Source: Bacteroidota bacterium
GTDB taxonomy: Bacteria > Bacteroidota > Rhodothermia > Rhodothermales > Bin80
Direction: 5' to 3'
Assembly (NCBI GenBank): GCA_026708685.1
Contig: JAPOUL010000027.1
Location: 1,208-65,207, forward strand
DNA length: 64,000 bases
Part shown: in pieces, positions 1 through 64,000 of the stretch
Layout: the number at the start of each line of letters is the position of its first letter
How positions within the stretch are numbered: the stretch's first letter is position 1
The notes under the pieces: generated by a model
Seen by the model: the letters and a program-made list of their open reading frames with translations, nothing else
Database searches by the model: none
Told to the model about the DNA's origin: nothing
Translations under genes and position numbers: made by a program

Positions 1-2658
1 GAAACCGTAACCCTTACCTTGACAGCCAATGGGGGCGGCTATGTCGCTGTGACCAAAGAACTTCGGGTGACCATCACGGACAATGATATTCCCCAACTTG
101 TGGTGGATCAGAGTTCGTTGGATATACGCGAAGGAGACTCTGCTCCCTTGATGATTTCTTTGTCATCCATGCCCATATCAGCGACTAGGGTTACAGTATC
201 GCCGTCTCCGAATCAAGACCTTTCCTATTCTTTGTTACCGCTTATGTTTTCAACTACCAACTGGGAAGATCCCCGGAGACTGATGTTCACAGCAGGTGAG
301 GATGATGACTTTAAAGATGATGGCCCTCATAAATTGACTCTTTCTGCTATGGGATATACTGAGGGAGAAGTGACTAAGAATGTGCAAGTAAAGATAATAG
401 ATAATGATGAGCCACAATTGAATGTTACAGATGTTTTAACTCTACAAGAGGGTGGAGAAGCTGGTTTTCAGGTTTCCTTGAACGGTGAACCTTCCAACGA
501 TGTTGAGATTACTTTCGCTGGGTATGAAGAATCCCCTCTCCGCCCCCCCCCATTTTTTACCATTCAATCTTCTGAGTGGAGAACTCTTAAACCAGTAATG
601 CTGATGGCTATGGAGGATGATGAAGATTTTAAAGATGAAACCTTTGATCTACAAGTCATCGCCAATGGAGGTGAATATGTGAATGTTACCAAAACAGTTT
701 CCATTACGATTCAGGATAATGATGAGCCACTTGGACCAGTGATCGTTTCCATTGAAGAAGACAAAATCGTCACAGAGGATAAGGAAATGATTCAGTTAGA
801 AGTAGAACTGAGCCGTCCCACGGAGGATGTGGTTTTGGTTCAATATCATAGCAAGGACGGAACCGCCAAAGCGGGATTGGACTATACGGCATCCAGAGGG
901 ATTGTCATCTTTGATCCAAATGCGACTCGAGGTGTTATTCAGTTTGAAATTGACAACGACGGTGAACCCGAAGGAGAAGAAGGGGAAACCTTTGAAGTAA
1001 AACTTGATAATCCAAGCTCTGGTGCAATCCTTGGCCAGTCAACGGCAACCGTAACGATTTTAGATCCCAGTCCAGTGTCTACCTTAACCATTGAAGATGC
1101 CTTGGTCAACGATGATGCCCATTCGGTGAAGTTTCAGGTCTATCTCTATCCTCCGAGTTCGGAATCGATTACAGTTCGCTATCAAACCGAAGATGGTACG
1201 GCTACAGCAGGAGAAGGTTATCAATCCAGTTCAGGGACCTTGGAGTTTGCTTCAGGCGTGGAAACCATGACGATCGAGGTGCCCTTACTTGATGATCAGA
1301 TCAACTGGCAGACCGAAACCTTCACCATGCGTTTGGAAACATCGGAGTCCATTCAGATTGAAAAAGCCGTTGCCACTGCAACGATCATGGATGATGGGCT
1401 ACCGCTGGATACCCCCGAAAATGCACTGATTGCCTATACGATCCGATTCATGCGTACATCGGCATCGGAGATCCTTGAAGGATTAGGGTATCGATTGCGG
1501 AATCAATCAACGGTCTGTTCAGCATCCTCACGGACCGAAACAGCACAGTTATGGCATACGGCTTCATCGTGGAATCCATCCCTATCCGAATTACTTAACG
1601 GATGCCATATCACCACCACGCGTGGAGCCATGCAGGTATGGGGACGCGGAGCCTACCGGAGATTTCAGGGTTTTCAACGAGAGGAAGATCAACTGAGAGT
1701 AGAAGCAGATGTATCTACCGCCATGGCAGGAGTTGACTATCGTTGGGCCTCTGGTTGGTGGACTGGTGTACTGATTGCTCATAGTCGGGGTGAGGGATCC
1801 TCTCAACCCTATAATTTGAGAGTTGGAACGAATGCCACCATGACGGGGGTGTATCCGTATCTGGCTTATCAAACAACGACATGGGGGATTTGGGGAACCG
1901 CTGGACTTGGAAATGGACGCACAGAGAATGATACGGGATTTGAACCAACTTGGCGTGCAGGATTTGGAGCACTGGGAGTTCAGGGAAGGATGGCATACGT
2001 CCATACATTCAATCTGAGATACTACGGAGATGTGTTGATGACCTCCACAGAATTATATGACCGTAAGATAGGGGTGACTCGGATCCGTGCAGGGATGGAA
2101 GCAAGTGCACAATTGACCAGTGGACTGCAACCGTATATGGACGCAGGTGTCCGTCAGGATGCTGGGAGTGCTGAGAATGGGGTTGGACTTGAATTGGGTG
2201 GCGGGATGCGGGTGCTGATACCAGCACTGCGACTCAAGGGAGATGTACGTATGCAGAGGTTGATCATGCACACTGCCGACGGGTTTTCCGAATGGGGTGT
2301 TTCAGGATCTCTGGAGTTTGGTAGCCATAACAAAGGTGTAGGACTAAGGGTTACTCCTTCATGGGGGCCAAGTCAACGCCGTGGAATCTATACGCAACAA
2401 ACGATCCGTGATGTATTCCCGGCTCGCGAGGGCATCTATCGGACGGAAATGGAACTCGGGTATGGGATTCCCATCAAAGAAACAATGGTTCGTTCCATCA
2501 TTGGCATGACAGCATTTGATCAAGGAACCATATACCGCTTTGGCGGAGAGTTGCGATCATGGGGACAGTTGTCCGTGTCTGCTTATGGAATCGTCCATTC
2601 ACATGCCACCACACCCAGAAATATTGGCATGAATCTACAAGGCGTTCTCCAGTATTGA
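1..2658 (+). CDS. Calx-beta domain outer-membrane protein with C-terminal beta-barrel, 5' end missing
   Basis: The reading frame is open from base 1, so the true start lies left of the window and only the C-terminal ~885 residues are seen. The first ~460 residues are tandem Calx-beta-like domains, each closing with a DNDxPxL or TILD-type strand; two contain the typical DGTAxAGxxY motif. From about residue 490 the sequence changes to alternating short amphipathic strands rich in Gly, Trp and Tyr (for example GMQVWGRGAYRRF-like segments) and ends in an aromatic residue, as expected for an autotransporter-like outer-membrane barrel. The likely role is a surface-exposed adhesin or calcium-binding passenger anchored in the outer membrane. 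The substrate is unknown. A run of nine C residues lies inside the coding region at 543-551 (codons for P-P-P) and could be a slippage site. The next gene is 463 bp away, so it is probably the end of its transcript. Confidence 0.8.
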   Translation, partial: ETVTLTLTANGGGYVAVTKELRVTITDNDIPQLVVDQSSLDIREGDSAPLMISLSSMPISATRVTVSPSPNQDLSYSLLPLMFSTTNWEDPRRLMFTAGEDDDFKDDGPHKLTLSAMGYTEGEVTKNVQVKIIDNDEPQLNVTDVLTLQEGGEAGFQVSLNGEPSNDVEITFAGYEESPLRPPPFFTIQSSEWRTLKPVMLMAMEDDEDFKDETFDLQVIANGGEYVNVTKTVSITIQDNDEPLGPVIVSIEEDKIVTEDKEMIQLEVELSRPTEDVVLVQYHSKDGTAKAGLDYTASRGIVIFDPNATRGVIQFEIDNDGEPEGEEGETFEVKLDNPSSGAILGQSTATVTILDPSPVSTLTIEDALVNDDAHSVKFQVYLYPPSSESITVRYQTEDGTATAGEGYQSSSGTLEFASGVETMTIEVPLLDDQINWQTETFTMRLETSESIQIEKAVATATIMDDGLPLDTPENALIAYTIRFMRTSASEILEGLGYRLRNQSTVCSASSRTETAQLWHTASSWNPSLSELLNGCHITTTRGAMQVWGRGAYRRFQGFQREEDQLRVEADVSTAMAGVDYRWASGWWTGVLIAHSRGEGSSQPYNLRVGTNATMTGVYPYLAYQTTTWGIWGTAGLGNGRTENDTGFEPTWRAGFGALGVQGRMAYVHTFNLRYYGDVLMTSTELYDRKIGVTRIRAGMEASAQLTSGLQPYMDAGVRQDAGSAENGVGLELGGGMRVLIPALRLKGDVRMQRLIMHTADGFSEWGVSGSLEFGSHNKGVGLRVTPSWGPSQRRGIYTQQTIRDVFPAREGIYRTEMELGYGIPIKETMVRSIIGMTAFDQGTIYRFGGELRSWGQLSVSAYGIVHSHATTPRNIGMNLQGVLQY

Positions 2659-3121
2659 TGGGACTTCATGTGGAGCCCCATTCTATATTGATAAATCTGA
2701 TTTATAGTGTGGAATGTAGTTATGTCTTGATGCAAGTGAGGAGTTAGTTCTTCATGTTTGCACTGCATGATTAGATCAGGAGTCATTTACAAAGTGTAGT
2801 ATCCAACTCTAAAAAGGTGCCAAAAGTGATCCAGAGCATATTTCTATAAAACGTAGAAGCTCCCGAAACTAGGACTGCTCGTAATGTTAGGGTGTACTGC
2901 TCGGATTGAGGAAGTACATAATGGCTCAGTCATTGATATAGCAGTTGATACTTCAGATTGGTGAGCAGTCACCGTTGAGGTTACAAATCACAGCAATGAA
3001 TGGCAAAAGTCAGGAAATCCTTTATTGGAACCAGTAAGGATCTAAGAAGTAACAGGTCGTTGATCAAATAAAATAGACTCATCACTTGAGGGTTACGTGA
3101 TAGCCTCAATCAATAATCCTA
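2659..3121. other. Intergenic region with possible gene remnant
   Basis: This is a 463-bp gap with dense stop codons. On the + strand, 2890-3045 reads as a protein-like stretch (…DIAVDTSDW, then one TGA, then AVTVEVTNHSNEW…, ending at a TAA). It could be the remnant of a decayed beta-rich gene, but it has no start, no known motif and no partner, so I do not call it. I see no RNA gene or clear terminator. Confidence 0.3.
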
Positions 3122-3910
3122 ATGAAAGGAAAAAAATCTAATACAATTTCTACTTACAATGAAAAGCTTTCTGGTAGAGATTTTTATAGTCAACTATATT
3201 CTGATTCTATAGAAAAAGAGGCAGAATGGCTCAAACGCCGATCCTACCAAACAGCAGATTCGATCTGTGCCTTACTTGAGCGTAATGATCTTACGCCTTC
3301 TAAAATTTTAGAGATAGGTTGCGGAACGGGTGCAGTGATTGCTGAATTGCAACGACGTGGAATAGCTGATTCCTATTATGCGATTGATTATTCCAGCGAA
3401 GCCATTGAGTATGTGCATTCCACCCTTCCTGATGTACACGCTGTGACAGGGGATGTTGTTGAAAGTGCTGAATTATTTGAAGGACAAATTTTTGATTTAG
3501 TTATTTGTGCTCATGTTTTGGAACACCTTGAGGAACCCAAACAATTCTTGAAATCTCTTCGTGGGCTCACTTATCTAAATTTTCTCGCAGAAGTTCCCCT
3601 TGAAAACCTGTTTTTTGGTAAAATCAAATCGCTTTTTCAGGATAGGGGGAATCATCCTGCCGGACATGTTCAGTTTTTTGATCAAAATAGCTTCCGAAAC
3701 ATATTGATTGACGCTGGACTCAATATCATGGACCAAAATTTATATGCACCAGTACTGGATAAGGATACATTGAAGTTCAGATATGGGAATGAAAGCAGAT
3801 TGTACTATCTCTTTAAAATGTGTAGCGAGCATTATGGTCCAAGGTATTTAGGAGCACCATGGATTGAATATTACCATGCACATATGAGTGTACTTTGTGG
3901 AGGAACCTGA
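3122..3910 (+). CDS. Class I SAM-dependent methyltransferase
   Basis: This 262-aa protein has the Rossmann methyltransferase motif I EIGCGTG at residues 64-70, a motif II-like acidic strand end (YYAIDYS) and a motif IV-like segment DLVICAHVLEHLEEP, typical of the Methyltransf_11/23 clan. The C-terminal part (EVPLENL, DRGNHPAGHVQFF) is characteristic of methyltransferases found in surface-glycan and natural-product loci. Two glycosyltransferases lie downstream on the opposite strand, which fits a role in cell-surface polysaccharide modification, but the acceptor cannot be read from the sequence. A close paralogue, interrupted by an in-frame stop, lies at 17989-18777 on the minus strand. The start is an ATG with an A-rich leader and no Shine-Dalgarno sequence. 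Confidence 0.82.
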   Translation: MKGKKSNTISTYNEKLSGRDFYSQLYSDSIEKEAEWLKRRSYQTADSICALLERNDLTPSKILEIGCGTGAVIAELQRRGIADSYYAIDYSSEAIEYVHSTLPDVHAVTGDVVESAELFEGQIFDLVICAHVLEHLEEPKQFLKSLRGLTYLNFLAEVPLENLFFGKIKSLFQDRGNHPAGHVQFFDQNSFRNILIDAGLNIMDQNLYAPVLDKDTLKFRYGNESRLYYLFKMCSEHYGPRYLGAPWIEYYHAHMSVLCGGT

Positions 3911-4250
3911 AACAAGTGATGGAGCGGAGAGCAATCTTGGAAACCATCAGATCATGCTGGAATTCTGGTAATGTCAAGCAATTCAACTTACTCTTTCATG
4001 TGAATTTACCAGTTGAATTGACGTAATTGTTCGTAGAAATTCCCCAAGAATGAGCATTGTGATTTCTTTAAGTGAGAGTACCTATTATCCAGATATCTTG
4101 TCCCATTTTAGCTATTTTTGATACATCCCCAAGAATCATATTTCAAATGAGGGTCATATTCTCATTAGATAGCAGGTAACAAAAGATCTGGAAAATTTAT
4201 CAAGGTGACTAAACCCGTAGCACGGTGCAGGGAGTAGTCACGATTAATGA
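3911..4250. other. Convergent intergenic region
   Basis: This 340-bp gap lies between the 3' ends of the methyltransferase and the minus-strand glycosyltransferase. Apart from the hairpin at 4205-4241 I see nothing with coding or RNA character in it. Confidence 0.5.
4205..4241 (-). terminator. Putative terminator hairpin after glycosyltransferase
   Basis: A 7-bp perfect stem (GTGACTA/TAGTCAC) with an inner CCC…GGG pairing lies 10 bp past the stop of the minus-strand glycosyltransferase. Read on the minus strand it is followed by an A/T-rich stretch with only a short T run, so this is a weak terminator candidate. Confidence 0.35.
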
Positions 4251-5405
4251 TTAGGTTTTGTGGCATAACTGAGCATACTCGATCGCCTCCATTAATCCGT
4301 CAACCATTTGATCTACCTGTAAGTAATCTACTGCATATTGATAAGCATTTTCAGAAAAGCGGGGAAGATCATCAAATACCGAAAGTGTCGCTTGTACTAG
4401 GGAGTTGAAGTCGTCATAGTCGTACATCATTCCGTTCAATCCCGGTGTTAAATAGGCGATTTCGGGGCTATGATAACGGATATCAGGATCAGGACTTTTA
4501 CATGTAATCACCGGCAGTCCAAAAGAAAATGCATGGTTCACATTCAATCCGACATATCCAGGGCACACCATCATATCAGATGCATAGATCCAAGGAGCAG
4601 AGGCTTCGAATTGAGCAAGTGCACCCAGCATAAATACGTTTTTGAGTCCCTCTTTTTGGATTCTTGAAGATAGTTTGTGACTCTCAGGTCCGTCACCAAT
4701 CATGATCAGGGTTGAATTGATTTTGGTGCTTAGAACGTTGTGAAGATCCAATAAGACTTCGGGTTGCTTTTCTGGAATGAGTCGACCGATGAACACAATG
4801 ACATGACTTTTCTCATCAATACCAAGGCTGGAGCGAATATGGGTTTTTCCTTTTGAACGTAATGATTTATATAGACTAAAAAGAGTTTTTGTATCTATGG
4901 TATTTCGTGCAACGAAACAGGATTGGGATGTAATGAAGGGGCGGATTAAATGTGCAATCTCATCGGTATAACATACACATCCGTCAACGCTTTTAGCTAA
5001 AGAAATACGGTATCGATCAAGTGGATTGTAACGAGAAAATCGACGATTATTGGATGAAAAGTGCCCCCATAATAATGTGCCAATTTTTTGCCTTTTAGCA
5101 ATCTTTAAGAGACAAGGCAATGAAAGAGTACGAGGAGCCTCTTCAACTAGAATTACCGCAGGATTACATGCTATTATGGGTTGCACATTTTGTATTAGAG
5201 TTCCTTTTCTACCAATCCATCTGTTCTTCATCGGAACAAATGTATAATTTGCATTGGATGCGGAGTAGAGATCTTTAAAAGATGAATCATAGGTTTCTCC
5301 TCCGAAAACCATGAGTCCTCCGTTCAGGCGTTGATTCAAATTTTCAAGATATGCACGCTGATACTCTGCCACAAAACGGGTAACATAGGCAATAGGACGA
5401 TTCAT
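4251..5405 (-). CDS. Glycosyltransferase, GT4-like
   Basis: This 384-aa protein has the GT-B fold layout of family 4 retaining glycosyltransferases. A variable N-terminal acceptor half is followed by the nucleotide-sugar-binding half beginning at VIVFIGRLIPEKQP (about residue 210), then LIMIGDGPE, NVFMLGAL and the donor-binding stretch around NHAFSFGLPVI. The usual ExxxxxxxE acidic pair is not obvious; N-H-A-F stands where the first glutamate often lies. It transfers a sugar from an activated donor to an unidentified glycan or lipid acceptor at the cytoplasmic face of the membrane. Its start overlaps the upstream glycosyltransferase by four bases (ATGA), so the two are translationally coupled in one operon. 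Confidence 0.83.
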   Translation of the reverse strand: MNRPIAYVTRFVAEYQRAYLENLNQRLNGGLMVFGGETYDSSFKDLYSASNANYTFVPMKNRWIGRKGTLIQNVQPIIACNPAVILVEEAPRTLSLPCLLKIAKRQKIGTLLWGHFSSNNRRFSRYNPLDRYRISLAKSVDGCVCYTDEIAHLIRPFITSQSCFVARNTIDTKTLFSLYKSLRSKGKTHIRSSLGIDEKSHVIVFIGRLIPEKQPEVLLDLHNVLSTKINSTLIMIGDGPESHKLSSRIQKEGLKNVFMLGALAQFEASAPWIYASDMMVCPGYVGLNVNHAFSFGLPVITCKSPDPDIRYHSPEIAYLTPGLNGMMYDYDDFNSLVQATLSVFDDLPRFSENAYQYAVDYLQVDQMVDGLMEAIEYAQLCHKT

Positions 5406-6580
5406 GATTGCACCAGAGTTATAATGGTTTCAAACTGATCGGTAATACGATTGATTTCAAAATTCTCCTGCGCCCATTTTTGTGCTTTTTCGGACATAGA
5501 AGTGCATATATCTGGATGGTGTAACAAATACTTAGCTTGATGACCAAACATATCATGGTCTTCGGGTTTGGTTACAAACCCGGCTCCAGATTTGTTTATA
5601 ATTCGAGTAGCAAGGTTATTCTGAGGAATCGCAGAGAGGATTGGCTTACCAGCACAAAGGCAAGTTAACAACTTTGACGGGACGGAAAACTCACTGGCAT
5701 CTTCGGTCAATAAAACTAAAAGAATGTCGGCGGAGGCATACATGGCAGGCAGTTGGTCAGGATTTTGATAGGGTAGGACGGTGAGGTTCAGATGAGGAGA
5801 TTGTTTTAGAGCATCTTTCAGCCAGTCTGCTCCTTTTCCCTGTGATACCACGACTACCTGAGCCTGATCACCAAGTTGTAGACTTAAGTCAAGCAGTATG
5901 GACGGATTGTGTTTCATACTCAGCGTACCTGCATACAAAAAGATAGGAAGATCTGAAAGTTGGTGCTGTTTTGACCACATATTCGGATCTCCATGAAAAC
6001 TACTGAGTGTGCCCCAATTTTCAATGATATGGTAGCGTTCTGGAGCAATATGCAAGTTCTCAAGATAGGGTATAAAGTCATCCGTGATGGAGATGATCGC
6101 ATTGCTCTTGCGTAGTAACTGCCCTTCAATCATTTGGTAAAATACCCCAATCCCAGATCCGAAAACAGGAATTTTCTTTTTTAATACCTGGGAAGTAGCA
6201 AGCCCAATTCGATCTTGTAACCAGAAAATAAATGGGATTCCATGCTTAGCACATGTTTGATGAATTCGCTTCTGTGCGTTGAGGGGAGCATTGGCAGATA
6301 TGACGATGTCTGGGTTAAAGTGGAGAATTACTTTTTGGGCCAAATGTCCATATTCTAATTCCTGCTTCCACCGTTCAATGAAATTGTATTTGTTTAAGGG
6401 ATGTTTGGTTTGGATCGGCAGTAAGGTTACGTCATGGGAAGTTTTTGTGACATTACGGGGAGTTGTTATGAGACTACTGCAATAGGCATGCCCAACGGTA
6501 TATCCTCGACTCTGAAGAGAGTTGCTCAGTGTAACAGGAAAGCCATAGCCTCCGAAGTCATGAATGAGTATTCGCTTCAT
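5402..6580 (-). CDS. Glycosyltransferase, GT4-like
   Basis: This 392-aa GT-B type glycosyltransferase has an N-terminal half beginning with the glycine-rich start HDFGGYGFP, a central LFLYAGTLSMKHNPSIL segment (about residue 215) that opens the donor-binding domain, and EFSVPSKLLTCLCAGKPIL near residue 310, which matches the conserved donor-sugar region. The closing GAGFVTKPEDHDMF is also typical of WbuB/GT4 members. It is the first gene of a two-gene minus-strand operon, overlapping the next glycosyltransferase by ATGA. Together with the methyltransferase at 3122 it suggests a small surface-polysaccharide locus. The sugar and acceptor are unknown. Confidence 0.83.
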   Translation of the reverse strand: MKRILIHDFGGYGFPVTLSNSLQSRGYTVGHAYCSSLITTPRNVTKTSHDVTLLPIQTKHPLNKYNFIERWKQELEYGHLAQKVILHFNPDIVISANAPLNAQKRIHQTCAKHGIPFIFWLQDRIGLATSQVLKKKIPVFGSGIGVFYQMIEGQLLRKSNAIISITDDFIPYLENLHIAPERYHIIENWGTLSSFHGDPNMWSKQHQLSDLPIFLYAGTLSMKHNPSILLDLSLQLGDQAQVVVVSQGKGADWLKDALKQSPHLNLTVLPYQNPDQLPAMYASADILLVLLTEDASEFSVPSKLLTCLCAGKPILSAIPQNNLATRIINKSGAGFVTKPEDHDMFGHQAKYLLHHPDICTSMSEKAQKWAQENFEINRITDQFETIITLVQS

Positions 6581-6747
6581 TGATTGTTCGTTATGGGTTA
6601 GCTCACTTAATTGTTAACTTGTTCCCTCAACAACATAGAGACGATAATGAATGACTGGCGATAAATTGGTGTATGAACATTCATTGACATCCATCATGCT
6701 TATTGCTGATGATCAAGAAAAAATAGTGAAGATCAAGGGTATGTCCG

Positions 6748-8061
6748 CTATGATGGATCACAGATGTTGGTAGGATTAAAGACGAAAGACAGTTGAATTT
6801 CACTCTTTAAGTTTTCCTTATAGTGGTGGCGGTACACATCTCCTTCGGGAATAGATCCATAGGTGCAAACTGGGCCTACCAGTTGTTTGATTCTCCAAGT
6901 CGTTAACCATCCTATCCAACTGTCTTCCGTTACATGAGGATAGCGTTGTTGTCCATACTCTATCCATGAATCACGATATCGAGTCCAAATGGGTTGAGTT
7001 TCATTGATATTTATAACACGGTTATCAGAGAGTTTGTACGGATCCTGAATTAGTTTTAGGAGGGTAAGTTTCAATTGATTTTCTATCTGTTGAACCTCTT
7101 CCTGATTATAGACTGGATACTGCCCAGATTCAAAAAATTCAAAGGAAAGAGAATGAAAATGATTTAGAAACCATTTAGCTGGAAGGTAAGAGTAATATAA
7201 AGCACCAGAACCGGAAGCGTATGTTTCATTTTTGAGCACAGAATCAGTGAATTCATCAATCATCCATCGGAGGTACCCATCCACACCGACCAGCGAATCC
7301 ATTTTGAGTTCCCATAGAAATTGAGGCTGTAGATCTTCAACTCCAGTGCGTTCTAATATATTATAGTTGCTACTTAGGGGAGCTGAAGTCCTAGAGGATA
7401 AGATATCAAAAATTTTGAGGTCATTCATCAATAAGTCATTCAAGTAGCCGCCTGATAAATCATCTTGATACTCATAGACCCCAGAATAGCTACCCGAGGA
7501 TTCTATGGCCATTAGAATGCCCAAATTTCTATTTTCTTTTACTCCATATCCGTTGGCATAAAGCATACTCAAAATGTCGGCACCATTCAAATCGTCATTA
7601 AGGACATAGTGTGGGTAGCGACGAATACCAGTACTAAATTCTCTAAATGCCGCACAGCGGGCTTTGTTATAGTCAATGAGATGATCACCTCCATAGTAGT
7701 ACTCAAATGATGATGCCTTGCAACTATTTAATTCACGCCTGTTTGGTAAGTCTTCAATCGGAAAAAGGCTAAGAATTGATTGAATCGATTGAGTTTTCGG
7801 TGATAGAAGGGATAGTTTAGCTAAGTGATAGTCCGTTAATTGGGTTTGAGGTAATAAACTAAATACAGAATCGCGAAGTAACTGTATGCGATCAGAGATA
7901 GCGTCATTGATACCGATTGTGCCAGTTTCATCTATCGTGCTAGGTGGATCAATTAAAGCAGAATCAAGATCAGGTATAGAATGATCTGCTCTTTCAGTTG
8001 AAGAGCATCCAGCACCAATTAGGGTAATCACAATGAAAAGTGTTGATAATTTTCTTTGCAT
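6748..8061 (-). CDS. Putative lipoprotein of unknown function
   Basis: This 437-aa protein begins with a basic N-terminus, a hydrophobic stretch and IGAGCSS, a near-canonical lipobox (Cys21), so it is probably a lipid-anchored envelope protein. The mature part is mixed alpha/beta, rich in Tyr, Leu and Asp, with no motif I recognise. Two clusters (SSFEYYYGGDH; YRDSWIEYGQQRYP) stand out but match no family I know. It is separated from the glycosyltransferases by 167 bp and has its own promoter region of ~200 bp shared with the divergent ATPase operon. Confidence 0.65.
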   Translation of the reverse strand: MQRKLSTLFIVITLIGAGCSSTERADHSIPDLDSALIDPPSTIDETGTIGINDAISDRIQLLRDSVFSLLPQTQLTDYHLAKLSLLSPKTQSIQSILSLFPIEDLPNRRELNSCKASSFEYYYGGDHLIDYNKARCAAFREFSTGIRRYPHYVLNDDLNGADILSMLYANGYGVKENRNLGILMAIESSGSYSGVYEYQDDLSGGYLNDLLMNDLKIFDILSSRTSAPLSSNYNILERTGVEDLQPQFLWELKMDSLVGVDGYLRWMIDEFTDSVLKNETYASGSGALYYSYLPAKWFLNHFHSLSFEFFESGQYPVYNQEEVQQIENQLKLTLLKLIQDPYKLSDNRVININETQPIWTRYRDSWIEYGQQRYPHVTEDSWIGWLTTWRIKQLVGPVCTYGSIPEGDVYRHHYKENLKSEIQLSFVFNPTNICDPS

Positions 8062-8218
8062 ATGAATTGATTATAATTAGAATAATTCATTCCAGTTATC
8101 TAATGTATCATTTTAAAATTGGTTCTAAGTGGCGATTTTCAATTACAATTACTTCAATGATGGAGTAAACTTATGATTGGGAGACCATTAGAGAGTATTT
8201 TGGGAACAAATAATGATT

Positions 8219-8263
8219 CAAATAGTACTAACATTTTCAAATTCTAAAAGTTAGTACTATTTG
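8219..8263 (+). promoter_or_regulatory. Perfect 14-bp inverted repeat abutting a start codon
   Basis: CAAATAGTACTAAC at 8219-8232 is repeated exactly in inverted orientation (GTTAGTACTATTTG) at 8250-8263, with a 17-nt A/T-rich spacer. The second arm ends on the base before the ATG at 8264. As DNA it could be an operator for a dimeric regulator. As RNA it would form a strong hairpin covering the translation initiation region. It is not a terminator for the divergent lipoprotein gene, because that gene is transcribed away from it. The repeat is directly visible; its role is inferred. Confidence 0.6.
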
Positions 8264-9550
8264 ATGAAAATTTATCAAAAAACACATGTTAGGCGTTTAG
8301 TTCAGTTCGCATCAAATCCTAGAGATATGCGAATTATTGCTGTGATGGGTCCGCGTCAGATTGGAAAAACAACAATTGCTCATCAAGCCATGTCATTATT
8401 TGAAGAATTGGGTATCAATTGCAAGTATATTTCATTTGATGATCCATCTACCCTGAAGTCAGAGATCCCAAGTGATTCACCAGTATTTGATACTGCAGCA
8501 AGCGTCAAACTTACACAGCCAAATATTCTTGTTGATATTTGGGAGAATGCACGCAAGGAATCTTTAAAATCGAAGAATGGATTCATATTGTTTTTAGATG
8601 AAATACAACTTGTCCCACAATGGTCAAATTATGTCAAGGGTCTCTGGGACAGAGATCGCAGAGAGAATACACCACTCCGAATTGTCATTTTAGGATCTTC
8701 AGTATGGCAAATGCTCGTGGGTCGCAATGAAAGCCTAGTAGGACGTTTTCGACAGTTGTTAGTTTCTCATTGGTCGCTCAGGGAAATGATGGATCAGTTT
8801 GGCTTAACGGTGGATGAATATATATTTTACGGAGGCTATCCAGGACCGTTTACACAAAGTTTAAAGGGTGTAAAAGATGAAAAATTTTGGCGGACATATA
8901 TTCTGGAATCGATTGTGAACCCTGTGATCCAGCGGGATATTATGTCGCTCAGGCAGATTCGAAAACCAGCATTAATGCGCCAGTTAGTCAATATGGTCCC
9001 CCAATATTCGGCACAAATCATGGAATACAATAAATTAATCGGTATGCTTCAAGACAAAGGCAATACAACGACAATAAAAAACTATTTAGATTTACTTGGA
9101 GATGCTTTTCTTGTATCGACGCTTTCCCGGTATACACCCTCACAATATTTAGGCATTGCATCACATCCCAAATTTAATGTACTCAACACAGCACTGATGA
9201 CAGCTCCCTCAGGGAATACGTTTATTGATGCAAGAGATAATCCATCTCAGTGGGGAAGGATCGTTGAAAGTGCAGTGGGTGCACATTTGATCAATACCAG
9301 ACAAGATCAAGCCACTCGGGTTCATTACTGGCGAGATGATCATGGACATGAGGTTGATTTTATAGTTGCAAGAGGGCCCCATCTTCTTGGTATAGAGGTC
9401 AAGAGTGGCTCCAAATCCTCATACCGTGGATTAAATGCTTTTAAGGAGAGATTTCCTAATGCTAAAACAGTCTTGATAGGTGGGGGAGGAATCTCAATCA
9501 GCGAATTTTTATCGTTCACAACCGATCAGTGGATTGAGCAGGTAGGCTAA
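8264..9550 (+). CDS. AAA ATPase with DUF4143 (AAA_14/DUF4143 family)
   Basis: This 428-aa protein has Walker A GPRQIGKTT at residues 29-37 and Walker B ILFLDE at 108-113. The DUF4143 middle region (VIQRDIMSLRQI, then a winged-helix-like stretch around TTIKNYLDLLGDAFLVSTL) and the C-terminal restriction-nuclease-like fold (VDFIV … GIEVKSG, D about 364, E/K about 378-380) follow in the usual order and length. An in-frame TTG precedes the chosen ATG but lies inside the inverted repeat. The family is widespread; biochemical roles are poorly known and several members sit in defence or toxin-antitoxin settings. The stop codon overlaps the start of the STAND protein by one base (TAATG), so the two are co-translated and probably act together. 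Confidence 0.85.
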   Translation: MKIYQKTHVRRLVQFASNPRDMRIIAVMGPRQIGKTTIAHQAMSLFEELGINCKYISFDDPSTLKSEIPSDSPVFDTAASVKLTQPNILVDIWENARKESLKSKNGFILFLDEIQLVPQWSNYVKGLWDRDRRENTPLRIVILGSSVWQMLVGRNESLVGRFRQLLVSHWSLREMMDQFGLTVDEYIFYGGYPGPFTQSLKGVKDEKFWRTYILESIVNPVIQRDIMSLRQIRKPALMRQLVNMVPQYSAQIMEYNKLIGMLQDKGNTTTIKNYLDLLGDAFLVSTLSRYTPSQYLGIASHPKFNVLNTALMTAPSGNTFIDARDNPSQWGRIVESAVGAHLINTRQDQATRVHYWRDDHGHEVDFIVARGPHLLGIEVKSGSKSSYRGLNAFKERFPNAKTVLIGGGGISISEFLSFTTDQWIEQVG

Positions 9551-12500
9551 TGATCGTTCCACGTACAGTCCGATTGATAGATCCCATTGAAGATCACCGC
9601 TACTGGCAAGATCCATTGTCACTTCGTGATTTTGATTCGGATCATGGGTATATCCTGTTAGGCGATCGAGGGATGGGGAAAACTACTGAAGTTCAGCAAG
9701 CCGCACTGAGGTGTGATACTTCACATGTGATGACCGCTCAACAATTTTTACGATGGGATCTCTCTGTATGCCCAGATTGGGAAATCATCTTCATTGATGG
9801 TGTTGATGAGGTCCGAATAGGGGGAGGAGACCCAAGAATTGTGATGGATCAACTGATTGCAAAACTCAAAGCACTGGGCACTACCAAGTTTCGCATCACA
9901 TGTCAAAACGGCAGTTGGATCAGGAATGTGGATCTGTCAGAATTTTCCAAAATTTTAGAGGAGGGATTGACAGTATCAATACTCCAACTCAATCCATTAC
10001 GTTCAAGTGATATACAACAAATTCTTACCCATCGATCGATCAATGTAGATGTATTTATTCAGAAAGCCACTGAAAAGGGTATCAATACCTTTCTGGGGAA
10101 TCCCCATTTCCTACACAGTTTGATAGACTCCATCAGCGAAATGGGTTGGTCCGACAGTTTCAGCTCATTGTACGAGAATGGATGCCGAGCACTCTTTCGT
10201 AAACCTAGGTCAGATTATCAAGATTTTTCACCCGAAGAGGTTTTAGTTGAATCTGGCAGGATCTTCGCGTATTTGTTGATTGCAAATAAGTTTGGAGCAG
10301 GTGAGGATACAAAATTCATTGAATGCTGTAATTTTCTTGAAACAGGGTCTTCCAATATTCAGCCTATTCATCAAGCGATCATGTCATATTTTTTTCACAA
10401 TGAGGATTCGTTAAATGTGCAAATTCATCAATTTCAAATTGAGTTTCTAGCAGCTCGCTACTTGGATCAGAAAATTCGAGACGGACTGAGCATTCGGCGA
10501 GTTCTGGGTCTCTTATATGGTTTCAATGGATCTCCATGTTTAGATCTTCAAGGCTTAGCAGGTTGGTTGGCAACACTAAACCATAGAGAGAGAGAGATTC
10601 TCATTACTGAGGACCCACTATCACTCTTATGCTACGGAAATATTGGAGATTTTAGGCCAGAAGAGCGATTGTACCTACTTGATAAACTTGAAAGGACTAT
10701 CAGCAGATGTTCTGATGGGCCCTTTTCTATGAACCTTCATGGACTCGCAACAGATGAAGGTCTATCACGGATGAGAACATTGGTTAGTTCATCTCATCCA
10801 TCCAAAGTCAATCAAACTCTGATTCTGTTGTTGTTACGCGGGATTTCTCAGAAGTACTCAAGCACTACAATGAAAATATCCGACATAGAGGTTCTCAGAG
10901 TGATCATCCGAGATCATCGCTGGGTTCCCAAGCTTCGCTGTGAGGCACTTCTTACGATAACCAGATTGATAGATCATGAGAAGGGTGTCAGGGTATTTCT
11001 AAGGGAATTAATTACTGATTTGAAGGAAGAACGAATTATAGATGAAACCAATGATTTACTAGGGACAGTTTTTTATTTGATCTATCCTTATGATTTGTAT
11101 CCCCATGAACTCTTTGATGATTTAATCACTCGATCAAAAGTTAATCATCCAAGTATCTATGTCAACTTTTTTAAAACCCTACCAAATCATTCAGATCCTA
11201 CGCAACTCTGCCAATTACTGACATATCTCTCAGATCGTTCTTCAGAGATTATTCCACAGCTAGTTCATCATCATTTATCAATGATTGTGATGCAGATTCT
11301 AGCACAATGCTTGAAATTATGTGGAAACCAAGCGAGTATCCATGAACTCTTTTCTTGGTTTAAACTCGTCAAATTTGATCAAGACCTATCGCATCTGGTT
11401 TTGATCCATCCCACCGATCAGCAATGGAATGGGGTTGATCGTGAGTCAAGTAATTTGATTCATTCATGGCTAAGTAAACACGAGAAAATCCAGCGAGAGC
11501 TTATTGAGTATGGATTGAATGAACAGAAACACAGGATTGGGCAACTGTTACTTGACAAATATATTGGACTCAAGTTTGTCGGAGTCAATGCCCAAGAGGA
11601 GTTTCGATTATGGTGCGTTCATCGCGCAGTACAACTTTGGGATTCAAATCCAAGTGTAGCAAGAGAGCTAGCTTCTTGGTCATTGAGACCCCGAAAGGGG
11701 TGGGGACCTCCACTTTCAACTGATGTGATCATCAAGATTTTACCCCGTATATCTGATGAGCTCATTCAACGAAATCACCTGTCACCTTTCATTCTTCATC
11801 CTGCTGAAGAGAGGCAAGTGGACGATACAAAGAGACAGGAAATACTTGATCAGGTACGGAAGCAAAGAATTGAATTATCAGTGGGGCGATGCACACCAAT
11901 GATTCTTGATCAGTTAGCACGTGTTTACTATGATCTATCAGAACATAAATCAGATTCCATCTGGACTGGCTTACAGTCCTTCTTAGAGGGAGATCAGGAT
12001 TTAGTTGAAGCGACCCTCGCTGGATTTTGTAGCTTGTTAGAACGAGAGGACTTACCAGACTTAGATCAAATTATGCAGCTCTTTGAAAACGGGCAGAGAT
12101 CTTATTATGCACTACCGTTTTTGGCCGCTATGATGGAGATGCAGAAGACCTGTAACGTATTCATCACTCTAACTGAAAAAGCCCAAAAAAGAGCATTGGG
12201 GTTTTATTTCATCACGGGTTCATCTCATATTAACGAACGATCAACTAAGGAATCTGGACTTAATGATGATGATCCATCCTGGTTCATATATGCTATGCAA
12301 AACGATCCGAAGATCGTTGCGGATTCACTGGTTTCTGTACACAACGCATGTATTCGTTCAAAGCACCCCCCCGTTGCTCATCTTTACAAGTTTACATTTC
12401 AAAAGCAGTGGGAACACATTGTATCTTACGCAATGCCTCGGATGTTTACTGTATTTCCAACTCGCTGCAATGCGACACAACTTGAATCATTATCTCTCAT

Positions 12501-13653
12501 TCTATGGTGTTGTATTCTTCATAAAGATGCATTTGGTAAATTTTTGCTAATAATCATTACACAACGATTGAACCGTAAGCAGATGGACTTAGGGCAGCAA
12601 GCTTTATGGCTGAGTGCGGGGTTAATGCTCAATCAACGTGGCTATGGTCCACGACTGATCAGTTTTCTTTCAAAGGGAGAGTATGCACGGACTCGTCATG
12701 TTGTTGACTTCCTTGGACATGATGCTACTGTTGAACTCCCGATGGATTACTACGGCGATTGGACTTGTGCTGAAATTGCATTGATGGTGAAAGAATTTGG
12801 CAGACGAATTACTCCTTTAATAATAGAAAACCAACCAGAATCTTTTACAGATGATCAGAAAGGTATCCATAAATTTCAAGGTTTATTTCAACGATGGATC
12901 CAAGAATTGGAAAAACGAATCAGCCAAGAGGCGATTGATACTTTGGAACAACTCATCGTCGATGATGATTTGGCTGATTGGAAATTTCATCTAGCTAATG
13001 CTCAGCAGTTACAAATTCGTCACCAGAGTGCTCTGTATCGTTCCGATTTAACTTTCGAACAAATTCAGAATGTACTCACAGACGGGATGCCTGCAAGTCC
13101 AGTAGATCTTTTTTGCATTATCGTAGAAGCTTTTGAAACATTCGTTGAACGTATGAGCGACAATCATACTGCCGTTGATTGGCATCAATTATGGGAATGG
13201 CCTAGAAATCCAGATCAGCTTCCACATCCTAAATCTCATAGAGAGTGTTGTGATATACTCACATCATATTTGAAGACATATCTTAAGAAGTATCAAGTTT
13301 ATGTGTGCCATAAAAATAAGGATACCCGATCCATACATGATGGAGATATTCGTATTTCGTTCAGATCTGATTTTGAAATACCAATATCTGTAAATAAAAA
13401 TTCTGACATAACACTTTGGAAGAAAATGAGCAACCAGACTTTATTGAAACATAGTCTTAACCCCAAGTCATATGGTTATCGGCTTCATGTGGTTTTTTGG
13501 TTAGGGGCTGGTCCTGATTATATGAAAGCAATTTCACCTGATGGAAATCTACCGAGAGGGCCAGAGCACCTCAGGGATTTACTTCAACAAAACTGGAAAA
13601 ATCACCTAAATAATAATGCGAAGGTTATCGTGATTGACGTATCTCAGAGGTAA
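9550..13653 (+). CDS. Large NACHT/STAND-like NTPase with degenerate nuclease-like C-terminus
   Basis: This 1367-aa protein has Walker A GDRGMGKTT at residues 38-46 and Walker B IIFIDGVDE at 79-87. The segment IHQFQIEFLAARYL near residue 300 matches the closing helix of many NACHT domains. A ~900-residue helical region with HEAT-like Leu/His periodicity follows, probably a sensor. The last ~110 residues resemble a PD-(D/E)XK-type effector (DGD at 1264-1266, then PISVNK at 1278-1283, then a YGYRLHVVFWLG strand), but the usual E-x-K pair is replaced by S and N, so catalysis is doubtful. This architecture is seen in bacterial antiphage STAND proteins. Here it is coupled to a DUF4143 ATPase. Function as a defence system is inference from domain type only. 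Confidence 0.78.
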   Translation: MIVPRTVRLIDPIEDHRYWQDPLSLRDFDSDHGYILLGDRGMGKTTEVQQAALRCDTSHVMTAQQFLRWDLSVCPDWEIIFIDGVDEVRIGGGDPRIVMDQLIAKLKALGTTKFRITCQNGSWIRNVDLSEFSKILEEGLTVSILQLNPLRSSDIQQILTHRSINVDVFIQKATEKGINTFLGNPHFLHSLIDSISEMGWSDSFSSLYENGCRALFRKPRSDYQDFSPEEVLVESGRIFAYLLIANKFGAGEDTKFIECCNFLETGSSNIQPIHQAIMSYFFHNEDSLNVQIHQFQIEFLAARYLDQKIRDGLSIRRVLGLLYGFNGSPCLDLQGLAGWLATLNHREREILITEDPLSLLCYGNIGDFRPEERLYLLDKLERTISRCSDGPFSMNLHGLATDEGLSRMRTLVSSSHPSKVNQTLILLLLRGISQKYSSTTMKISDIEVLRVIIRDHRWVPKLRCEALLTITRLIDHEKGVRVFLRELITDLKEERIIDETNDLLGTVFYLIYPYDLYPHELFDDLITRSKVNHPSIYVNFFKTLPNHSDPTQLCQLLTYLSDRSSEIIPQLVHHHLSMIVMQILAQCLKLCGNQASIHELFSWFKLVKFDQDLSHLVLIHPTDQQWNGVDRESSNLIHSWLSKHEKIQRELIEYGLNEQKHRIGQLLLDKYIGLKFVGVNAQEEFRLWCVHRAVQLWDSNPSVARELASWSLRPRKGWGPPLSTDVIIKILPRISDELIQRNHLSPFILHPAEERQVDDTKRQEILDQVRKQRIELSVGRCTPMILDQLARVYYDLSEHKSDSIWTGLQSFLEGDQDLVEATLAGFCSLLEREDLPDLDQIMQLFENGQRSYYALPFLAAMMEMQKTCNVFITLTEKAQKRALGFYFITGSSHINERSTKESGLNDDDPSWFIYAMQNDPKIVADSLVSVHNACIRSKHPPVAHLYKFTFQKQWEHIVSYAMPRMFTVFPTRCNATQLESLSLILWCCILHKDAFGKFLLIIITQRLNRKQMDLGQQALWLSAGLMLNQRGYGPRLISFLSKGEYARTRHVVDFLGHDATVELPMDYYGDWTCAEIALMVKEFGRRITPLIIENQPESFTDDQKGIHKFQGLFQRWIQELEKRISQEAIDTLEQLIVDDDLADWKFHLANAQQLQIRHQSALYRSDLTFEQIQNVLTDGMPASPVDLFCIIVEAFETFVERMSDNHTAVDWHQLWEWPRNPDQLPHPKSHRECCDILTSYLKTYLKKYQVYVCHKNKDTRSIHDGDIRISFRSDFEIPISVNKNSDITLWKKMSNQTLLKHSLNPKSYGYRLHVVFWLGAGPDYMKAISPDGNLPRGPEHLRDLLQQNWKNHLNNNAKVIVIDVSQR

Positions 13654-14176
13654 TATTGAGAGAAATCTTAGGATGCCATTTTGAAGCTATCCAAAAATGA
13701 AAGGGAGTACAATAGATATAGTTAACTCTAAGCCTCATCAGAATAAGAAGTCTCCCGATTTTTCAGAAGACAAATAGCACTGATATTCAAGTCATTGAAA
13801 CCAGATTGTTTCATTCTGTATAACTTCTGTGAAGGTGAATGTTATATTAATGTGTTTTACCAAGCGTGATCTTGAATCTTTAACTTTCTACTGGTTCACT
13901 GCAATGGTTGATAGCGTATATTGGATTGATGAAATGCTTGCATCAGGGGGATCACTCAATCATAGATTGTTGGAAATAGTATAAACCCGACAGCATAGTC
14001 TATATTCACTCCACTATTGCATACGAATTTATGGCATTTGAAGTAGCGTGAATGGTATCTTATACTCAAGATGGAATGAAATGCCCTATCTTAGGCTACT
14101 TTGTTGACACTTTGTCACATATTACAGATTGGTTCAATTTTTGACGTACTCCCTGATTCACACATTCTAATTCTAC
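13654..14176. other. Intergenic region upstream of lon
   Basis: This 523-bp A/T-rich gap has stops in all frames. TGACA-CTT-TGTCA at 14105-14117 is a small palindrome about 60 bp upstream of lon and might be a regulator site. It does not resemble the CIRCE heat-shock operator. No RNA gene is evident. Confidence 0.35.
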
Positions 14177-16669
14177 ATGTTCATCTTATCAATGGCTAAA
14201 TCATCCGACGACGATGTTGCCGAGGATCTGGTTATTACAGATCCAGACAATAACGACGATAATGATGATGAAACTGAAGTCGTTCCAGACACAATTCCTG
14301 TTTTAGCACTGCGCAACACAGTTCTATTCCCAGGAGTCATGATGCCGATTACCGTCGGGCGTGATGAATCTATCAAACTTGTGCAAGATGCCGCTAAAGG
14401 AGACAAGATTTTTGGAGTCATTGCCCAGAGGGAGCAAAAAAACGATCAGCCCAAGTCAGAAGATCTTTACGAGGTTGGCACCGTGGCTCGGATCTTGAAG
14501 ATCATTACCATGCCAGATGATTCTACTAGTATTATCATTCAGGGTAGAGAGCGCATCAAATCGACAGAGTATATTCAGACCAAGCCCTATTTCAAAGCAC
14601 GCGTTGAGGTTCTTGAACAAACCGAAGGATTTGAAAATGATGTTGAGGAGCGAGCCTTGATGCATTCCATCAAGGAATCGGCCATTGAGATCATCAATCT
14701 GTCTCCTAACATTCCTAATGAAGCCGTAGAAGCTGTAGAAAGTATCGAATCATTTTCGTTTCTGATCCATTTTATTGCTTCAAATCTTCAGATCGGCGTA
14801 GATGAAAAACAAGTCATTCTGGAAACATTATCCTTGGGAGAAAGTGCTCGCCTATTGGTTGAACATTTGAACAAAGAAATTCAAGTTCTCAATCTCTCTG
14901 ATGAACTTCGCTCACGAATGAAGAGCGATGTGAATCAACAACAGAGGGAATTTTTCCTTCGACAGCAGATGAAAGTCATTCAGGATGAGTTGGGAGAAGG
15001 AAATGAGTCGACTGAACATGAGGGGCTCAAAGAAAGAGCGAAAGAAAAAGAACTTCCCGAGCATGTGATGAAGGTCTTTGAAAAGGAGATGAAAAAGTTG
15101 GAGCGTACAAATCCTGCCCTTCCCGACTATGCCGTTACCCGCAATTATGTAGACTGGATTCTTGATCTACCTTGGACCGAAACCACTGAAGATCAACTTG
15201 ATATTTCGAACGCTGAAAAAGTGCTTGACGAAGATCATCATGGACTGGAAAAAGTCAAACAAAGGATTCTTGAGTATCTGGCTGTCTTAAAACTCAAAGG
15301 AGATATGAAAGCACCGATCTTATGCTTTTATGGGCCTCCCGGCGTAGGTAAAACAAGTTTAGGACGCAGTATTGCTCGTGCATTGGATCGCCAGTTTGTT
15401 CGGATGAGCTTAGGGGGTGTTCATGATGAAGCAGAAATTCGAGGACATCGGAGAACCTACATTGGTGCACTGCCTGGGCGTATCTTACAAGGACTCAAAA
15501 AAGCTGGATCCTCCAATCCAGTATTTATGTTAGATGAGATTGACAAGGTTGGCGATCGACATCGTGGTGATCCTTCAAGTGCACTTCTTGAGGTCTTGGA
15601 TCCTGAGCAAAATATTGCTTTCAACGATCATTATATTGAATTAGATTATGATTTGTCCAAGGTACTTTTCATTGCTACGGCGAACTCCCTACAACCTATT
15701 CCTGTCGCACTGAAAGATCGTATGGAAGTCATCAATATTACCGGATACACACAAGAGGAGAAACTGGCGATTGCCCAAGGATATTTAGTGCCCCGCCAAA
15801 TTGAACGTAATGGACTTACGCCTAAACAGTTTACCATTGATGAATCTGCAATTAACTATATCATTGATGGATATACCCGTGAATCAGGTGTCCGAAATCT
15901 GGAACGTACGATTGGTAGTGTTGCGAGAGGGGTTGCAAAAAAAGTGGCAACCAAAGAAGTAAAATCTCAGGATATTCATAAAGATGATATTGAAGAATAT
16001 CTTGGAGCTCAACAATTTTATAATGAAGTTGCTGAGCGTACCGAGGTGCCTGGTGTTGCTACGGGGCTGGCATGGACCCCTACGGGAGGAGAAATTCTGT
16101 TTGTGGAGGCATCGGTATCTAGAGGGAGTGGGAAAGTGACGCTTACAGGTAGTCTTGGGGATGTGATGAAAGAATCTGCAAAAGCTGCCCTGAGTTATGT
16201 GAAAGCACGTGCAGAGGAATTAGAGATACCTGAAACTGCATTCAAGTACTACGATATACATATTCATGTACCTGCAGGTGCAGTATCCAAAGATGGCCCC
16301 AGTGCAGGAATTGCACTCCTGTCAGCTCTGGTATCCATTTATTCCCAGAAGAAAGTCCATCACAACCTAGCCATGACGGGTGAGATCACCCTCCGGGGGT
16401 TAGTGTTACCTGTTGGGGGAATCAAGGAGAAAGTGCTTGCTGCCAAAAGGGCGGGAATCAAACATGTCCTACTGCCTGAAAAGAACGAGAAAGACATCAA
16501 AGATATCAAATCCAATATGCTGGAAGGACTTGATATCAGTTATGTGCGCCGGATGAGTCAGGTCTTAGATATCACTCTAAGTGGCCCACCTGTTGATGAT
16601 CCAGTTGAGGTCTTCAGAGTGCCAGACTCCAAAAATGGAGTGCCCCCTGAGACAATCGCAGTCAACTAA
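14177..16669 (+). CDS. lon: ATP-dependent protease Lon
   Basis: This 830-aa protein is full length for bacterial LonA. An acidic N-terminal tail precedes the LON substrate-binding domain (from [14 protein letters not shown]), a coiled-coil segment ([13 protein letters not shown]), the AAA+ module with Walker [10 protein letters not shown] and Walker B VFMLDEID, and the C-terminal Ser-Lys protease domain with the catalytic serine in KDGPSAG and the lysine in the KVLAAKRAG region. It degrades misfolded and regulatory proteins in the cytoplasm as a hexamer. Two starts are possible, ATG 14177 or ATG 14192 (MAKSSDD); neither has a Shine-Dalgarno sequence. Its stop overlaps the 3' end of the opposing small gene by four bases. 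Confidence 0.97.
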
Positions 16670-16914
16670 GATGGGTCCTTGGTAGACTCCTTGTCTTCAG
16701 ACGTGTCATCTGATTTACGGGAATGTGTTTGCGTGCTGTTAAAGATTTCTGAACATTCTTCGGTCAGTCTATCTGCGAACGCAGAAGCAGCTTCTACAGC
16801 TGTGTTCACTGATTCAGTGATCAGAAAGAGCACTTTTTGATCAAGTTCAAGTTTGCCAAATGCATCTTTGGCTTCCGAGGACTGATCATGGTTGTTTTCC
16901 TGATTTTGATCCAT
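16666..16914 (-). CDS. Small acidic hypothetical protein
   Basis: This is an 82-aa ORF from ATG 16914 (an in-frame ATG at 16929 would add five residues). Polar, charged termini flank a plausible amphipathic helical core (KVLFLITESVNTAVEAASAF). No family is recognised. It lies tail-to-tail with lon (4-bp overlap) and divergent from rsgA, filling the gap exactly, which favours a real gene. The composition (many Glu, Asp, Ser, few hydrophobics) suggests a soluble or partly disordered protein. Confidence 0.55.
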   Translation of the reverse strand: MDQNQENNHDQSSEAKDAFGKLELDQKVLFLITESVNTAVEAASAFADRLTEECSEIFNSTQTHSRKSDDTSEDKESTKDPS

Positions 16915-16988
16915 TGTGGGAAAATGCAATGCAGTTTAAGTATCTACGAACTGTTCAAGGTATAGGTTTCAATGATGCTCATTCACTG

Positions 16989-17924
16989 ATGTTGAAGGGA
17001 ACTGTCATTCGGTCCACAGGAACATGGATAGATGTTCAGGCGGGATCAAGCATCATTCCATCCCGGATTCGGGGACGAATGCGACTGGTTCATGGGGATG
17101 AGACGCAACCAGTTGCTATTGGCGATCAAGTAACCATTGAAACGGTTGACAATGAAACTGGAATTATCATTGAGGTAGACCAGCGTCATAATTGTCTGTA
17201 TCGTCGTGCAGCCGGTCGTAAGGTGGGCAAACGACAGACGTTAGTTGCTAATATCGATCAGATATGGATTGTTCAAGCAGCTCGCCAACCCGATGTCAAT
17301 GTAGGTTTGATGGATAGGTTACTGGTGGCCTGCGAAGCACAGGAGCTTTCTGCTGGAATCGTGATCAATAAAACCGATCTGGCTTCTGCATTTCAGATGA
17401 ATGTCATCCATGATCTTGCGGATAGCTATCGCCAATTGGGGTATCCAGTTGTACTTACCAGTATTGAGAACCAAGCCACGATGGATCAATTACAGGGGGT
17501 ACTGGCAGATCAGATAAGTGTATTGATTGGTCCATCAGGGGTGGGCAAATCTTCATTGATCAATACAATGGATCCTAGTATCAATATTCCTGTGGAAAAG
17601 ATCAGTCCGAAGACGAACAAGGGATGCCATACGACTGCACATGCAAGATTGTATCCACTTTATTGTGGAGGAAGCGTAGCTGACACACCGGGCATACGAG
17701 AGTTTGGATTGCTGGATATTGAGCCATGGGAACTTGCTCATTATTTTCCAGACTTGAAGCCCCATCTTGTAAAATGTCGTTTCTCGGCGTGTACTCATGA
17801 TCATGAACCAAAGTGCGGTGTGAAGGATGCCATAGAAAGCGGGGACATTGCTGTGGCACGATATGAAAGTTACCTAAATATTCTTTATTCTCTCCGCTTA
17901 GGAGATGCAGATATGGGGAGATAA
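16989..17924 (+). CDS. rsgA: Ribosome small-subunit-dependent GTPase A
   Basis: From ATG 16989 this gives 311 aa, the usual RsgA length, starting with the standard OB-fold entry (KGTVIRSTG). The circularly permuted GTPase order is visible: NKTD (G4) first, then GPSGVGKSS (G1) and DTPGIREFG (G3). The C-terminal zinc knuckle follows (CRFSACTHDHEPKC). RsgA tests and matures the 30S subunit. In-frame ATGs at 16929 and 16860 would extend the protein. The first overlaps the opposite-strand small gene, and the longer N-terminus is not typical of the family, so I prefer 16989 without certainty. Confidence 0.93.
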   Translation: MLKGTVIRSTGTWIDVQAGSSIIPSRIRGRMRLVHGDETQPVAIGDQVTIETVDNETGIIIEVDQRHNCLYRRAAGRKVGKRQTLVANIDQIWIVQAARQPDVNVGLMDRLLVACEAQELSAGIVINKTDLASAFQMNVIHDLADSYRQLGYPVVLTSIENQATMDQLQGVLADQISVLIGPSGVGKSSLINTMDPSINIPVEKISPKTNKGCHTTAHARLYPLYCGGSVADTPGIREFGLLDIEPWELAHYFPDLKPHLVKCRFSACTHDHEPKCGVKDAIESGDIAVARYESYLNILYSLRLGDADMGR

Positions 17925-17988
17925 TCCTGGAGGATTACATATCAAGTCTTTGATCAACCTCGCTAAATTCTTCGTTTCATTTCTGATC

Positions 17989-18777
17989 TTATCGTGATTT
18001 CTTATGGCAGAGTACACTCATATGGGCATGATAAAATTTAACCCAAAAGGAACCCAAAGTGCGAGGGAGATAATGTTCAGTACACATTTTCAGAAGCACC
18101 TTTAAATGATTGACTCCTGCATAAGCAAACTTGATCGTATCCAAACTTGATGATGGTGCATAAACATAATGATCATCTACTTCAAGCCCGCTCTCCGAAA
18201 GGAATCCGAAAAAATCAGTTTTGTTGAAGAACTGAACATGGCCAGCTGGGTGGTTACCACGATCCTGTAACAGTCCCTTCATTTTTCCAAAGAATAAATT
18301 TTCGAGGGGAACTTCAGCAATGAAATGGTTTCAATTGACATCAGTCAGGGATTTCAAAAAAATCTGTGGGTACTCAAGATGTTCTATCACATGGCTACAA
18401 ATGAGTAAGTCAAATTTTGAGTTTGGAAACAACTTTGAGCAATCAGATATATCTCCCGCTTTGGCATTTACATGGGGAAGCGTTTCTTTTACATGCTGAA
18501 TGGCATCTTCAGAATAATCCAAAGCATGAAAGGATTCTCCAATCTTGCGTCGTGTTAGTTCAGCAGTCACTGCACCTGTCCCACAACCAATATCCAATAT
18601 GGATTTTGGCTTCAAATCTTTTTGGTCAAGGAGGAGCGAAATTGCATTGGCCTTTTGTTCTGCACCTCTACGAAGCCATTCTGCTTCACGATCTAAATGG
18701 TTTGAGTAGAAAGAATCATATTGATCTCGTCCACTCAGTCCAGAATTTAGTTGCGAAAAGTCATCACGCTTAGCCAT
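17989..18777 (-). pseudogene. Methyltransferase paralogue interrupted by one in-frame TGA
   Basis: Read on the minus strand, the frame gives a protein closely related to the methyltransferase at 3122 (shared LSGRD, EREAEWL-like, DIGCGTGAV, AEVPLENLFFGK, DRGNHPAGHVQFF, YHAHMSVLC). A single TGA at 18331-18333 splits it into a ~148-residue SAM-binding half and a ~115-residue tail, both in the same frame. The stop falls where the intact paralogue has Tyr, about six residues before AEVPLEN. No other defect is visible, so inactivation is recent, or the base is a sequencing error. The likely start is ATG 18777 (MAKRDDF); ATG 18804 is also in frame. Readthrough is possible but nothing supports it. 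Confidence 0.8.
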
Positions 18778-18804
18778 GGTTACAATGCGATGATTGAAAG
18801 TCAA

Positions 18805-19322
18805 TTGAAATTATGCAGATAGTGTCTCCAAAATGATCATCAGTGTTTGTTGAAGTATGAACATTTTAAGCATTGATGCACCGGATGTTCCATTCCCAGA
18901 GAGCTCTCAAAGAGATGGAACAAGTTAAACGATGTGTTGGGAAATGTTAAGTGATCGTTGAAGAATTGCGTAAATCATACAGCAGAGTAAATTTGACTTG
19001 AGGGGAATAAGCCATCAAAATCCATTCGGTATCTTACATCCAAGAACAAACAAATATCTTTTGAACGGTTAATGGGTATTTTTGCGCGTTACGCAGCTGT
19101 CAAACGATTTCTTAGAGTATTTCCTGCTCACTCTCTTCTAAATAGTCTATCTGATGACTAACTCAACGAGTAATGACTTAGTCAAAATGCAACATTTGAA
19201 ATCAATTATGGTTTTATGTGGTTCAGGTGTCCTAAAAGTTGTGTGTCCCCCTAACTTCTTTTGCGATTACCAAACGTTTTCCCTAAAAAATTGATCGGGG
19301 TCAAACTCTGAGACTATATCAT
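18805..19322. other. Intergenic region before Panacea gene
   Basis: This is 518 bp of A/T-rich sequence with stops in every frame and no convincing ORF, hairpin or RNA. The promoter of the downstream pair must lie in its right part. It may be scar sequence from mobile DNA, but I see no terminal repeats. Confidence 0.4.
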
Positions 19323-19814
19323 ATGATTCCTACTCCTTTATCAATATTTGATGCAGCCTCTTACATTTTAGAGAATTCTCGCTGGACAATTACTCAGTTG
19401 GAGCTACAGAAGTTACTGTATTTGGCTCAGATGATTCATTTGGGGCAACATGGATGTCCTATTTTGTTCGCCCGTTTTGAAGCTTGGGAGTATGGACCCA
19501 TTAATCAGGCACTTTTTGATGCAACAATCAAGTATGGTACTGATCCTTTGCGCAGTTCTAATATACCAGGCGACCCCAAAAATATTGTTGCAGAAACTCA
19601 TAAAGAGGTACTGGATTATGTTACTGATGAATTGTCTGAATTAACAGCTACCGAGTTAGTTTCCACGACACAACAAGAATATGGTGCATGGAAAAAAACA
19701 TTCAATCCTCTTTATCGAAACTTGTCCATTCCTGATCGACTCATCAAGGAGGAATATGAAGAAAAATTAGTTCGTGCAAATCAATCTAAACCAGAGATTG
19801 TATCCGCATCATGA
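19323..19814 (+). CDS. Panacea (SocA/DUF4065) domain protein, probable antitoxin
   Basis: This 163-aa protein carries the Panacea/DUF4065 domain over most of its length: the helical opening FDAASYILENS, LQKLLYLAQMIHLG, then the signature FEAWEYGPINQAL, and a helical tail. The family (SocA, GepA) is an established promiscuous antitoxin domain that neutralises unrelated toxin types by direct binding. The partner here is the small membrane protein 12 bp downstream, so this is probably the antitoxin of a two-gene toxin-antitoxin operon. Antitoxin function for this copy is inference from family and gene order. Confidence 0.85.
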   Translation: MIPTPLSIFDAASYILENSRWTITQLELQKLLYLAQMIHLGQHGCPILFARFEAWEYGPINQALFDATIKYGTDPLRSSNIPGDPKNIVAETHKEVLDYVTDELSELTATELVSTTQQEYGAWKKTFNPLYRNLSIPDRLIKEEYEEKLVRANQSKPEIVSAS

Positions 19815-19826
19815 GTAATCCATTGA

Positions 19827-20186
19827 ATGATTTCAAAAACCGGATTAGTGATGAATTTTCTAAACATGATCTCTTCGGTTCAAGAAAATATCAAATCGTT
19901 CAACGAATATCTGGAGCAACAGGCTCGATATCAAGCAGCAAAAACAAAAGCACTTGAGGACAGAAACAAACATCGGTACATGTATGCCAACAGATTTATG
20001 AAAATTTCATACATAAGCTTGATCTTTGGGGCGTTGATGATAATAGCTGATGGAATTAAGATGACAGGATTTGATCTGAGCAATTCTGTTATTATTGCAT
20101 TGTTGGGTACGGCCCTGTCAACCGTGTTTGCACCTACATATCTTCTGGCAAAATATCTTTTTAAGCACGATGAAGATATTTATTGA
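19827..20186 (+). CDS. Small two-helix membrane protein, candidate toxin of Panacea pair
   Basis: This 119-aa protein has a charged, heptad-like N-terminal region (residues ~15-50, rich in Gln, Lys, Glu) followed by two hydrophobic segments (ISLIFGALMIIADGI and IIALLGTALSTVFAPTYLL) with a short loop and a charged tail. No enzyme motif is seen. Panacea antitoxins are known to pair with small membrane-depolarising toxins, which fits this layout. The start is uncertain: ATG 19827 gives the listed form, ATG 19851 (MNFLNM) a shorter one. A 48-residue ORF in another frame begins at ATG 19811, overlapping the antitoxin stop as ATGA. A frameshift at the N-terminus is therefore possible. Confidence 0.65.
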   Translation: MISKTGLVMNFLNMISSVQENIKSFNEYLEQQARYQAAKTKALEDRNKHRYMYANRFMKISYISLIFGALMIIADGIKMTGFDLSNSVIIALLGTALSTVFAPTYLLAKYLFKHDEDIY

Positions 20187-20249
20187 AGTGAAACAAGGCC
20201 AGTGATCAACCACTAATAAATGAACTTAGGAATTCTCCAATAGCAAATC

Positions 20250-20283
20250 AAAAACACACCAGAGAGATCTTGGGGTGTTTTTC
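20250..20283 (+). terminator. Rho-independent terminator after Panacea operon
   Basis: A hairpin with arms AAAAACACACC and GGGGTGTTTTTC (one mismatch in the stem) and a 11-nt loop is followed by a T-rich run. It lies 64 bp past the membrane-protein stop and closes the two-gene unit. The A/T content of both sides would also let it work for the opposite strand. Confidence 0.65.
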
Positions 20284-20328
20284 TATTAGAACGCGGAGAT
20301 ATTGCAAATGCCTTGATAAATGGGTGCT

Positions 20329-20976
20329 TCAACTTGAAGCATAGGCTACAGCATCTTTCACTTTAGTAAGTTCAATTTGATACCCTGTTGCTATGTTTTC
20401 TAAGGACTCTCCCGCTTGAAATAAGTCAATCACAGTCTCAACGGTCACTCCAGTACCAGCAATGGTAGGTTGTCCAAATCGGATTTTAGGGTCAATTCTA
20501 ATACTCTTGCTCTCTTTACCAGAAACCCATGGATACAATACATCGGGAAGATCCTCATTATTAAATTCAAGCCGATTAATGTATTTACCTATAAGATCAA
20601 CGGATTCAATCTGTCCACGGCGAGTTGCATTAAGCAAGATCTTTCTAGCGTACTTAAAATAAACATCACCTCCAACACGAATTTGAGGATTGATTAGTGG
20701 GTAAGCAATATCCAACTCACTCCTGAGATATAGAGATGCCTCCCGTATCCTTGGAAGGGAGATTCCAAGATTTTTTCTCATATAATTAATGGCAAAAGCC
20801 TCTGAAAGCTGAAGAAAGTTCAAGGGCTCCTTACTTGTCGAAACAGCAATGACAGGTTTCGTACGACTGCCTCTGAGCCATGAATACAAGGTAGAATATG
20901 GCATTCTCAACGCCATAGACACATCCTGATAAGAGTAAAGAGGACACTCTTGTGGAGAAACACCGCCATACATCAT
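20329..20976 (-). CDS. DUF433 protein with N-terminal helix-turn-helix
   Basis: From ATG 20976 this gives 215 aa. An N-terminal MerR-like helix-turn-helix (YSYQDVSMALRMPYSTLYSWLRG) is followed by a helical middle region and the C-terminal DUF433 winged-helix domain (IRIDPKIRFGQPTIAGTGVTVE, then LFQAGESLENIA). This longer architecture is common for DUF433 proteins, which are usually DNA-binding antitoxin-like regulators next to a PIN-like (DUF5615) toxin. No such partner is adjacent here, so it may act alone or have lost its toxin. In-frame upstream ATG 21102 would add 42 residues that look non-native. Confidence 0.8.
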   Translation of the reverse strand: MMYGGVSPQECPLYSYQDVSMALRMPYSTLYSWLRGSRTKPVIAVSTSKEPLNFLQLSEAFAINYMRKNLGISLPRIREASLYLRSELDIAYPLINPQIRVGGDVYFKYARKILLNATRRGQIESVDLIGKYINRLEFNNEDLPDVLYPWVSGKESKSIRIDPKIRFGQPTIAGTGVTVETVIDLFQAGESLENIATGYQIELTKVKDAVAYASS

Positions 20977-21219
20977 TTTGCTGTAGTTCTGAAGAATTAA
21001 TGATATACAAAATGTGAGTGTATTAACCTCTGTCTTCAACAATGGTTCTGTGGATTGTTGGTGAGAGATGATGTATGATTGACTGTATATTGAGAGATTC
21101 ACACGGGAGTTGTGTTGGAATCTGTATCATTGCAGATCCGATGATTGGATAAATTTCACTGGATCAGGGTGCAAGGGTATTATCGATAACGATCGATCCA
21201 ATGGCATCTATCAGATCAA

Positions 21220-23616
21220 TCACTTCTTTTTGCGGCGGCCTTTTCGCTTTCTTGGATTGGCAGCTCTGAAATCCAAGAGTTCAATGGCTTTGTCCAAAGT
21301 GATTTCGCCAGCCCCCTGTTTATTTCGGATAGGTGCATTTATTTTTCCACGTTTTACATAAGGTCCATAAGGGCCCTCATCATAGAGGACACGTTCGCCA
21401 TTTTTTGGGTCAACCCCCAGTTCAACAGGAAAACGTAGAAGTCGAATGGCAAGATCTAACGTAATATCTTCAGGGGCAGTGCCCTTTGGAATAGATTTTC
21501 GGCGAGGCTTTTCCTTGGATGGTGTAGGATTGACCAATTCAATATAAGCTCCATATGTACCATTCTTTAAGAGGATCGGTTGATTCGTTTCAGGGTGAAT
21601 TCCCAGCTGCTGGTCGGGAGTTTTTGCCTGATTCAACAGAGCAATCAATTGCTCATCATCCACATCAGCGGGCATCCAGTTGTCAGGTATCGTTTTACGC
21701 AGCTGTTCTCCGTCAATCGTCGCCTCCACATAAGGACCATATTGACCGACACGAACAACACATGTTTGCCATTTAGGGGAGAAGACCGTAGAGATTTTAC
21801 GAGGATCCACCTCGTCTAAAGCAACATCTACGCGTTTTTGAATTCCCTCCTCTCCTTGATCAATGGAATAAAGAAACTCCTGTCCCTTCGCCCTGCCAAG
21901 AGATATGTCATCAAGTTTTTTTTCCATTTGAGCGGTAAAGCCTGAATCCACCAACGGTTCAAATCTCTCCTGCATGACGGCGTTCGTAGCGAACGCACGA
22001 AACGAAGGGGCGAGAGCTGTGCCAGACTTGACGACGCTTCCACGATCCTGAATTGTAGTAATGATGGTGGCATAGGTGCTTGGTCGCCCTATTCCATCCT
22101 GTTCAAGCTTCTTGATTAAGGATGCCTCTGTAAAGCGGGCAGGTGGCTTGGTCTCATGAGATTTTGATTCCAACTGGAGACACTTCAAAGGTTGCTGGGC
22201 CTCAAGAGGGGGCAGGTATTTTTCAGAACTCTGTTGTGCCTGAGAGGGGAGATCGCTTCCTTCAACATAAACCAGCAGAAATCCTGCAAACAGAACACGC
22301 CGACCCGTAGACCGAAAATGAGCAATCGTTCCATCAGTAAGTGTCGCGGTGGAGACAGCCTGAATATCTTCAACTTTGGCATCTGCCATCTGGCTGGCAA
22401 CCGTACGCTTCCAGATGAGGTCATAGAGTTTTCTTTCATCCCCTTTCAGCTGCAGTTGGCTACCCGTTTTCATTTCGCGCCCAGAGGGGCGAATCGCTTC
22501 ATGGGCTTCTTGTGCATTGGCCACCTTACTCTTATACTGGCGCACCTGTGGGCTAAGGTTTTCTGACCCATAGGTATGGACTACTGCATCACGGGCCGCA
22601 TTCAGTGCCTCCTTTGAAAGGGTCACGGAATCGGTTCGCATATAGGTGATGTACCCCTGCTCGTAGAGCTTCTGGGCCACCATCATCGTCTTTTTGGCAC
22701 TCCACCGAAATTTTCGACTCCCTTCCTGCTGTAAGGATGAAGTAATAAATGGTGCTGCGGGGCTTCGCTTGCGCTCTTTGGTAGAGACATCGGAGATACG
22801 CCAGTCGGCAGAGGGAAGGCGGAGCACTAGATCATCAGCCGTCTCCTTGCTCATCAGCAGAATGTCAGAAGATTGGGCAGACGTTTTCAGTTGACCAGTG
22901 TTATCGTCAAAATCACGGCCCGTTGCCAATCTCTGGATTCCAAGATGTGTCATGGTTGCCGAGAACTCTTCGGAATCTGTTTGCAGCGTGGCCTCCAGGT
23001 CCCAATAGAAAGCGGCAATAAATTCCATGCGTTTTTTTTCGCGTTCCACCAAGAGACGGACCGCAACGCTCTGGACGCGTCCAGCACTGGTGCCCTTGCC
23101 GATCTTTCGCCAAAGTACGGGAGAAATTTTATACCCCACCAAACGGTCGAGAACTCTACGCGACTCTTGGGCAGCAACTAGGTTTTGGTTGACATCACGA
23201 GTATTTTGAAGTGCCTTTTCAATGGCATTTTTTGTAATTTCATGGAACACCATCCTACGAACGGGAACGGTGGGCTTGAGGACCTGAATCAGATGCCATC
23301 CAATCGCTTCACCCTCTCGATCTTCGTCAGTGGCAATGAGGAGTTCGGTAGATTTGGACAGTGCCTCCCTGAGTTCTTTGACGACTTTTTTCTTATCGGA
23401 TGGAATGATGTACAGGGGCTTGAATTGCCCATTTTCCATCTTGACGGCCAGATTGCTCCAGCTTTCTTTTTTGTACTTGGCAGGGACTTCACGGGCATTA
23501 CGCGGCAAATCGCGGATATGACCAAAACTGGCCATGACCGTATACTTGGATGAAGGCAGGAAACGACTAATCGTTTTTGCCTTGGTGGGAGACTCAACAA
23601 TGACTAAAGTGGACAT
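21220..23616 (-). CDS. topA: DNA topoisomerase I
   Basis: From ATG 23616 (MSTLVIVESPTKAKT) this gives 798 aa. The Toprim domain is at the N-terminus (ATDEDREGEAIGWH), followed by the type IA topoisomerase core with GRVQSVAVRLLVERE and the active-site tyrosine in GYITYMRTDS. The C-terminus carries repeated GPYGPYV/GTYGAYIE modules (TopoI_C repeats) instead of zinc fingers and ends in a basic KRKGRRKKK-like tail. It relaxes negative supercoils. The in-frame ATG at 23658 adds 14 residues with no family support. It is divergent from ppdK. Confidence 0.96.
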   Translation of the reverse strand: MSTLVIVESPTKAKTISRFLPSSKYTVMASFGHIRDLPRNAREVPAKYKKESWSNLAVKMENGQFKPLYIIPSDKKKVVKELREALSKSTELLIATDEDREGEAIGWHLIQVLKPTVPVRRMVFHEITKNAIEKALQNTRDVNQNLVAAQESRRVLDRLVGYKISPVLWRKIGKGTSAGRVQSVAVRLLVEREKKRMEFIAAFYWDLEATLQTDSEEFSATMTHLGIQRLATGRDFDDNTGQLKTSAQSSDILLMSKETADDLVLRLPSADWRISDVSTKERKRSPAAPFITSSLQQEGSRKFRWSAKKTMMVAQKLYEQGYITYMRTDSVTLSKEALNAARDAVVHTYGSENLSPQVRQYKSKVANAQEAHEAIRPSGREMKTGSQLQLKGDERKLYDLIWKRTVASQMADAKVEDIQAVSTATLTDGTIAHFRSTGRRVLFAGFLLVYVEGSDLPSQAQQSSEKYLPPLEAQQPLKCLQLESKSHETKPPARFTEASLIKKLEQDGIGRPSTYATIITTIQDRGSVVKSGTALAPSFRAFATNAVMQERFEPLVDSGFTAQMEKKLDDISLGRAKGQEFLYSIDQGEEGIQKRVDVALDEVDPRKISTVFSPKWQTCVVRVGQYGPYVEATIDGEQLRKTIPDNWMPADVDDEQLIALLNQAKTPDQQLGIHPETNQPILLKNGTYGAYIELVNPTPSKEKPRRKSIPKGTAPEDITLDLAIRLLRFPVELGVDPKNGERVLYDEGPYGPYVKRGKINAPIRNKQGAGEITLDKAIELLDFRAANPRKRKGRRKKK

Positions 23617-23774
23617 TAAACTGTAAATTTTGACGGGTTCACGCGTATGTGAATACAACGTTCCCTTGACAAAAGGGTATCATTATACGTTAAACCGAAA
23701 TTTTTGAGTAAATTTCCTATTCCGTAGCATAGCGAGCTACATTACCTTACTATTCATCATCACTAATTTTGATC

Positions 23775-26414
23775 ATGTCCACACAATATGTGTATCGCTT
23801 TGGCAACAAAGCGACCGAAGGATCCAAAGAAATGAAATCCTTACTTGGAGGCAAAGGAGCCAACCTTGCCGAAATGAGCTCTATTGGATTGCCTGTGCCT
23901 CCTGGATTTACAGTCACCACGGAAACATGCCACTACTACAGTAGCAACCAGCACTCATGGCCGCATGGGTTGAAACATCAAATTGAGCAAGGCTTGAAGC
24001 ATGTTGAGCAAGCATTGGGTCGCACATTGGGAGATCCATCAAAACCGCTTCTGGTGTCTGTTCGCAGTGGTGCCGCTCAATCCATGCCTGGGATGATGGA
24101 TACCGTCCTGAATCTTGGAATGAATGATCAGGTTGTCGAGGGGCTCGCTATCGAAAGTGGTAACGAACGGTTTGCTTACGATGCCTATCGACGATTCATT
24201 GACATGTTTGGTGATGTCGTCATGGGAGTTCATCACCACTATTTTGAAGAGGCGATTGACTCCATGAAAAAATCCAAGGGAGTCACCGATGACGTAGATC
24301 TGAATGCCGAAGATCTAAAACAGCTCGTCAAGCAGTTCAAGGCGATTTACAAACAGCATGCAGGTCATTCATTCCCAACCAATCCTCACACGCAGTTGGA
24401 GCATGCAATCAATGCAGTATTCAATTCATGGGACAGCAATCGTGCGATTAAGTACCGTCGAATTAACAAAATTACCGGACTGTTAGGGACAGCTGTCAAT
24501 GTACAGGCAATGGTCTATGGCAATATGGGAGAAAGCAGTGGGACGGGCGTATGCTTTACGCGTAATCCCTCCAATGGTGAACCCGAATTGTATGGTGAAT
24601 ATCTGGTGAATGCACAAGGAGAGGATGTTGTAGCAGGGATCCGAACGCCAAAACCCATTTCTGAAATGGCACAGGAGTTTCCCCAGCCCTATCATGAGTT
24701 GTTGAGGATGACCTCAGATCTTGAAAAGCATTACAAAAACATGCAAGACATTGAGTTCACGATCCAGGATGGCTCGCTCTATATCCTACAAACCCGTAAT
24801 GGGAAGCGAACGGGTCGTGCTGCTCTGCGAACCGCTGTGGATTTGGTGGAAGAAGGAATCACCGATAAAGTGACCGCTGTGCGAGATCTTGTAGAACCGG
24901 GCCATTTAGATCAACTGCTCCATCCTGGATTTAAAGATGAACTTGCTTATCAGGATGATGTCTTAGCCGTTGGACTTCCAGCCTCACCTGGAGCTGCTGT
25001 TGGACAAGTTGTCTTTACAGCCGATGAAGCAGAGTCTTGGGCCCAAGAGGGTAAAAAAGTGATTCTTGTTCGTATTGAAACGAGCCCTGAGGATGTAGGA
25101 GGGATGGATGCAGCTCAGGGAATCTTGACCTCACGTGGAGGCATGACTAGCCACGCTGCTGTCGTAGCTCGTGGCTGGGGTAAGCCATGCGTTGCTGGCT
25201 GTGGAGATGTGCACATCAATTATGGAACGAAGTCATTCACTGTAGGTGAAGTGACAATCCATGAGGGAGAATGGATCAGCATTAACGGTTCATCGGGTGA
25301 GCTTATCCAGGGTGCACAGGATCTTGTGAGTGCTCAAATGAGCGAAGACTTTGTGACGTTCATGAATTGGGCCGATGAAGTTCGCCCCATCAAAGTTCGT
25401 ACGAATGCAGATACCCCCGAAGATGCAGAGAAAGCCATTTCTTTTGGTGCGGAGGGAATTGGTCTGTGCAGGACAGAGCATATGTTTTTTGAAGGGAATC
25501 GGATTCTGAGTGTTCGAGAGATGATTCTAGCAAAATCGGATGAGGACAGAGTATCGGCACTCAATAAACTGCTTCCTTTTCAGAGAGATGACTTTATCGG
25601 GATCTTCAAGGCTATGAATGGCAAACCGGTCACCATCCGTCTTTTGGATCCACCGTTGCATGAATTTCTTCCCCATGATGAATCAGGAAAACAAGAAATG
25701 GCTCAGTTGATGGGAGTTTCGCAGAGCGTAATTGAAGCAAAACTTGTTGAACTCCACGAATTTAATCCGATGTTAGGTCATCGCGGTTGCCGTCTTGGAA
25801 TTACGTTTCCCGAAATCACGATCATGCAGACGCGTGCTATCATTGAAGCTGCGGTAGAAGTACGCAATGCAGGGTTTGATCCTTATCCTGAAATCATGGT
25901 CCCCCTGATCGGAACGGTCGAAGAATTTCAGAATCAGAAACAATTGATTCAGGAGACTGCTGAGAAAGTCTTTGAAGAAGCAGGAACACGAATTGACTAC
26001 CTGATTGGAACGATGATTGAAGTTCCTAGGGCGGCTCTAACTGCTGATGCAATTGCCAAGGAAGCGGACTTCTTTTCCTTCGGCACCAATGATTTGACTC
26101 AGATGTGTTTTGGTTATAGCCGTGATGATGCTGGGAAATTTCTCCCAGGTTATGTAGAGCATAAGATTCTTGCGGATGATCCTTTTCAAGTTCTGGATCA
26201 GGAGGGAGTGGGTCAACTTGTAGAGATAGCGACCCATCGCGGAAGGGATGCCAAATCCACCTTGAAGATTGGGATTTGCGGAGAACATGGTGGAGAGCCG
26301 CAGTCGGTTGGATTTTGTTATCGGCTAGGGTTTGATTACGTGTCTTGTTCTCCATTCAGAGTTCCGATTGCTCGTTTATCTGCCGCACAAGCTCATCTTG
26401 AAAACCAGTCATAA
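23775..26414 (+). CDS. ppdK: Pyruvate, phosphate dikinase
   Basis: From ATG 23775 this is 879 aa, full length. The order is the N-terminal ATP-grasp nucleotide domain ([11 protein letters not shown], then [21 protein letters not shown]), the swivelling phosphohistidine domain with the catalytic His in [19 protein letters not shown], and the C-terminal PEP/pyruvate TIM barrel ([29 protein letters not shown]). It interconverts pyruvate + ATP + Pi with PEP + AMP + PPi, serving gluconeogenesis or PPi-linked glycolysis. A TTG upstream is in frame but ATG is preferred. The next gene follows after 3 bp, so they may be co-transcribed. Confidence 0.97.
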
Positions 26415-26417
26415 AGC

Positions 26418-28097
26418 ATGGGCTGGTTGATAGGTTTTGCAGGGGCGAATGCTCCCGCAAAACCTCCTCTTCAGCATCGTGATTCCCGATATGAGATTAT
26501 TGAGGATGATCTACATGCTCAAGCGGGAGGACCAGCTGAGACGTGTTTATATGGACCTCTTCCGAGAGAACGCCAATTTATAGTTTTGGGGCTGGGGATT
26601 CGTGATGGAAGGATCCTTACTCAGAACGACTGGGCATATCTACTGAATCAATCTCATGTTGATGTGGATGATCTAGATGGTCATTTCATCATCGTGTGCT
26701 GGGGTGCAGCTCAGGTGGAATGTTTTACCGATTGTACGGGCGTTCGAACCTTGTACTATCGTCCATGGTCAGGAGGTATTCTCTTCAGCACACGTTTGGA
26801 TTGGTTGGCCATTGAAACGTCCCCGTTGGATATTGACTATTCTGCCTTTGGTGCTCAGTGGTTTTTTGCCAATTCAATTTCTACCTCCAGTGTAATCAAA
26901 CAGGTATCTCGTCTAGAGTCTGGGGCACATGCCATCATCAAGAAGAGGAACGTACAGATCACTTCCAAGCGGTGGGAATGTGAAGTATCGCCTGTGGATA
27001 TTGATGGATCAAGGTATGAACGAACTCTGAGACAGTCCTTAAATATCAGAGGCCATCACTCATGGAGTCTGGGCTTGTCGGGTGGACTTGATTCTAGAGT
27101 TTTATGCTCCATTGGAAAAAATATCTCAACCCATTCTTGGGGGCCATTGGATCATCCTGATGTGCAGATCTCCCGTCAAGTAGCTCAAGCCCAAGGAATT
27201 GAACAGCAGTATTTTGAACATCAGCTTCCCGATGTTGACCGATGTATTTCTTACCTGCGAGAGAGGGTTGGGCTGACCCAAGTCATCACTCCAGCATCTG
27301 CATCCGTTCAGCGTAGTGCATATTGTCAACTCTATCAAATGGGGAAGGGGATTATTGATGGTGGGTTTGGAGAAATCGCACGCCGTCAGCTCTTCAATCA
27401 ACTTGTATTAGAACGTACGATTCATGGTGATTCTATCCGCCGACCTTTGAAAATTCCCGCTGTAGGAAAGGCGGATATTTTCAATTCTGAGGTCCAAGAA
27501 TATATGGTAGTTGCCGCTCAACAAGAGCTCAATGATGCGTGGACACATCTTCCTCAATCTATGTCGATTGCGGATAAGGCGGATTGGATTAGCATTCGAT
27601 CCCGCTTACCGAATTTTTTTGGTTTTGAGCAAAATTACTTAGACAATGAGTGTATTTCCTATATGCCTTATGCCCAACCTTCAGTCTTGCGGGCATTATT
27701 TCAGGTTCCGCTACGATTGCGTTGGCATGGACGGTTGTTGAGGCACATGCTCAAAAGATCTGCTCCCACTTTATCATCGTATCCACTAGTGAAAGGAACC
27801 ATTACGTATCCGTTTTCATTGGGCACATTCAGCTCGTATGCTTACACTCATTTCAAGAAACGAATTGGAATGGATTATTGTGATCGTAGAACAGAGATGT
27901 ATCTCTACCACATGCGAGAATATATCTTGGATACGCTTCGAAGTCATTCAGTGCTCCACTATGAGCCTTATGATCAGACAAAGTTACAGTCATTCGCTGA
28001 TGGATTGGCCCGTGGGGATGTATCAAATGCAACCCAGTTAGATTGGTGGCTTACCTTTGATATGTGGAGAAAAGTACTATCTCTTGAATCGCAATAG
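26418..28097 (+). CDS. Asparagine-synthase-like protein lacking the amidotransferase cysteine
   Basis: This 559-aa protein has the asparagine synthetase B layout: a glutamine-amidotransferase-like N-terminal half (DGHFIIVCWG, TDCTGVRTLYY, STRLDWL) and a C-terminal synthase half with the PP-loop LSGGLDSRVL near residue 220. The catalytic Cys that must follow the initiator Met is absent (the protein begins MGW), so the glutaminase site is probably dead and the enzyme may use ammonia or catalyse another ATP-dependent amide or ester formation. Such divergent AsnB paralogues occur in surface-glycan and natural-product loci. It lies 3 bp after ppdK. The substrate is unknown. Confidence 0.75.
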   Translation: MGWLIGFAGANAPAKPPLQHRDSRYEIIEDDLHAQAGGPAETCLYGPLPRERQFIVLGLGIRDGRILTQNDWAYLLNQSHVDVDDLDGHFIIVCWGAAQVECFTDCTGVRTLYYRPWSGGILFSTRLDWLAIETSPLDIDYSAFGAQWFFANSISTSSVIKQVSRLESGAHAIIKKRNVQITSKRWECEVSPVDIDGSRYERTLRQSLNIRGHHSWSLGLSGGLDSRVLCSIGKNISTHSWGPLDHPDVQISRQVAQAQGIEQQYFEHQLPDVDRCISYLRERVGLTQVITPASASVQRSAYCQLYQMGKGIIDGGFGEIARRQLFNQLVLERTIHGDSIRRPLKIPAVGKADIFNSEVQEYMVVAAQQELNDAWTHLPQSMSIADKADWISIRSRLPNFFGFEQNYLDNECISYMPYAQPSVLRALFQVPLRLRWHGRLLRHMLKRSAPTLSSYPLVKGTITYPFSLGTFSSYAYTHFKKRIGMDYCDRRTEMYLYHMREYILDTLRSHSVLHYEPYDQTKLQSFADGLARGDVSNATQLDWWLTFDMWRKVLSLESQ

Positions 28098-28119
28098 GAT
28101 CATGGGTTGGTAGACATCT

Positions 28120-29328
28120 TCATTCAGAGGAGGAGTTGCCTCGTGGAATAAAAGCCTGAATTCCTGTAATGGTGCGACCAAGAATGAGTCCATGAATATC
28201 ATAGGTACCTTCATAAGTGTTGACGCTTTCGAGGTTCATCATATGATGGATGACTCTGAATTCGCCACTGATCCCATTGCCCCCTAACATATCACGGGCA
28301 GTTCTGGCTATCTGTAAGGCAGAATTACAATTATTGCGCTTTGCCATGGAAACCATTTCTGGTGTGCTCTGACCAGCATCCATAAGTTGACCGATCCGCC
28401 ATGCAAAGAGTTGCATTTGTGTAATGCTGGTCATCATATTGGCAAGTTTTGTCTGAACGAGTTGCATGGATGCCAGTGGATTTCCAAATTGTTCTCGCTC
28501 CAAAACATACTGACGGGCCCTGTCAAAACAGTTTTCGGCCGCTCCGCAAGCTCCCCAGACGATTCCATACCGGGCACTGTTGAGGCATGTAAAGGGGCCA
28601 CGAAGTCCACGAATGTCAGGAAAGACTCGATTGTCGGGTACGAAGACATCCTGAAGAACGATTTCGCCAGTGATAGATGCACGTAGACTCATCTTGTTAC
28701 CCGTTTTTGGTGTCGTAAACCCTTCACTTCCCCGCTCAACAAGAAATCCTCGAATCTCCCCAGAATCATTGGGCGATTCTTTTGCTTTTGCCCATACCAC
28801 TGCAAGATCTGCAATAGGGGAGTTAGTGATCCACATTTTTGCTCCATTGAGTCTCCAACCTCCTTCAACCCGTAGAGCTGTTGTTTCCATAGAGCTTGGA
28901 TCCGATCCATGATCGGGTTCAGTTAAGCCAAAGCAACCAATGATTTCTCCAGTTGCAAGGCGAGGAAGAAAGGTCGTACGTTGTTCTTCTGTACCGAACT
29001 TAAGGATGGGTAGCATGACCAGTGAGGACTGGACAGACATAAAAGAGCGGTACCCAGAGTCGACGCGTTCTAATTCGCGTGCAACCAATCCATAGGCAGT
29101 ATAACTCACCTCTGCACCGCCATATTTCTCAGGGACAAACGAGCCTAAAAGGCCAATCTCTCCCATTTCTTTCACAATGTCCATGTGAAAGACTTCATCT
29201 TGATTCCCTTCCAATGCACGGGGTTCAAGTTTCTCCTGTGCATATCTTCTTGCACTGTTTTGGATGAGGATTTCTTCTTCACCCAAGAGAGTTCCTAAGC
29301 GAAGAAAATCATTGATATTGACGGCCAT
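28120..29328 (-). CDS. gcdH: Acyl-CoA dehydrogenase, glutaryl-CoA dehydrogenase-like
   Basis: This 402-aa protein is full length for the acyl-CoA dehydrogenase family. It shows [16 protein letters not shown] and [10 protein letters not shown] (FAD and substrate loops), [31 protein letters not shown] and the catalytic glutamate in [16 protein letters not shown]. The placement of that glutamate and the ALE-rich N-terminus match glutaryl-CoA dehydrogenases (FAD enzyme that oxidises and decarboxylates glutaryl-CoA to crotonyl-CoA in lysine/tryptophan breakdown). Substrate assignment is by family resemblance. It stands alone, and its electrons would pass to an electron-transfer flavoprotein not seen here. 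Confidence 0.88.
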
Positions 29329-29535
29329 AGATCACTGAGAGTGGTTTGATAAATGCAAGACGGAATGTGTCAAAAGGAGTTGATTGTATTTCAAGAATAC
29401 GACAAAGTGAGAGGATTTATTCAACGAGTTGAAGAATTTCAATAAGATGGATCTGCAACAAGTCAAGGATCTCATAGTTCCATGAGTTCACATTGTTATG
29501 AACACACATTTTTACCTTTTAGTTGCACTACCATC

Positions 29536-30048
29536 ATGCGATTGAGTTCTTGTAAAATATTCGTCTTTCTTATTGTACTCTTTGCGGTCTCCAGTGATCT
29601 GCGGGCACAATCATTTCGTCCAAAGATAGGTTTTGGACTGAGCCTCGTTGGTGGTACGACGGATCAGGCCGTAGGAACGGGACTTGACTTGAGGCTTGCA
29701 TGGGTAGTCAACCAGGATTTATCCATCGGCACTAGTGCCAACTTTGTGAACTACATCCTTGAAGGGCGCGACAATGCTGCCTATTTTTTCCATCCTAATG
29801 TCACCGCCATTGTAACCTTGGATGCTACAAACCTTCGCTCTCCCTACTTGATTTTGGGACTCGGTGGGAATTTACCTTTGGGAGGAGATGCGGACTCTGA
29901 CGAAGCGGGTCCATCCATTCACGGTGGATTGGGATGGGCCTTCTCTCTCCAATCTACGTCACTCTATTTGGAGATCACGCCAGCCATGATTGTCGTCCGT
30001 TCATCTGTAGAGTTCCAGCTTCCTGTGCGTTTCGGGGTCATTCTGTAG
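29536..30048 (+). CDS. Small outer-membrane beta-barrel protein
   Basis: From ATG 29536 this gives 170 aa with a signal peptide (MRLSSCKIFVFLIVLF…, cleavage near LRAQ), followed by alternating amphipathic strands (GFGLSLVGGTT, GLDLRLAWVV, PYLILGLGGNLPLGG, SLYLEITPAMIVV). It resembles the OmpA/OprF-like eight-strand barrel class. The function is unknown. An upstream in-frame ATG at 29482 adds 18 residues before the signal peptide and is less likely. Confidence 0.7.
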   Translation: MRLSSCKIFVFLIVLFAVSSDLRAQSFRPKIGFGLSLVGGTTDQAVGTGLDLRLAWVVNQDLSIGTSANFVNYILEGRDNAAYFFHPNVTAIVTLDATNLRSPYLILGLGGNLPLGGDADSDEAGPSIHGGLGWAFSLQSTSLYLEITPAMIVVRSSVEFQLPVRFGVIL

Positions 30049-30060
30049 AGGCTCTTATAG

Positions 30061-30090
30061 TTGCAATGAATCACAATTATTTCGTATAAT
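30061..30090 (+). promoter_or_regulatory. Sigma70-like promoter upstream of insertion-sequence remnant
   Basis: TTGCAA at 30061-30066 and TATAAT at 30085-30090 are spaced by 18 bp. This is an E. coli-like pattern rather than the TTG/TAnnTTTG pattern usual in Bacteroidota, so it may have arrived with the mobile element. It is only a pattern match. Confidence 0.3.
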
Positions 30091-30187
30091 GTGCATACAC
30101 ATAAAAACTTGGTATTATGAATTGTACAGGTTCTGGTAAATCATACCGCATCAGCATGTCTTGGATAGATCTTTTGAGATCTTCCAG

Positions 30188-31065
30188 ATGATGACGCTAC
30201 TGGTTGAAAAGTGGTTCGCACACCTACGATGGGGTAGCAATTCTATGTGCCCTAAGTGTCGATCAGATAACGTCTGGTAGGTGTAGTGCACCCATCTAAG
30301 CCTTACCGTTGCAGTAAGCGATTCAGTGTATATATTGGATCCGTCATGCAAGACTCCAAACTTGCCTATTGAGTATGGGCTATTGCAATTTATATCATGT
30401 CTACTGGTATTAAAGTTGTGTTCTCTATGAAGTTGCACTGTGGTTTAGGTATCACCCAGAAGACAGCATGGCATCTGGATAGGAGAATTCGTGAATTTTG
30501 GAACAACAGATCACTCAGTCTCTTTGACAGGCCTATTGAAATAGATGAAATCTATATCGGAGGCAAAGAGAATAATAAACATGAGCATAAGAAACTCAAT
30601 GCTGGTAGAGGAACGGTTGGTAAAACGGCAGTGATAGGTGCGAAAGATAGATCAACCAATGAGATTCAAGCCAACTTCGTTCAGAATACGACGGCTGTGA
30701 AGCTTACTGGGTTCATGTACAGTTCTTCTAAGGCAGGTTCTGATGTGTTCACAGATGATGCTATAGCTTATGAATCAAAAGGATATAATCATCAAACAGT
30801 TAAGCAGTATGTAGACAGCATGGCTCACACAAATGGCATAGAATCGTTTTGGGTGCTGTTGAAGCGTGGATACTATGGTAGTACGTATCATTACATGTTT
30901 GAATGGCAACTACAGCGATACGTAAATGAGTTCTCTGGCAGGCCCAATGCTCGTAGGCTGGATACAGAACGTCAAATGGAAAGAGTGACGATTGGGTTTG
31001 TAGGAAAACGCTTGACGTATCATCAACTGAGATCTGCTAACCCCGAGAGGACCTGTGGAATCTGA
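30188..31065 (+). mobile_element. Degenerate IS1595-family transposase
   Basis: The frame starting near 30188 encodes an N-terminal zinc-ribbon piece (MCPKCRSDNVW) and then hits a stop. After a frameshift near 30290 the sequence continues as PYRCSKRFSVYIGSVMQDSKLAY, another TGA near 30370, and then the open frame 30397-31065 (222 aa) with the ISXO2-like catalytic core: GITQKTAWHLDRRIRE, EIDEIYIGGKE (first Asp), VFTDDAIAY (second Asp) and NGIESFWVLLKRGYYG. The core is intact but the N-terminus is broken by at least one frameshift and one stop, so it is not an active element. Terminal repeats are not convincing. The element lies at the left edge of the restriction-modification island. Confidence 0.8.
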
Positions 31066-32014
31066 CTCTCTAAAAAATATGCTGACAGATATTGCAATCA
31101 AAGAGCGTAACAAAATCTGGGAAAACAATACTTATATACCCTCATGGGTTGACCCACGCAAAGTCGGTTTGGATCAGTTTTTCACTAAACCCGAAATCGC
31201 TTTAAAGTGTTACCGTTCTTTTATTGAATACATGAGATCTGACGGTGCCGATGTGCAGGACTATAATTTCATTGAGCCTTCTGCAGGCACAGGGGCTTTT
31301 TACGATCTTCTACCAGAGAACAATCGGATGGGCATTGATATCCTCCCCCTTCATCCAGATATAGTGCGGGCAGATTTTCTTTCATGGAACGCTCCAGACC
31401 CATCTATGCATTACGCAGTAGTGGGAAATCCTCCTTTTGGCTACCGAGGATGGCTTGCTCTGGCATTTGTAAATCACGCCGCACAATTTGCTGATTACGT
31501 AGGCATGATATTGCCTATGTCTTTCCAAAGTGATGGGAAAGGTAGCCCTAAGCACAGAGTTAAAGGGCTTAGGCTTGCTCATCAAGAGTACTTACCATCT
31601 GGCAGCTTTGTGCGTGATGATGGACGTGTTGCCCAGGTGAACGCTTTGTGGCAAATTTGGCAGCGTGGTGTAAACAATCTGGGCCCACATAAGACCTGTA
31701 ACGGATGGTTGGATTTGTTTACGGTGGACATGCGACAGGAGAGACGTTGCGGACATAACAGGATGAGAGATGCGGACTATTTCTTGCAAAGAACATTTTA
31801 CACTACCCCTCCCAGATTGGTTGAAGATTTCACCAAGGTTCGTTATGTGTGTGGATATGGATTGATATTAAAGCGGGAGAAAAGTGTAGTATATGATGTT
31901 CTTAATCAAACTGATTGGAGCAAATACAGTAATCTTGCCGCACACAACTGCAGGCATATCAGTATGTACCATATTCAAAAAGCTGTTACTGATGCGGGGT
32001 TTGTAGATGCTTGA
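31055..32014 (+). CDS. Adenine-specific DNA methyltransferase (type II-like)
   Basis: This 319-aa protein starts at GTG 31055, overlapping the transposase end, or at ATG 31079 region. Motif I EPSAGTGAF (residues 74-82), acidic strand GIDILPLHPDIVRADF, and the amino-methyltransferase motif IV NPPF at 125-128 identify an N6-adenine DNA methylase. C-terminal parts are variable and probably hold target recognition. The following ORF overlaps by eight bases and encodes a PD-(D/E)XK nuclease, so this is the modification half of a small type II system. The nuclease is broken by a stop, which would leave an orphan methylase protecting or marking sites. Confidence 0.8.
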   Translation: MESDSLKNMLTDIAIKERNKIWENNTYIPSWVDPRKVGLDQFFTKPEIALKCYRSFIEYMRSDGADVQDYNFIEPSAGTGAFYDLLPENNRMGIDILPLHPDIVRADFLSWNAPDPSMHYAVVGNPPFGYRGWLALAFVNHAAQFADYVGMILPMSFQSDGKGSPKHRVKGLRLAHQEYLPSGSFVRDDGRVAQVNALWQIWQRGVNNLGPHKTCNGWLDLFTVDMRQERRCGHNRMRDADYFLQRTFYTTPPRLVEDFTKVRYVCGYGLILKREKSVVYDVLNQTDWSKYSNLAAHNCRHISMYHIQKAVTDAGFVDA

Positions 32015-32531
32015 CACTGGTAAGATATTGAATGATGTTTTACAAAAACACCATGATTCGGATAAATGGGTAGGTGCTCCTTTTGAAGGAATCAAACGTC
32101 TCTCAAATACCAAAGTAGGTAGGGTTGGGCAAGATTTCATAGAAGAGTTATGTAATGTCTTAGGAATACCTTTTGAATTCCCCGAAAACCCAAAGGGCGT
32201 TCGGAAAAATTAATCTCCTTGGGACATTAAGGTAGGAGATATGACGTTTGAACTGAAAACAGCCACTGAGGACACGAGGGGGTACTTTCAATTCAATCAT
32301 ATCCGCTACCACAGAGAATATGATGCTTTGCTCTGTTTGGGAATTGCTCCTGCAAGAATAATGTTTCATGCATGGACAAAAGCGGATGTTACAACGAATA
32401 AAGCGGGCACATTGGTATCGATGGAAAAGGGAGCCAATGCTACGCACAAACTGACTAAGAAGCCAGACTCCCTTTTAGACATATCCGGCTTTGAAGATCA
32501 TATTTTAAGTTTGGTCACTGACCCCCGGTAG
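32007..32531 (+). pseudogene. Type II restriction endonuclease with one in-frame TAA
   Basis: A single frame runs through 174 codons with one TAA at 32211-32213 (codon 69). The first part reads KWVGAPFEGIKRLSNTKVG and GQDFIEELC; immediately after the stop comes SPWDIKVGDMTFELKTATED. This is a PD-(D/E)XK active site with Asp73, Glu82 and Lys84, typical of a restriction nuclease, followed by a QFNHIRYHREYDALL stretch. The remainder is open to 32531. The gene overlaps the methyltransferase stop, as expected for a restriction-modification pair. A lone nonsense change with everything else preserved suggests recent loss of cleavage activity. Confidence 0.72.
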
Positions 32532-32550
32532 TGGTTCATCACTGTCTTAC

Positions 32551-32634
32551 ATGGCTCAAAAGAAAAAAAATCTCGCTATGGGAATCATTGCGGGTATTGT
32601 TGTTGTGATTTCTGCACTATTGATCAACTACTAA
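32551..32634 (+). CDS. 27-aa single-span membrane peptide
   Basis: A complete ORF of 27 codons starts at an ATG with a basic N-terminus (AQKKKN) followed by one hydrophobic helix (MGIIAGIVVVISALLI) and a short NY tail. The layout matches type I toxins or phage-type small membrane peptides, but the gene is too short to assign by itself. It stands between the broken endonuclease and another decayed gene, 20 bp past the nuclease stop. No antisense RNA or other regulator is visible by eye. Confidence 0.4.
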   Translation: MAQKKKNLAMGIIAGIVVVISALLINY

Positions 32635-32719
32635 CACCAGTAATGTTGATCGGGATCTATGTTAGAGCAACTGTTCAACGCACACAATAGTTACCAAATA
32701 TTGATAAAGTGTTGAATCT

Positions 32720-33328
32720 ATGGCATATCGTAAACGAGTAAGTGAGCAAATGTGTAGTGCGATTATGACTGGTCTCACACAATACAGGTCGGGGGAAAAC
32801 AATAGCCCCCAACTCTTTAATGAAGAAGTGACAGCATCAATCGTAATTATAGACTTAAAGATATTGAAATGTGTATGCTTGAAAAAGCACTGGTTGCGTC
32901 CCAATTTATGTTTGATGATGAACAGTATAATCAACTGCCTCCCCAGCAACAGTTAGAAGAACTTGATAAAAGACAAATCTGCACTTTCCCAAGCACTGGA
33001 GGAATATGGAGGCTTTTGCAAAACCTACCATTCAAATCAAAAAAACGCCTCTCATGACACCCAGAGCAATATTTCTACGAAAATACTGAGGTTTTGCAAA
33101 AGCATCTATGGAGACATCTTATCGATGAATCAGTCTATTGGCACAACTCCTGCGGAGATAGTAAAGAGTCTTTTTAGGACTCTACTCGCTCCGAAGCGTG
33201 ACATAAACGGTAGGTATCTCAACAATCTAAGTACTCATGTATATAATTCCCTTTTATTGGCACATGCCGATCTCATCGGAGTAATTATAGTAAATGAGCT
33301 TTCATATAAGCAACAAACTATCAATTAA
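32720..33328 (+). pseudogene. Unknown gene broken by two frameshifts
   Basis: Three overlapping ORF pieces join into one continuous protein if two shifts are allowed. These are MAYRKRVSEQMCSA… to NEEVTAS, then NYRLKDIEMCMLEKALVASQF…EELDK in the next frame, then DKSALSQALEEYGGFCK… to the stop at 33328. The second junction lies at an AAAA run (about 32967); removing one A restores the frame. No family is recognised. The composition is protein-like and soluble. It sits in the restriction-modification island and ends 12 bp before the type III mod gene. Confidence 0.4.
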
Positions 33329-33340
33329 TTATTGTTAATA

Positions 33341-35269
33341 ATGACCAAAAACCTTCTTGATGATTTAACAGAATTACTGGCAACTGAGGAAGAATTCGTT
33401 GCTGATGGGGTTATTCTGAGGAATAAGGTAGTTGAAGCGGCTCTTGCGATGAATTGGCAGTTTTTAGAGTTGCTTATGAGATCTCCGAGAATCAAGACTC
33501 ACTTCTTCATTGAAGTTTCCGGGATATTGGTTTTTGATAAGGTGAAATTTCGTGATTTTATCTCCCATAAAAGTTTTTTACCTGATAGTTACACTGCTTT
33601 CAGAAATCGAATTGGACTAACAGATGAACATGATAATCATTTGAGTTGTTCACAAAATGTCGTGCTTACATGGGCTCATAAAGATTGTGTCCTTGAGGGC
33701 GGAATGACGAAGGAAGATCGTGGAAGAGATGAGGTATTTTGGAACACCATACTCTCACCAGATCAAATCACGCGTTTATATGAACCGAAAGTACTGACTG
33801 GATGGGAGCGTTGGAGTTATTCAGAAGAGAATGGAGTAGTTCGCCAATCTCTACCCGAAGTAAATGAGGATGATAATTTATTGATCAAGGGGAATAACCT
33901 GCTAGCACTTCATTCATTAACGGCCCGATATGCTGGCAAGGTAAAATTGATTTATATTGATCCACCGTATAATACTGGTAATGACGGATTTAAATACAAT
34001 GACAGTTTCAATCATTGTTCATGGTTGACATTTATGCAAAACCGGTTGGAAGTAGCAAAAATTCTACTTTCAAGAGACGGAATCATTGTTGTGCAAATCA
34101 ATGATAAAGAGCAGGCCTATCTAAAAGTATTAATGGATGAAATTTATGACAAAAACTATAGGGCTACCGTTGCCGTAAAGATGTCGCATCTTAGTGGTGT
34201 TAAAATGAGTCATAAACACAGAAAAATTCCAAAGACAATAGAATATTTACATATTTATTCATCTTTCCGAGGTCCAATTACAATCAGACCACAATATGTT
34301 GAGACATCTTGGGAAGATGCTTTCAATCGTTATCAATCATACATTGTCAAGCCTGATGATGACCCGGATGATTTCAAAAAATGGGTGGCAATTCCATTAC
34401 GGGAAGCTATCAAGAAGGCTAAAATAATACCATCTGACATAGAAGCAAAGCAAAGGTTCCTAATGTCCAATTCCGAATGCATATTTCGGACAGCCGTTAA
34501 TAGAAGTAAACAATATCCCAAGGAACCGAAGAATTCTTTCCTTAAAATAAACAATGTTTTCGTGTATAATGGGGAGGAAGTTGAAATTGCATCAAACAAA
34601 ATTCGGGAAATTAATGGAGTTCCTAAGCCAGTGTCGATAGTTGGTGATATATGGACAGATATAGGTATTAATAATGTATTTCAGGAAGGTGGTAAAGACA
34701 TAGTTTTAAGATTTGGAAAAAAGCCAGAAATGCTTTTAGAGCGGATTATCAGGATGTTTACTGATGAGGGTGATTTGGTATTAGATTTTTTTGCAGGCAC
34801 AGGTACCACCGCTGCCGTTGCTCATAAGTTGAGACGAAGATGGATAGCTATTGAACAACTTGATGATCATATAGACCAGATTCTTCGTAGAATGAAAGGT
34901 GTAATCAATGGAGATCAGACCGGAATTTCTAAGTCTGCATCTTGGAAGTTCGGAGGAGCTTTTTTCTACACAGAACTTGCGGAATTCAACCTGGCTATTT
35001 CTAAACGAATTGAATTAGCAACCAATTATGATGAGCTGGTTTCCATTAAGAATGAAATGAAAAACACTGGCTTTCTACGCTATAATGTAGATTTGGACTC
35101 TTTTGATCTAGAAGAATTAAAGAATCTTTCTCTGGAGGAATCAAAAAATGTTCTGAGAGATTGTTTGGATGCCAACCATCTGTATATAAATCTTAACTCA
35201 ATAGAAGATGAAAAATTTCAGATTTCACATGAAGATATTCGGATGAATCAATCATTTTATTCGACTTAA
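33341..35269 (+). CDS. mod: Type III restriction-modification system methyltransferase (Mod)
   Basis: From ATG 33341 this gives 642 aa. Beta-class amino-methyltransferase order is seen: motif IV IYIDPPYNTG (Asp about 207), then the variable target-recognition region, then motif I DFFAGTGTTAAV near residue 482, and RRWIAIEQ. It transfers a methyl group to adenine in an asymmetric site and is required for both modification and specificity of the type III complex. The restriction subunit begins one base after its stop. The frame is intact. An in-frame TTG at 33332 is less likely as a start. Confidence 0.92.
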   Translation: MTKNLLDDLTELLATEEEFVADGVILRNKVVEAALAMNWQFLELLMRSPRIKTHFFIEVSGILVFDKVKFRDFISHKSFLPDSYTAFRNRIGLTDEHDNHLSCSQNVVLTWAHKDCVLEGGMTKEDRGRDEVFWNTILSPDQITRLYEPKVLTGWERWSYSEENGVVRQSLPEVNEDDNLLIKGNNLLALHSLTARYAGKVKLIYIDPPYNTGNDGFKYNDSFNHCSWLTFMQNRLEVAKILLSRDGIIVVQINDKEQAYLKVLMDEIYDKNYRATVAVKMSHLSGVKMSHKHRKIPKTIEYLHIYSSFRGPITIRPQYVETSWEDAFNRYQSYIVKPDDDPDDFKKWVAIPLREAIKKAKIIPSDIEAKQRFLMSNSECIFRTAVNRSKQYPKEPKNSFLKINNVFVYNGEEVEIASNKIREINGVPKPVSIVGDIWTDIGINNVFQEGGKDIVLRFGKKPEMLLERIIRMFTDEGDLVLDFFAGTGTTAAVAHKLRRRWIAIEQLDDHIDQILRRMKGVINGDQTGISKSASWKFGGAFFYTELAEFNLAISKRIELATNYDELVSIKNEMKNTGFLRYNVDLDSFDLEELKNLSLEESKNVLRDCLDANHLYINLNSIEDEKFQISHEDIRMNQSFYST

Positions 35270-35270
35270 A

Positions 35271-37460
35271 ATGAGTCAGAGTCTTAGTCAAGAATTTGAC
35301 ACACTGTCTAAATTTGGCATTCTGAAGGATTATCTACCGATTGAAGTAACTTGCAATCTTTCTAAGCAGATTAAGTTGCGCCCTTATCAAGTGCAGGCAT
35401 TAAATCGATGGCTCTACTACATTGATGAATATGATGGGAGGCCATCAAGGTCTCATTTGTTGTTTCATATGGCAACTGGAAGTGGTAAAACTGTGTTGAT
35501 GGCCGCACTCATCTTAAACCTATACATACGAGGCTACCGAAATTTCTTGTTTTTTGTAAACTCCTCTCAGATCATTGAAAAAACCAGAGATAATTTTCTA
35601 AATCAGGTATCTCCCAAGCACTTATTCAATAATCCTATACGGATTGATGGCAAACCTGTAAACGTTCAATCGGTTGATACTTTTCAAGCTGTATCAAGCG
35701 ATGCAATCAATATTCACTTTACAACTATTCAAGGGCTTCATATTAGAATGAATACCCCAAAAGAAGATTCCATTACGATGGAAGACTTTCGTGAGTATAA
35801 AATTGTGATGATTTCAGATGAGGCACATCACCTAAATGCTGAGACGAAGAAAAATCGGACACAGACTGAAATCAAGCAAATCAACAGCTGGGAACATACG
35901 GTTACGAATATCTTTTGTCAGCATTCTGAAAATCTTCTATTGGAATTCACTGCAACTGCTGATCTGAATCACCCCGCAATCAGGGAAAAATACCATGATA
36001 AGATTCTGTATGATTATCAGTTGAAAGATTTCAGACAAGATGGTTACTCCAAAGATATTGAACTTAGGCAAGCTGACCTGCCTCCTTTGGATAGAATGAT
36101 ACAGGCAATGGTTCTGAGTCAATATAGGCGTAAAGTAGCTGAGGCTCATGGAATTCATTGTAAGCCAGTGATTTTGATGAAGTCAAAAACGATAGCCGAG
36201 TCTTCTGAGAATGAACGACTATTTACTTCCAAAGTCAAAAAATTGTCTGGTACAGATCTTTTGGAAATGCGAAATTCACTGTCGAGTGAAGATAAAACTC
36301 TCGTCCAAGCTTTCAAATATATCATTGATGAACATGGAGTAGACTATGATGAGTTTGCCCTTGAGTTACAGGGGGATTTCGGAGATGGTAAGATTGTTAA
36401 TGTAAACAAACCTAAGGATCTTGAAGAACTTCAGATTGACTTAAATAATCTTGAAGATCATTCAAATGACCTCAGAGTCATTTTTGCAGTGAATAAGCTA
36501 GATGAAGGTTGGGATGTTTTGAATCTTTTTGATATCGTCCGTTTGTATAATACCCGAGATAGCAAGGGGGATAAGATAGGTAGAACCACCATGTCTGAAG
36601 CTCAGTTAATCGGTCGAGGTGCTCGATATTTTCCTTTCATAGATCCATCTCAACCTGAGGCAATCCCAGAGATTCGCAAGTATGATAGAGATTTGAAGCA
36701 CCCACTGAGGATACTGGAGGAACTATACTATCATTGTTCGCACAACCCAAGATATATTGACGAAATCAAGAAAGCTTTGATAAAAATTGGAATGGAAGAT
36801 GACAACACACGCGAAGTGAATCTACGCTTGAAAGAAAGTTTCAAGAAATCACAATTTTATCAAATCGGATATGTTTGGATTAATAAGAGAGTAAAAAACT
36901 TAAATGAAGGTGTCACTAAACTTGACGATTATAAGATTGATAACTACTTCACATACTCTATACTAAACACTGGACATGTTGAGGAAACATCTGCTTTTTC
37001 AGATGAGATACCCGAAAGTAAAACGTTCATTGAGACACCAGTTTCCAGAGAACTACAACTTTCGGAGTTCAATAGGCATATTCTCAATTTTGCGATGGAC
37101 TCTAACGAATTTTTCCATTTTTCGAATGTAAAAAAATATTTTCCGCATATTACCAGCATATCTGAATTTCAGACTTCAAAATCATGCCTTGGTTGTGTGA
37201 AGGTTCAGGTTCGTGGATTAAAAAGGGATCTCGATAATATGAGTCCTAAAGAGAAATTGAAAATCGTACGGTATATTCTTTCCCAGATTGAGGAGAATAT
37301 AAAGCGTGAAAGTGTAGAATTTGTTGGAACCACCGAATTTACATCCCTCAAAGTCCGAGAGTGTTTCACTGATAAGAAAATTAAAATTCGTACTGAGGGA
37401 GAAGCTGGGTTAAGTTGGGAAAAAAGAATATTGATGGGCTTAACTTATTCAATCCCATAG
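35271..37460 (+). CDS. res: Type III restriction subunit (Res), helicase part, truncated by frameshift
   Basis: This 729-aa frame has the SF2 helicase/translocase domain: PYQVQALNRW (Q-like motif), Walker A ATGSGKT at residues 68-74, motif II SDEAHH near 184, FTATAD (motif III) and QLIGRGAR (motif VI). It ends early at 37458-37460, after an A6 run near 37420. The neighbouring frame from there encodes the missing C-terminal nuclease (see 37415-37894). As read, Res would have motor function but no cleavage domain. One extra A at the A6 run would restore a single ~870-aa Res. The Mod subunit upstream is intact. Confidence 0.85.
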   Translation: MSQSLSQEFDTLSKFGILKDYLPIEVTCNLSKQIKLRPYQVQALNRWLYYIDEYDGRPSRSHLLFHMATGSGKTVLMAALILNLYIRGYRNFLFFVNSSQIIEKTRDNFLNQVSPKHLFNNPIRIDGKPVNVQSVDTFQAVSSDAINIHFTTIQGLHIRMNTPKEDSITMEDFREYKIVMISDEAHHLNAETKKNRTQTEIKQINSWEHTVTNIFCQHSENLLLEFTATADLNHPAIREKYHDKILYDYQLKDFRQDGYSKDIELRQADLPPLDRMIQAMVLSQYRRKVAEAHGIHCKPVILMKSKTIAESSENERLFTSKVKKLSGTDLLEMRNSLSSEDKTLVQAFKYIIDEHGVDYDEFALELQGDFGDGKIVNVNKPKDLEELQIDLNNLEDHSNDLRVIFAVNKLDEGWDVLNLFDIVRLYNTRDSKGDKIGRTTMSEAQLIGRGARYFPFIDPSQPEAIPEIRKYDRDLKHPLRILEELYYHCSHNPRYIDEIKKALIKIGMEDDNTREVNLRLKESFKKSQFYQIGYVWINKRVKNLNEGVTKLDDYKIDNYFTYSILNTGHVEETSAFSDEIPESKTFIETPVSRELQLSEFNRHILNFAMDSNEFFHFSNVKKYFPHITSISEFQTSKSCLGCVKVQVRGLKRDLDNMSPKEKLKIVRYILSQIEENIKRESVEFVGTTEFTSLKVRECFTDKKIKIRTEGEAGLSWEKRILMGLTYSIP

Positions 37461-37894
37461 ATGAAGACTGGTATGCTTATGATGAAAATTACGGAACGGA
37501 CCAAGAAAAGTATTTCGTTCAATTTTTGAATGATCAATCTGATTCACTGAATAAACGATATGATGAATTTTATCTTCTTCGTAATCTAAAGGCGATAAAG
37601 CTCTTTTCTTTCAAGGATGGCAAAGGGTTTGAACCAGACTTCATCCTATTTCTTCGAAAAAAAGGTGAAGATGTTGGCAAAGTTCTTCAATTGTTTATTG
37701 AGCCCAAGGGAAGACATCTTATTGAGAATGATGATTGGAAGCAGAATTTTCTGACAGATATTGAATGGAAAGATCAGATAGAAGCAATCGGTGAGGGAAA
37801 TGAATATCGGGTCTACGGATTGCCTTTCTTCAATAACGAAGATCAGAATCAGTCAGAATTCAAAGATGCTTTCCAACAACTCTTAGACGGTTAA
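37415..37894 (+). CDS. Type III restriction subunit (Res), C-terminal nuclease part in shifted frame
   Basis: This 159-codon frame overlaps the end of the Res frame. It begins KKNIDGLNLFNPIDEDWYAY and carries a PD-(D/E)XK signature FEPDFILFLR…LQLFIEPKGRH, the usual endonuclease domain of type III Res proteins. It has no convincing start of its own (a TTG at 37415 within the A-rich region), so it is a detached part of the same gene. The break lies at GGGAAAAAAG (37418-37427), a homopolymer where indels or sequencing errors are frequent. Confidence 0.8.
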   Translation: MGKKNIDGLNLFNPIDEDWYAYDENYGTDQEKYFVQFLNDQSDSLNKRYDEFYLLRNLKAIKLFSFKDGKGFEPDFILFLRKKGEDVGKVLQLFIEPKGRHLIENDDWKQNFLTDIEWKDQIEAIGEGNEYRVYGLPFFNNEDQNQSEFKDAFQQLLDG

Positions 37895-38088
37895 TAACAT
37901 AACAAGGCGGGATCCAATCAACAGAATATCGATCCAATGGGTTGCGAAAATCGTAGTGTCATTAGATCAATTTTCAGATATTGTCTCAACGTCTCATGAT
38001 ATAATTGGGTATGATTGATTGGGGTATTTATTCACTAAACCATTCATTGCTGGTTCTCATGTTGAAATACGCATTGATCTATTCTTGA

Positions 38089-39249
38089 ATGGGTTTGGAT
38101 TCTCAGAGCATTTCGTTGTATGTACACATACCATTCTGCACTCAGCGTTGCTCCTACTGTGATTTTTATTTTGTAACGACCAAGAGTGGCTATCAAGAAT
38201 TCGTTGATGCCCTGTGCCTTGAAATTACGCAAGTCGCACAATCCTACTCAAACCCATCGTTGTCAACCATCTATTTTGGCGGTGGGACCCCCTCTTTACT
38301 CCCATCATCTGCATTACAATACATCCTTGACCATATCCACCATTTGTTTCAAACGGGTCAGCTCCGCGAAGTGACCATTGAAGCAAATCCAGAGGACATC
38401 ACGGACCACTTTTTACATGAGCTATTGAACATTGGTGTAACCCGCGTCAGTTTGGGGGTTCAGTCATTTGATGATCACGATTTAAGGTTCATGAATCGGT
38501 GTCATGATAGCGATCAGGCCATTGAGGCATGTCGCAAGATCCAGTCTGCAGGCTTTAACAGTTGGTCCCTGGATTTAATTTTTGGAGTTCCAGATGTTTC
38601 TCTGACGAGATGGGAAGACAACTTGACGAAAGCGATCCATACGGGAGTACCACATATCTCCACCTACAGCCTGACGGTTGAACCCTCTACACCTTTGTAC
38701 AAACAGGTACAAAGGGGAAAAGTGATCATAAGTTCTGATTCACATATCTCGGATCAGTTTCAGTTGGCCATGGACATACTCCAAAAAGCGGGGTATCAGC
38801 ATTATGAAATTTCTAGCTTTGCACAGTCCGGGCATGAATCCCAGCATAATTCACAGTACTGGAGTCATGACAATTATCTTGGAGTGGGGCCGAGTGCTCA
38901 TTCATTCTGGTGGGAAGATGACGAGATTGTGCGCTGGGAAAACGTTCGCAATTTGAGGGTCTATTCAGATTTGATTTATCATCATGAGCCGCCGTTCTCC
39001 TTCAGGGAAACGCTTACAAAACAGGATCTTGTTCGTGAAAAAATCATGCTGTCGCTTCGTACATCTCAGGGAATTGATTTGAATGACCTTGAGCAGAAGT
39101 ATGGCTATCGTCTCCTAGATCATAAGCAGCAGCAACTTCAGTTGATGGAGTCAAATGGACTCATAACTCTAACCAAGTCATCGGTACGTCTGACGCAAAA
39201 GGGTAAGCATATCTGCGATCAGATCACTCAACGATTGTGGAATGATTGA
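38089..39249 (+). CDS. hemW: Radical SAM heme chaperone HemW
   Basis: This 386-aa protein is full length for HemW (formerly annotated as oxygen-independent coproporphyrinogen III oxidase-like). The radical SAM cluster motif CxxxCxxC is at residues 17-24 (CTQRCSYC), followed by YFGGGTPSLL, EANPEDIT, SLGVQSFDDHDLRFMNR and the YLGVGPSAHS segment. The C-terminal HemN-like helical domain is present. It binds heme and delivers it to respiratory proteins in the cytoplasm or at the membrane. The gene lies just right of the type III system and looks like a native chromosomal gene bordering the island. Confidence 0.93.
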   Translation: MGLDSQSISLYVHIPFCTQRCSYCDFYFVTTKSGYQEFVDALCLEITQVAQSYSNPSLSTIYFGGGTPSLLPSSALQYILDHIHHLFQTGQLREVTIEANPEDITDHFLHELLNIGVTRVSLGVQSFDDHDLRFMNRCHDSDQAIEACRKIQSAGFNSWSLDLIFGVPDVSLTRWEDNLTKAIHTGVPHISTYSLTVEPSTPLYKQVQRGKVIISSDSHISDQFQLAMDILQKAGYQHYEISSFAQSGHESQHNSQYWSHDNYLGVGPSAHSFWWEDDEIVRWENVRNLRVYSDLIYHHEPPFSFRETLTKQDLVREKIMLSLRTSQGIDLNDLEQKYGYRLLDHKQQQLQLMESNGLITLTKSSVRLTQKGKHICDQITQRLWND

Positions 39250-39358
39250 TGTGCTATCATACATCATCTTCAGCATTCATTCAATTGCTGGCATAATCAT
39301 CATGGATGAACAAGATTGCATCTAGGAAGGTAAAATTCTCTCATTTAAACTTTTCCTT

Positions 39359-40021
39359 ATGCTTACTTTAATTTTGGTAAATGTTTTTACCGTCTTGGTA
39401 GTGATTGTTTCAGCAATTTTCATCTATAAACGAGCCTCCGTGCAACGCGAACGTCGTTTAGATTCAATGCATTTTACCTTACACAGGAAGGTCACCAAGC
39501 TTCAGCGTCGCTATGATAAGATGATGGATAAACTGAGGTATGAATTTCAGGCAAAAATGGCACTTATGGAGAAACGACTCCAGTACATTCAAGACAATGT
39601 AGATAGCATGCAGGGCGAGATGATTTATCGCCCGAAAGTGCACACGAACGAAACACTGATGTTTGATCGACAGATCCTTCGTCTGCATGGTTTTTCAAAA
39701 TTTCACTCCGATGGACATAAATCCAAAGTGGATCATGTCATCCATGCCACATCATCCACGGTGAGCCAGTCTTTGCGCGAGGGCTTCAACTTATCTGTCA
39801 ATGCAGAAGAGCCTCCTGTACTGGAGATGACAGGATCTGACTATGTGGGGGAAGTCTCACCAGATACTAGCCATATGACATCCCCATCCTACAATGTTCG
39901 TTACACGGTTCCTCGTCAATTCGCGGCTCACAACTGGTTAATCACCGATAGCCCCCATGGTCATGAGACTCTCAGTCATCCTTTTCATCATCTTAATTTC
40001 ACTAGCGAGGTGCTCAAGTGA
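39359..40021 (+). CDS. Hypothetical membrane-anchored coiled-coil protein
   Basis: This 220-aa protein has one N-terminal transmembrane helix (LTLILVNVFTVLVVIVSAIF) followed by a strongly charged helical region (KVTKLQRRYDKMMDKLRYE, MALMEKRLQYIQDN) with coiled-coil-like heptads. A low-complexity, His- and Ser-rich tail without motifs follows. No family is recognised. Its 3' end overlaps the next gene, the first DUF192 lipoprotein, by 65 bases in another frame, so the tail reading should be treated with caution. Confidence 0.6.
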   Translation: MLTLILVNVFTVLVVIVSAIFIYKRASVQRERRLDSMHFTLHRKVTKLQRRYDKMMDKLRYEFQAKMALMEKRLQYIQDNVDSMQGEMIYRPKVHTNETLMFDRQILRLHGFSKFHSDGHKSKVDHVIHATSSTVSQSLREGFNLSVNAEEPPVLEMTGSDYVGEVSPDTSHMTSPSYNVRYTVPRQFAAHNWLITDSPHGHETLSHPFHHLNFTSEVLK

Positions 40022-40421
40022 GCCCGAAGAGCTTCCAGTCGGAACCCTTGAATTCATCAGTGAAAACGCAGAGATCATCCACACGATTGATATCGAATTT
40101 GCAGAGGATGAACAGGCCCGTGCCACGGGATTGATGCATCGTCGTCAACTCTCTCTCTCAGAAGGAATGTTGTTCGTTTTTCCTGAACCAGATTCTTTGA
40201 GTTTTTGGATGGCAAACACTCCTATACCTCTAGATATTATCTTCGTGGGATCCGATTCTACGATTGTCAATATAGCCAAGCGTACTACTCCCTTATCACG
40301 AGAGTTTATTCGCTCCACTGATCTTGCTCAATATGTGGTTGAGGTGCGTGGGGGAGTCACTGATCGTTTTGGCATTGACTCATCAGCTAGGGTTCAATGG
40401 CGAAAAATACACAATGAATAA
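39957..40421 (+). CDS. DUF192 lipoprotein (first of two)
   Basis: This 154-aa protein has a hydrophobic signal and a lipobox-like end (ISLARC). The DUF192 domain follows: ATGLMHRRQLSLSEGMLFVFPEP, then SFWMANTPIPLDIIFVG, then VVEVRGGVTDRFGI. DUF192 proteins are small beta-barrel-like secreted proteins of unknown biochemical role. Its start overlaps the coiled-coil gene upstream and its end overlaps the second DUF192 gene by 8 bp, so the set is one transcript. Confidence 0.82.
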   Translation: MVMRLSVILFIILISLARCSSEPEELPVGTLEFISENAEIIHTIDIEFAEDEQARATGLMHRRQLSLSEGMLFVFPEPDSLSFWMANTPIPLDIIFVGSDSTIVNIAKRTTPLSREFIRSTDLAQYVVEVRGGVTDRFGIDSSARVQWRKIHNE

Positions 40422-40920
40422 TCCGATGGATATATTTCTATCAAATCATGGATGGGTAGGGATCTTACTGTTGTTGACATGCTTAGCTATTTCATGCCAG
40501 AGTTCTTCCTCCCCTCCCTCAACCACGCCTGAAATCCCTTTCAGAGTTGATGGATCGCTTGATTTTGTTCGTAGTGGGGAAGATTTTCTTACGCTTGACA
40601 TTGAAATTGCTGACACAGATTCACTTCGAGAGCGGGGAATGATGCAACGCAGTTCATTCCCACCCGAGTCAGGTATGCTATTTTTGTTTGATCACCAAGA
40701 ATTTCGTCAATTCTGGATGGGCAATACCCCCTTATCATTGGACCTGTTGTTTATTTCTAATGATTCAGCAATTGTTGACATTGCAAAATATGCCAAGCCC
40801 TATTCGCCCGATCCGATTGTGAGTCAGGCACCTGCTCAGTTTGTTTTAGAAGTTCCTGCGGGGTTTGCAGACACCAAAGGCATCGTAGAGGGCGATAGAG
40901 TTCAATGGATCCGTAATTGA
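40414..40920 (+). CDS. DUF192 lipoprotein (second of two)
   Basis: From ATG 40414 this gives 168 aa with an N-terminal hydrophobic segment ending in a lipobox (LAISCQ). The DUF192 domain follows (RERGMMQRSSFPPESGMLFLFD, FWMGNTPLSLDLLFIS, FVLEVPAGFADTKGI). It is a paralogue of the gene just upstream, clearly duplicated in tandem; the two are diverged but share all DUF192 blocks. An in-frame upstream start at 40324 adds 30 residues inside the upstream gene and is not needed. Confidence 0.82.
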   Translation: MNNPMDIFLSNHGWVGILLLLTCLAISCQSSSSPPSTTPEIPFRVDGSLDFVRSGEDFLTLDIEIADTDSLRERGMMQRSSFPPESGMLFLFDHQEFRQFWMGNTPLSLDLLFISNDSAIVDIAKYAKPYSPDPIVSQAPAQFVLEVPAGFADTKGIVEGDRVQWIRN

Positions 40921-41375
40921 CTTCGATCAGTCGTTTTGGATAAAAGAAATATCCGCCATGAGTTCACAACGTTGTTGGTTGAATCTCTCATGTTGGATTT
41001 GATATGCTCACTGGAAAAGAGTTCATCTCAGTCTATTACTTAAAGGGTTCATCTACTCAATGACTACGATTCGATAGGATGGCAATGACTTTGATCGTTT
41101 CTGGTAAAGTTCAGAGAAATTAGCCCCATCAGAGTCGTCAACAAATATGTTTTTAACCAACCTAGAAGATTCCATATCAATTCAACCTGCCACAATGTAA
41201 TCCGAAGGGATGATCGAAAAGTGTATGTGCGTTACTCCGAAATCCCAAGGAGATGATTCGTTCATTGGTTTTTCAAGGATATAAGGATTCATTTGCTCAC
41301 ACTCGGCGAGAAATTGGGCTTTGTAATCTATCCTACTTATCGTAGTGATTGATACCAGTTGACCCAGTCTGAGTT
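40921..41375 (-). other. Gap holding short protein-like minus-strand frames
   Basis: This 455-bp gap follows the stop of the minus-strand ATPase. Read on the minus strand, 41182-41380 encodes a protein-like stretch (SRIDYKAQFLAECEQM, then SPWDFGVTHIHFSIIPSDYIVAG) that ends at TGA 41182-41184. In the same frame ATG 41175 opens a 40-aa ORF (MESSRLVKNIFVDDSDG…) ending at 41053. These may be two short genes coupled to the ATPase or one gene split by a nonsense change. No family is recognised and there is no independent support. Confidence 0.3.
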
Positions 41376-42989
41376 TTAATTCTGATTCATTCTGAAGTGG
41401 TCTGCTATGATATCGAGCTTTTGAATCACTTCAGGGTGAATCTCCTCTGCATGCATGTGATAAGCAATGTCGCAGAAATCTGTATCTTGGATGTTGATTT
41501 TGGCGGCCTCACAAACTTCACGTAACACCATCTTTCCTTTTTTGCCATCAAAATAATTCCTCTCCAACGGCCGCAAAAAGAATGCTGGAGGAAAATATTC
41601 CCTCATATATTCGGTTGTGCATTCAACGGATTGGTGATCTCCTATGGAACCCATCCAGCGAAGAATTGCCGAAGGATGGATTAAGTAGTTTTCTATTTCA
41701 TAACGTTTCCAAATCAGAAGCTTCATCCCATCGGGTTGAAGTTGATCTTCTACTTCAGGGCCTTTGTTGTTTCTATCCTGAAGTTGAACCCCTTTGATGT
41801 GGTGTGCATGGATACGAACTGCCTTAAAATGGCGAACGGATCTCCAACTGTCTTCTGCAGTGAATTTGCAGAATGGCGATTCCAAAAATGTGTATAGTGG
41901 GTGATTCAGTGCATATGCCCAGGTTCTAAGAATTTTCAGATCTGTTTTGCCTTCCAAATATAGGACGCATCCAAACTGTTGGGCCATGATGATGTCCAAA
42001 TTGTTGAGATAGAGAGATTCAATCACCGTCTGTTCATCTGAAATTTTATTGAGACCCGCAGAGAGAACCCGGAGATCATGCAGGTTTGTCTCCTTGATCA
42101 GTCTCTCAGAATGCGTAGCAATGATCAATTGTTGCCCGTGAAGGCGAGATCGTTTTTTTAGATCTCGGTACAGTTTTTCCTGAAGAAATATATGTAGGTG
42201 AGCATCTAACTCGTCAATAAGTATGGTTGAAGATTCTTTCAGTAAGATAATTGCATAGATCATCAGGACCTGTAAGAAACCAGATGATGCACCCGATAAG
42301 TCCATCTCAAATTCTCCAACATCGTCCTGAAAACCAGCATAAACCGTCTGTACTCCAGCAATCGGCATCGTCAGCTGATATAGAAAGAGATCTTGGATAA
42401 TGCTCTGGAGTTCACTCCACTTATCGGGGCTACGACTAACCTCATAGAGCAGATTACGAACCACTGTTCCCGCATGTCCTGTAGCAATCCGTGTAGGGAT
42501 GACGCTTGATCTGTATGGCGGCTCATCCCGATCAACTCCTGACATGGGGGTGATCAAGGAAGTGATGAAAGGGTTACGGATATACTTTTTAAGCGTGGAT
42601 TCAGGCACTTCTTTCATGGGACGTATGTCCACGGATGTTCGCCCCCTGTAAACAAATTCAAATCCTATCGTCTCACCGTTGATTCGGAGTTGAATAGATG
42701 CTGGAGAATCAATGCATTGTTGATACCATAGATTCTTCCAGTCTTTGAGGACAATGGAGGATATTTCGATATAGCTGATCTCAATACTTGGATAGTGGCC
42801 GTCATCATCAAGGTCAAAAGGATCGCTTTTTTCTCCCCAAAGTGACATGACTTCAGACCATAAAGCAATGGTCTGGAGGAGAGTGGTTTTACCACAGTTG
42901 TTGGGGCCAACAATGACTACATGCTCATCAAGTGGAACATGAATTGACTTGAAGCGCTTGATATTTTGAATGTCTATCCGCTCAATCAT
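41376..42989 (-). CDS. ABC-type ATPase with C-terminal Toprim-like domain (OLD/PARIS-like)
   Basis: This 537-aa protein starts with an SMC/RecF-like ATPase: Walker A GPNNCGKTT at residues 28-36, signature LSGASSG at 231-237, Walker B STILIDELDAH at 254-264 and the switch His in ATHSE. The C-terminal third looks like a Toprim/DUF4435 nuclease domain: LYLEGKTD (Glu346), LQDRNN near 405 and WKRYEIENYL at about 427. OLD family nucleases and PARIS AriA-AriB proteins combine the same two parts, and both act in phage defence. The acidic pair of the Toprim site is only partly preserved (D-R-N), so activity is uncertain. The gene is solitary. Confidence 0.75.
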   Translation of the reverse strand: MIERIDIQNIKRFKSIHVPLDEHVVIVGPNNCGKTTLLQTIALWSEVMSLWGEKSDPFDLDDDGHYPSIEISYIEISSIVLKDWKNLWYQQCIDSPASIQLRINGETIGFEFVYRGRTSVDIRPMKEVPESTLKKYIRNPFITSLITPMSGVDRDEPPYRSSVIPTRIATGHAGTVVRNLLYEVSRSPDKWSELQSIIQDLFLYQLTMPIAGVQTVYAGFQDDVGEFEMDLSGASSGFLQVLMIYAIILLKESSTILIDELDAHLHIFLQEKLYRDLKKRSRLHGQQLIIATHSERLIKETNLHDLRVLSAGLNKISDEQTVIESLYLNNLDIIMAQQFGCVLYLEGKTDLKILRTWAYALNHPLYTFLESPFCKFTAEDSWRSVRHFKAVRIHAHHIKGVQLQDRNNKGPEVEDQLQPDGMKLLIWKRYEIENYLIHPSAILRWMGSIGDHQSVECTTEYMREYFPPAFFLRPLERNYFDGKKGKMVLREVCEAAKINIQDTDFCDIAYHMHAEEIHPEVIQKLDIIADHFRMNQN

Positions 42990-43151
42990 AGGAATAGCTG
43001 CTTATGGGATTATGCGTCAAGTGCAAATCATAAGACTGCATTTGGTTCTTTAGGATGATCATTTCAATCATTTAAACCCAGACATTGAGTCAATATCTGG
43101 GTTAATCAGAGCTGCTCATAGATACAAAAAGAATCCTTGAATGGGGCGTAT

Positions 43152-43484
43152 TTAAAGTCCGAATGATTCTCCGCAAGCACAGGTTCGGGATGCCTGTGGA
43201 TTGGAAAAGTGAAATCCTTTTCCTTCCAGACCATCGGTAAAATCTAACTCAGTCCCTTCCAAATAAAGGCCACTCCGACGGTCTACAATCACAGACAATC
43301 CATCCAGTTCTATGTGAACGTCTCCCTCTCTGATCTCGGTATCCCATCCCAAATCATACGTGAGTCCAGAGCAGCCTCCCTGAATCACGGCAAGGCGTAC
43401 ATGAGCGTGATCAAGATCTACATTTTCTTGGTGAGCAACAGCACGAATCTGCTGACCTGCTCGATGAGTAATTTTCAAGGTCAT
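43152..43484 (-). CDS. sufA: A-type iron-sulfur carrier protein (SufA/ErpA-like)
   Basis: This 110-aa protein has the three conserved cysteines of A-type carriers: Cys38 in QGGCSGLTYDL and the C-x-C pair Cys102/Cys104 in TCACGESF. It holds or transfers a [2Fe-2S]/[4Fe-4S] cluster to client proteins. It lies next to and divergent from sufB, which fits a role in the SUF pathway. Whether to call it SufA, ErpA or IscA cannot be decided from the sequence alone. Confidence 0.85.
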   Translation of the reverse strand: MTLKITHRAGQQIRAVAHQENVDLDHAHVRLAVIQGGCSGLTYDLGWDTEIREGDVHIELDGLSVIVDRRSGLYLEGTELDFTDGLEGKGFHFSNPQASRTCACGESFGL

Positions 43485-43612
43485 GAATAAAATGAGTAAA
43501 GGATGATCAATCCAGTTGAATAGGAACGAAACAATTGGTTAAAGGTTTACATAGATTCTGTCATTTAACGACCAATTCCCATTTCTGGTGCCTTCATGGT
43601 TACCATCATTTC

Positions 43613-45073
43613 ATGAATACAGACACGCAATATCTCCATCAAGTTGCAGAAAGTGACTACGAGCACGGCTGGTCAACTGAAATTGACTCTGATACCATTC
43701 CCAAGGGACTCAGCGAGGAAGTGATCAGGCTGATTTCAGCGAAAAAACATGATCCTGACTGGATGTTGGAAAGCCGCCTCCGTGCCTTTCGTCATTGGGA
43801 AAAGCTTGCCTCCGATACAGACAAGTATCCCCGATGGGCCCACATTCAATATCCGAATATTGACTTTCAGGATATTAGTTATTACTCCGCTCCGGGGAAC
43901 AAACCCCGCTACGATAGTCTGGATGAAGTTGATCCCGAGCTCATTAAAACATTTGAAGCATTAGGGATTCCCCTTGAAGAGCAAAAAGTGCTGGCAGGTG
44001 TAGCAGTAGATGCGGTGATTGATAGCGTATCGGTTGCAACCACGTTCAAGGAGGAGTTGGCCAAACATGGGATCATCTTCTGTTCGTTCACCGAAGCCAT
44101 TGAAAATCACGGTGATCTGGTGCGCAAGTATATGGGGAGTGTCGTTCCCTATACGGATAATTTTTATGCAGCATTGAATGCTGCAGTTTTTAGTGATGGT
44201 TCGTTTTGCTATATCCCAGCGGGCGTTCGTTGCCCGATGGAGTTATCCACCTACTTCCGTATCAATGAAGCAGGGACTGGTCAGTTTGAACGTACGCTGA
44301 TCGTAGCCGAAGAAGGCTCCTATGTGTCCTATCTTGAAGGATGCACAGCCCCCCGCCGTGATGAAAACCAACTTCATGCGGCTGTGGTTGAGATCATTGC
44401 CCATAAAGATGCTGAAGTCAAGTATTCAACGATTCAGAACTGGTATCCTGGGAATGCAGAAGGGAAGGGTGGAGTCTATAACTTTGTAACGAAGCGTGGA
44501 ATTTGCGAGGGTGCTGGTTCCAAAATCTCGTGGACACAACTGGAAACGGGATCGGCCATTACATGGAAGTATCCAAGCGTCATTCTTAAAGGGGATCATT
44601 CCGTCGGCGAATTTTATTCTGTTGCTTTCACCAAAGGTCGTCAGCAGGCCGATACGGGAACGAAGATGCTCCATCTTGGACGCAATACTTCAAGTACGAT
44701 CATCTCCAAGGGCATCTCCGCTGACCGTTCCAATAATAGTTATCGTGGATTGGTTCGTATAAACAAAGGTGCTGAGAATGCTCGGAATTTTACGCAATGT
44801 GATTCCATGCTTTTAGGCGATCGATGCGGGGCACACACGTTTCCCTACTTAGAGATCCAAAACCCGACTGCCCAGGTGGAACATGAAGCAACCACCAGTA
44901 AAGTAGGGGAAGACCAGATGTTTTACTGTCAGCAACGCGGCATTAGTGAACAGGATGCGATCAAACTGTTGGTCAGTGGATTCTGTCAGGAGATCCTTAC
45001 TCAATTGCCGATGGAATTTGCTGTGGAAGCTCGTAAACTTCTGGCCATTGAACTGGAGGGATCCGTTGGATAA
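43613..45073 (+). CDS. sufB: Fe-S cluster assembly scaffold SufB
   Basis: From ATG 43613 ([10 protein letters not shown]) this gives 486 aa, the standard SufB length. The beta-helix core shows [17 protein letters not shown] and the conserved Cys in [36 protein letters not shown] and [12 protein letters not shown] are typical. SufB forms the scaffold complex with SufC and SufD on which clusters are built. An in-frame ATG at 43535 extends the N-terminus by 26 non-conserved residues. It is the first gene of the operon sufB-C-D-SE-T. Confidence 0.96.
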
Positions 45074-45105
45074 TCTCCAATGGATACAATTTTTATCAAA
45101 ACTTT

Positions 45106-45867
45106 ATGAAATCAATTTTAAATATTCAGGGGCTGAAGGCTTCTGTGGAGGGGATGCCGATCCTCAATGGTGTTAACCTGTCCATCAATGCTGGAGAGGT
45201 TCATGCCATTATGGGACCCAATGGATCAGGTAAGAGCACGCTTGCCTCTGTCTTAGCAGGGAATGAAGACTATGAGATAGATGGTGGAACCGTAGACTAT
45301 CTGGGAACGGATCTTCTGGACATGGATGTGGATGAACGTGCACGAGAAGGTGTCTTTCTGGCCTTTCAGTATCCGGTAGAACTGCCGGGTGTGAGTACCA
45401 TGAATTTTCTCAAACAGGCCGTCAACTCTGTGCGTGAGCATCAAGGACTTGAACCCCTGAAAGCTGCTGCTCTTCTTCGTCTGGCCAGAGAAAAAGCCGC
45501 TCTGATTGAGCTGGATGCCCGATTGAAACAGCGATCTGTGAATCAGGGCTTCTCTGGAGGCGAAAAGAAGAGGAATGAAATTTTTCAACTGGCGATGCTA
45601 GAACCCACACTTGCCATTTTGGATGAAACGGATTCGGGGCTTGACATTGATGCACTACGGAGTGTGTCGAACGGGGTAAATCAGCTACGTACTCCCGATC
45701 GAGGATTTTTAGTCATCACACACTATCAGAGGCTTTTGGATTATCTCGTTCCCGATTTTGTACATGTGATGGTCAATGGAAAACTTGTACGATCTGGTGG
45801 GCGTGAGCTTGCCCTTGAATTAGAGGAGCATGGGTATGACTGGATCCAGGATCACCTACCAGAATAA
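45106..45867 (+). CDS. sufC: Fe-S assembly ATPase SufC
   Basis: This 253-aa ABC-type ATPase has Walker A GPNGSGKST near residue 38, the ABC signature FSGGEKKRNEI and Walker B LAILDETDSGLDID, plus the H-loop region VITHYQRLL. It powers conformational change in the SufBCD scaffold. It begins 32 bp after sufB and its 3' end lies just before sufD. Confidence 0.96.
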   Translation: MKSILNIQGLKASVEGMPILNGVNLSINAGEVHAIMGPNGSGKSTLASVLAGNEDYEIDGGTVDYLGTDLLDMDVDERAREGVFLAFQYPVELPGVSTMNFLKQAVNSVREHQGLEPLKAAALLRLAREKAALIELDARLKQRSVNQGFSGGEKKRNEIFQLAMLEPTLAILDETDSGLDIDALRSVSNGVNQLRTPDRGFLVITHYQRLLDYLVPDFVHVMVNGKLVRSGGRELALELEEHGYDWIQDHLPE

Positions 45868-45874
45868 GCGTATC

Positions 45875-47161
45875 ATGCCCATCGTAATGGATCACCGTGT
45901 TGAAGATCGATTCTTGGCCGCCTATGAGCGTTACCAATCCATGAATGGGACATCCGGTCCCCTTTCGGACCTCTCTCAAAAGGCTATAGAACGCTTTGCT
46001 GAAGTTGGCTTTCCAACCCGGAAAAATGAATCATGGAAATACACCAATATCACGCCAGTGATCAATCGTACCTATCAAATTGCAGATCCTGAGACGACTA
46101 CTGTTGATGGGATTGAAGGATTGGATGCGTACAGGGCCGTGTTTGTCAACGGTCTGTTTGCACCGGAGCATTCCATCCTAGATGGGCTTCCCAGTGGTGC
46201 TGTCGTTGAAAGCCTTCATGGTGCATCCGAAGATGATCTGATTCAAACTCATGTTGGAACCTATGCTGACTACCATCAGGAACCATTTACGGCTCTGAAT
46301 ACCGCCTTTTTGAAGGATGGTGTTGTGATTCGGGTTTCATCTGGTGTCAAACTGGATAGGCCCGTCCATATCATCCATGTGATTACTGCCGATCAACCGA
46401 TTCTTGTACAGCCGCGAACTCTCATTCATGCTGGTGAAGGGGCATCCATCCAAGTCGTTTACTCCACGGAGCTGAAAGGCTCCACCTCTGCGTTGATCAA
46501 TGCAGTGACTGAAATCCATGTCAGCAAAGAGGCACAGGTAGAGTTTTCAGATTTGCAAATCGGTACACCCACTACGAGTCGTGTGACAAATCTGAGTGTT
46601 TACCAACAGAATCAGAGTAAATTTCAGAGTGATGTATTCACCTTTGGTGGAGAGATTACTCGGAATAATTTATCGATTCACGCAGATGCAGAGCATTGTG
46701 AGAGTCTGCTTCATGGGTTATTCATGGCCCGTGAGAAATCACACATTGACAACAGCACTTTTGTTGATCATGCCAAGCCGAATTGTATGAGTTCTGAGTA
46801 CTATAAAGGAATCTTGGATGAGGATGCTGTGGGGGTTTTTCACGGTCAAGTCCTTGTGCGCGAGGATGCACAGCTGATCAATGCGTATCAGACGAATCGT
46901 AGTATACTACTAACGGACACGGCAAGAATGTTTTCCAAGCCCGCCCTAGAGATCTATGCTGATGATGTGAAGTGTTCTCATGGAGCAACAACGGGGCAGT
47001 TAGATAAGGAGGGACTTTTTTACCTTCGCTCAAGAGGCATCCATGAGAAAGATGCCCGTAGGCTTATGCTGACATCATTCGCAGGAGATATTATTGAAAA
47101 ATCTCCCATTCAGGCATTACATGAAGTGATTTACGGTCATGTAGATCGTATGTTGAGTTGA
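45875..47161 (+). CDS. sufD: Fe-S cluster assembly protein SufD
   Basis: From ATG 45875 (MPIVMDHRVED) this gives 428 aa. SufD family features include the N-terminal helical region with RKNESWKYTNI, the beta-helix core and the C-terminal helices with SHGATTGQLDKEGLFYLRSRGI. It completes the SufB-SufC2-SufD scaffold and is needed for iron acquisition in this pathway. An earlier in-frame ATG (45830) would overlap sufC and is not favoured. ATG 45887 is a further alternative. Confidence 0.95.
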   Translation: MPIVMDHRVEDRFLAAYERYQSMNGTSGPLSDLSQKAIERFAEVGFPTRKNESWKYTNITPVINRTYQIADPETTTVDGIEGLDAYRAVFVNGLFAPEHSILDGLPSGAVVESLHGASEDDLIQTHVGTYADYHQEPFTALNTAFLKDGVVIRVSSGVKLDRPVHIIHVITADQPILVQPRTLIHAGEGASIQVVYSTELKGSTSALINAVTEIHVSKEAQVEFSDLQIGTPTTSRVTNLSVYQQNQSKFQSDVFTFGGEITRNNLSIHADAEHCESLLHGLFMAREKSHIDNSTFVDHAKPNCMSSEYYKGILDEDAVGVFHGQVLVREDAQLINAYQTNRSILLTDTARMFSKPALEIYADDVKCSHGATTGQLDKEGLFYLRSRGIHEKDARRLMLTSFAGDIIEKSPIQALHEVIYGHVDRMLS

Positions 47162-47179
47162 TTTCATGTGTCTTATTCC

Positions 47180-48883
47180 ATGTCACATTCATCCGTCAGT
47201 GATACACAAATCAGGAGTTGTTTCCCTACACTAAAACAAAAAGTGTATGGTCAGCCATTGGTTTATTTGGATAGTGCGGCATCTTCTCTAAAACCAGAAT
47301 GTGTCATTGACTGTTTGTCCAACTACTATGCCAATGAGCACAGCAATGTACACCGTGGCGTTCATTATTTGAGTCAGCGTGCCACTGAGCGGTACGAAGC
47401 CGCTCGTCAACGTGTCGCTCAATTCATCGGAGCATCAAGCGATCGATCCATCGTCTTTACTCGGGGAACGACAGAATCCATCAACCTAGTTGCATCCACC
47501 TTCGGATCTACATATATTCAGTCGGGTGATGAGATCCTTACGACAGTGATGGAGCATCACTCCAATCTAGTTCCATGGCAACAATTAGCACAACAGCAAG
47601 GTGCACAACTCCGAGTGTTGGATGTTTCCATGAAAGGGACCATTAGCGTGGATGCATTAGTGCGACAGATGAACAAGAGGACGCGTCTCTTGGCAATTGG
47701 GCATGTTTCCAATAGTCTGGGCACTTTACATCCCGTAGAAGAAATCATTCAGGAAGCTCACAAAAGAGATATTGTGGTTTTACTGGATGGAGCGCAAGGA
47801 CTTCCACATCTTCCATTAGATATGCACAAGTTAGATTGTGATTTCTATTGTGCGAGTAGCCATAAGGCCTATGGCCCCACCGGTGTTGGATTTTTGTATG
47901 GAAAAGAAGAGATTCTGGAAGATCTACCACCATGGCATGGTGGAGGAGATATGATTGATCAGGTTCATCGTATGTATTCCACTTGGGCAGAAGTTCCACA
48001 TAAGTTTGAGGCGGGTACACCAAATATTGCTGGAATCATTGGGATGTCGGCTGCTATTGATTTTATGGATAGTATAGGGATGGACGTTCTTCGAGAAAAA
48101 GAGCAAATCCTCTTAGAGTATGCTCATCAGCAAGCCAAGACAATCTGTGATCTTACCATCGTTGGTTCAGCATCTGAAAAAGTTGGTGTGTTGAGTTTTA
48201 CATTGGAAGGACATCATCCTTATGATATCGGTTATGCTTTGGATCAAGCAGGAATTGCTGTACGAACAGGGCATCACTGTACTATGCCCTTGATGGATTA
48301 CTTTGGAATTCCCGGCACAATTCGTGCTTCCTTTGGAGCGTACAACACGAAAGATGATATTGATGCACTCGTATCACGTTTAAAAGAGATTGTCACAACA
48401 TCCTCAACCAAACGAAATACTATTGGAACCAATGGTCAAACCGTTTCGCATGTAGCTGATCATCCGACGATCGAAATTCGTAAAGCATCCTTACTGGAGG
48501 ATCTTGATCTTTTTGATGATGCAGATGATCGCCGTGAGTATATTATTGAACTTGGTGAGAATCTTGAATCAATTGATTCATCTTTGAAGACGGAGACGAA
48601 TCGGATTCACGGATGTCTAGCCATGGTGTGGCTCCACAGTACGGTTCATGACGGACGTATTTATTTTAAGGCAGACAGTGATGCTTTGATTACTCGTGGA
48701 ATGATTGCATTGTTGATTCAACTGATGGATGGCCAATTACCAAGAGATATTCTAAATACCGATCTTTTTGCATTGATTGATGAGATTGGATTACCTGAAT
48801 TGATTACCGCTCGCCGTAAAAATGGACTGAATCGGATGATTGAACGCATTCAAAAAGAAGCATCCTTAAGTGAGATTTCATGA
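47180..48883 (+). CDS. sufS: Cysteine desulfurase SufS fused to SufE
   Basis: From ATG 47180 this gives 567 aa. Residues ~1-410 are a type II cysteine desulfurase: PLP-binding lysine in SSHKAYGPTG and catalytic Cys in RTGHHCTMP (about residue 367). A ~45-residue linker leads to a SufE domain (~455-567): DLFDDADDRREYIIELGE, then the sulfur-accepting Cys in HGCLAMVWL (about residue 479). The desulfurase takes sulfur from cysteine as a persulfide and SufE relays it to SufBCD; the fusion joins donor and acceptor in one chain. An upstream GTG at 47168 is possible. It is co-transcribed with sufBCD and overlaps sufT by ATGA. Confidence 0.95.
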   Translation: MSHSSVSDTQIRSCFPTLKQKVYGQPLVYLDSAASSLKPECVIDCLSNYYANEHSNVHRGVHYLSQRATERYEAARQRVAQFIGASSDRSIVFTRGTTESINLVASTFGSTYIQSGDEILTTVMEHHSNLVPWQQLAQQQGAQLRVLDVSMKGTISVDALVRQMNKRTRLLAIGHVSNSLGTLHPVEEIIQEAHKRDIVVLLDGAQGLPHLPLDMHKLDCDFYCASSHKAYGPTGVGFLYGKEEILEDLPPWHGGGDMIDQVHRMYSTWAEVPHKFEAGTPNIAGIIGMSAAIDFMDSIGMDVLREKEQILLEYAHQQAKTICDLTIVGSASEKVGVLSFTLEGHHPYDIGYALDQAGIAVRTGHHCTMPLMDYFGIPGTIRASFGAYNTKDDIDALVSRLKEIVTTSSTKRNTIGTNGQTVSHVADHPTIEIRKASLLEDLDLFDDADDRREYIIELGENLESIDSSLKTETNRIHGCLAMVWLHSTVHDGRIYFKADSDALITRGMIALLIQLMDGQLPRDILNTDLFALIDEIGLPELITARRKNGLNRMIERIQKEASLSEIS

Positions 48884-49215
48884 ATTGTGAAGTGATTGAT
48901 CAAGCAAAAACTCCAGGTCTTGCTGATGAGGTGATCGCCTCTATTCGGCAAGTGTATGATCCTGAAATTCCTGTCAATGTGTACGATTTGGGGTTGATCT
49001 ACAAGGTTCGAATTGACGAAGATGATCGTGCATTTGTCACGATGACACTCACAACTCCTAACTGTCCTGTTGCTGATAGCCTTCCAAGTCAGATTGAATC
49101 GGTTGTGATGCTTACAGAGGGGGTTACGGATGCACGCGTTGAACTTACCTTTGAACCACCGTTTACGATGGATATGATGAGTGATGAGGCGAAACTGGAG
49201 TTAGGGTTTATGTAG
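48880..49215 (+). CDS. sufT: SufT/DUF59 (MIP18-like) Fe-S maturation protein
   Basis: This 111-aa DUF59/MIP18 family protein carries the motif YDPEIPVNVYDLGLIYKV and the TPNCPVADSLP segment with the conserved Cys. In Suf operons this family assists maturation of Fe-S proteins. It overlaps the SufS-SufE fusion by four bases (ATGA) and is the last gene of the operon. Confidence 0.9.
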   Translation: MNCEVIDQAKTPGLADEVIASIRQVYDPEIPVNVYDLGLIYKVRIDEDDRAFVTMTLTTPNCPVADSLPSQIESVVMLTEGVTDARVELTFEPPFTMDMMSDEAKLELGFM

Positions 49216-49248
49216 GCTCTCTGCTCTCTCTTTTGGTTACCTATTAGA

Positions 49249-50164
49249 ATGGCATCCATTCAACCTATCGTTGGTGATGATAACCCTTTCACGATTTGGG
49301 GATACTCGGATGCCCATGCGGATGTCCAGTACGTTCATGTCTTTACCATTGAAGACCGATTGGGCCATGATCGTTCAGGTCCAATTGATGTCTTAGTCAC
49401 CTCTGAGAACCCTATCACGAGAGAGTGACATACATGGGATCATGGTCAGATAAACTACGGTGACAGCACCGTAGGGTATGTATTTGAGGCGAAGTTCAAA
49501 GCCAATTATGATGAGCGATATCGGTTAATCGTACGGCGTTCGGATGGTGTAGAATCCACTGCCGAAGTTATGATTCCTCCATCGGTGCAGGTAGAACTGA
49601 CTGGAGAGCGTGACCAAGCAGATGTGCCTGTAAAAATCATTGGAAAGCCGCCTAATCTTGTTGATGTAGATGTTCTGTATGATGTAATCACTTTACATTG
49701 AGTTTTCAGTGGCCTCTGGGGCAACTGCAGGGGTAAGGGTCAGATTGCCTGTGGATATTTCCTATGAGGGAAAGAGAGATCTACATCTGATGAATGGAAT
49801 TTCGAGGTCAACTTGCGTGAGGATTTTGCTGAAGTTCAAGACCAGTTTGGCAGGAATTGTCTCTCAACGGATCACATTGCACTACGACGGATTCATTTTC
49901 GATTTTTTGCAACAAGATCAGCAATGGTTACTTCCCAACGGTTCCTTTGATCCTAATTTATTGGTTGAACCCGGCACTTTTTCCAATATTGACAATGGGT
50001 ATGGGTTCTTTCGGGGAGGTTCTACGGTTTCGGTGGGATGGTTTCCAAGTTTGATTGTCCAGCGAAATATAGGATTCCGAACTGCAAGTCCCTGCCCGAT
50101 GGGGGCACGCAACATTCCTGTGTGTCAGTTATTCCCAGAACCCTGTCTAAGTCAAGGGGAATGA
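49249..50164 (+). pseudogene. Decayed gene of unknown (possibly DUF4249-like) secreted protein
   Basis: From ATG 49249 the frame reads protein-like sequence (IQPIVGDDNPFTIWGYSD…) with in-frame stops at 49426-49428 and 49699-49701, then continues in shifted frames: SVASGATAGVRVRLPVDISYEGK, then WNFEVNLREDFAEVQDQFG in a third frame, then LLVEPGTFSNIDNGYGFFRGG and a Cys-rich tail ending at 50162. The GxFSNIxNGYGxF pattern recalls DUF4249 proteins of Bacteroidota, often lipoproteins of TonB-linked loci, but I cannot confirm it. At least two stops and two or more frameshifts show the gene is dead. Confidence 0.7.
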
Positions 50165-50314
50165 GATCTAGGTATCTCTTCACTGATTCAATGATTGAAG
50201 AGTTCTCATTGGTATAGAAGGAGGATATAGCATTCGTTTGATTGAATCATTGCCCCAGTTCCATTCACTTAATCTGAATGACTGGCGGTGTTCAAGAGCA
50301 TGAGTATAAGATCA

Positions 50315-51199
50315 TTAATCACTGGTTTCATTTTCCATCTTTAAATTCCGTTGTTTTGCGATTACGAATGATTCGTGTTCAATCACTCCCAAACTCGCAC
50401 CGTCTGCTGTGGGAAATAATCGTGCGGCATTGAACCCGAACTGGTTACACAATTCATATAGATCTAAACATTCTTGAATTGCAACAGTGAATTTCAGAAT
50501 GGGTTGATTGGGCGGGAGATACTCCTCTAAATTCTTGATTACAATGGATTCTCCTTCATGTTTTTCCATTGGGTGAACCGTAAAAAGCCCTTGTTGAGCG
50601 ACTATATTTTTGGATACAGATCCCCCAACTCTAAGAATTTTGATTGGTCCACGATATGTATTCAGATGAGGACCTTTATTAAATACAAATACAGCAAGTT
50701 CTTGTCCGCTTTCCCATTTTGGTTGAGATAATGCTTGACTGACTGCAAAGTATATGGCAGTGTAAGGGTTTGTTGTCCAATCAAGAAGTCGTGTTGGGAG
50801 TCCATGTAGCTGAGCTAATGCTAGACATTCAAATAGTTCTTCATCTGGCCAAATGCTGAGATTTGGGAGATACTTACCAAAACTTTTATCTGTCAAGAAA
50901 TTTTCCCGAAATTTAACAGAGTCATTCGGAATGGGTGTACCAGCCGCATCGCAGTTATAAATGAAACTCCGTAACATTCGAAATTCAGCCCACGCCTGAT
51001 CTTCTGAATTAAATGAATATCCAACTGAATCTTGCAATCTTCTGGTAAACTTAGGGCGCAGAATAGCTGGAGTTAATTCCCATTCTGAATTAGAATGACC
51101 TCGATAGAGAATTTCTTCATCGGAGTTTGATTTTTCATGGCATTTACCCAATTCTACCCAAAGAGATTTGGCATTTTCTAACTTGATTTCCTCAATCAT
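50315..51199 (-). CDS. FRG domain protein
   Basis: This 294-aa protein has the FRG signature ILYRGHSNSEWEL at residues 30-42 and the second block LPTRLLDWTTNPYTAIYFAV near residue 135, both typical of the FRG domain. FRG proteins are found in defence islands and near toxins; their biochemical role is not firmly established. It overlaps the small gene upstream by four bases (ATGA). Two further copies of its 5' end, both decayed, lie upstream (51675-51849 and 52303-52473), each after its own copy of the small gene. This is the only intact FRG copy. Confidence 0.85.
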   Translation of the reverse strand: MIEEIKLENAKSLWVELGKCHEKSNSDEEILYRGHSNSEWELTPAILRPKFTRRLQDSVGYSFNSEDQAWAEFRMLRSFIYNCDAAGTPIPNDSVKFRENFLTDKSFGKYLPNLSIWPDEELFECLALAQLHGLPTRLLDWTTNPYTAIYFAVSQALSQPKWESGQELAVFVFNKGPHLNTYRGPIKILRVGGSVSKNIVAQQGLFTVHPMEKHEGESIVIKNLEEYLPPNQPILKFTVAIQECLDLYELCNQFGFNAARLFPTADGASLGVIEHESFVIAKQRNLKMENETSD

Positions 51200-51486
51200 T
51201 GAGGGAGCGGTGAAAAGATTCGAGGTGTAGTCTCCCTCTTTGCCCCCACCATCTTGCCGGTTTTGATATGTTCAATTATGGTAAAGTAAGGAAATATTGT
51301 ATTGGTTAAAACAGTCCAAGAATCCATATCTTCCTTATATCTTAATATAACCTCATCGCCTGATGACCATTTGATAGATTTGATAGAGTCTGGAAAGTAG
51401 ACCCACCATGCAGAATCGTCTTCAAGAGTGATTCTTTTGCCAAAATTCTCAATTTTAGAGATTCGAATTTCTAAAGGATAATCCAT
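51196..51486 (-). CDS. Small beta-domain protein, copy 1 of 3
   Basis: This 96-aa protein of unrecognised family contains the core ISKIENFGKRITLEDDSAWWVYFPDS, then IKWSSGDEVILR and TGKMVGAKRET. It is predicted to be a small beta-rich domain. It overlaps the FRG gene by ATGA, and this arrangement is repeated in copy 2, so the pair is a fixed unit. Its leader (TTACCCATTTTTCACCATTA, just upstream) is almost identical to that of copy 2. Confidence 0.7.
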   Translation of the reverse strand: MDYPLEIRISKIENFGKRITLEDDSAWWVYFPDSIKSIKWSSGDEVILRYKEDMDSWTVLTNTIFPYFTIIEHIKTGKMVGAKRETTPRIFSPLPQ

Positions 51487-51674
51487 GTCAAAGGTGTAAT
51501 GGTGAAAAATGGGTAATTCACATCTTCGTCATCTGAAGATCCAATGAATACCAAATGAGATTAGAGGGAAACTGGGTAATACGGCTGTTGTTTGAATAAG
51601 GTTCACTATCCAATGAGTGAGTGAATAGATGTAACATATTACAGTTTCTAAACGATTGATTTCAATAGATGCCG

Positions 51675-51849
51675 AACTGAAATTTTCGATTTTGTGATTG
51701 TTTTTAAGCACAGAAAGGGGTGGAATAGTTTTCGTATTGCATTAAAAAGAACCAGTATTAATTTCATCATCTGAGTTAGATTTCTACTGGCAATTTACTA
51801 ATTCTGACCAAAGAGATTCTGCATTTTTCAGATTTATTTCCTCAATCAT
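51675..51849 (-). pseudogene. FRG gene remnant, copy 2
   Basis: Immediately after copy 2 of the small gene, with the same ATGA overlap as in the intact pair, the frame reads MIEEINLKNAESLWSELVNCQ-like sequence and stops at TAG 51784-51786. Past the stop the same frame gives KSNSDDEI, and a shifted frame later gives KIENFS, matching the intact FRG gene and copy 3 piecewise. Only the first ~60 codons are represented; the FRG core is missing. Confidence 0.65.
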
Positions 51850-52133
51850 TGAGTGGGACGTAAAAGTCGAGGATAAGTTTCTCTATCCGCACCCACCATT
51901 TTGCCGGATTTAAGATGCTCCATGATAGTGTCATATGGAGGGAATGCATTGGTCTTGACAGTCCAAGATTCCATATCTTTTTTACGTCTTAAAACGACCT
52001 CATCGTTGGGTAACCAATGCATAGATTTGACAGAGTCAGGGTAGTAAACCCACCATACAGAATCATCATTAAGGGTGATTTTTTTACCGAAGACCTCATT
52101 ATTGAGGATACGAAGTTTTAATGGATATTCCAT
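51846..52133 (-). CDS. Small beta-domain protein, copy 2 of 3
   Basis: From ATG 52133 (MEYPLKLRI) this gives 95 aa, homologous throughout to copy 1 (KITLNDDSVWWVYYPDSVKS, KSGKMVGADRET). An in-frame ATG at 52193 would add 20 residues, but the same region is non-coding leader in copy 1, so I take the shorter start. The ORF is intact although its partner FRG gene is broken. Confidence 0.65.
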   Translation of the reverse strand: MEYPLKLRILNNEVFGKKITLNDDSVWWVYYPDSVKSMHWLPNDEVVLRRKKDMESWTVKTNAFPPYDTIMEHLKSGKMVGADRETYPRLLRPTQ

Positions 52134-52302
52134 TTCAAAGGTGTAATGGTGAAAAATGGGTAATTGAACATCTTCACGATTTTGAAGATTCAAGTGAGTT
52201 TAGACACCAAGCACTTGGTACGACGATTGTTTGAATAAAGCTCATATTTGCAGGAGTGACTGTCAAATATGAACCGTTTCAGAGGAATATAAACTAGCGA
52301 TT

Positions 52303-52473
52303 TCAAAGGGTGTCCACTGAATTTTCAATCTTCTCCTTGAGAAGGGGAAGAATGATTGGAAGTAATTGCCATCTTGCGTTAGAATAGCTCTACTCATCTG
52401 AGTTAGATTCCAATCGACATTTATCTAATTCTGACCGTAGAGATTTGAGTTGTTTTACTTATTTCTTAGTCAT
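52303..52473 (-). pseudogene. FRG gene remnant, copy 3
   Basis: Starting at an ATG that overlaps the stop of copy 3 of the small gene, the frame shows two stops but keeps homology to the intact FRG gene: KSLRSELDKCRLESNSDE, then SNARWQLLPIIL, then KIENSVDTL, ending at 52303. The corresponding intact residues are SLWVELGKC…NSDE, SNSEWELTPAIL and RRLQDSVG. About 57 codons are represented, so most of the gene is deleted. Confidence 0.65.
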
Positions 52474-53060
52474 TAATTTGGCGGCGAAAAAGGTCGAGGC
52501 TCGGTTTCCCTTTCTGCACCTACCATCTTGCCAGTTTTGACATGCTCAATGATGGTGTTGTAAGGAAATATTGTATCGGTCCTGACAGTCCACGAATCCA
52601 TTTCATCCTTGATTCTTAAGATGACATTGTCCTCGGGTGACCATTTGATAGATTTGACAGAGTCTGGATAGTAGACCCACCATGCAGAATCGTCATCAAG
52701 TGTGATTCTTTTGCCAAAATTCTCAACCTTAGTGATACTTAGTTTCAATGGATAGTGATTACTGTCAGCATCATGAATTGACGGATGATTATTAGTGTTT
52801 GAATCGGACAATGAATCCTGACGAGTAACTACATCGTTTCCAACATTGCTATCCATCTTCGTATCACTCGCAATAGGATCCTCTGCACAACAATCACGAC
52901 AGTCATTCTTACCAATTAGGGTGAGTAATTCCTGATGAGCGTTCTGAAATTCCTGTCGGAGTTTTGTATCGCGTCGGGATTGGGAAGCGTTCAGGTACCA
53001 AAATCCAAGGATTATTGTTCCAACGATTCCTAATGAGATGAAAACAATAGCGGGATCCAT
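52473..53060 (-). CDS. Membrane-anchored version of the small beta-domain protein, copy 3 of 3
   Basis: From ATG 53060 this gives 195 aa. An N-terminal transmembrane helix (AIVFISLGIVGTIILGFWYL) is followed by a charged helix and a Cys-containing, Ser/Asp/Asn-rich linker (CRDCCAED). The C-terminal ~95 residues are homologous to copies 1 and 2 (ITKVENFGKRITLDDDSAWW, KTGKMVGAERET). It is thus a fusion of a membrane stalk with the repeated domain. An upstream in-frame ATG at 53114 adds 18 residues. Its FRG partner downstream is decayed. Confidence 0.68.
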   Translation of the reverse strand: MDPAIVFISLGIVGTIILGFWYLNASQSRRDTKLRQEFQNAHQELLTLIGKNDCRDCCAEDPIASDTKMDSNVGNDVVTRQDSLSDSNTNNHPSIHDADSNHYPLKLSITKVENFGKRITLDDDSAWWVYYPDSVKSIKWSPEDNVILRIKDEMDSWTVRTDTIFPYNTIIEHVKTGKMVGAERETEPRPFSPPN

Positions 53061-53403
53061 TATGAATAAGTTTAAAAAGTGGTTTTTGAGTAAGACTAAA
53101 TTACTCTCGTTCAATCTGAATGTTCATCAATAATTTGGATGATAAAGAGACTTTGCAGAGGTTGAAAAAGTAGTTGTTTTCTCACGATGTGTAATATGAC
53201 TCATCAATTAAGAGCAGATGAATGATTATGATATCGATTGATTGAGGTATACATTACAAATCCGAGGATGGATTTAGAAGTTTTCAATAATGATACCACC
53301 AAATCGGCGTGTTCCCATAAAGAATATCGATAATAACTCTTGACTCATTGATCGCTATTTCATTAGCATTGAATTTGTGGAATGGTAGTAATCAAGATTG
53401 AGA

Positions 53404-55212
53404 TTAATGGCGATTAAGGATGCTTTTATACCAGATTTTGATCCTTTCTGCCATCAATTTACGGCGCATAGCCAAAAAATCATCATAATCAGGGATTGAT
53501 CCGTCAAGAATAGTAAGTGGAATACAGTTCTGTTTGAAATTTTCTTTAAGTTCATCCAGTTTTATAATCCCGCCATAACGGATTTTTCCACCAGTTACCT
53601 GCTCAAGAAGCTGGGGAAAGTAATTCTGAGGCGGAGTATCCTTAATAGCTATATTAATTTCACTTTGAGTGATGGCATAGTTAGCTATCTGGTTATAGCG
53701 ACCTCTGGATAAGCCTTTTTTATTGATTAAATAATTGCGAGGGAAGATATGATGACGATCTCCGTGATTGAGCAGTAACTCTCTTACATGGATTTCAGTT
53801 GATAGGAATCCCTTGTCATTCAAGAATATCTGTGCTGCTTGAAAAGCAATAAAATAAGGACTCGTAGAACTAGAAGTCTCCATAAGTTGCGGAAGCATCC
53901 CCGTCCAGAAACTATCAGGGAGTTCGTTTTCAATGATAGATTCAGCATAGCGGTGTAATCCTATGGTAGCTATCTGTCGAATATCATAATCAAACACTGT
54001 TTCAGGACTTCCAGAGTAACGTCTTGTGAGAATTGACATTGCATACCATCGTCGGATTAAGCTCTCAATTTCATACTTAGGAAGACCCTCCTCGCACCCC
54101 TGCAAGTACATAATAAATGCAAAATTCACAGCATTCTGATTCCTGATAAGGTTGGAAGTTAGAAATCCTGAAGACCGTAGAATCATGGTAAGACATTCAA
54201 AATTTGTTTTATTCATGAAGTTAAATACCCCTTTCTTTAATTGTTCAAATGTGTTTTCTACAATTTCTTGTTCGTATTCCCGAGTTTGAAAGTTTCGACC
54301 AGAAAGAAGAGATACTAAATCTTGAAGCTTACCGCGTTTAAACTGAGAAGTGAAGGCCACTCTCAGCATGTCAGTATAATTAGGATCATATAGGTCATCT
54401 TTGACATTTTTAAGCCATGTCATTTTTTTCCAGTAAGTAGATCCTACAAAATCATGATCCTGCTCTAACGTTGAATAGGATTCAGGAGCAATTGCAAGAT
54501 GGCAGAAATAGTCAATTGCTTTACGTAAAACATTGCCTTGATTGCTTTCATTAGCTGCGATTTTTGACATAACAAAGTCTGCCTGTGATAGAGCGGTACC
54601 AGCTGAGTTCACTCGTATGAAAATCTCAGTAACGGTATCAATGTCAAGATTATCAGCTAAATTGATAATTCCGACTTGATGATTCACGATTTTGTCAACC
54701 TTTGTAATCACCTTACGGATGTCAGAACGAGCAACCCCTGGATTGTTGAAAACGTACCTTTCAACTATTTCAAACAGATCTGAGTCAGGGTCAAAAATTG
54801 TAGAGATGTCAGCAATCCATGTGCGATCTTTTTCAATGGCCGGATTACGAACCTCAAAACGTTCTTCAATAGGATTAAAGGCAATGCGAATTCTCACTTT
54901 CCGATAATTTTTGGTGAGTACTTGCTGCCCAAGTAGTGAGGTCATCAGAGCAGTCACTCTTTGTTGTCCATCAATCAAGATTCGCTTCCCACGAGAAAAT
55001 GTACCATCTTTCAGCTTGATTGAAGGATTTCGCCATGAAATCAGATAACCAATAGGATATCCATTATACAGGGAATCAAGTAGGTTTCGTACTTGGGTAG
55101 AATCCCAAACAAAGGGGCGCTGAATTTCAGGGATGGCAATTTCTTCCGACTTGACCCATGTTAGGATAGTATCGATGGGATGGGAAGCAACTGAATAGAG
55201 TGATGAGGTCAT
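53404..55212 (-). CDS. DUF262 domain protein (GmrSD-like)
   Basis: This 602-aa protein starts with the DUF262 block ([11 protein letters not shown] at residues 28-37 and the signature DGQQRVTAL at 81-89). A helical middle region follows, then the C-terminal HNH-like DUF1524-type motif HHIFP near residues 487-491 with [15 protein letters not shown] after it. The architecture matches fused GmrSD/BrxU type IV restriction enzymes, which attack modified phage DNA, but many DUF262 proteins have other or unknown roles. It is divergent in sequence and next to the FRG module, suggesting an accessory defence patch. The frame is intact. Confidence 0.8.
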
Positions 55213-55364
55213 GAGATTCTGAGTGTGATTGGGGACAAAGTTATGAAAATTAATTCAAATAGAACAAGGCTTTTGTATCATCTCAATTATTTTGTAGTAA
55301 TATTTCTAAGTGTCATCAGATGGGATTTAGTGATTTGGTTGACAGGTTTTGTGATGTTGTGAAC

Positions 55365-57404
55365 CTAACACGATTGAGTGAAGGCATCGCGTGAATCGGA
55401 AAGACGATCAGCTATAATCTCTGCTATATCTTTGACAGGAGGACTATCTGATGGTGCTCTTGTTTCTGCGTCAGTCAGCATCGTGAGGCAGAACGGGCAC
55501 CCGGTCGCAATGGTGGATGCACCAGTTTCAGATGCCTCTTGATAACGATTTTCGTTAATCCGGGGAGTAGGCTCCTCCACCCACATTTGTGCACCACCTG
55601 CTCCACAACAGAATGAATTTTTCTTTGATCTTGGCATTTCGGTGAGTTGAGCACCAGTAGTTTTCAGAGCCTCTCTTGGGGCCTCTACGATACCATTCTG
55701 CCTCCCTAAATAACAGGGGTCATGAAAGGTAATGTCTTCGTCTAAGATCTCTATAGGAAGGCGTTTCTGCTCTGCAAGCTCAGAAATAAACTCGGAATGA
55801 TGAATCACTTCGTAATGTCCTCCCATAGAAGAATACTCATTGAGTAGTACATGCATACAGTGAGGACAACTGGTTAGAATTCGCTTAGGATTCACTTCAT
55901 TTAAGGTGGAGATATTGTTGGTTGCGAGTTCTGAGAAAAGATATTCATTACCACTTCTGCGAGCAGAGTCCCCAGTGCAACATTCAAGGCTTCCCAAGAC
56001 AGCGAATGAAACGTTGGCCATTTGAAGAATCTTTAACAGGGCGTGTGCAGTCTTTTGAGCTCTATGATCATATGAAGGTGCACATCCAATCCACCACAAT
56101 AGATCAGCGTCAGGGTTTTCCTCAATGGTTGGAACCTGATATCCATCTGCCCAACTCATGCGCTCGGACGCACTGATATTCCAAGGATTACTGTTGCGTT
56201 CCATGCCCTGATAGGTAGCTTCCAGTGCCTCAGGATACTCATCTTTCATGAGAACCAATCCACGTCGGATATGAAGTATATCTTGCATGGGAGCATTTCC
56301 AACTGGGCAGATCTCAGTACACGCTCCACATGCCGTGCATGCCCATACAGCATTTTGGGTAATAGCATAGTCGGTGAGTTCTTCAGTGGAGGCATTGCCA
56401 GAGGCAAGACTACACATGTTACCGTTGGCAAAATAGCGTTTATTAATTTCAAGGGCTGCCGGGGATAACTCCTTGCCCGTCTCATAAGCTGGGCATACAT
56501 CCTGACATCGATTGCACATAATACATGAGAATGTATCGATGATACTGGATTGAGGAAGCTGTTCAAAGGTCAATGCTCCAAAGACTTCGTTGGACTCATC
56601 TTCAAAATCAATGGGATCCAATGCTCCAGGAGATGAGCGTGGAGACTGAGTTGCAAAATTGAAGCCCGCCATGATGAAATGCAAATGCTTCGTGTAAGGG
56701 AAATAGGGTACAAAACCAAGAATCAAGCCAAGTGCTCCCCACCAACATATATGATGCCAGATATTCAAGGTCTCACTACCAAGTCCAGCCCAGACAGGTG
56801 AAATCGTAGAAGCAAGAGGCTGCCATGGATCAGGCTCCGACATCTGAACCAGCACAGATTCTCCTAATAACCGAAATCCCACATGAAACAAAATAAAAAC
56901 TCCCACAATCAGCGAATCTCTTGAGACCGTGAGATGCAAAAATGAGATATGGACTTCCTTGATGCGTAAAATATCATCACGGTGGGAAAGAACGTTACGA
57001 CCCGAGAAAACGAAGCGGCGTAGCAGTAATAAGAGCATGGCTACAAGCACTGCTCCACTGGCAAGATCAACACTCAATCGATAGCCTTGCGAAAGCCATT
57101 CAGGAAAAGCAAAGGGATAGTCCACATAACCACGGATGAGGTCAAAAACATTTACCAACAGGTAAATTACAAAGCCCCAGGCAAGTGCTGTATGGATGAG
57201 TGTAACGATTGGTCGAGTTTTCCACATTCCACCCATCGTCATCCATGCGGCAATCGCATGGATGGAACGCTTCCAGCTGAGGGTCAATGCAGGAGATTGA
57301 CCACGCCGAATAATGCGTACAACCGTGGAAAAGCCTAAACTTGTACCATAAACGGAAAAAACAAGGGCTAACCCAAAGAGTACTTTTTCGGTCAGTGTCA
57401 GCAT
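55365..57404 (-). CDS. Membrane Fe-S oxidoreductase (HdrDE/EtfD-like)
   Basis: This 679-aa protein has about five N-terminal transmembrane segments within residues 1-250 (nitrate-reductase-gamma-like). Two [4Fe-4S] ferredoxin motifs follow: C294/C297/C300/C304 (CIMCNRCQDVCP) and C356/C359/C362/C366 (CTACGACTEICP). The C-terminus carries two CCG cysteine-rich domains (ECCTGDSARR; HDPCYLGRQNG … FCCGAGGAQMW) as in heterodisulfide reductase subunit D. Such proteins pass electrons between ETF or a soluble dehydrogenase and the quinone pool. It is the last gene of a minus-strand run, 9 bp after a Gfo/Idh/MocA gene. Confidence 0.88.
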   Translation of the reverse strand: MLTLTEKVLFGLALVFSVYGTSLGFSTVVRIIRRGQSPALTLSWKRSIHAIAAWMTMGGMWKTRPIVTLIHTALAWGFVIYLLVNVFDLIRGYVDYPFAFPEWLSQGYRLSVDLASGAVLVAMLLLLLRRFVFSGRNVLSHRDDILRIKEVHISFLHLTVSRDSLIVGVFILFHVGFRLLGESVLVQMSEPDPWQPLASTISPVWAGLGSETLNIWHHICWWGALGLILGFVPYFPYTKHLHFIMAGFNFATQSPRSSPGALDPIDFEDESNEVFGALTFEQLPQSSIIDTFSCIMCNRCQDVCPAYETGKELSPAALEINKRYFANGNMCSLASGNASTEELTDYAITQNAVWACTACGACTEICPVGNAPMQDILHIRRGLVLMKDEYPEALEATYQGMERNSNPWNISASERMSWADGYQVPTIEENPDADLLWWIGCAPSYDHRAQKTAHALLKILQMANVSFAVLGSLECCTGDSARRSGNEYLFSELATNNISTLNEVNPKRILTSCPHCMHVLLNEYSSMGGHYEVIHHSEFISELAEQKRLPIEILDEDITFHDPCYLGRQNGIVEAPREALKTTGAQLTEMPRSKKNSFCCGAGGAQMWVEEPTPRINENRYQEASETGASTIATGCPFCLTMLTDAETRAPSDSPPVKDIAEIIADRLSDSRDAFTQSC

Positions 57405-57413
57405 GGACCAAGT

Positions 57414-58664
57414 TTAGTCCAGCGTATACAGTTGAGGATCAATCATTTTATGAGTTCGCTCAATAATTGCCTCGTTTGCGGTCACCGCAATGGCGGTCGC
57501 CTCTAGTCCTCGTTCCCAGTTGGCCGCAGGAGGGTAGGGGCCAAAGGCATGATTATCCATGAACTCCTGTAAAGCATACCAGTGGGGCGTTTCTATATTG
57601 GGATCATCCACGGTTGGATCCGCATTCTGGGCATCCAACTGAGTGGCATTCGCTAGTAATGCAATACCTGTCTCTTTGTAGAAACGATCTTTTCGTGCAT
57701 ATACCTCCCATCCAAGCATGAGAGAATCGACTTCTTTGAACATCCACGCTTTCCCACGATCACGAAATACAATGGTACTGTTGTCTCCCATGTAGACTTC
57801 GTACGAATCCTCGTAAGAACTTGCAAGGGTTGCATCAAACATCATGTGCAGACCACTCGGAAATTCAAAGATGGCCTGTATCGTATCAGGCACTTCTCGA
57901 CCATCATCCCAGAGCATGACCTGTCCAAATCCATGAACAGAAACGGGTAATTCTCCAAGAACCCAGTAAGCCACATCCATCTGATTGAGAGCCGCTTCAC
58001 CAATCAATCCCAAGCTGACCGAAGGATCAAGGCGCCAGTTGAGCTCCTGAACCCTTTCAGCACTTGGAGAGGCACGCCTCCAACTATCTTTTGCATGCCA
58101 CTGTCCTCGAGCCATGGCGGGCTTGCCTATGGCACCGCTTCGCATAAACTGAAAGACGGAACGGTGTTGGGGATTGGAACGATACATCTGTCCGACCTGA
58201 AAGATCTGGCTGGATGCATCTCGAGCAGCACGAGCAATCGCTTTGGCATCGTCAATGGAGGATGCCATGGGAGATTCACAATAAACATTCTTGCCTGCCT
58301 CCAAAGCATCAATGGCAATACCACGATGTTGATGGGTGGGAGTGGCGATGATCACAGCCTGAATGTCGGGATTATCTAGAATTTCCCGATAATCCTCATG
58401 CCTAGTAGCATCAGGAACATCGCGTTGTGCTCTTCGAAGCATGGGGGCATAGGTATCGGAGATTGCGGCGACCTGAGCACCAGGTACCCGCATGAGGGTA
58501 TCCGTGATTTCACGACCTTGGGGGCCGTAACCAATGATTCCACATTGAACATTGTCACGGCTGAGAGGCCATGCTCGTGTTTTGATATTGGCTGCACGTA
58601 CCAGCCCAGCCCCGCTCAGGGCAGTAGTACCTAATAAAAAATCTCGACGACTAACTGTTTTCAT
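57414..58664 (-). CDS. Gfo/Idh/MocA-family oxidoreductase with Tat signal
   Basis: This 416-aa protein has an N-terminal twin-arginine signal ([12 protein letters not shown]), so it is exported folded with its cofactor. The nucleotide-binding Rossmann segment [12 protein letters not shown] follows, then [28 protein letters not shown]-type motif with the catalytic-region EKP-like triad replaced by E-S-P. It probably oxidises or isomerises a sugar or cyclitol outside the cytoplasm. Its start overlaps apbE by 14 bp. The substrate is unknown. Confidence 0.88.
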   Translation of the reverse strand: [416 protein letters not shown]

Positions 58665-59616
58665 GGGGAGAGTGAATGTTTGATTCTATGGATGGAAAAC
58701 CAATTGATACCGAGTTTTGTTCATCTTGATCGGTATAAACGGTAAGAATACGAATTCCAGTGAATTTTTTTGCAATATGTGGAATTTCGGTACGATCCAT
58801 GGCAAGCAACGCTGTCGATAGAGCATCGGCAACTGTGGCAGACAGGTGAGATACGGCGGACAGGCTAGCTCCCTGAACTGGAGTACCAAGACGCGGGTCA
58901 ATGACATGCCCCCAAAGTTTACCGTCCTTCTTGAATGCTTTGCCATGAGGAGCAGATACGGAGAGTGACTCATTAGAAATCCGAATCGAAGTGAGTACTC
59001 TAGTAGGCTCTTGGGGATCCACAACACCAATCGGCCATCCATCATCCTCAGGGGAGGGAACACCAATCGCAGCCATGGTACTTGTTCCTCCGTGGATTAA
59101 CGCTGAAGTGATCCCGCATTCAAGAAGGATACGGGCAGCTTCTTCAATAGCATAGCCTTTTCCTATGGCTCCAAGATCTATAGCCATTCCATCCCGCTCA
59201 AATGCGATGGTGTAGTTTTGATCATTGAGAGTGACTTTATCCATGCCCGTCTTCTCCATAGCTTCGCATTGAGCTGCATCGGTTGGGTATTGACCGGATG
59301 CACCAAAAAATCCCCAAGTTTTCACTAATGGACCGATGGTGATGTCAAATGCATGATCCGTTTTATGATAGATGTCTTGAGATAGTTCAAACAAGGAAAA
59401 TAGATTCGGTGGAACCTGAACAGGAGAATGTGAAGCCATGCGGTTAATGTGACTGACGGTACTACTTGGATCATAAAAACTTAACCGTTGATGTAGCCGT
59501 TTGACCTCAGCAAGGGCCTCTTCTCCCGCCGCTCTCAGGGCAACTGGATCTTCTCCGTGAAGCAAAATTTCAAACCGTGTCGCCATGGCGTTGAGGGCCA
59601 GTTGAACGGTTTGCAT
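58651..59616 (-). CDS. apbE: FAD:protein FMN transferase ApbE
   Basis: This 321-aa protein shows the ApbE layout: MATRFEILLHG, LSFYDPSSTVSHINR, DITIGPLVKTWGFFG, then IDLGAIGKGYAIEEA and ALIHGGTSTMAAIG, and the HVIDPRLGTPV signature. It attaches FMN from FAD to a Thr or Ser in client flavoproteins outside the cytoplasm in an Mg-dependent reaction. No typical NqrC/RnfG client is in view. It lacks an obvious lipobox at its N-terminus. It is first in the short operon apbE-Gfo/Idh-Fe-S oxidoreductase. Confidence 0.92.
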   Translation of the reverse strand: MQTVQLALNAMATRFEILLHGEDPVALRAAGEEALAEVKRLHQRLSFYDPSSTVSHINRMASHSPVQVPPNLFSLFELSQDIYHKTDHAFDITIGPLVKTWGFFGASGQYPTDAAQCEAMEKTGMDKVTLNDQNYTIAFERDGMAIDLGAIGKGYAIEEAARILLECGITSALIHGGTSTMAAIGVPSPEDDGWPIGVVDPQEPTRVLTSIRISNESLSVSAPHGKAFKKDGKLWGHVIDPRLGTPVQGASLSAVSHLSATVADALSTALLAMDRTEIPHIAKKFTGIRILTVYTDQDEQNSVSIGFPSIESNIHSPHENS

Positions 59617-59628
59617 GATACATTCAAT

Positions 59629-59667
59629 AAAAAAAGCGGAAGGAATTACTATGAACTCCTTCCGCTT
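59629..59667 (-). terminator. Rho-independent terminator of the minus-strand oxidoreductase gene
   Basis: Arms AAGCGGAAGGAATT (59634-59647) and AACTCCTTCCGCTT (59654-59667) pair over 14 bp with one G-U/mismatch and a 6-nt loop. On the minus strand the stem is followed directly by a run of seven T. It lies 21 bp past the stop of the gene ending at 59688 and separates it from apbE. Confidence 0.88.
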
Positions 59668-59687
59668 AATCGTAGATGAAAGAAAAA

Positions 59688-61082
59688 TTAGTGGGTTTCC
59701 GTGGCGTAGGTCATCGGCTCAATCATCATGCCACTACCAGTGTGAAGAGAACGATCGTCTTCTTTGTAATAGATCATTTCTCCCATACGCTCACTCAACT
59801 CAGCCATAGAGATAATCGTCTGTGCACGAATGGCAACATCAATATTTCCATTGGTTTCTCCATCCTCACGGATAGCGGTGAAGAAATCACCAATATGATG
59901 CTGGACACTCACACCAGGCTGAAGGTTATCCATCTGCTCACCATCCACTAAGTCAGCAAATGGACGTTCAGGACGAAGCTCTATGCTTTCGCCACTAAAG
60001 TACAGGGTACCTTCATTACCACGAATGACCTGTCCCAATCCCTGTTCGTTCACACTACTTCCAGTGATGACCATGCAGAGACCGCTAGGAAATTCTGTCA
60101 AAAGCTGGCAGTTATCGGTTACATCACGGTCGTCTGGTCCAAGGTTGGCATCGCCAATTTTTTTGTTTCCAACGGAACACACGCGCTTCGGAAACTCTGG
60201 TGCACCAGTAGCAATAAGCAGTGGGTGAATACGATGGGCAAGAAGATCTCCAAGGATTCCAGCACAGTAAGGATAGTATTTGCGCCAGCGATGGTAATGC
60301 TGTGGATTAAACTCACGAGAGGTAACGGGTCCAAGCCATTTTTCCCAGTCAATGGTTTCGCCAGGCTCAAGTTCGGACTCAAGTGCATAATAATTCCACT
60401 CACCGATCGGAGTATTACGGTGGTATGAATCTTGTGCAAGGACCAAGGGGCCAATCCGGCCAGCACGGATGAGTTCAGCAGCGGCGTGCCATTTTCCCTG
60501 CGTGCAATACTGTGATCCGATCTGAAATTTATGACCGGTTTCCATGACTTTATCATAGATTTCAAATCCCTCGGCAAAATACCTGGTCATGGGCTTTTCG
60601 CAGTAGACATGTTTGCCAGCGTCTAGTGCATCAACAGCAATTTTCGTATGCCAGTGATCGACGGTACCAATGAAGACGGCATCAATATCGGGATTGTCAA
60701 GTATGGCTTGATAGTCTTCATGCACTTCAACGGCTGCGTCTCTGCCTGCAGCCTGACGAGCGCTGTCAAGTGCGTTATAGGCACGATCCCGACGTTTGGA
60801 GAACAGATCACAGGCTGCTGCACCAATGCCATTTAATTGCACATTGTGACGTGGCCGTCCATTCTCCATTGGGTTCAGGACATTGAGAAGGTGGGAATTG
60901 TATCCTTGACCACCGACTCCAATAAACCCGCATACAATGGCATCATTGGCACCTAAAACGGAACCCGATGCGAATGCTTTGGAATGAGCTTTCGTTGCCC
61001 CTTGTACGCCAGCTACAACTGCGGCTGTGCCGATGGCAGATTTTTTAATAAAGTCCCTACGAGAATTAGAATTGTCTAACAT
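59688..61082 (-). CDS. Gfo/Idh/MocA-family oxidoreductase with Tat signal
   Basis: From ATG 61082 (MLDNSNSRRDF) this gives 464 aa. A twin-arginine signal (SRRDFIKKSAIG) precedes the Rossmann segment GFIGVGGQGYNSH. The family triad region HVYCEKPMTRYF (Glu-Lys-Pro) is intact, unlike in the paralogue at 57414. GDLLAHRIHPLL also fits the larger, exported members common in Bacteroidota and Planctomycetes. It is probably a periplasmic sugar oxidoreductase. In-frame ATG 61130 would place 16 extra residues before the Tat motif. Its own terminator follows, so it is a separate transcript. Confidence 0.88.
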   Translation of the reverse strand: MLDNSNSRRDFIKKSAIGTAAVVAGVQGATKAHSKAFASGSVLGANDAIVCGFIGVGGQGYNSHLLNVLNPMENGRPRHNVQLNGIGAAACDLFSKRRDRAYNALDSARQAAGRDAAVEVHEDYQAILDNPDIDAVFIGTVDHWHTKIAVDALDAGKHVYCEKPMTRYFAEGFEIYDKVMETGHKFQIGSQYCTQGKWHAAAELIRAGRIGPLVLAQDSYHRNTPIGEWNYYALESELEPGETIDWEKWLGPVTSREFNPQHYHRWRKYYPYCAGILGDLLAHRIHPLLIATGAPEFPKRVCSVGNKKIGDANLGPDDRDVTDNCQLLTEFPSGLCMVITGSSVNEQGLGQVIRGNEGTLYFSGESIELRPERPFADLVDGEQMDNLQPGVSVQHHIGDFFTAIREDGETNGNIDVAIRAQTIISMAELSERMGEMIYYKEDDRSLHTGSGMMIEPMTYATETH

Positions 61083-61493
61083 GTAAATTAAAAAATTTGG
61101 TGAAAGGATTGGAACCGCTTTCAGTAACACGATTCTTCAGAAACAGAAAGATACGAAAAAACAATCAAATATTATCAATTCAGAGAGCGAATTCCAAAAT
61201 TATTTCGTAGATTCTCGGTACAACCACAATAGATCACGATCGATCGGAAGAAAAGATGCGAGATGAAGGTATTCAATACTGTTGGAAAGGTTTTCTCTGA
61301 TTGAAATTTCCATTGATAATAGTGGGTGATGATCAGGATGTGGTCTATGATTGGAATGTATTTGCAAAGAAATGTTATGATTTCTGCAATGACCCAAGAT
61401 CATGCAAACCATACCTTGTGGCCGCAGTTCAATTCATTGAATGGTTTACCGTGGAATAGATAGGCACAATACGGAACATACAACGGTCCAATC
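61083..61493. other. Divergent promoter region
   Basis: This 411-bp A/T-rich gap lies between the divergent oxidoreductase and TM2 genes. GATCACGATCGATCGG at about 61229 is a small palindromic cluster. I see no coding frame or RNA gene. Confidence 0.35.
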
Positions 61494-61934
61494 ATGCGTA
61501 GATTAGGAAATTCTTTACTGACCACTGGACTCAACCGAGCCCTCGGAGTTAAAAGCACTGGAGGACGCATCGCTACGGGAGCAGCTCTGGGAGCCATTCG
61601 CAAATGGAGTCGCAGTTCAAACACATCACGTCGTTCAGATCATCGGTCACATCGTCCTGTTCAACCCCCGGTTCGGGTTGCAATGGATCTCAGGACGACA
61701 TCGGAAACCCAATCCACTACCGTTGCAGTTCTGCTTTGTCTATTTCTGGGATGGTTAGGTATTCATAGATTCTATCTGAATCGTATAGGAACCGGTATCA
61801 TCATGCTTTTGCTCTGTTGGACATTCATTACCATTCCTTGGGCAATCATTGATCTTATCATGATTTTAACGGGCCGACTGAATCGTATCCCCAAAACGGA
61901 AGAAATAGCCAATCTTGACACCATATCAGTATGA
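61494..61934 (+). CDS. TM2 domain protein
   Basis: This 146-aa protein has a basic, Ser/Arg-rich N-terminal half followed by the TM2 domain: a first hydrophobic helix with the signature LFLGWLGIHRFYLNRIGTG, then LLLCWTFITIPWAIIDLIMILTG. TM2 proteins are small two-helix membrane proteins of unknown function. It is not obviously linked to the nuo genes, which start 358 bp downstream. Confidence 0.8.
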   Translation: MRRLGNSLLTTGLNRALGVKSTGGRIATGAALGAIRKWSRSSNTSRRSDHRSHRPVQPPVRVAMDLRTTSETQSTTVAVLLCLFLGWLGIHRFYLNRIGTGIIMLLLCWTFITIPWAIIDLIMILTGRLNRIPKTEEIANLDTISV

Positions 61935-62292
61935 TGGATAGCAGATTTGATGACACTGTGACGATGGGATGGGAATTCTTGAATTCGCTTGAATACTCTG
62001 ATCCATCCACGATCTGCAACCTTACATTCTTACGGTCATTCACATGGCTAAGTTGATCATCTGAATTTGCTGTGGATGATGATCTCATGTATTGATCGCC
62101 AGTTCGTACAAACTCGGTGAATGGTCAAATATCCAGTTCGCAAGTTTAATGCTCCGTTTGCAGGGATCAGCACGAGATCGTTCATGAGTTTTTCTGCAAT
62201 GCTATCCATGCACATTGCTTAGATGTACAGATCAGTTCGTATCTTTAAATTTCGTCAAGATATCTCCATAAAATCGTAGTCGTTCATACAAC
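61935..62292 (+). promoter_or_regulatory. Promoter region of the nuo operon
   Basis: This is a 358-bp gap. TTG at 62215-62217 and TATCTTTA at 62240-62247 (one mismatch to the Bacteroidota -7 pattern TAnnTTTG) are 22 bp apart and 45 bp upstream of the nuoA start, so they are a candidate promoter. Nothing else is recognised in the gap. Confidence 0.35.
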
Positions 62293-62664
62293 ATGAGTGG
62301 TGAGTTTATTGCACTGTTGATTATGCTGGGCATGGCGACTGGCCTTGCTCTGACGCTTCTTCTTGCTCAACGCTTACTGGGTCCTCGTCGACCGAACCGT
62401 GTCAAAATGAGTGCCTACGAAAGTGGAATGGACCCTATTGGAACGGCTCATCAGAGATTTTCGGTCAAGTTTTACTTGGTGGCCATGATCTTCATTGTTT
62501 TTGACGTGGAGGTGGTCTTTTTGTATCCATGGGCGGTCAGTCATAAACACTTTCTTGAAGCGGGAATTGGAATGGGGGTATTGGTCGCCATCACGATCTT
62601 TATTCTGATCCTAGCGGTGGGGCTGTTGTATGATATCAAGAAGGGGGGACTTGAGTTTGAATAG
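62293..62664 (+). CDS. nuoA: NADH-quinone oxidoreductase subunit A
   Basis: This 123-aa protein has three transmembrane helices and the family signature YESGMDP followed by RFSVKFYLVAMIFIVFDVEVVFLYPWAV. It is a membrane-arm subunit near the quinone site of complex I. It is the first gene of the nuo operon; nuoB starts 48 bp later. Confidence 0.96.
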   Translation: MSGEFIALLIMLGMATGLALTLLLAQRLLGPRRPNRVKMSAYESGMDPIGTAHQRFSVKFYLVAMIFIVFDVEVVFLYPWAVSHKHFLEAGIGMGVLVAITIFILILAVGLLYDIKKGGLEFE

Positions 62665-62712
62665 TGAAACAGACCATACCGATTTTCATAAAATCACCCT
62701 AACCCTATAAAT

Positions 62713-63285
62713 ATGGATTCTGCTACAGGCTATCTTACAACCACCGTTGATGCTGTCGTCAACTGGGCGCGCTCAAATTCATTGATGCCCATGCCCATGG
62801 GCCTTGCATGCTGTGCCATTGAAATGATGGCATTTGGCGGCCCCAAATATGATGTTGGACGTTTCGGGAGTGAAGCCATGCGATTTTCTCCTCGTCAGGC
62901 CGATCTGATGATTGTAGCCGGATGGTGCAGCTACAAGATGGCACATGCCATCCGACGCGTATGGGACCAAATGGCAGATCCAAAATGGTGTATTGCCATG
63001 GGAGCATGTGCCTCCAGCGGGGGGATGCATCGCTGTTATGGCGTTGTTCAGGGGATTGACAATTTTATGCCAGTGGATGTGTACATTCCTGGATGTCCTC
63101 CTCGCCCTGAAGCCGTGATTCATGCGTTAATGGATATACAGGAGAAGATTCGCAATGAGTATTCGGTTACCAACGATTATTCCAGCGGCTCACCCCATGC
63201 AGAACTTGCACAGCCTGAATCCGCAAGACTAACCGCAGATGGTCGTGACTTGTCTCTCAATGGATCAGGCCTAGTTCATGCCTGA
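62713..63285 (+). CDS. nuoB: NADH-quinone oxidoreductase subunit B
   Basis: This 190-aa protein has the N2 cluster ligands in order: the CC pair in [10 protein letters not shown], the Cys in MGACASSGG and the Cys in [22 protein letters not shown] is the usual signature. It carries electrons to quinone in the peripheral arm of complex I. Its stop overlaps the nuoC start by eight bases. The C-terminal ~40 residues are a low-conservation tail. Confidence 0.96.
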
Positions 63286-63931
63286 GTCACTTAAATTCCA
63301 TTTTACTCCCGTTGACGAAGCTCATGCAGATGAGAAAAATGTGCATGAGAAGGCATCAACCGATGTTGCAGATACCATAGATATTCTCAAGAAAGAGTTT
63401 CCTGATGGGATCTCGGATGTAGTCGTCTACGCTGGTGAATATACAGTATTTGTAACCAGAGATTCGCTTGTAGAGATATGTACTGCCCTGAAAGAAACGC
63501 TTGGGTTTTCCTATTTGGTGGACCTTGCTGGTGTAGATCGCTTCACGGAAGATGCTCCACGATATGAGGTGTATTATTGTTTCGTGAATATCCATGCAAA
63601 AAAACGGATACGTCTCAAAGTGAGTCTTGATGAAGACGATCCTGTCCTTCCATCTATCACCCGTTTATTCAAGGCAGCAGATTGGAATGAGCGTGAATGC
63701 TATGACATGTTAGGTATTCAATTTGAAGGCCATCCTGATCTACGGCGAATGTACATGCCCGAAGATTTTGAATTTCACCCTCAGAGAAAGGAATTTCCAC
63801 TTCTCGGTATTCCAGGATCTTTACCGCTTCCTCCACGAACTCCTGAAGGAGGCTTGACGATGGATCCGTTTGCAGCTGCCCGTCAGGGAAGTCCAGTCAA
63901 AAGTTACCAAGAACCCGAAAGCGAATTCTAA
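63278..63931 (+). CDS. nuoC: NADH-quinone oxidoreductase subunit C
   Basis: This 217-aa protein has the 30-kDa subunit signature [20 protein letters not shown] and [18 protein letters not shown]. It is a peripheral-arm subunit of complex I. The N-terminal ~35 residues are variable and acidic. It overlaps nuoB and is followed after three bases by nuoD. Confidence 0.95.
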
Positions 63932-63934
63932 GAG

Positions 63935-64000
63935 ATGTCCGTTGCAACTCCCTATCACGATCAGGATGCCATTTTCTCCTTTTGGCCTCGCCATAACGAG
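63935..64000 (+). CDS. nuoD: NADH-quinone oxidoreductase subunit D, N-terminal fragment
   Basis: An ATG 3 bp after nuoC opens a frame of 22 codons (MSVATPYHDQDAIFSFWPRH…) that runs off the window edge. Position and order (nuoA-B-C-D) make it the start of nuoD (49-kDa subunit), but the visible part is too short to confirm by motif. Confidence 0.65.
   Translation, partial: MSVATPYHDQDAIFSFWPRHNE

Follow-up and report, generated by a model that had tools for sequence, protein, structure and literature searches.

A palindrome kept by compensatory change at the start codon of AAA_14-DUF4143 ATPase genes, a probable operator for self-repression of an ATPase-NACHT gene pair

The window, which is the whole 64-kb stretch of DNA that was analysed, contains an inverted repeat directly at the start of an AAA_14-DUF4143 ATPase gene. 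Judged from aligned homologues, this dyad is kept at the gene start by compensatory change, as an autoregulatory DNA operator requires. We consider the repeat to be probably a private DNA operator, and we infer that the encoded ATPase would bind it and repress both its own gene and the NACHT gene that follows.

The left arm of the repeat (CAAATAGTACTAAC) lies at 8219-8232 and the right arm (GTTAGTACTATTTG) at 8250-8263, with a 17-nt spacer between them. The right arm abuts the start codon of the ATPase, an ATG at 8264; the first start in the ORF listing is a TTG at 8261, and alignments of homologues begin at the ATG. The sequence-only reading had described 14-bp arms that end just before the ATG, and this was confirmed, with the repeat being somewhat larger. 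An inverted-repeat search gave perfect arms of 15 bp (8218-8232/8250-8264), counting the A of the ATG, and arms of 19 nt at 95% (8218-8236/8246-8264) with a gap of 9 nt, so that the proposed operator spans 8218-8264 with its outer 15 bp perfect. It is the sole inverted repeat in the window with arms of at least 12 and a spacer of at most 30. Twenty Markov shuffles pooled gave one repeat with arms of at least 14, corresponding to about 0.05 per window by chance. An exact second copy of the arm was not found in the 3.83-Mb genome, where only inexact matches were present. The assembly also gave no 16S gene when searched for one. Upstream of the dyad, a GGAAC box (8203-8207, plus strand) forms a piece of a conserved subfamily leader; in many subfamily members (loci L055-L087) it stands at a near-fixed distance from the dyad centre, either -38/-40 or -31/-32, and it was not enriched upstream of control genes. 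Promoter boxes (TTTG/TAnnTTTG and sigma-70) were not enriched in the control genes of this lineage either, and for this reason a promoter reading of these boxes was dropped.

The ATPase gene (8264-9550, plus strand) encodes a product with AAA_14 (PF13173) and DUF4143 (PF13635), each over its cut-off, and matches the PADLOC model PDC-S01 over its whole length (1.1e-131, residues 4-424). By these matches the protein belongs to the PDC-S01/AAA_14-DUF4143 family, a candidate for an antiphage role. The Walker motifs (GPRQIGKT and LDE) are intact, as is a PD-(D/E)XK signature in the C-terminal part (E363-V-D365 ... E378-V-K380; 9350-9403, plus strand). All of these are conserved in 118 relatives, in which the four key residues of the PD-(D/E)XK signature reach 93-97% conservation. 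PDC-S01 is described as a candidate defence system of PADLOC in which an ATPase is fused to a PD-(D/E)XK domain (Nucleic Acids Res 2026 gkag225, PMC12988326). The same paper ranks it fourth among prokaryotic defence systems by frequency, with 29,494 bacterial and 9,986 archaeal cases, and states that antiphage activity is unvalidated for most such candidates, PDC-S01 among them (PMC12988326). The number of ATPase matches in genomes of the same genus ranges from one to more than a dozen, and some of these copies are decayed. A search of genome contigs for relatives returned only two Thermoplasmata, and none were found in the viral contigs scanned. A PDB search with the family profile gave generic P-loop matches only, over the ATPase part, and a single-sequence structure model of the ATPase was unusable (pLDDT 40).

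The neighbouring gene (9550-13653, plus strand), whose first base is also the final base of the ATPase stop codon, encodes a NACHT protein. Residues 25-1365 of this protein cover positions 18-1318 of the EruA model NF058535, which is nearly the whole model (1.3e-133). The equivalog cut-off is 1000 bits and the score, at 447.7 bits, falls far short of it; we therefore call the protein EruA-like and not EruA. Counting the window, 40 loci were compared, and 35 of them retain the ATPase-NACHT pair; the gap between the two genes is within about 100 nt in all pairs but one, the exception being the decayed locus L087 with a gap of 477 nt. Such tight pairing suggests that, in this lineage, the two genes form one system, which can be tested as a unit. 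The earlier suggestion that a repeat placed in this way marks a defence gene has held up, as the gene matches PDC-S01 and is followed by a gene resembling an antiphage NACHT gene.

We compared the corresponding upstream region in related genomes, which was the check proposed together with the operator idea. Among the 40 homologue loci fetched, the repeat was not missing: nearly all carry an imperfect palindrome that ends at or near the start codon, and homologues with 38-63% identity have a diverged dyad at the corresponding place. Palindrome-constrained motif finding recovered a common dyad with the consensus nnAAnGTACTnTAnTGAATAAATTTATTCAnTAnAGTACnTTnn, its centre mostly 20-27 bp before the start. 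In a 38-sequence alignment, which was built by searching for symmetry, so that its per-cent-paired figure is biased towards symmetry and compensatory counts are less affected, changes on both sides that preserve symmetry numbered 124 cells as compared to 68 in shuffles. The covariation score of the same alignment was 0.362 versus 0.187 in shuffles, with none of 500 shuffles reaching it, and slid controls gave 0.14-0.17. With the dyad upstream of nearly all close homologues and its palindrome kept by paired changes, the operator idea stands. Across the homologues the left arm is more conserved than the right, which suggests that part of the element may serve another role. A chance repeat has in its favour solely that the intergenic sequence is AT-rich; shuffles make such arms rare, the homologues show both conservation and covariation, and an origin by chance, to which we give practically no credence, is already refuted by the conservation among homologues.

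Palindromes were also found in the wider family. We collected 118 DUF4143 ATPase genes from the phylum of the window, from plasmids (Thermus, Collinsella, Bacteroides, Moraxella and others), from one phage record and from two Thermoplasmata. Their start codons were set by a rule independent of dyads, as the ATG nearest to 26 residues before Walker A. A dyad score of at least 10 in the region -70..+3 was reached by 50.8% of the 118 genes. The corresponding fraction was 3.4% for the 350 control genes and 4.4% for shuffles (p ~1e-29). Strictly intergenic controls gave 4.6%, and other 73-bp windows around the family genes gave 0-9%. Clustering at 60% or 40% identity and keeping a single gene from each cluster left the dyad fraction unchanged. 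About half of the sample is below the threshold, and some members are clearly without a dyad. The type of element differs by subfamily (a GTACT type, a CCTTGCAA type and a GGTTGAAATT type). Distant DUF4143 genes have unrelated palindromes at the corresponding place, with CCTTGCAAA...TTTGCAAGG before the ATG in one case and GGTTGAAATT...AATTTTCAACC in another branch, and there is a Thermoplasmata example too. Very long palindromes precede the DUF4143 ATPase at L181 (29-bp arms with no spacer) and at L203, a Moraxella bovis plasmid gene (21 matching pairs).

The element appears to be restricted to genes of this family. In the window's own genome, a covariance model of the element hit six places at E<=10, five of them directly preceding AAA_14-DUF4143 genes. 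Downstream of the sixth, on contig C45 (L099, G000:C45), there is an 18-residue match to the N terminus of the family, and none of 1000 shuffles was as good; since the similarity stops after these 18 residues, either only a remnant of the gene is left or the end of the contig truncates it. In 30 genomes (that of the window and 29 relatives), each locus fetched for a hit at E<=1 carries, downstream of the hit, a gene of the family or what remains of one. At L110 the family match is limited to the first 65 residues, and at L112 the family gene is more than 200 bp from the element. Neither sites before other genes nor orphan elements lacking a gene or remnant were found among the fetched model hits of the 30 genomes, and on these hits there is no sign that the element would serve a wider regulon. 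At L087 (G000:C117) and L099 the ATPase(-NACHT) unit has decayed and yet retains the palindrome.

A symmetric element at a start codon could act as RNA, its arms pairing in the 5' leader of a transcript that begins upstream and hiding the start codon so that melting, a protein or a ligand gates translation. In favour of this, the element lies directly against the start codon, compensatory changes suit RNA as well as DNA, and the leader in the window folds at -18.8 kcal/mol (z -5.2). This alternative, which the sequence-only reading had also raised, is disfavoured. G-U pairs do not exceed the column expectation, and their number (37, as compared to 28 A-C mismatches, p 0.16) shows no excess. 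The region expected to form the loop is instead the conserved palindromic centre. A z below -2 was seen in only 17 of 39 subfamily elements, and several conserved ones never fold. Nothing reached the gathering score in an Rfam search, which below that score gave chance-level matches only. The lack of a G-U excess, the conserved palindromic centre and the many unstable folds make us favour a DNA site over an RNA hairpin, which we regard as rather unlikely.

If the palindrome is a DNA site, any dimeric repressor would equally give the dyad symmetry, and the operator could belong to a separate host regulator as a regulon site. Element identity between genomes climbs with protein identity, up to 0.57 where protein identity is at least 45%. 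Within a single genome, the elements of distant paralogues are unrelated (identity 0.44 as compared to a background of 0.42), although relatives in other genomes share theirs. The letters of the element follow the protein and not the genome. Such a pattern would be expected where every protein recognises an element of its own, but not where a single host regulator recognises all of them. Together with the absence of model hits before other genes, this makes a host regulator unlikely in our opinion. Part of the co-divergence comes from the gene and its leader having descended together, so that self-recognition is supported but not proven. Under yet another explanation the gene pair is mobile and the palindrome marks its left edge, or the palindrome is cut by the pair's own PD-(D/E)XK nuclease. 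The copy number differs widely among genomes of the same genus, decayed copies are present, the PD-(D/E)XK residues are kept and family members are found on plasmids, all of which would fit mobility. Against it, dyads show no enrichment over the 73 bp that follow the stop codon of the ATPase (6%, as compared to 51% at the start), and the model hits include no orphan elements; we find a mobile unit very unlikely.

For self-repression by the ATPase, a binding region can be suggested. Within the subfamily, residues 236-271 (8969-9076, plus strand) contain the best 20-residue windows for tracking the divergence of the element once overall divergence is allowed for, with a weak partial r of 0.30, uncorrected for phylogeny and window number. 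This stretch could perhaps be a helix-turn-helix that co-varies with the element. In the proposed mechanism, subunits of the ATPase (AAA+/HTH/PD-(D/E)XK) would bind the two arms of the double-stranded operator. Once bound, the ATPase would stop transcription where the ATPase-NACHT pair begins, and a potentially harmful defence-type pair would in this way be held at a low level. Titration or modification of the ATPase, or its engagement elsewhere, could lift this block, with phage infection as one example of when that might happen. The pair may thus be induced on infection, and it may have antiphage activity. A more far-reaching version, which we think improbable, is that the palindrome is itself the sensing site: a phage would disturb the ATPase-DNA complex, derepressing the pair and at the same time freeing the ATPase to act with its NACHT partner. 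If this were true, the three roles of sensor, repressor and effector would fall to a single protein, and this in a candidate antiviral family that is very common.

Several other genes in the window were also noted. A type III restriction-modification pair spans 33332-37460, with a methylase at 33332-35269 (PADLOC MTase_III, 1.3e-162) and a restriction subunit at 35271-37460 (REase_III, 1.9e-117). A GmrSD_N-domain protein resembling HEC-05 is encoded at 53404-55212 (minus strand), and an ABC-type ATPase at 41376-42989 (minus strand) resembles AriA/NsnB and other defence ATPases with weak to moderate scores. The cysteine-desulfurase-like product of 47168-48883 (plus strand) matches SspA/DndA models and could just as well be an IscS-type enzyme with a housekeeping role. 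Two similar methyltransferase genes are present at 3122-3910 and 17989-18804, and the second looks broken, being split into two ORFs on the minus strand (17989-18282 and 18331-18804). A gene with a SocA/Panacea domain (19323-19814) is followed by a small ORF ending in hydrophobic stretches (19827-20186), and the two are possibly a toxin-antitoxin pair of the Panacea type. The long ORF at 19-2658 has, from reading of its sequence alone, Calx-beta-like repeats and an autotransporter-like C terminus.

No prior account of the element was found in the literature searched, nor were EruA/HyoA and PF13635 named in it, and DUF4143 was named in a single paper; preprints and most subscription journals were outside its scope. 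For each protein, the dyad would give a short, defined DNA ligand, a candidate binding region and a reporter for the trigger of the system. The start-codon palindromes can also be used as a mark for start-codon annotation in this family.

In type II toxin-antitoxin systems, a harmful unit is kept at a low level by one of its own products, which binds a palindrome overlying the promoter of its gene. It is the antitoxin that binds in those systems (autoregulation is mentioned in PMC12255303), whereas in the present case we identified no antitoxin and propose the ATPase as the binder. The gene in the window is like PDC-S01 in its ATPase with a PD-(D/E)XK signature, its multiple copies and its patchy distribution. 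The descriptions of PDC-S01 searched here (PMC12988326) mention no palindrome, promoter, operator or inverted repeat and no obligate NACHT partner; here, in contrast, there is a dyad at the start codon and a NACHT gene regularly adjoins. Self-repressed defence operons are already known from RptR (PMC12255303), where, as proposed here, the promoter of a defence operon is repressed through palindromic sites by the first protein that the operon encodes. RptR itself is a dedicated repressor, a small homodimer acting on short 6-bp palindromes (PMC12255303), whereas the element described here is about 40-47 bp and its putative repressor is an ATPase with a nuclease-type domain.

What the first reader, a model, noticed from the sequence alone, without database searches (positions are those of the whole stretch)
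32007..32531. Type II restriction endonuclease split by one TAA directly before its active site
Codon 69 is TAA; the next codons read SPWDIKVGDMTFELK, a textbook PD-(D/E)XK site (Asp73, Glu82, Lys84). No other lesion is visible and the gene overlaps its methyltransferase. Loss of the nuclease while the methylase stays intact is the expected path when a restriction system is discarded, and here it appears caught early.
Basis: partly seen in the sequence, partly recalled or inferred. Interest (0 to 1): 0.55.

Follow-up and report, generated by a model that had tools for sequence, protein, structure and literature searches.

The report
Restriction enzyme gene with nonsense codon
A bacterial DNA-cutting enzyme gene carries a stop codon just before its active site while its partner methylase is intact, and the restriction system next to it has its cutting domain out of frame too, so the cell probably still marks its DNA but no longer cuts with either system, which is a familiar kind of decay.

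Summary
Confirmed. Window 32007-32531 is one frame with a single internal TAA (codon 69), just before Asp73 of a D-x8-E-x-K nuclease site. The same methylase-nuclease pair, without the stop, lies in two metagenome bins (L004 complete; L003 cut by its contig end after 124 codons). The X-masked protein matches PADLOC Type II nuclease models; the L004 protein is predicted to have a PD-(D/E)XK-like fold. The methylase is intact. A two-piece active enzyme is excluded for ordinary starts: the first in-frame start after the stop is codon 79, so Asp73 is in neither piece.

Both systems lie in an 8.8 kb interval that measures 0.8-1.0 kb in three of six measurable congeners. Of 18 genes nearby with sister orthologues, 17 are intact and one is a multi-lesion pseudogene; so genuine decay is likelier than poor assembly, but no reads were available. 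Ordinary in kind; mildly interesting as a double loss of cutting with both methylases kept.

The parts
31055..32014 (+). Type II DNA methyltransferase, open frame from GTG 31055; ATG 31079 (311 codons) is the likelier start because it aligns with the ATG of L003
   Evidence: PADLOC PDLC03280 MTase_II E 2.2e-57
32007..32531 (+). Type II restriction endonuclease gene interrupted by one in-frame stop; 8-base overlap with the methylase
32211..32213 (+). internal TAA, codon 69
32214..32258 (+). SPWDIKVGDMTFELK, predicted catalytic site (Asp73, Glu82, Lys84); P, W, D, F, E and K are invariant in the three sequences
32241..32531 (+). 96-codon frame from the first in-frame start after the stop; holds Glu82 and Lys84 but not Asp73
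33332..35269 (+). Type III methylase Mod, open frame without a stop
   Evidence: PF12564 and PF01555, PDLC03635 E 1.3e-162
35271..37460 (+). Type III Res, helicase part; frame ends early
   Evidence: PDLC03651 profile 13-702 of 873; relatives match to residue 711-713
37415..37894 (+). Type III Res, nuclease part, in another frame, with FEPDFILF...FIEPKG
   Evidence: PDLC03651 profile 724-853 of 873, E 6.2e-18
37420..37425 (+). run of six A inside the stretch where the frame changes
30397..31065 (+). IS1595-family transposase frame at the left edge of the island, ending 13 bases before ATG 31079
   Evidence: PF12762 E 1.1e-24, NF033547 E 3e-30

Best explanation
A Type II restriction-modification pair whose nuclease gene has been knocked out by one nonsense codon, while its methylase stays intact. 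Translation stops after 68 residues, before all three predicted catalytic residues. A restart at ATG 32241 would miss Asp73. The methylase is expected to go on modifying its target (inferred, not shown). The same has happened in the neighbouring Type III system: Mod open, Res nuclease domain out of frame. The island therefore probably methylates DNA in two patterns and restricts with neither. Loss of cutting first, with modification kept, is the route that harms the cell least, because losing the methylase first would expose the genome to its own nuclease (established reasoning; stated in PMC6471742, passages seen).
For: One stop, no frame change and no second stop in 174 codons. Relatives with methylase and nuclease side by side without the stop: L004 complete at 179 aa; L003 with the same 8-base overlap, cut by the contig end after 124 codons. 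X-masked protein to PDLC03515 REase_II E 1.2e-11 and PDLC03498 E 1.7e-7. Model of the L004 protein, mean pLDDT 82.3, best matched by nucleases: I-Ssp6803I Z 10.6 (rmsd 2.7, 121 aligned), NhoI Z 8.9, Eco15I N-terminal domain Z 8.4. No ATG/GTG/TTG between the stop and codon 79. Methylase 63-65% identical to both relatives over its length without a lesion. Type III: PDLC03651 split over two frames; 4 of 4 relatives continuous. Sequence accuracy: 17 of 18 genes with sister orthologues in the window intact over 20,259 aligned bases.
Against: No reads: a consensus error or a strain mixture in a 170-contig draft cannot be excluded. Only two relatives of the nuclease were found, one of them incomplete. 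Methylase and nuclease activity, and the target sequence, are untested. No Pfam or NCBIfam family reached its cut-off with the nuclease, and no solved structure is a sequence relative.
Confidence: 0.82

Rival explanations
1. Assembly or consensus error, or a minority strain variant, at codon 69; the living population has an intact nuclease.
For: The genome is a draft in 170 contigs. The neighbouring res lesion lies by a run of six A, a typical place for a length error. No reads could be consulted.
Against: The nuclease lesion is a substitution-type stop with the frame kept. 17 of 18 genes with sister orthologues in the window are intact over 20,259 aligned bases. The eighteenth carries several lesions, so it is a real pseudogene and shows that this genome decays.
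Confidence: 0.1
2. The gene still works, by read-through of the stop or as two fragments that assemble.
For: ATG 32241 is preceded by AGGTAGGAGAT, which could serve as a ribosome-binding site. The residue at the stop column is not conserved between the two relatives.
Against: Asp73 is in neither fragment. ATG 32241 is not matched by a Met in either relative. Read-through of TAA at a useful level would need a suppressor, for which nothing was seen: ARAGORN found no tRNA gene in the window and the rest of the genome was not scanned.
Confidence: 0.03
3. The Type III neighbour is not broken: the nuclease part of Res is made by ribosomal frameshifting or as a separate subunit, so only the Type II system has lost cutting.
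For: The second frame overlaps the first by 46 bases, opens with TTG 37415, and keeps its PD-(D/E)XK-like residues.
Against: 4 of 4 relatives have one continuous frame of 852-865 codons. Around the A-run the upstream frame reads GAA AAA AGA, which is not a canonical X XXY YYZ slip site (read from the sequence; the motif is recalled).
Confidence: 0.12

Closest known systems
Type II R-M pair in Anaerolineaceae MAG RHO3_bin_8 (L004) and Gammaproteobacteria MAG CAR3_bin_20 (L003)
   Same: Gene order, methylase 63-65% identical, nuclease about 50% identical, invariant D, E and K; in L003 also the 8-base overlap
   Different: No stop codon in the nuclease frame; no IS1595 transposase or Type III system was seen in the ORF lists of the flanks held, read by eye
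Degraded R-M systems that leave a methylase next to a broken nuclease (Seshasayee et al. 2012, as cited in PMC6471742, passages seen)
   Same: Methylase intact, nuclease degraded, horizontally acquired appearance
   Different: Here two adjacent systems of different type show it
R-M erosion in Mycoplasma agalactiae (PMC9465063, passages seen)
   Same: Truncated or frameshifted restriction and modification genes in natural strains
   Different: There repeat tracts switch methylase genes on and off; here the nuclease stop is a point lesion without a repeat tract
PD-(D/E)XK nucleases I-Ssp6803I, NhoI, Eco15I N-terminal domain
   Same: Predicted fold
   Different: 10-12% sequence identity in the structural alignments, so no family membership follows

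Membership tests
Type II restriction-modification system | DNA methyltransferase of a Type II class | tested here: met
   PDLC03280 MTase_II E 2.2e-57; NPPF motif invariant in three sequences (motif meaning recalled)
Type II restriction-modification system | cognate restriction endonuclease gene next to the methylase | tested here: met
   as a gene remnant: X-masked protein to PDLC03515 E 1.2e-11; the same pairing in L003 and L004
Type II restriction-modification system | uninterrupted nuclease frame | tested here: not met
   TAA at codon 69
Type II restriction-modification system | methylase and nuclease act on the same DNA sequence | not testable with these tools
   target unknown
PD-(D/E)XK nuclease fold | D, E/D and K around a central sheet | tested here: met
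   on the relative L004: model pLDDT 82.3, Z 10.6 to I-Ssp6803I; D, E, K invariant in three sequences
Type III restriction-modification system | Mod with N6/N4 methylase and Type III Mod domain | tested here: met
   PF12564, PF01555; PDLC03635 E 1.3e-162
Type III restriction-modification system | Res with helicase and nuclease in one chain | tested here: not met
   two frames; one frame in 4 of 4 relatives

The most novel reading that the evidence does not exclude
Loss of cutting was selected, not drifted: two unrelated R-M systems side by side each lost the nuclease by a separate lesion while both methylases were kept, so the island persists as a double methylation module (for example for gene regulation or for evading restriction by other cells), or only nuclease-dead versions could establish in this genome.
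Probability: 0.15. Interest if true: 0.5.

Novelty: new member of a known kind. Interest (0 to 1): 0.28.

Why it matters
It is a clean natural example of how restriction systems are discarded: a stop just before the catalytic residues, with the gene otherwise unmarked by decay. That two adjacent systems of different type show the same order of loss in one genome makes a testable case for selection against cutting. It also warns that gene presence alone would overcount active restriction systems in draft genomes.

Tried and rejected
Alternative genetic code: not pursued as an explanation, because the 17 intact orthologues in the window align without internal stops under table 11. Second-half subunit: rejected for ordinary starts. 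Phage origin: the nuclease has no match in phages or plasmids at E 0.01; viral-contig scans with the methylase and with alignment A1 found no relative; the methylase has matches below 60% identity in 209 phage and 7 plasmid records, which says only that the methylase class is widespread. Orthologue in the order: 11 of 114 genomes, own included, matched the methylase alignment at E 1e-10, but other than our own gene (666 bits) no match exceeded 82 bits; a second, weaker match of 70 bits lies in our own genome. Nuclease in the phylum: 2 of 296 genomes sampled, our own and a weak one at 26% identity, E 2.1e-4. Sequence search of solved structures: nuclease alignment only chance-level methyltransferase matches at E 0.21-0.64, methylase alignment nothing at 0.01. 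IS1595 inverted repeats: one 16-base pair at 81%, one arm inside the methylase frame, not convincing. Promoter and terminator scans gave no more than shuffles. Literature: five searches; one search found nothing. I make no claim that this double loss is absent from print.

The five AlphaFold models had mean pLDDT 82.3, 79.6, 72.1, 62.2 and 58.2 on a four-row alignment; the best was used.

Full report
The observation. Window 32007-32531 is a single frame of 174 residues with one internal TAA, codon 69 at 32211-32213. The codons after it give SPWDIKVGDMTFELK with Asp73, Glu82 and Lys84. The other two forward frames hold 12 and 17 stops in the same stretch. The frame begins inside the last 8 bases of an open methylase frame.

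What the gene is. The methylase was used to scan genome contigs; two loci encode a relative: L003, titled a Gammaproteobacteria bin, and L004, titled an Anaerolineaceae bin. In both the methylase is followed by a nuclease frame without the stop. L004 is complete at 179 residues; L003 has the same 8-base overlap but its contig ends after 124 codons. The X-masked window protein is 51% identical to L004. The methylases are 63-65% identical. PADLOC models name the methylase MTase_II (PDLC03280, E 2.2e-57) and the nuclease REase_II (PDLC03515, E 1.2e-11); each side of the stop matches alone. Pfam and NCBIfam gave no match above cut-off for the nuclease.

Fold. L004 was modelled with L003 and the two window pieces as alignment rows: mean pLDDT 82.3, pTM 0.79 for the best model, 58.2 for the worst. 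Foldseek found two solved chains at E up to 0.001, I-Ssp6803I and NhoI. VIA-align gave I-Ssp6803I Z 10.6 (rmsd 2.7, 121 aligned), NhoI Z 8.9 and Eco15I N-terminal domain Z 8.4, then Holliday junction resolvases and DpnI. This supports a PD-(D/E)XK-like fold, not membership in any of those families. The D-x8-E-x-K residues are invariant in the three aligned sequences.

Can it still work? After the stop the in-frame ATG, GTG or TTG codons are 79, 108, 111, 119, 136, 139 and 169. A restart at codon 79 would give Glu82 and Lys84 without Asp73; the first piece has none of the three. So two pieces made from ordinary starts do not together hold the site. Neither relative has a Met at codon 79.

How recent? 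Before the stop, the window agrees with L004 at 31 of 68 and with L003 at 34 of 68 shared columns, and they agree with each other at 32 of 69 (32 of 68 when restricted to shared columns would differ by at most one). After the stop, over 53 columns shared by all three, the figures are 35, 36 and 31. So the window copy is not more diverged than the intact ones on either side. A random substitution in this frame makes a stop with probability about 0.037 (transition weight 2). The absence of a second lesion bounds further neutral changes at about 79 (no indels), 34 (5% indels) or 21 (10% indels) at the 95% level. The lesion is therefore young on the scale of divergence from these relatives, and no closer date is possible.

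The neighbouring system. Downstream lies a Type III system. Mod, 33332-35269, is open. Res is split: 35271-37460 matches PDLC03651 positions 13-702 of 873, and 37415-37894, in another frame, matches positions 724-853 with E 6.2e-18. In a sample of 296 genomes of the phylum, 5 had Res matches at E 1e-80, our own included. In the 4 others the match runs to query residue 711-713 and the frame is open for 852-865 codons. The nuclease part aligns directly after the helicase part in the same frame in all 4. The frame changes in a stretch that holds a run of six A at 37420-37425. The second piece keeps FEPDFILF and FIEPKG.

The setting. Acyl-CoA dehydrogenase (28120-29328) and a HemW-like gene (38089-39249; name recalled from its sequence) are separated by 8,760 bases here. 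By the coordinates the same two genes lie on one contig in six congeners, at distances of about 1,003 (G246), 831 (G299), 983 (G167), 2,562 (G298), 4,193 (G274) and 2,414 bases (G258). In the three short ones only the orthologue of the 29482-30048 frame was seen between them. Of the sister ORFs of 90 residues or more in the nine fetched stretches, none matched the window between 30,046 and 38,088 at E 1e-10. So the R-M island is absent from those sister sites. G+C is 44.5 and 44.4% for the flanks, 44.2 and 41.5% for the Type II genes, and 36.7 and 36.9% for mod and res, so the two systems may have come separately (inference). An IS1595 transposase frame stands at the left edge.

Is it an assembly fault? 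Sister orthologues cover 18 genes of the window. In 17 the alignment runs nearly end to end in one frame without a stop, 20,259 aligned bases. The eighteenth, a DUF4249 gene at 49255-50158, has in-frame stops and frame changes at several places. Real pseudogenes therefore occur here, and single-base faults are not common in the conserved genes. This lowers, but does not remove, the chance of error at the two R-M lesions. No reads were available.

Reading. The likeliest account is natural loss of cutting in both R-M systems with both methylases kept. [quoted passage not shown] R-M erosion by frameshifts is described in Mycoplasma agalactiae (PMC9465063, passages). The finding is thus a new example of a known kind.

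Limits. The host is an unnamed draft genome of 3.83 Mb in 170 contigs. The target sequences, expression and activities are unknown.

Noticed in passing
window 37415-37894 and 35271-37460: Type III Res gene split into helicase and nuclease frames, continuous in 4 of 4 relatives
   Followed up: yes
window 49255-50158: DUF4249-type gene with several stops and frame changes against an intact sister orthologue L062:1200-2207: an older pseudogene
   Followed up: partly
window 41376-42989, - strand: AAA ATPase of the AriA/OLD/GajA kind by PADLOC (best E 1.9e-22), 3.5 kb from the R-M island; possible further defence gene
   Followed up: no
L016 514-993 and 1084-1899, own genome contig C112: A second, distantly related Type II methylase (PDLC03255 E 1.5e-28) beside a frame with a D-x8-E-x-K motif but no PADLOC match; possibly another R-M pair
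   Followed up: partly
window 30397-31065: IS1595 transposase frame ending 13 bases before the likely methylase start; partial copies of 66-75% identity (best stretches) elsewhere in the genome
   Followed up: partly
window 32532-33331: 0.8 kb between the two R-M systems with short frames that match no Pfam or PADLOC family
   Followed up: partly
window 39957-40421 and 40324-40920: Tandem pair of related small genes, also paired in sister genomes
   Followed up: no
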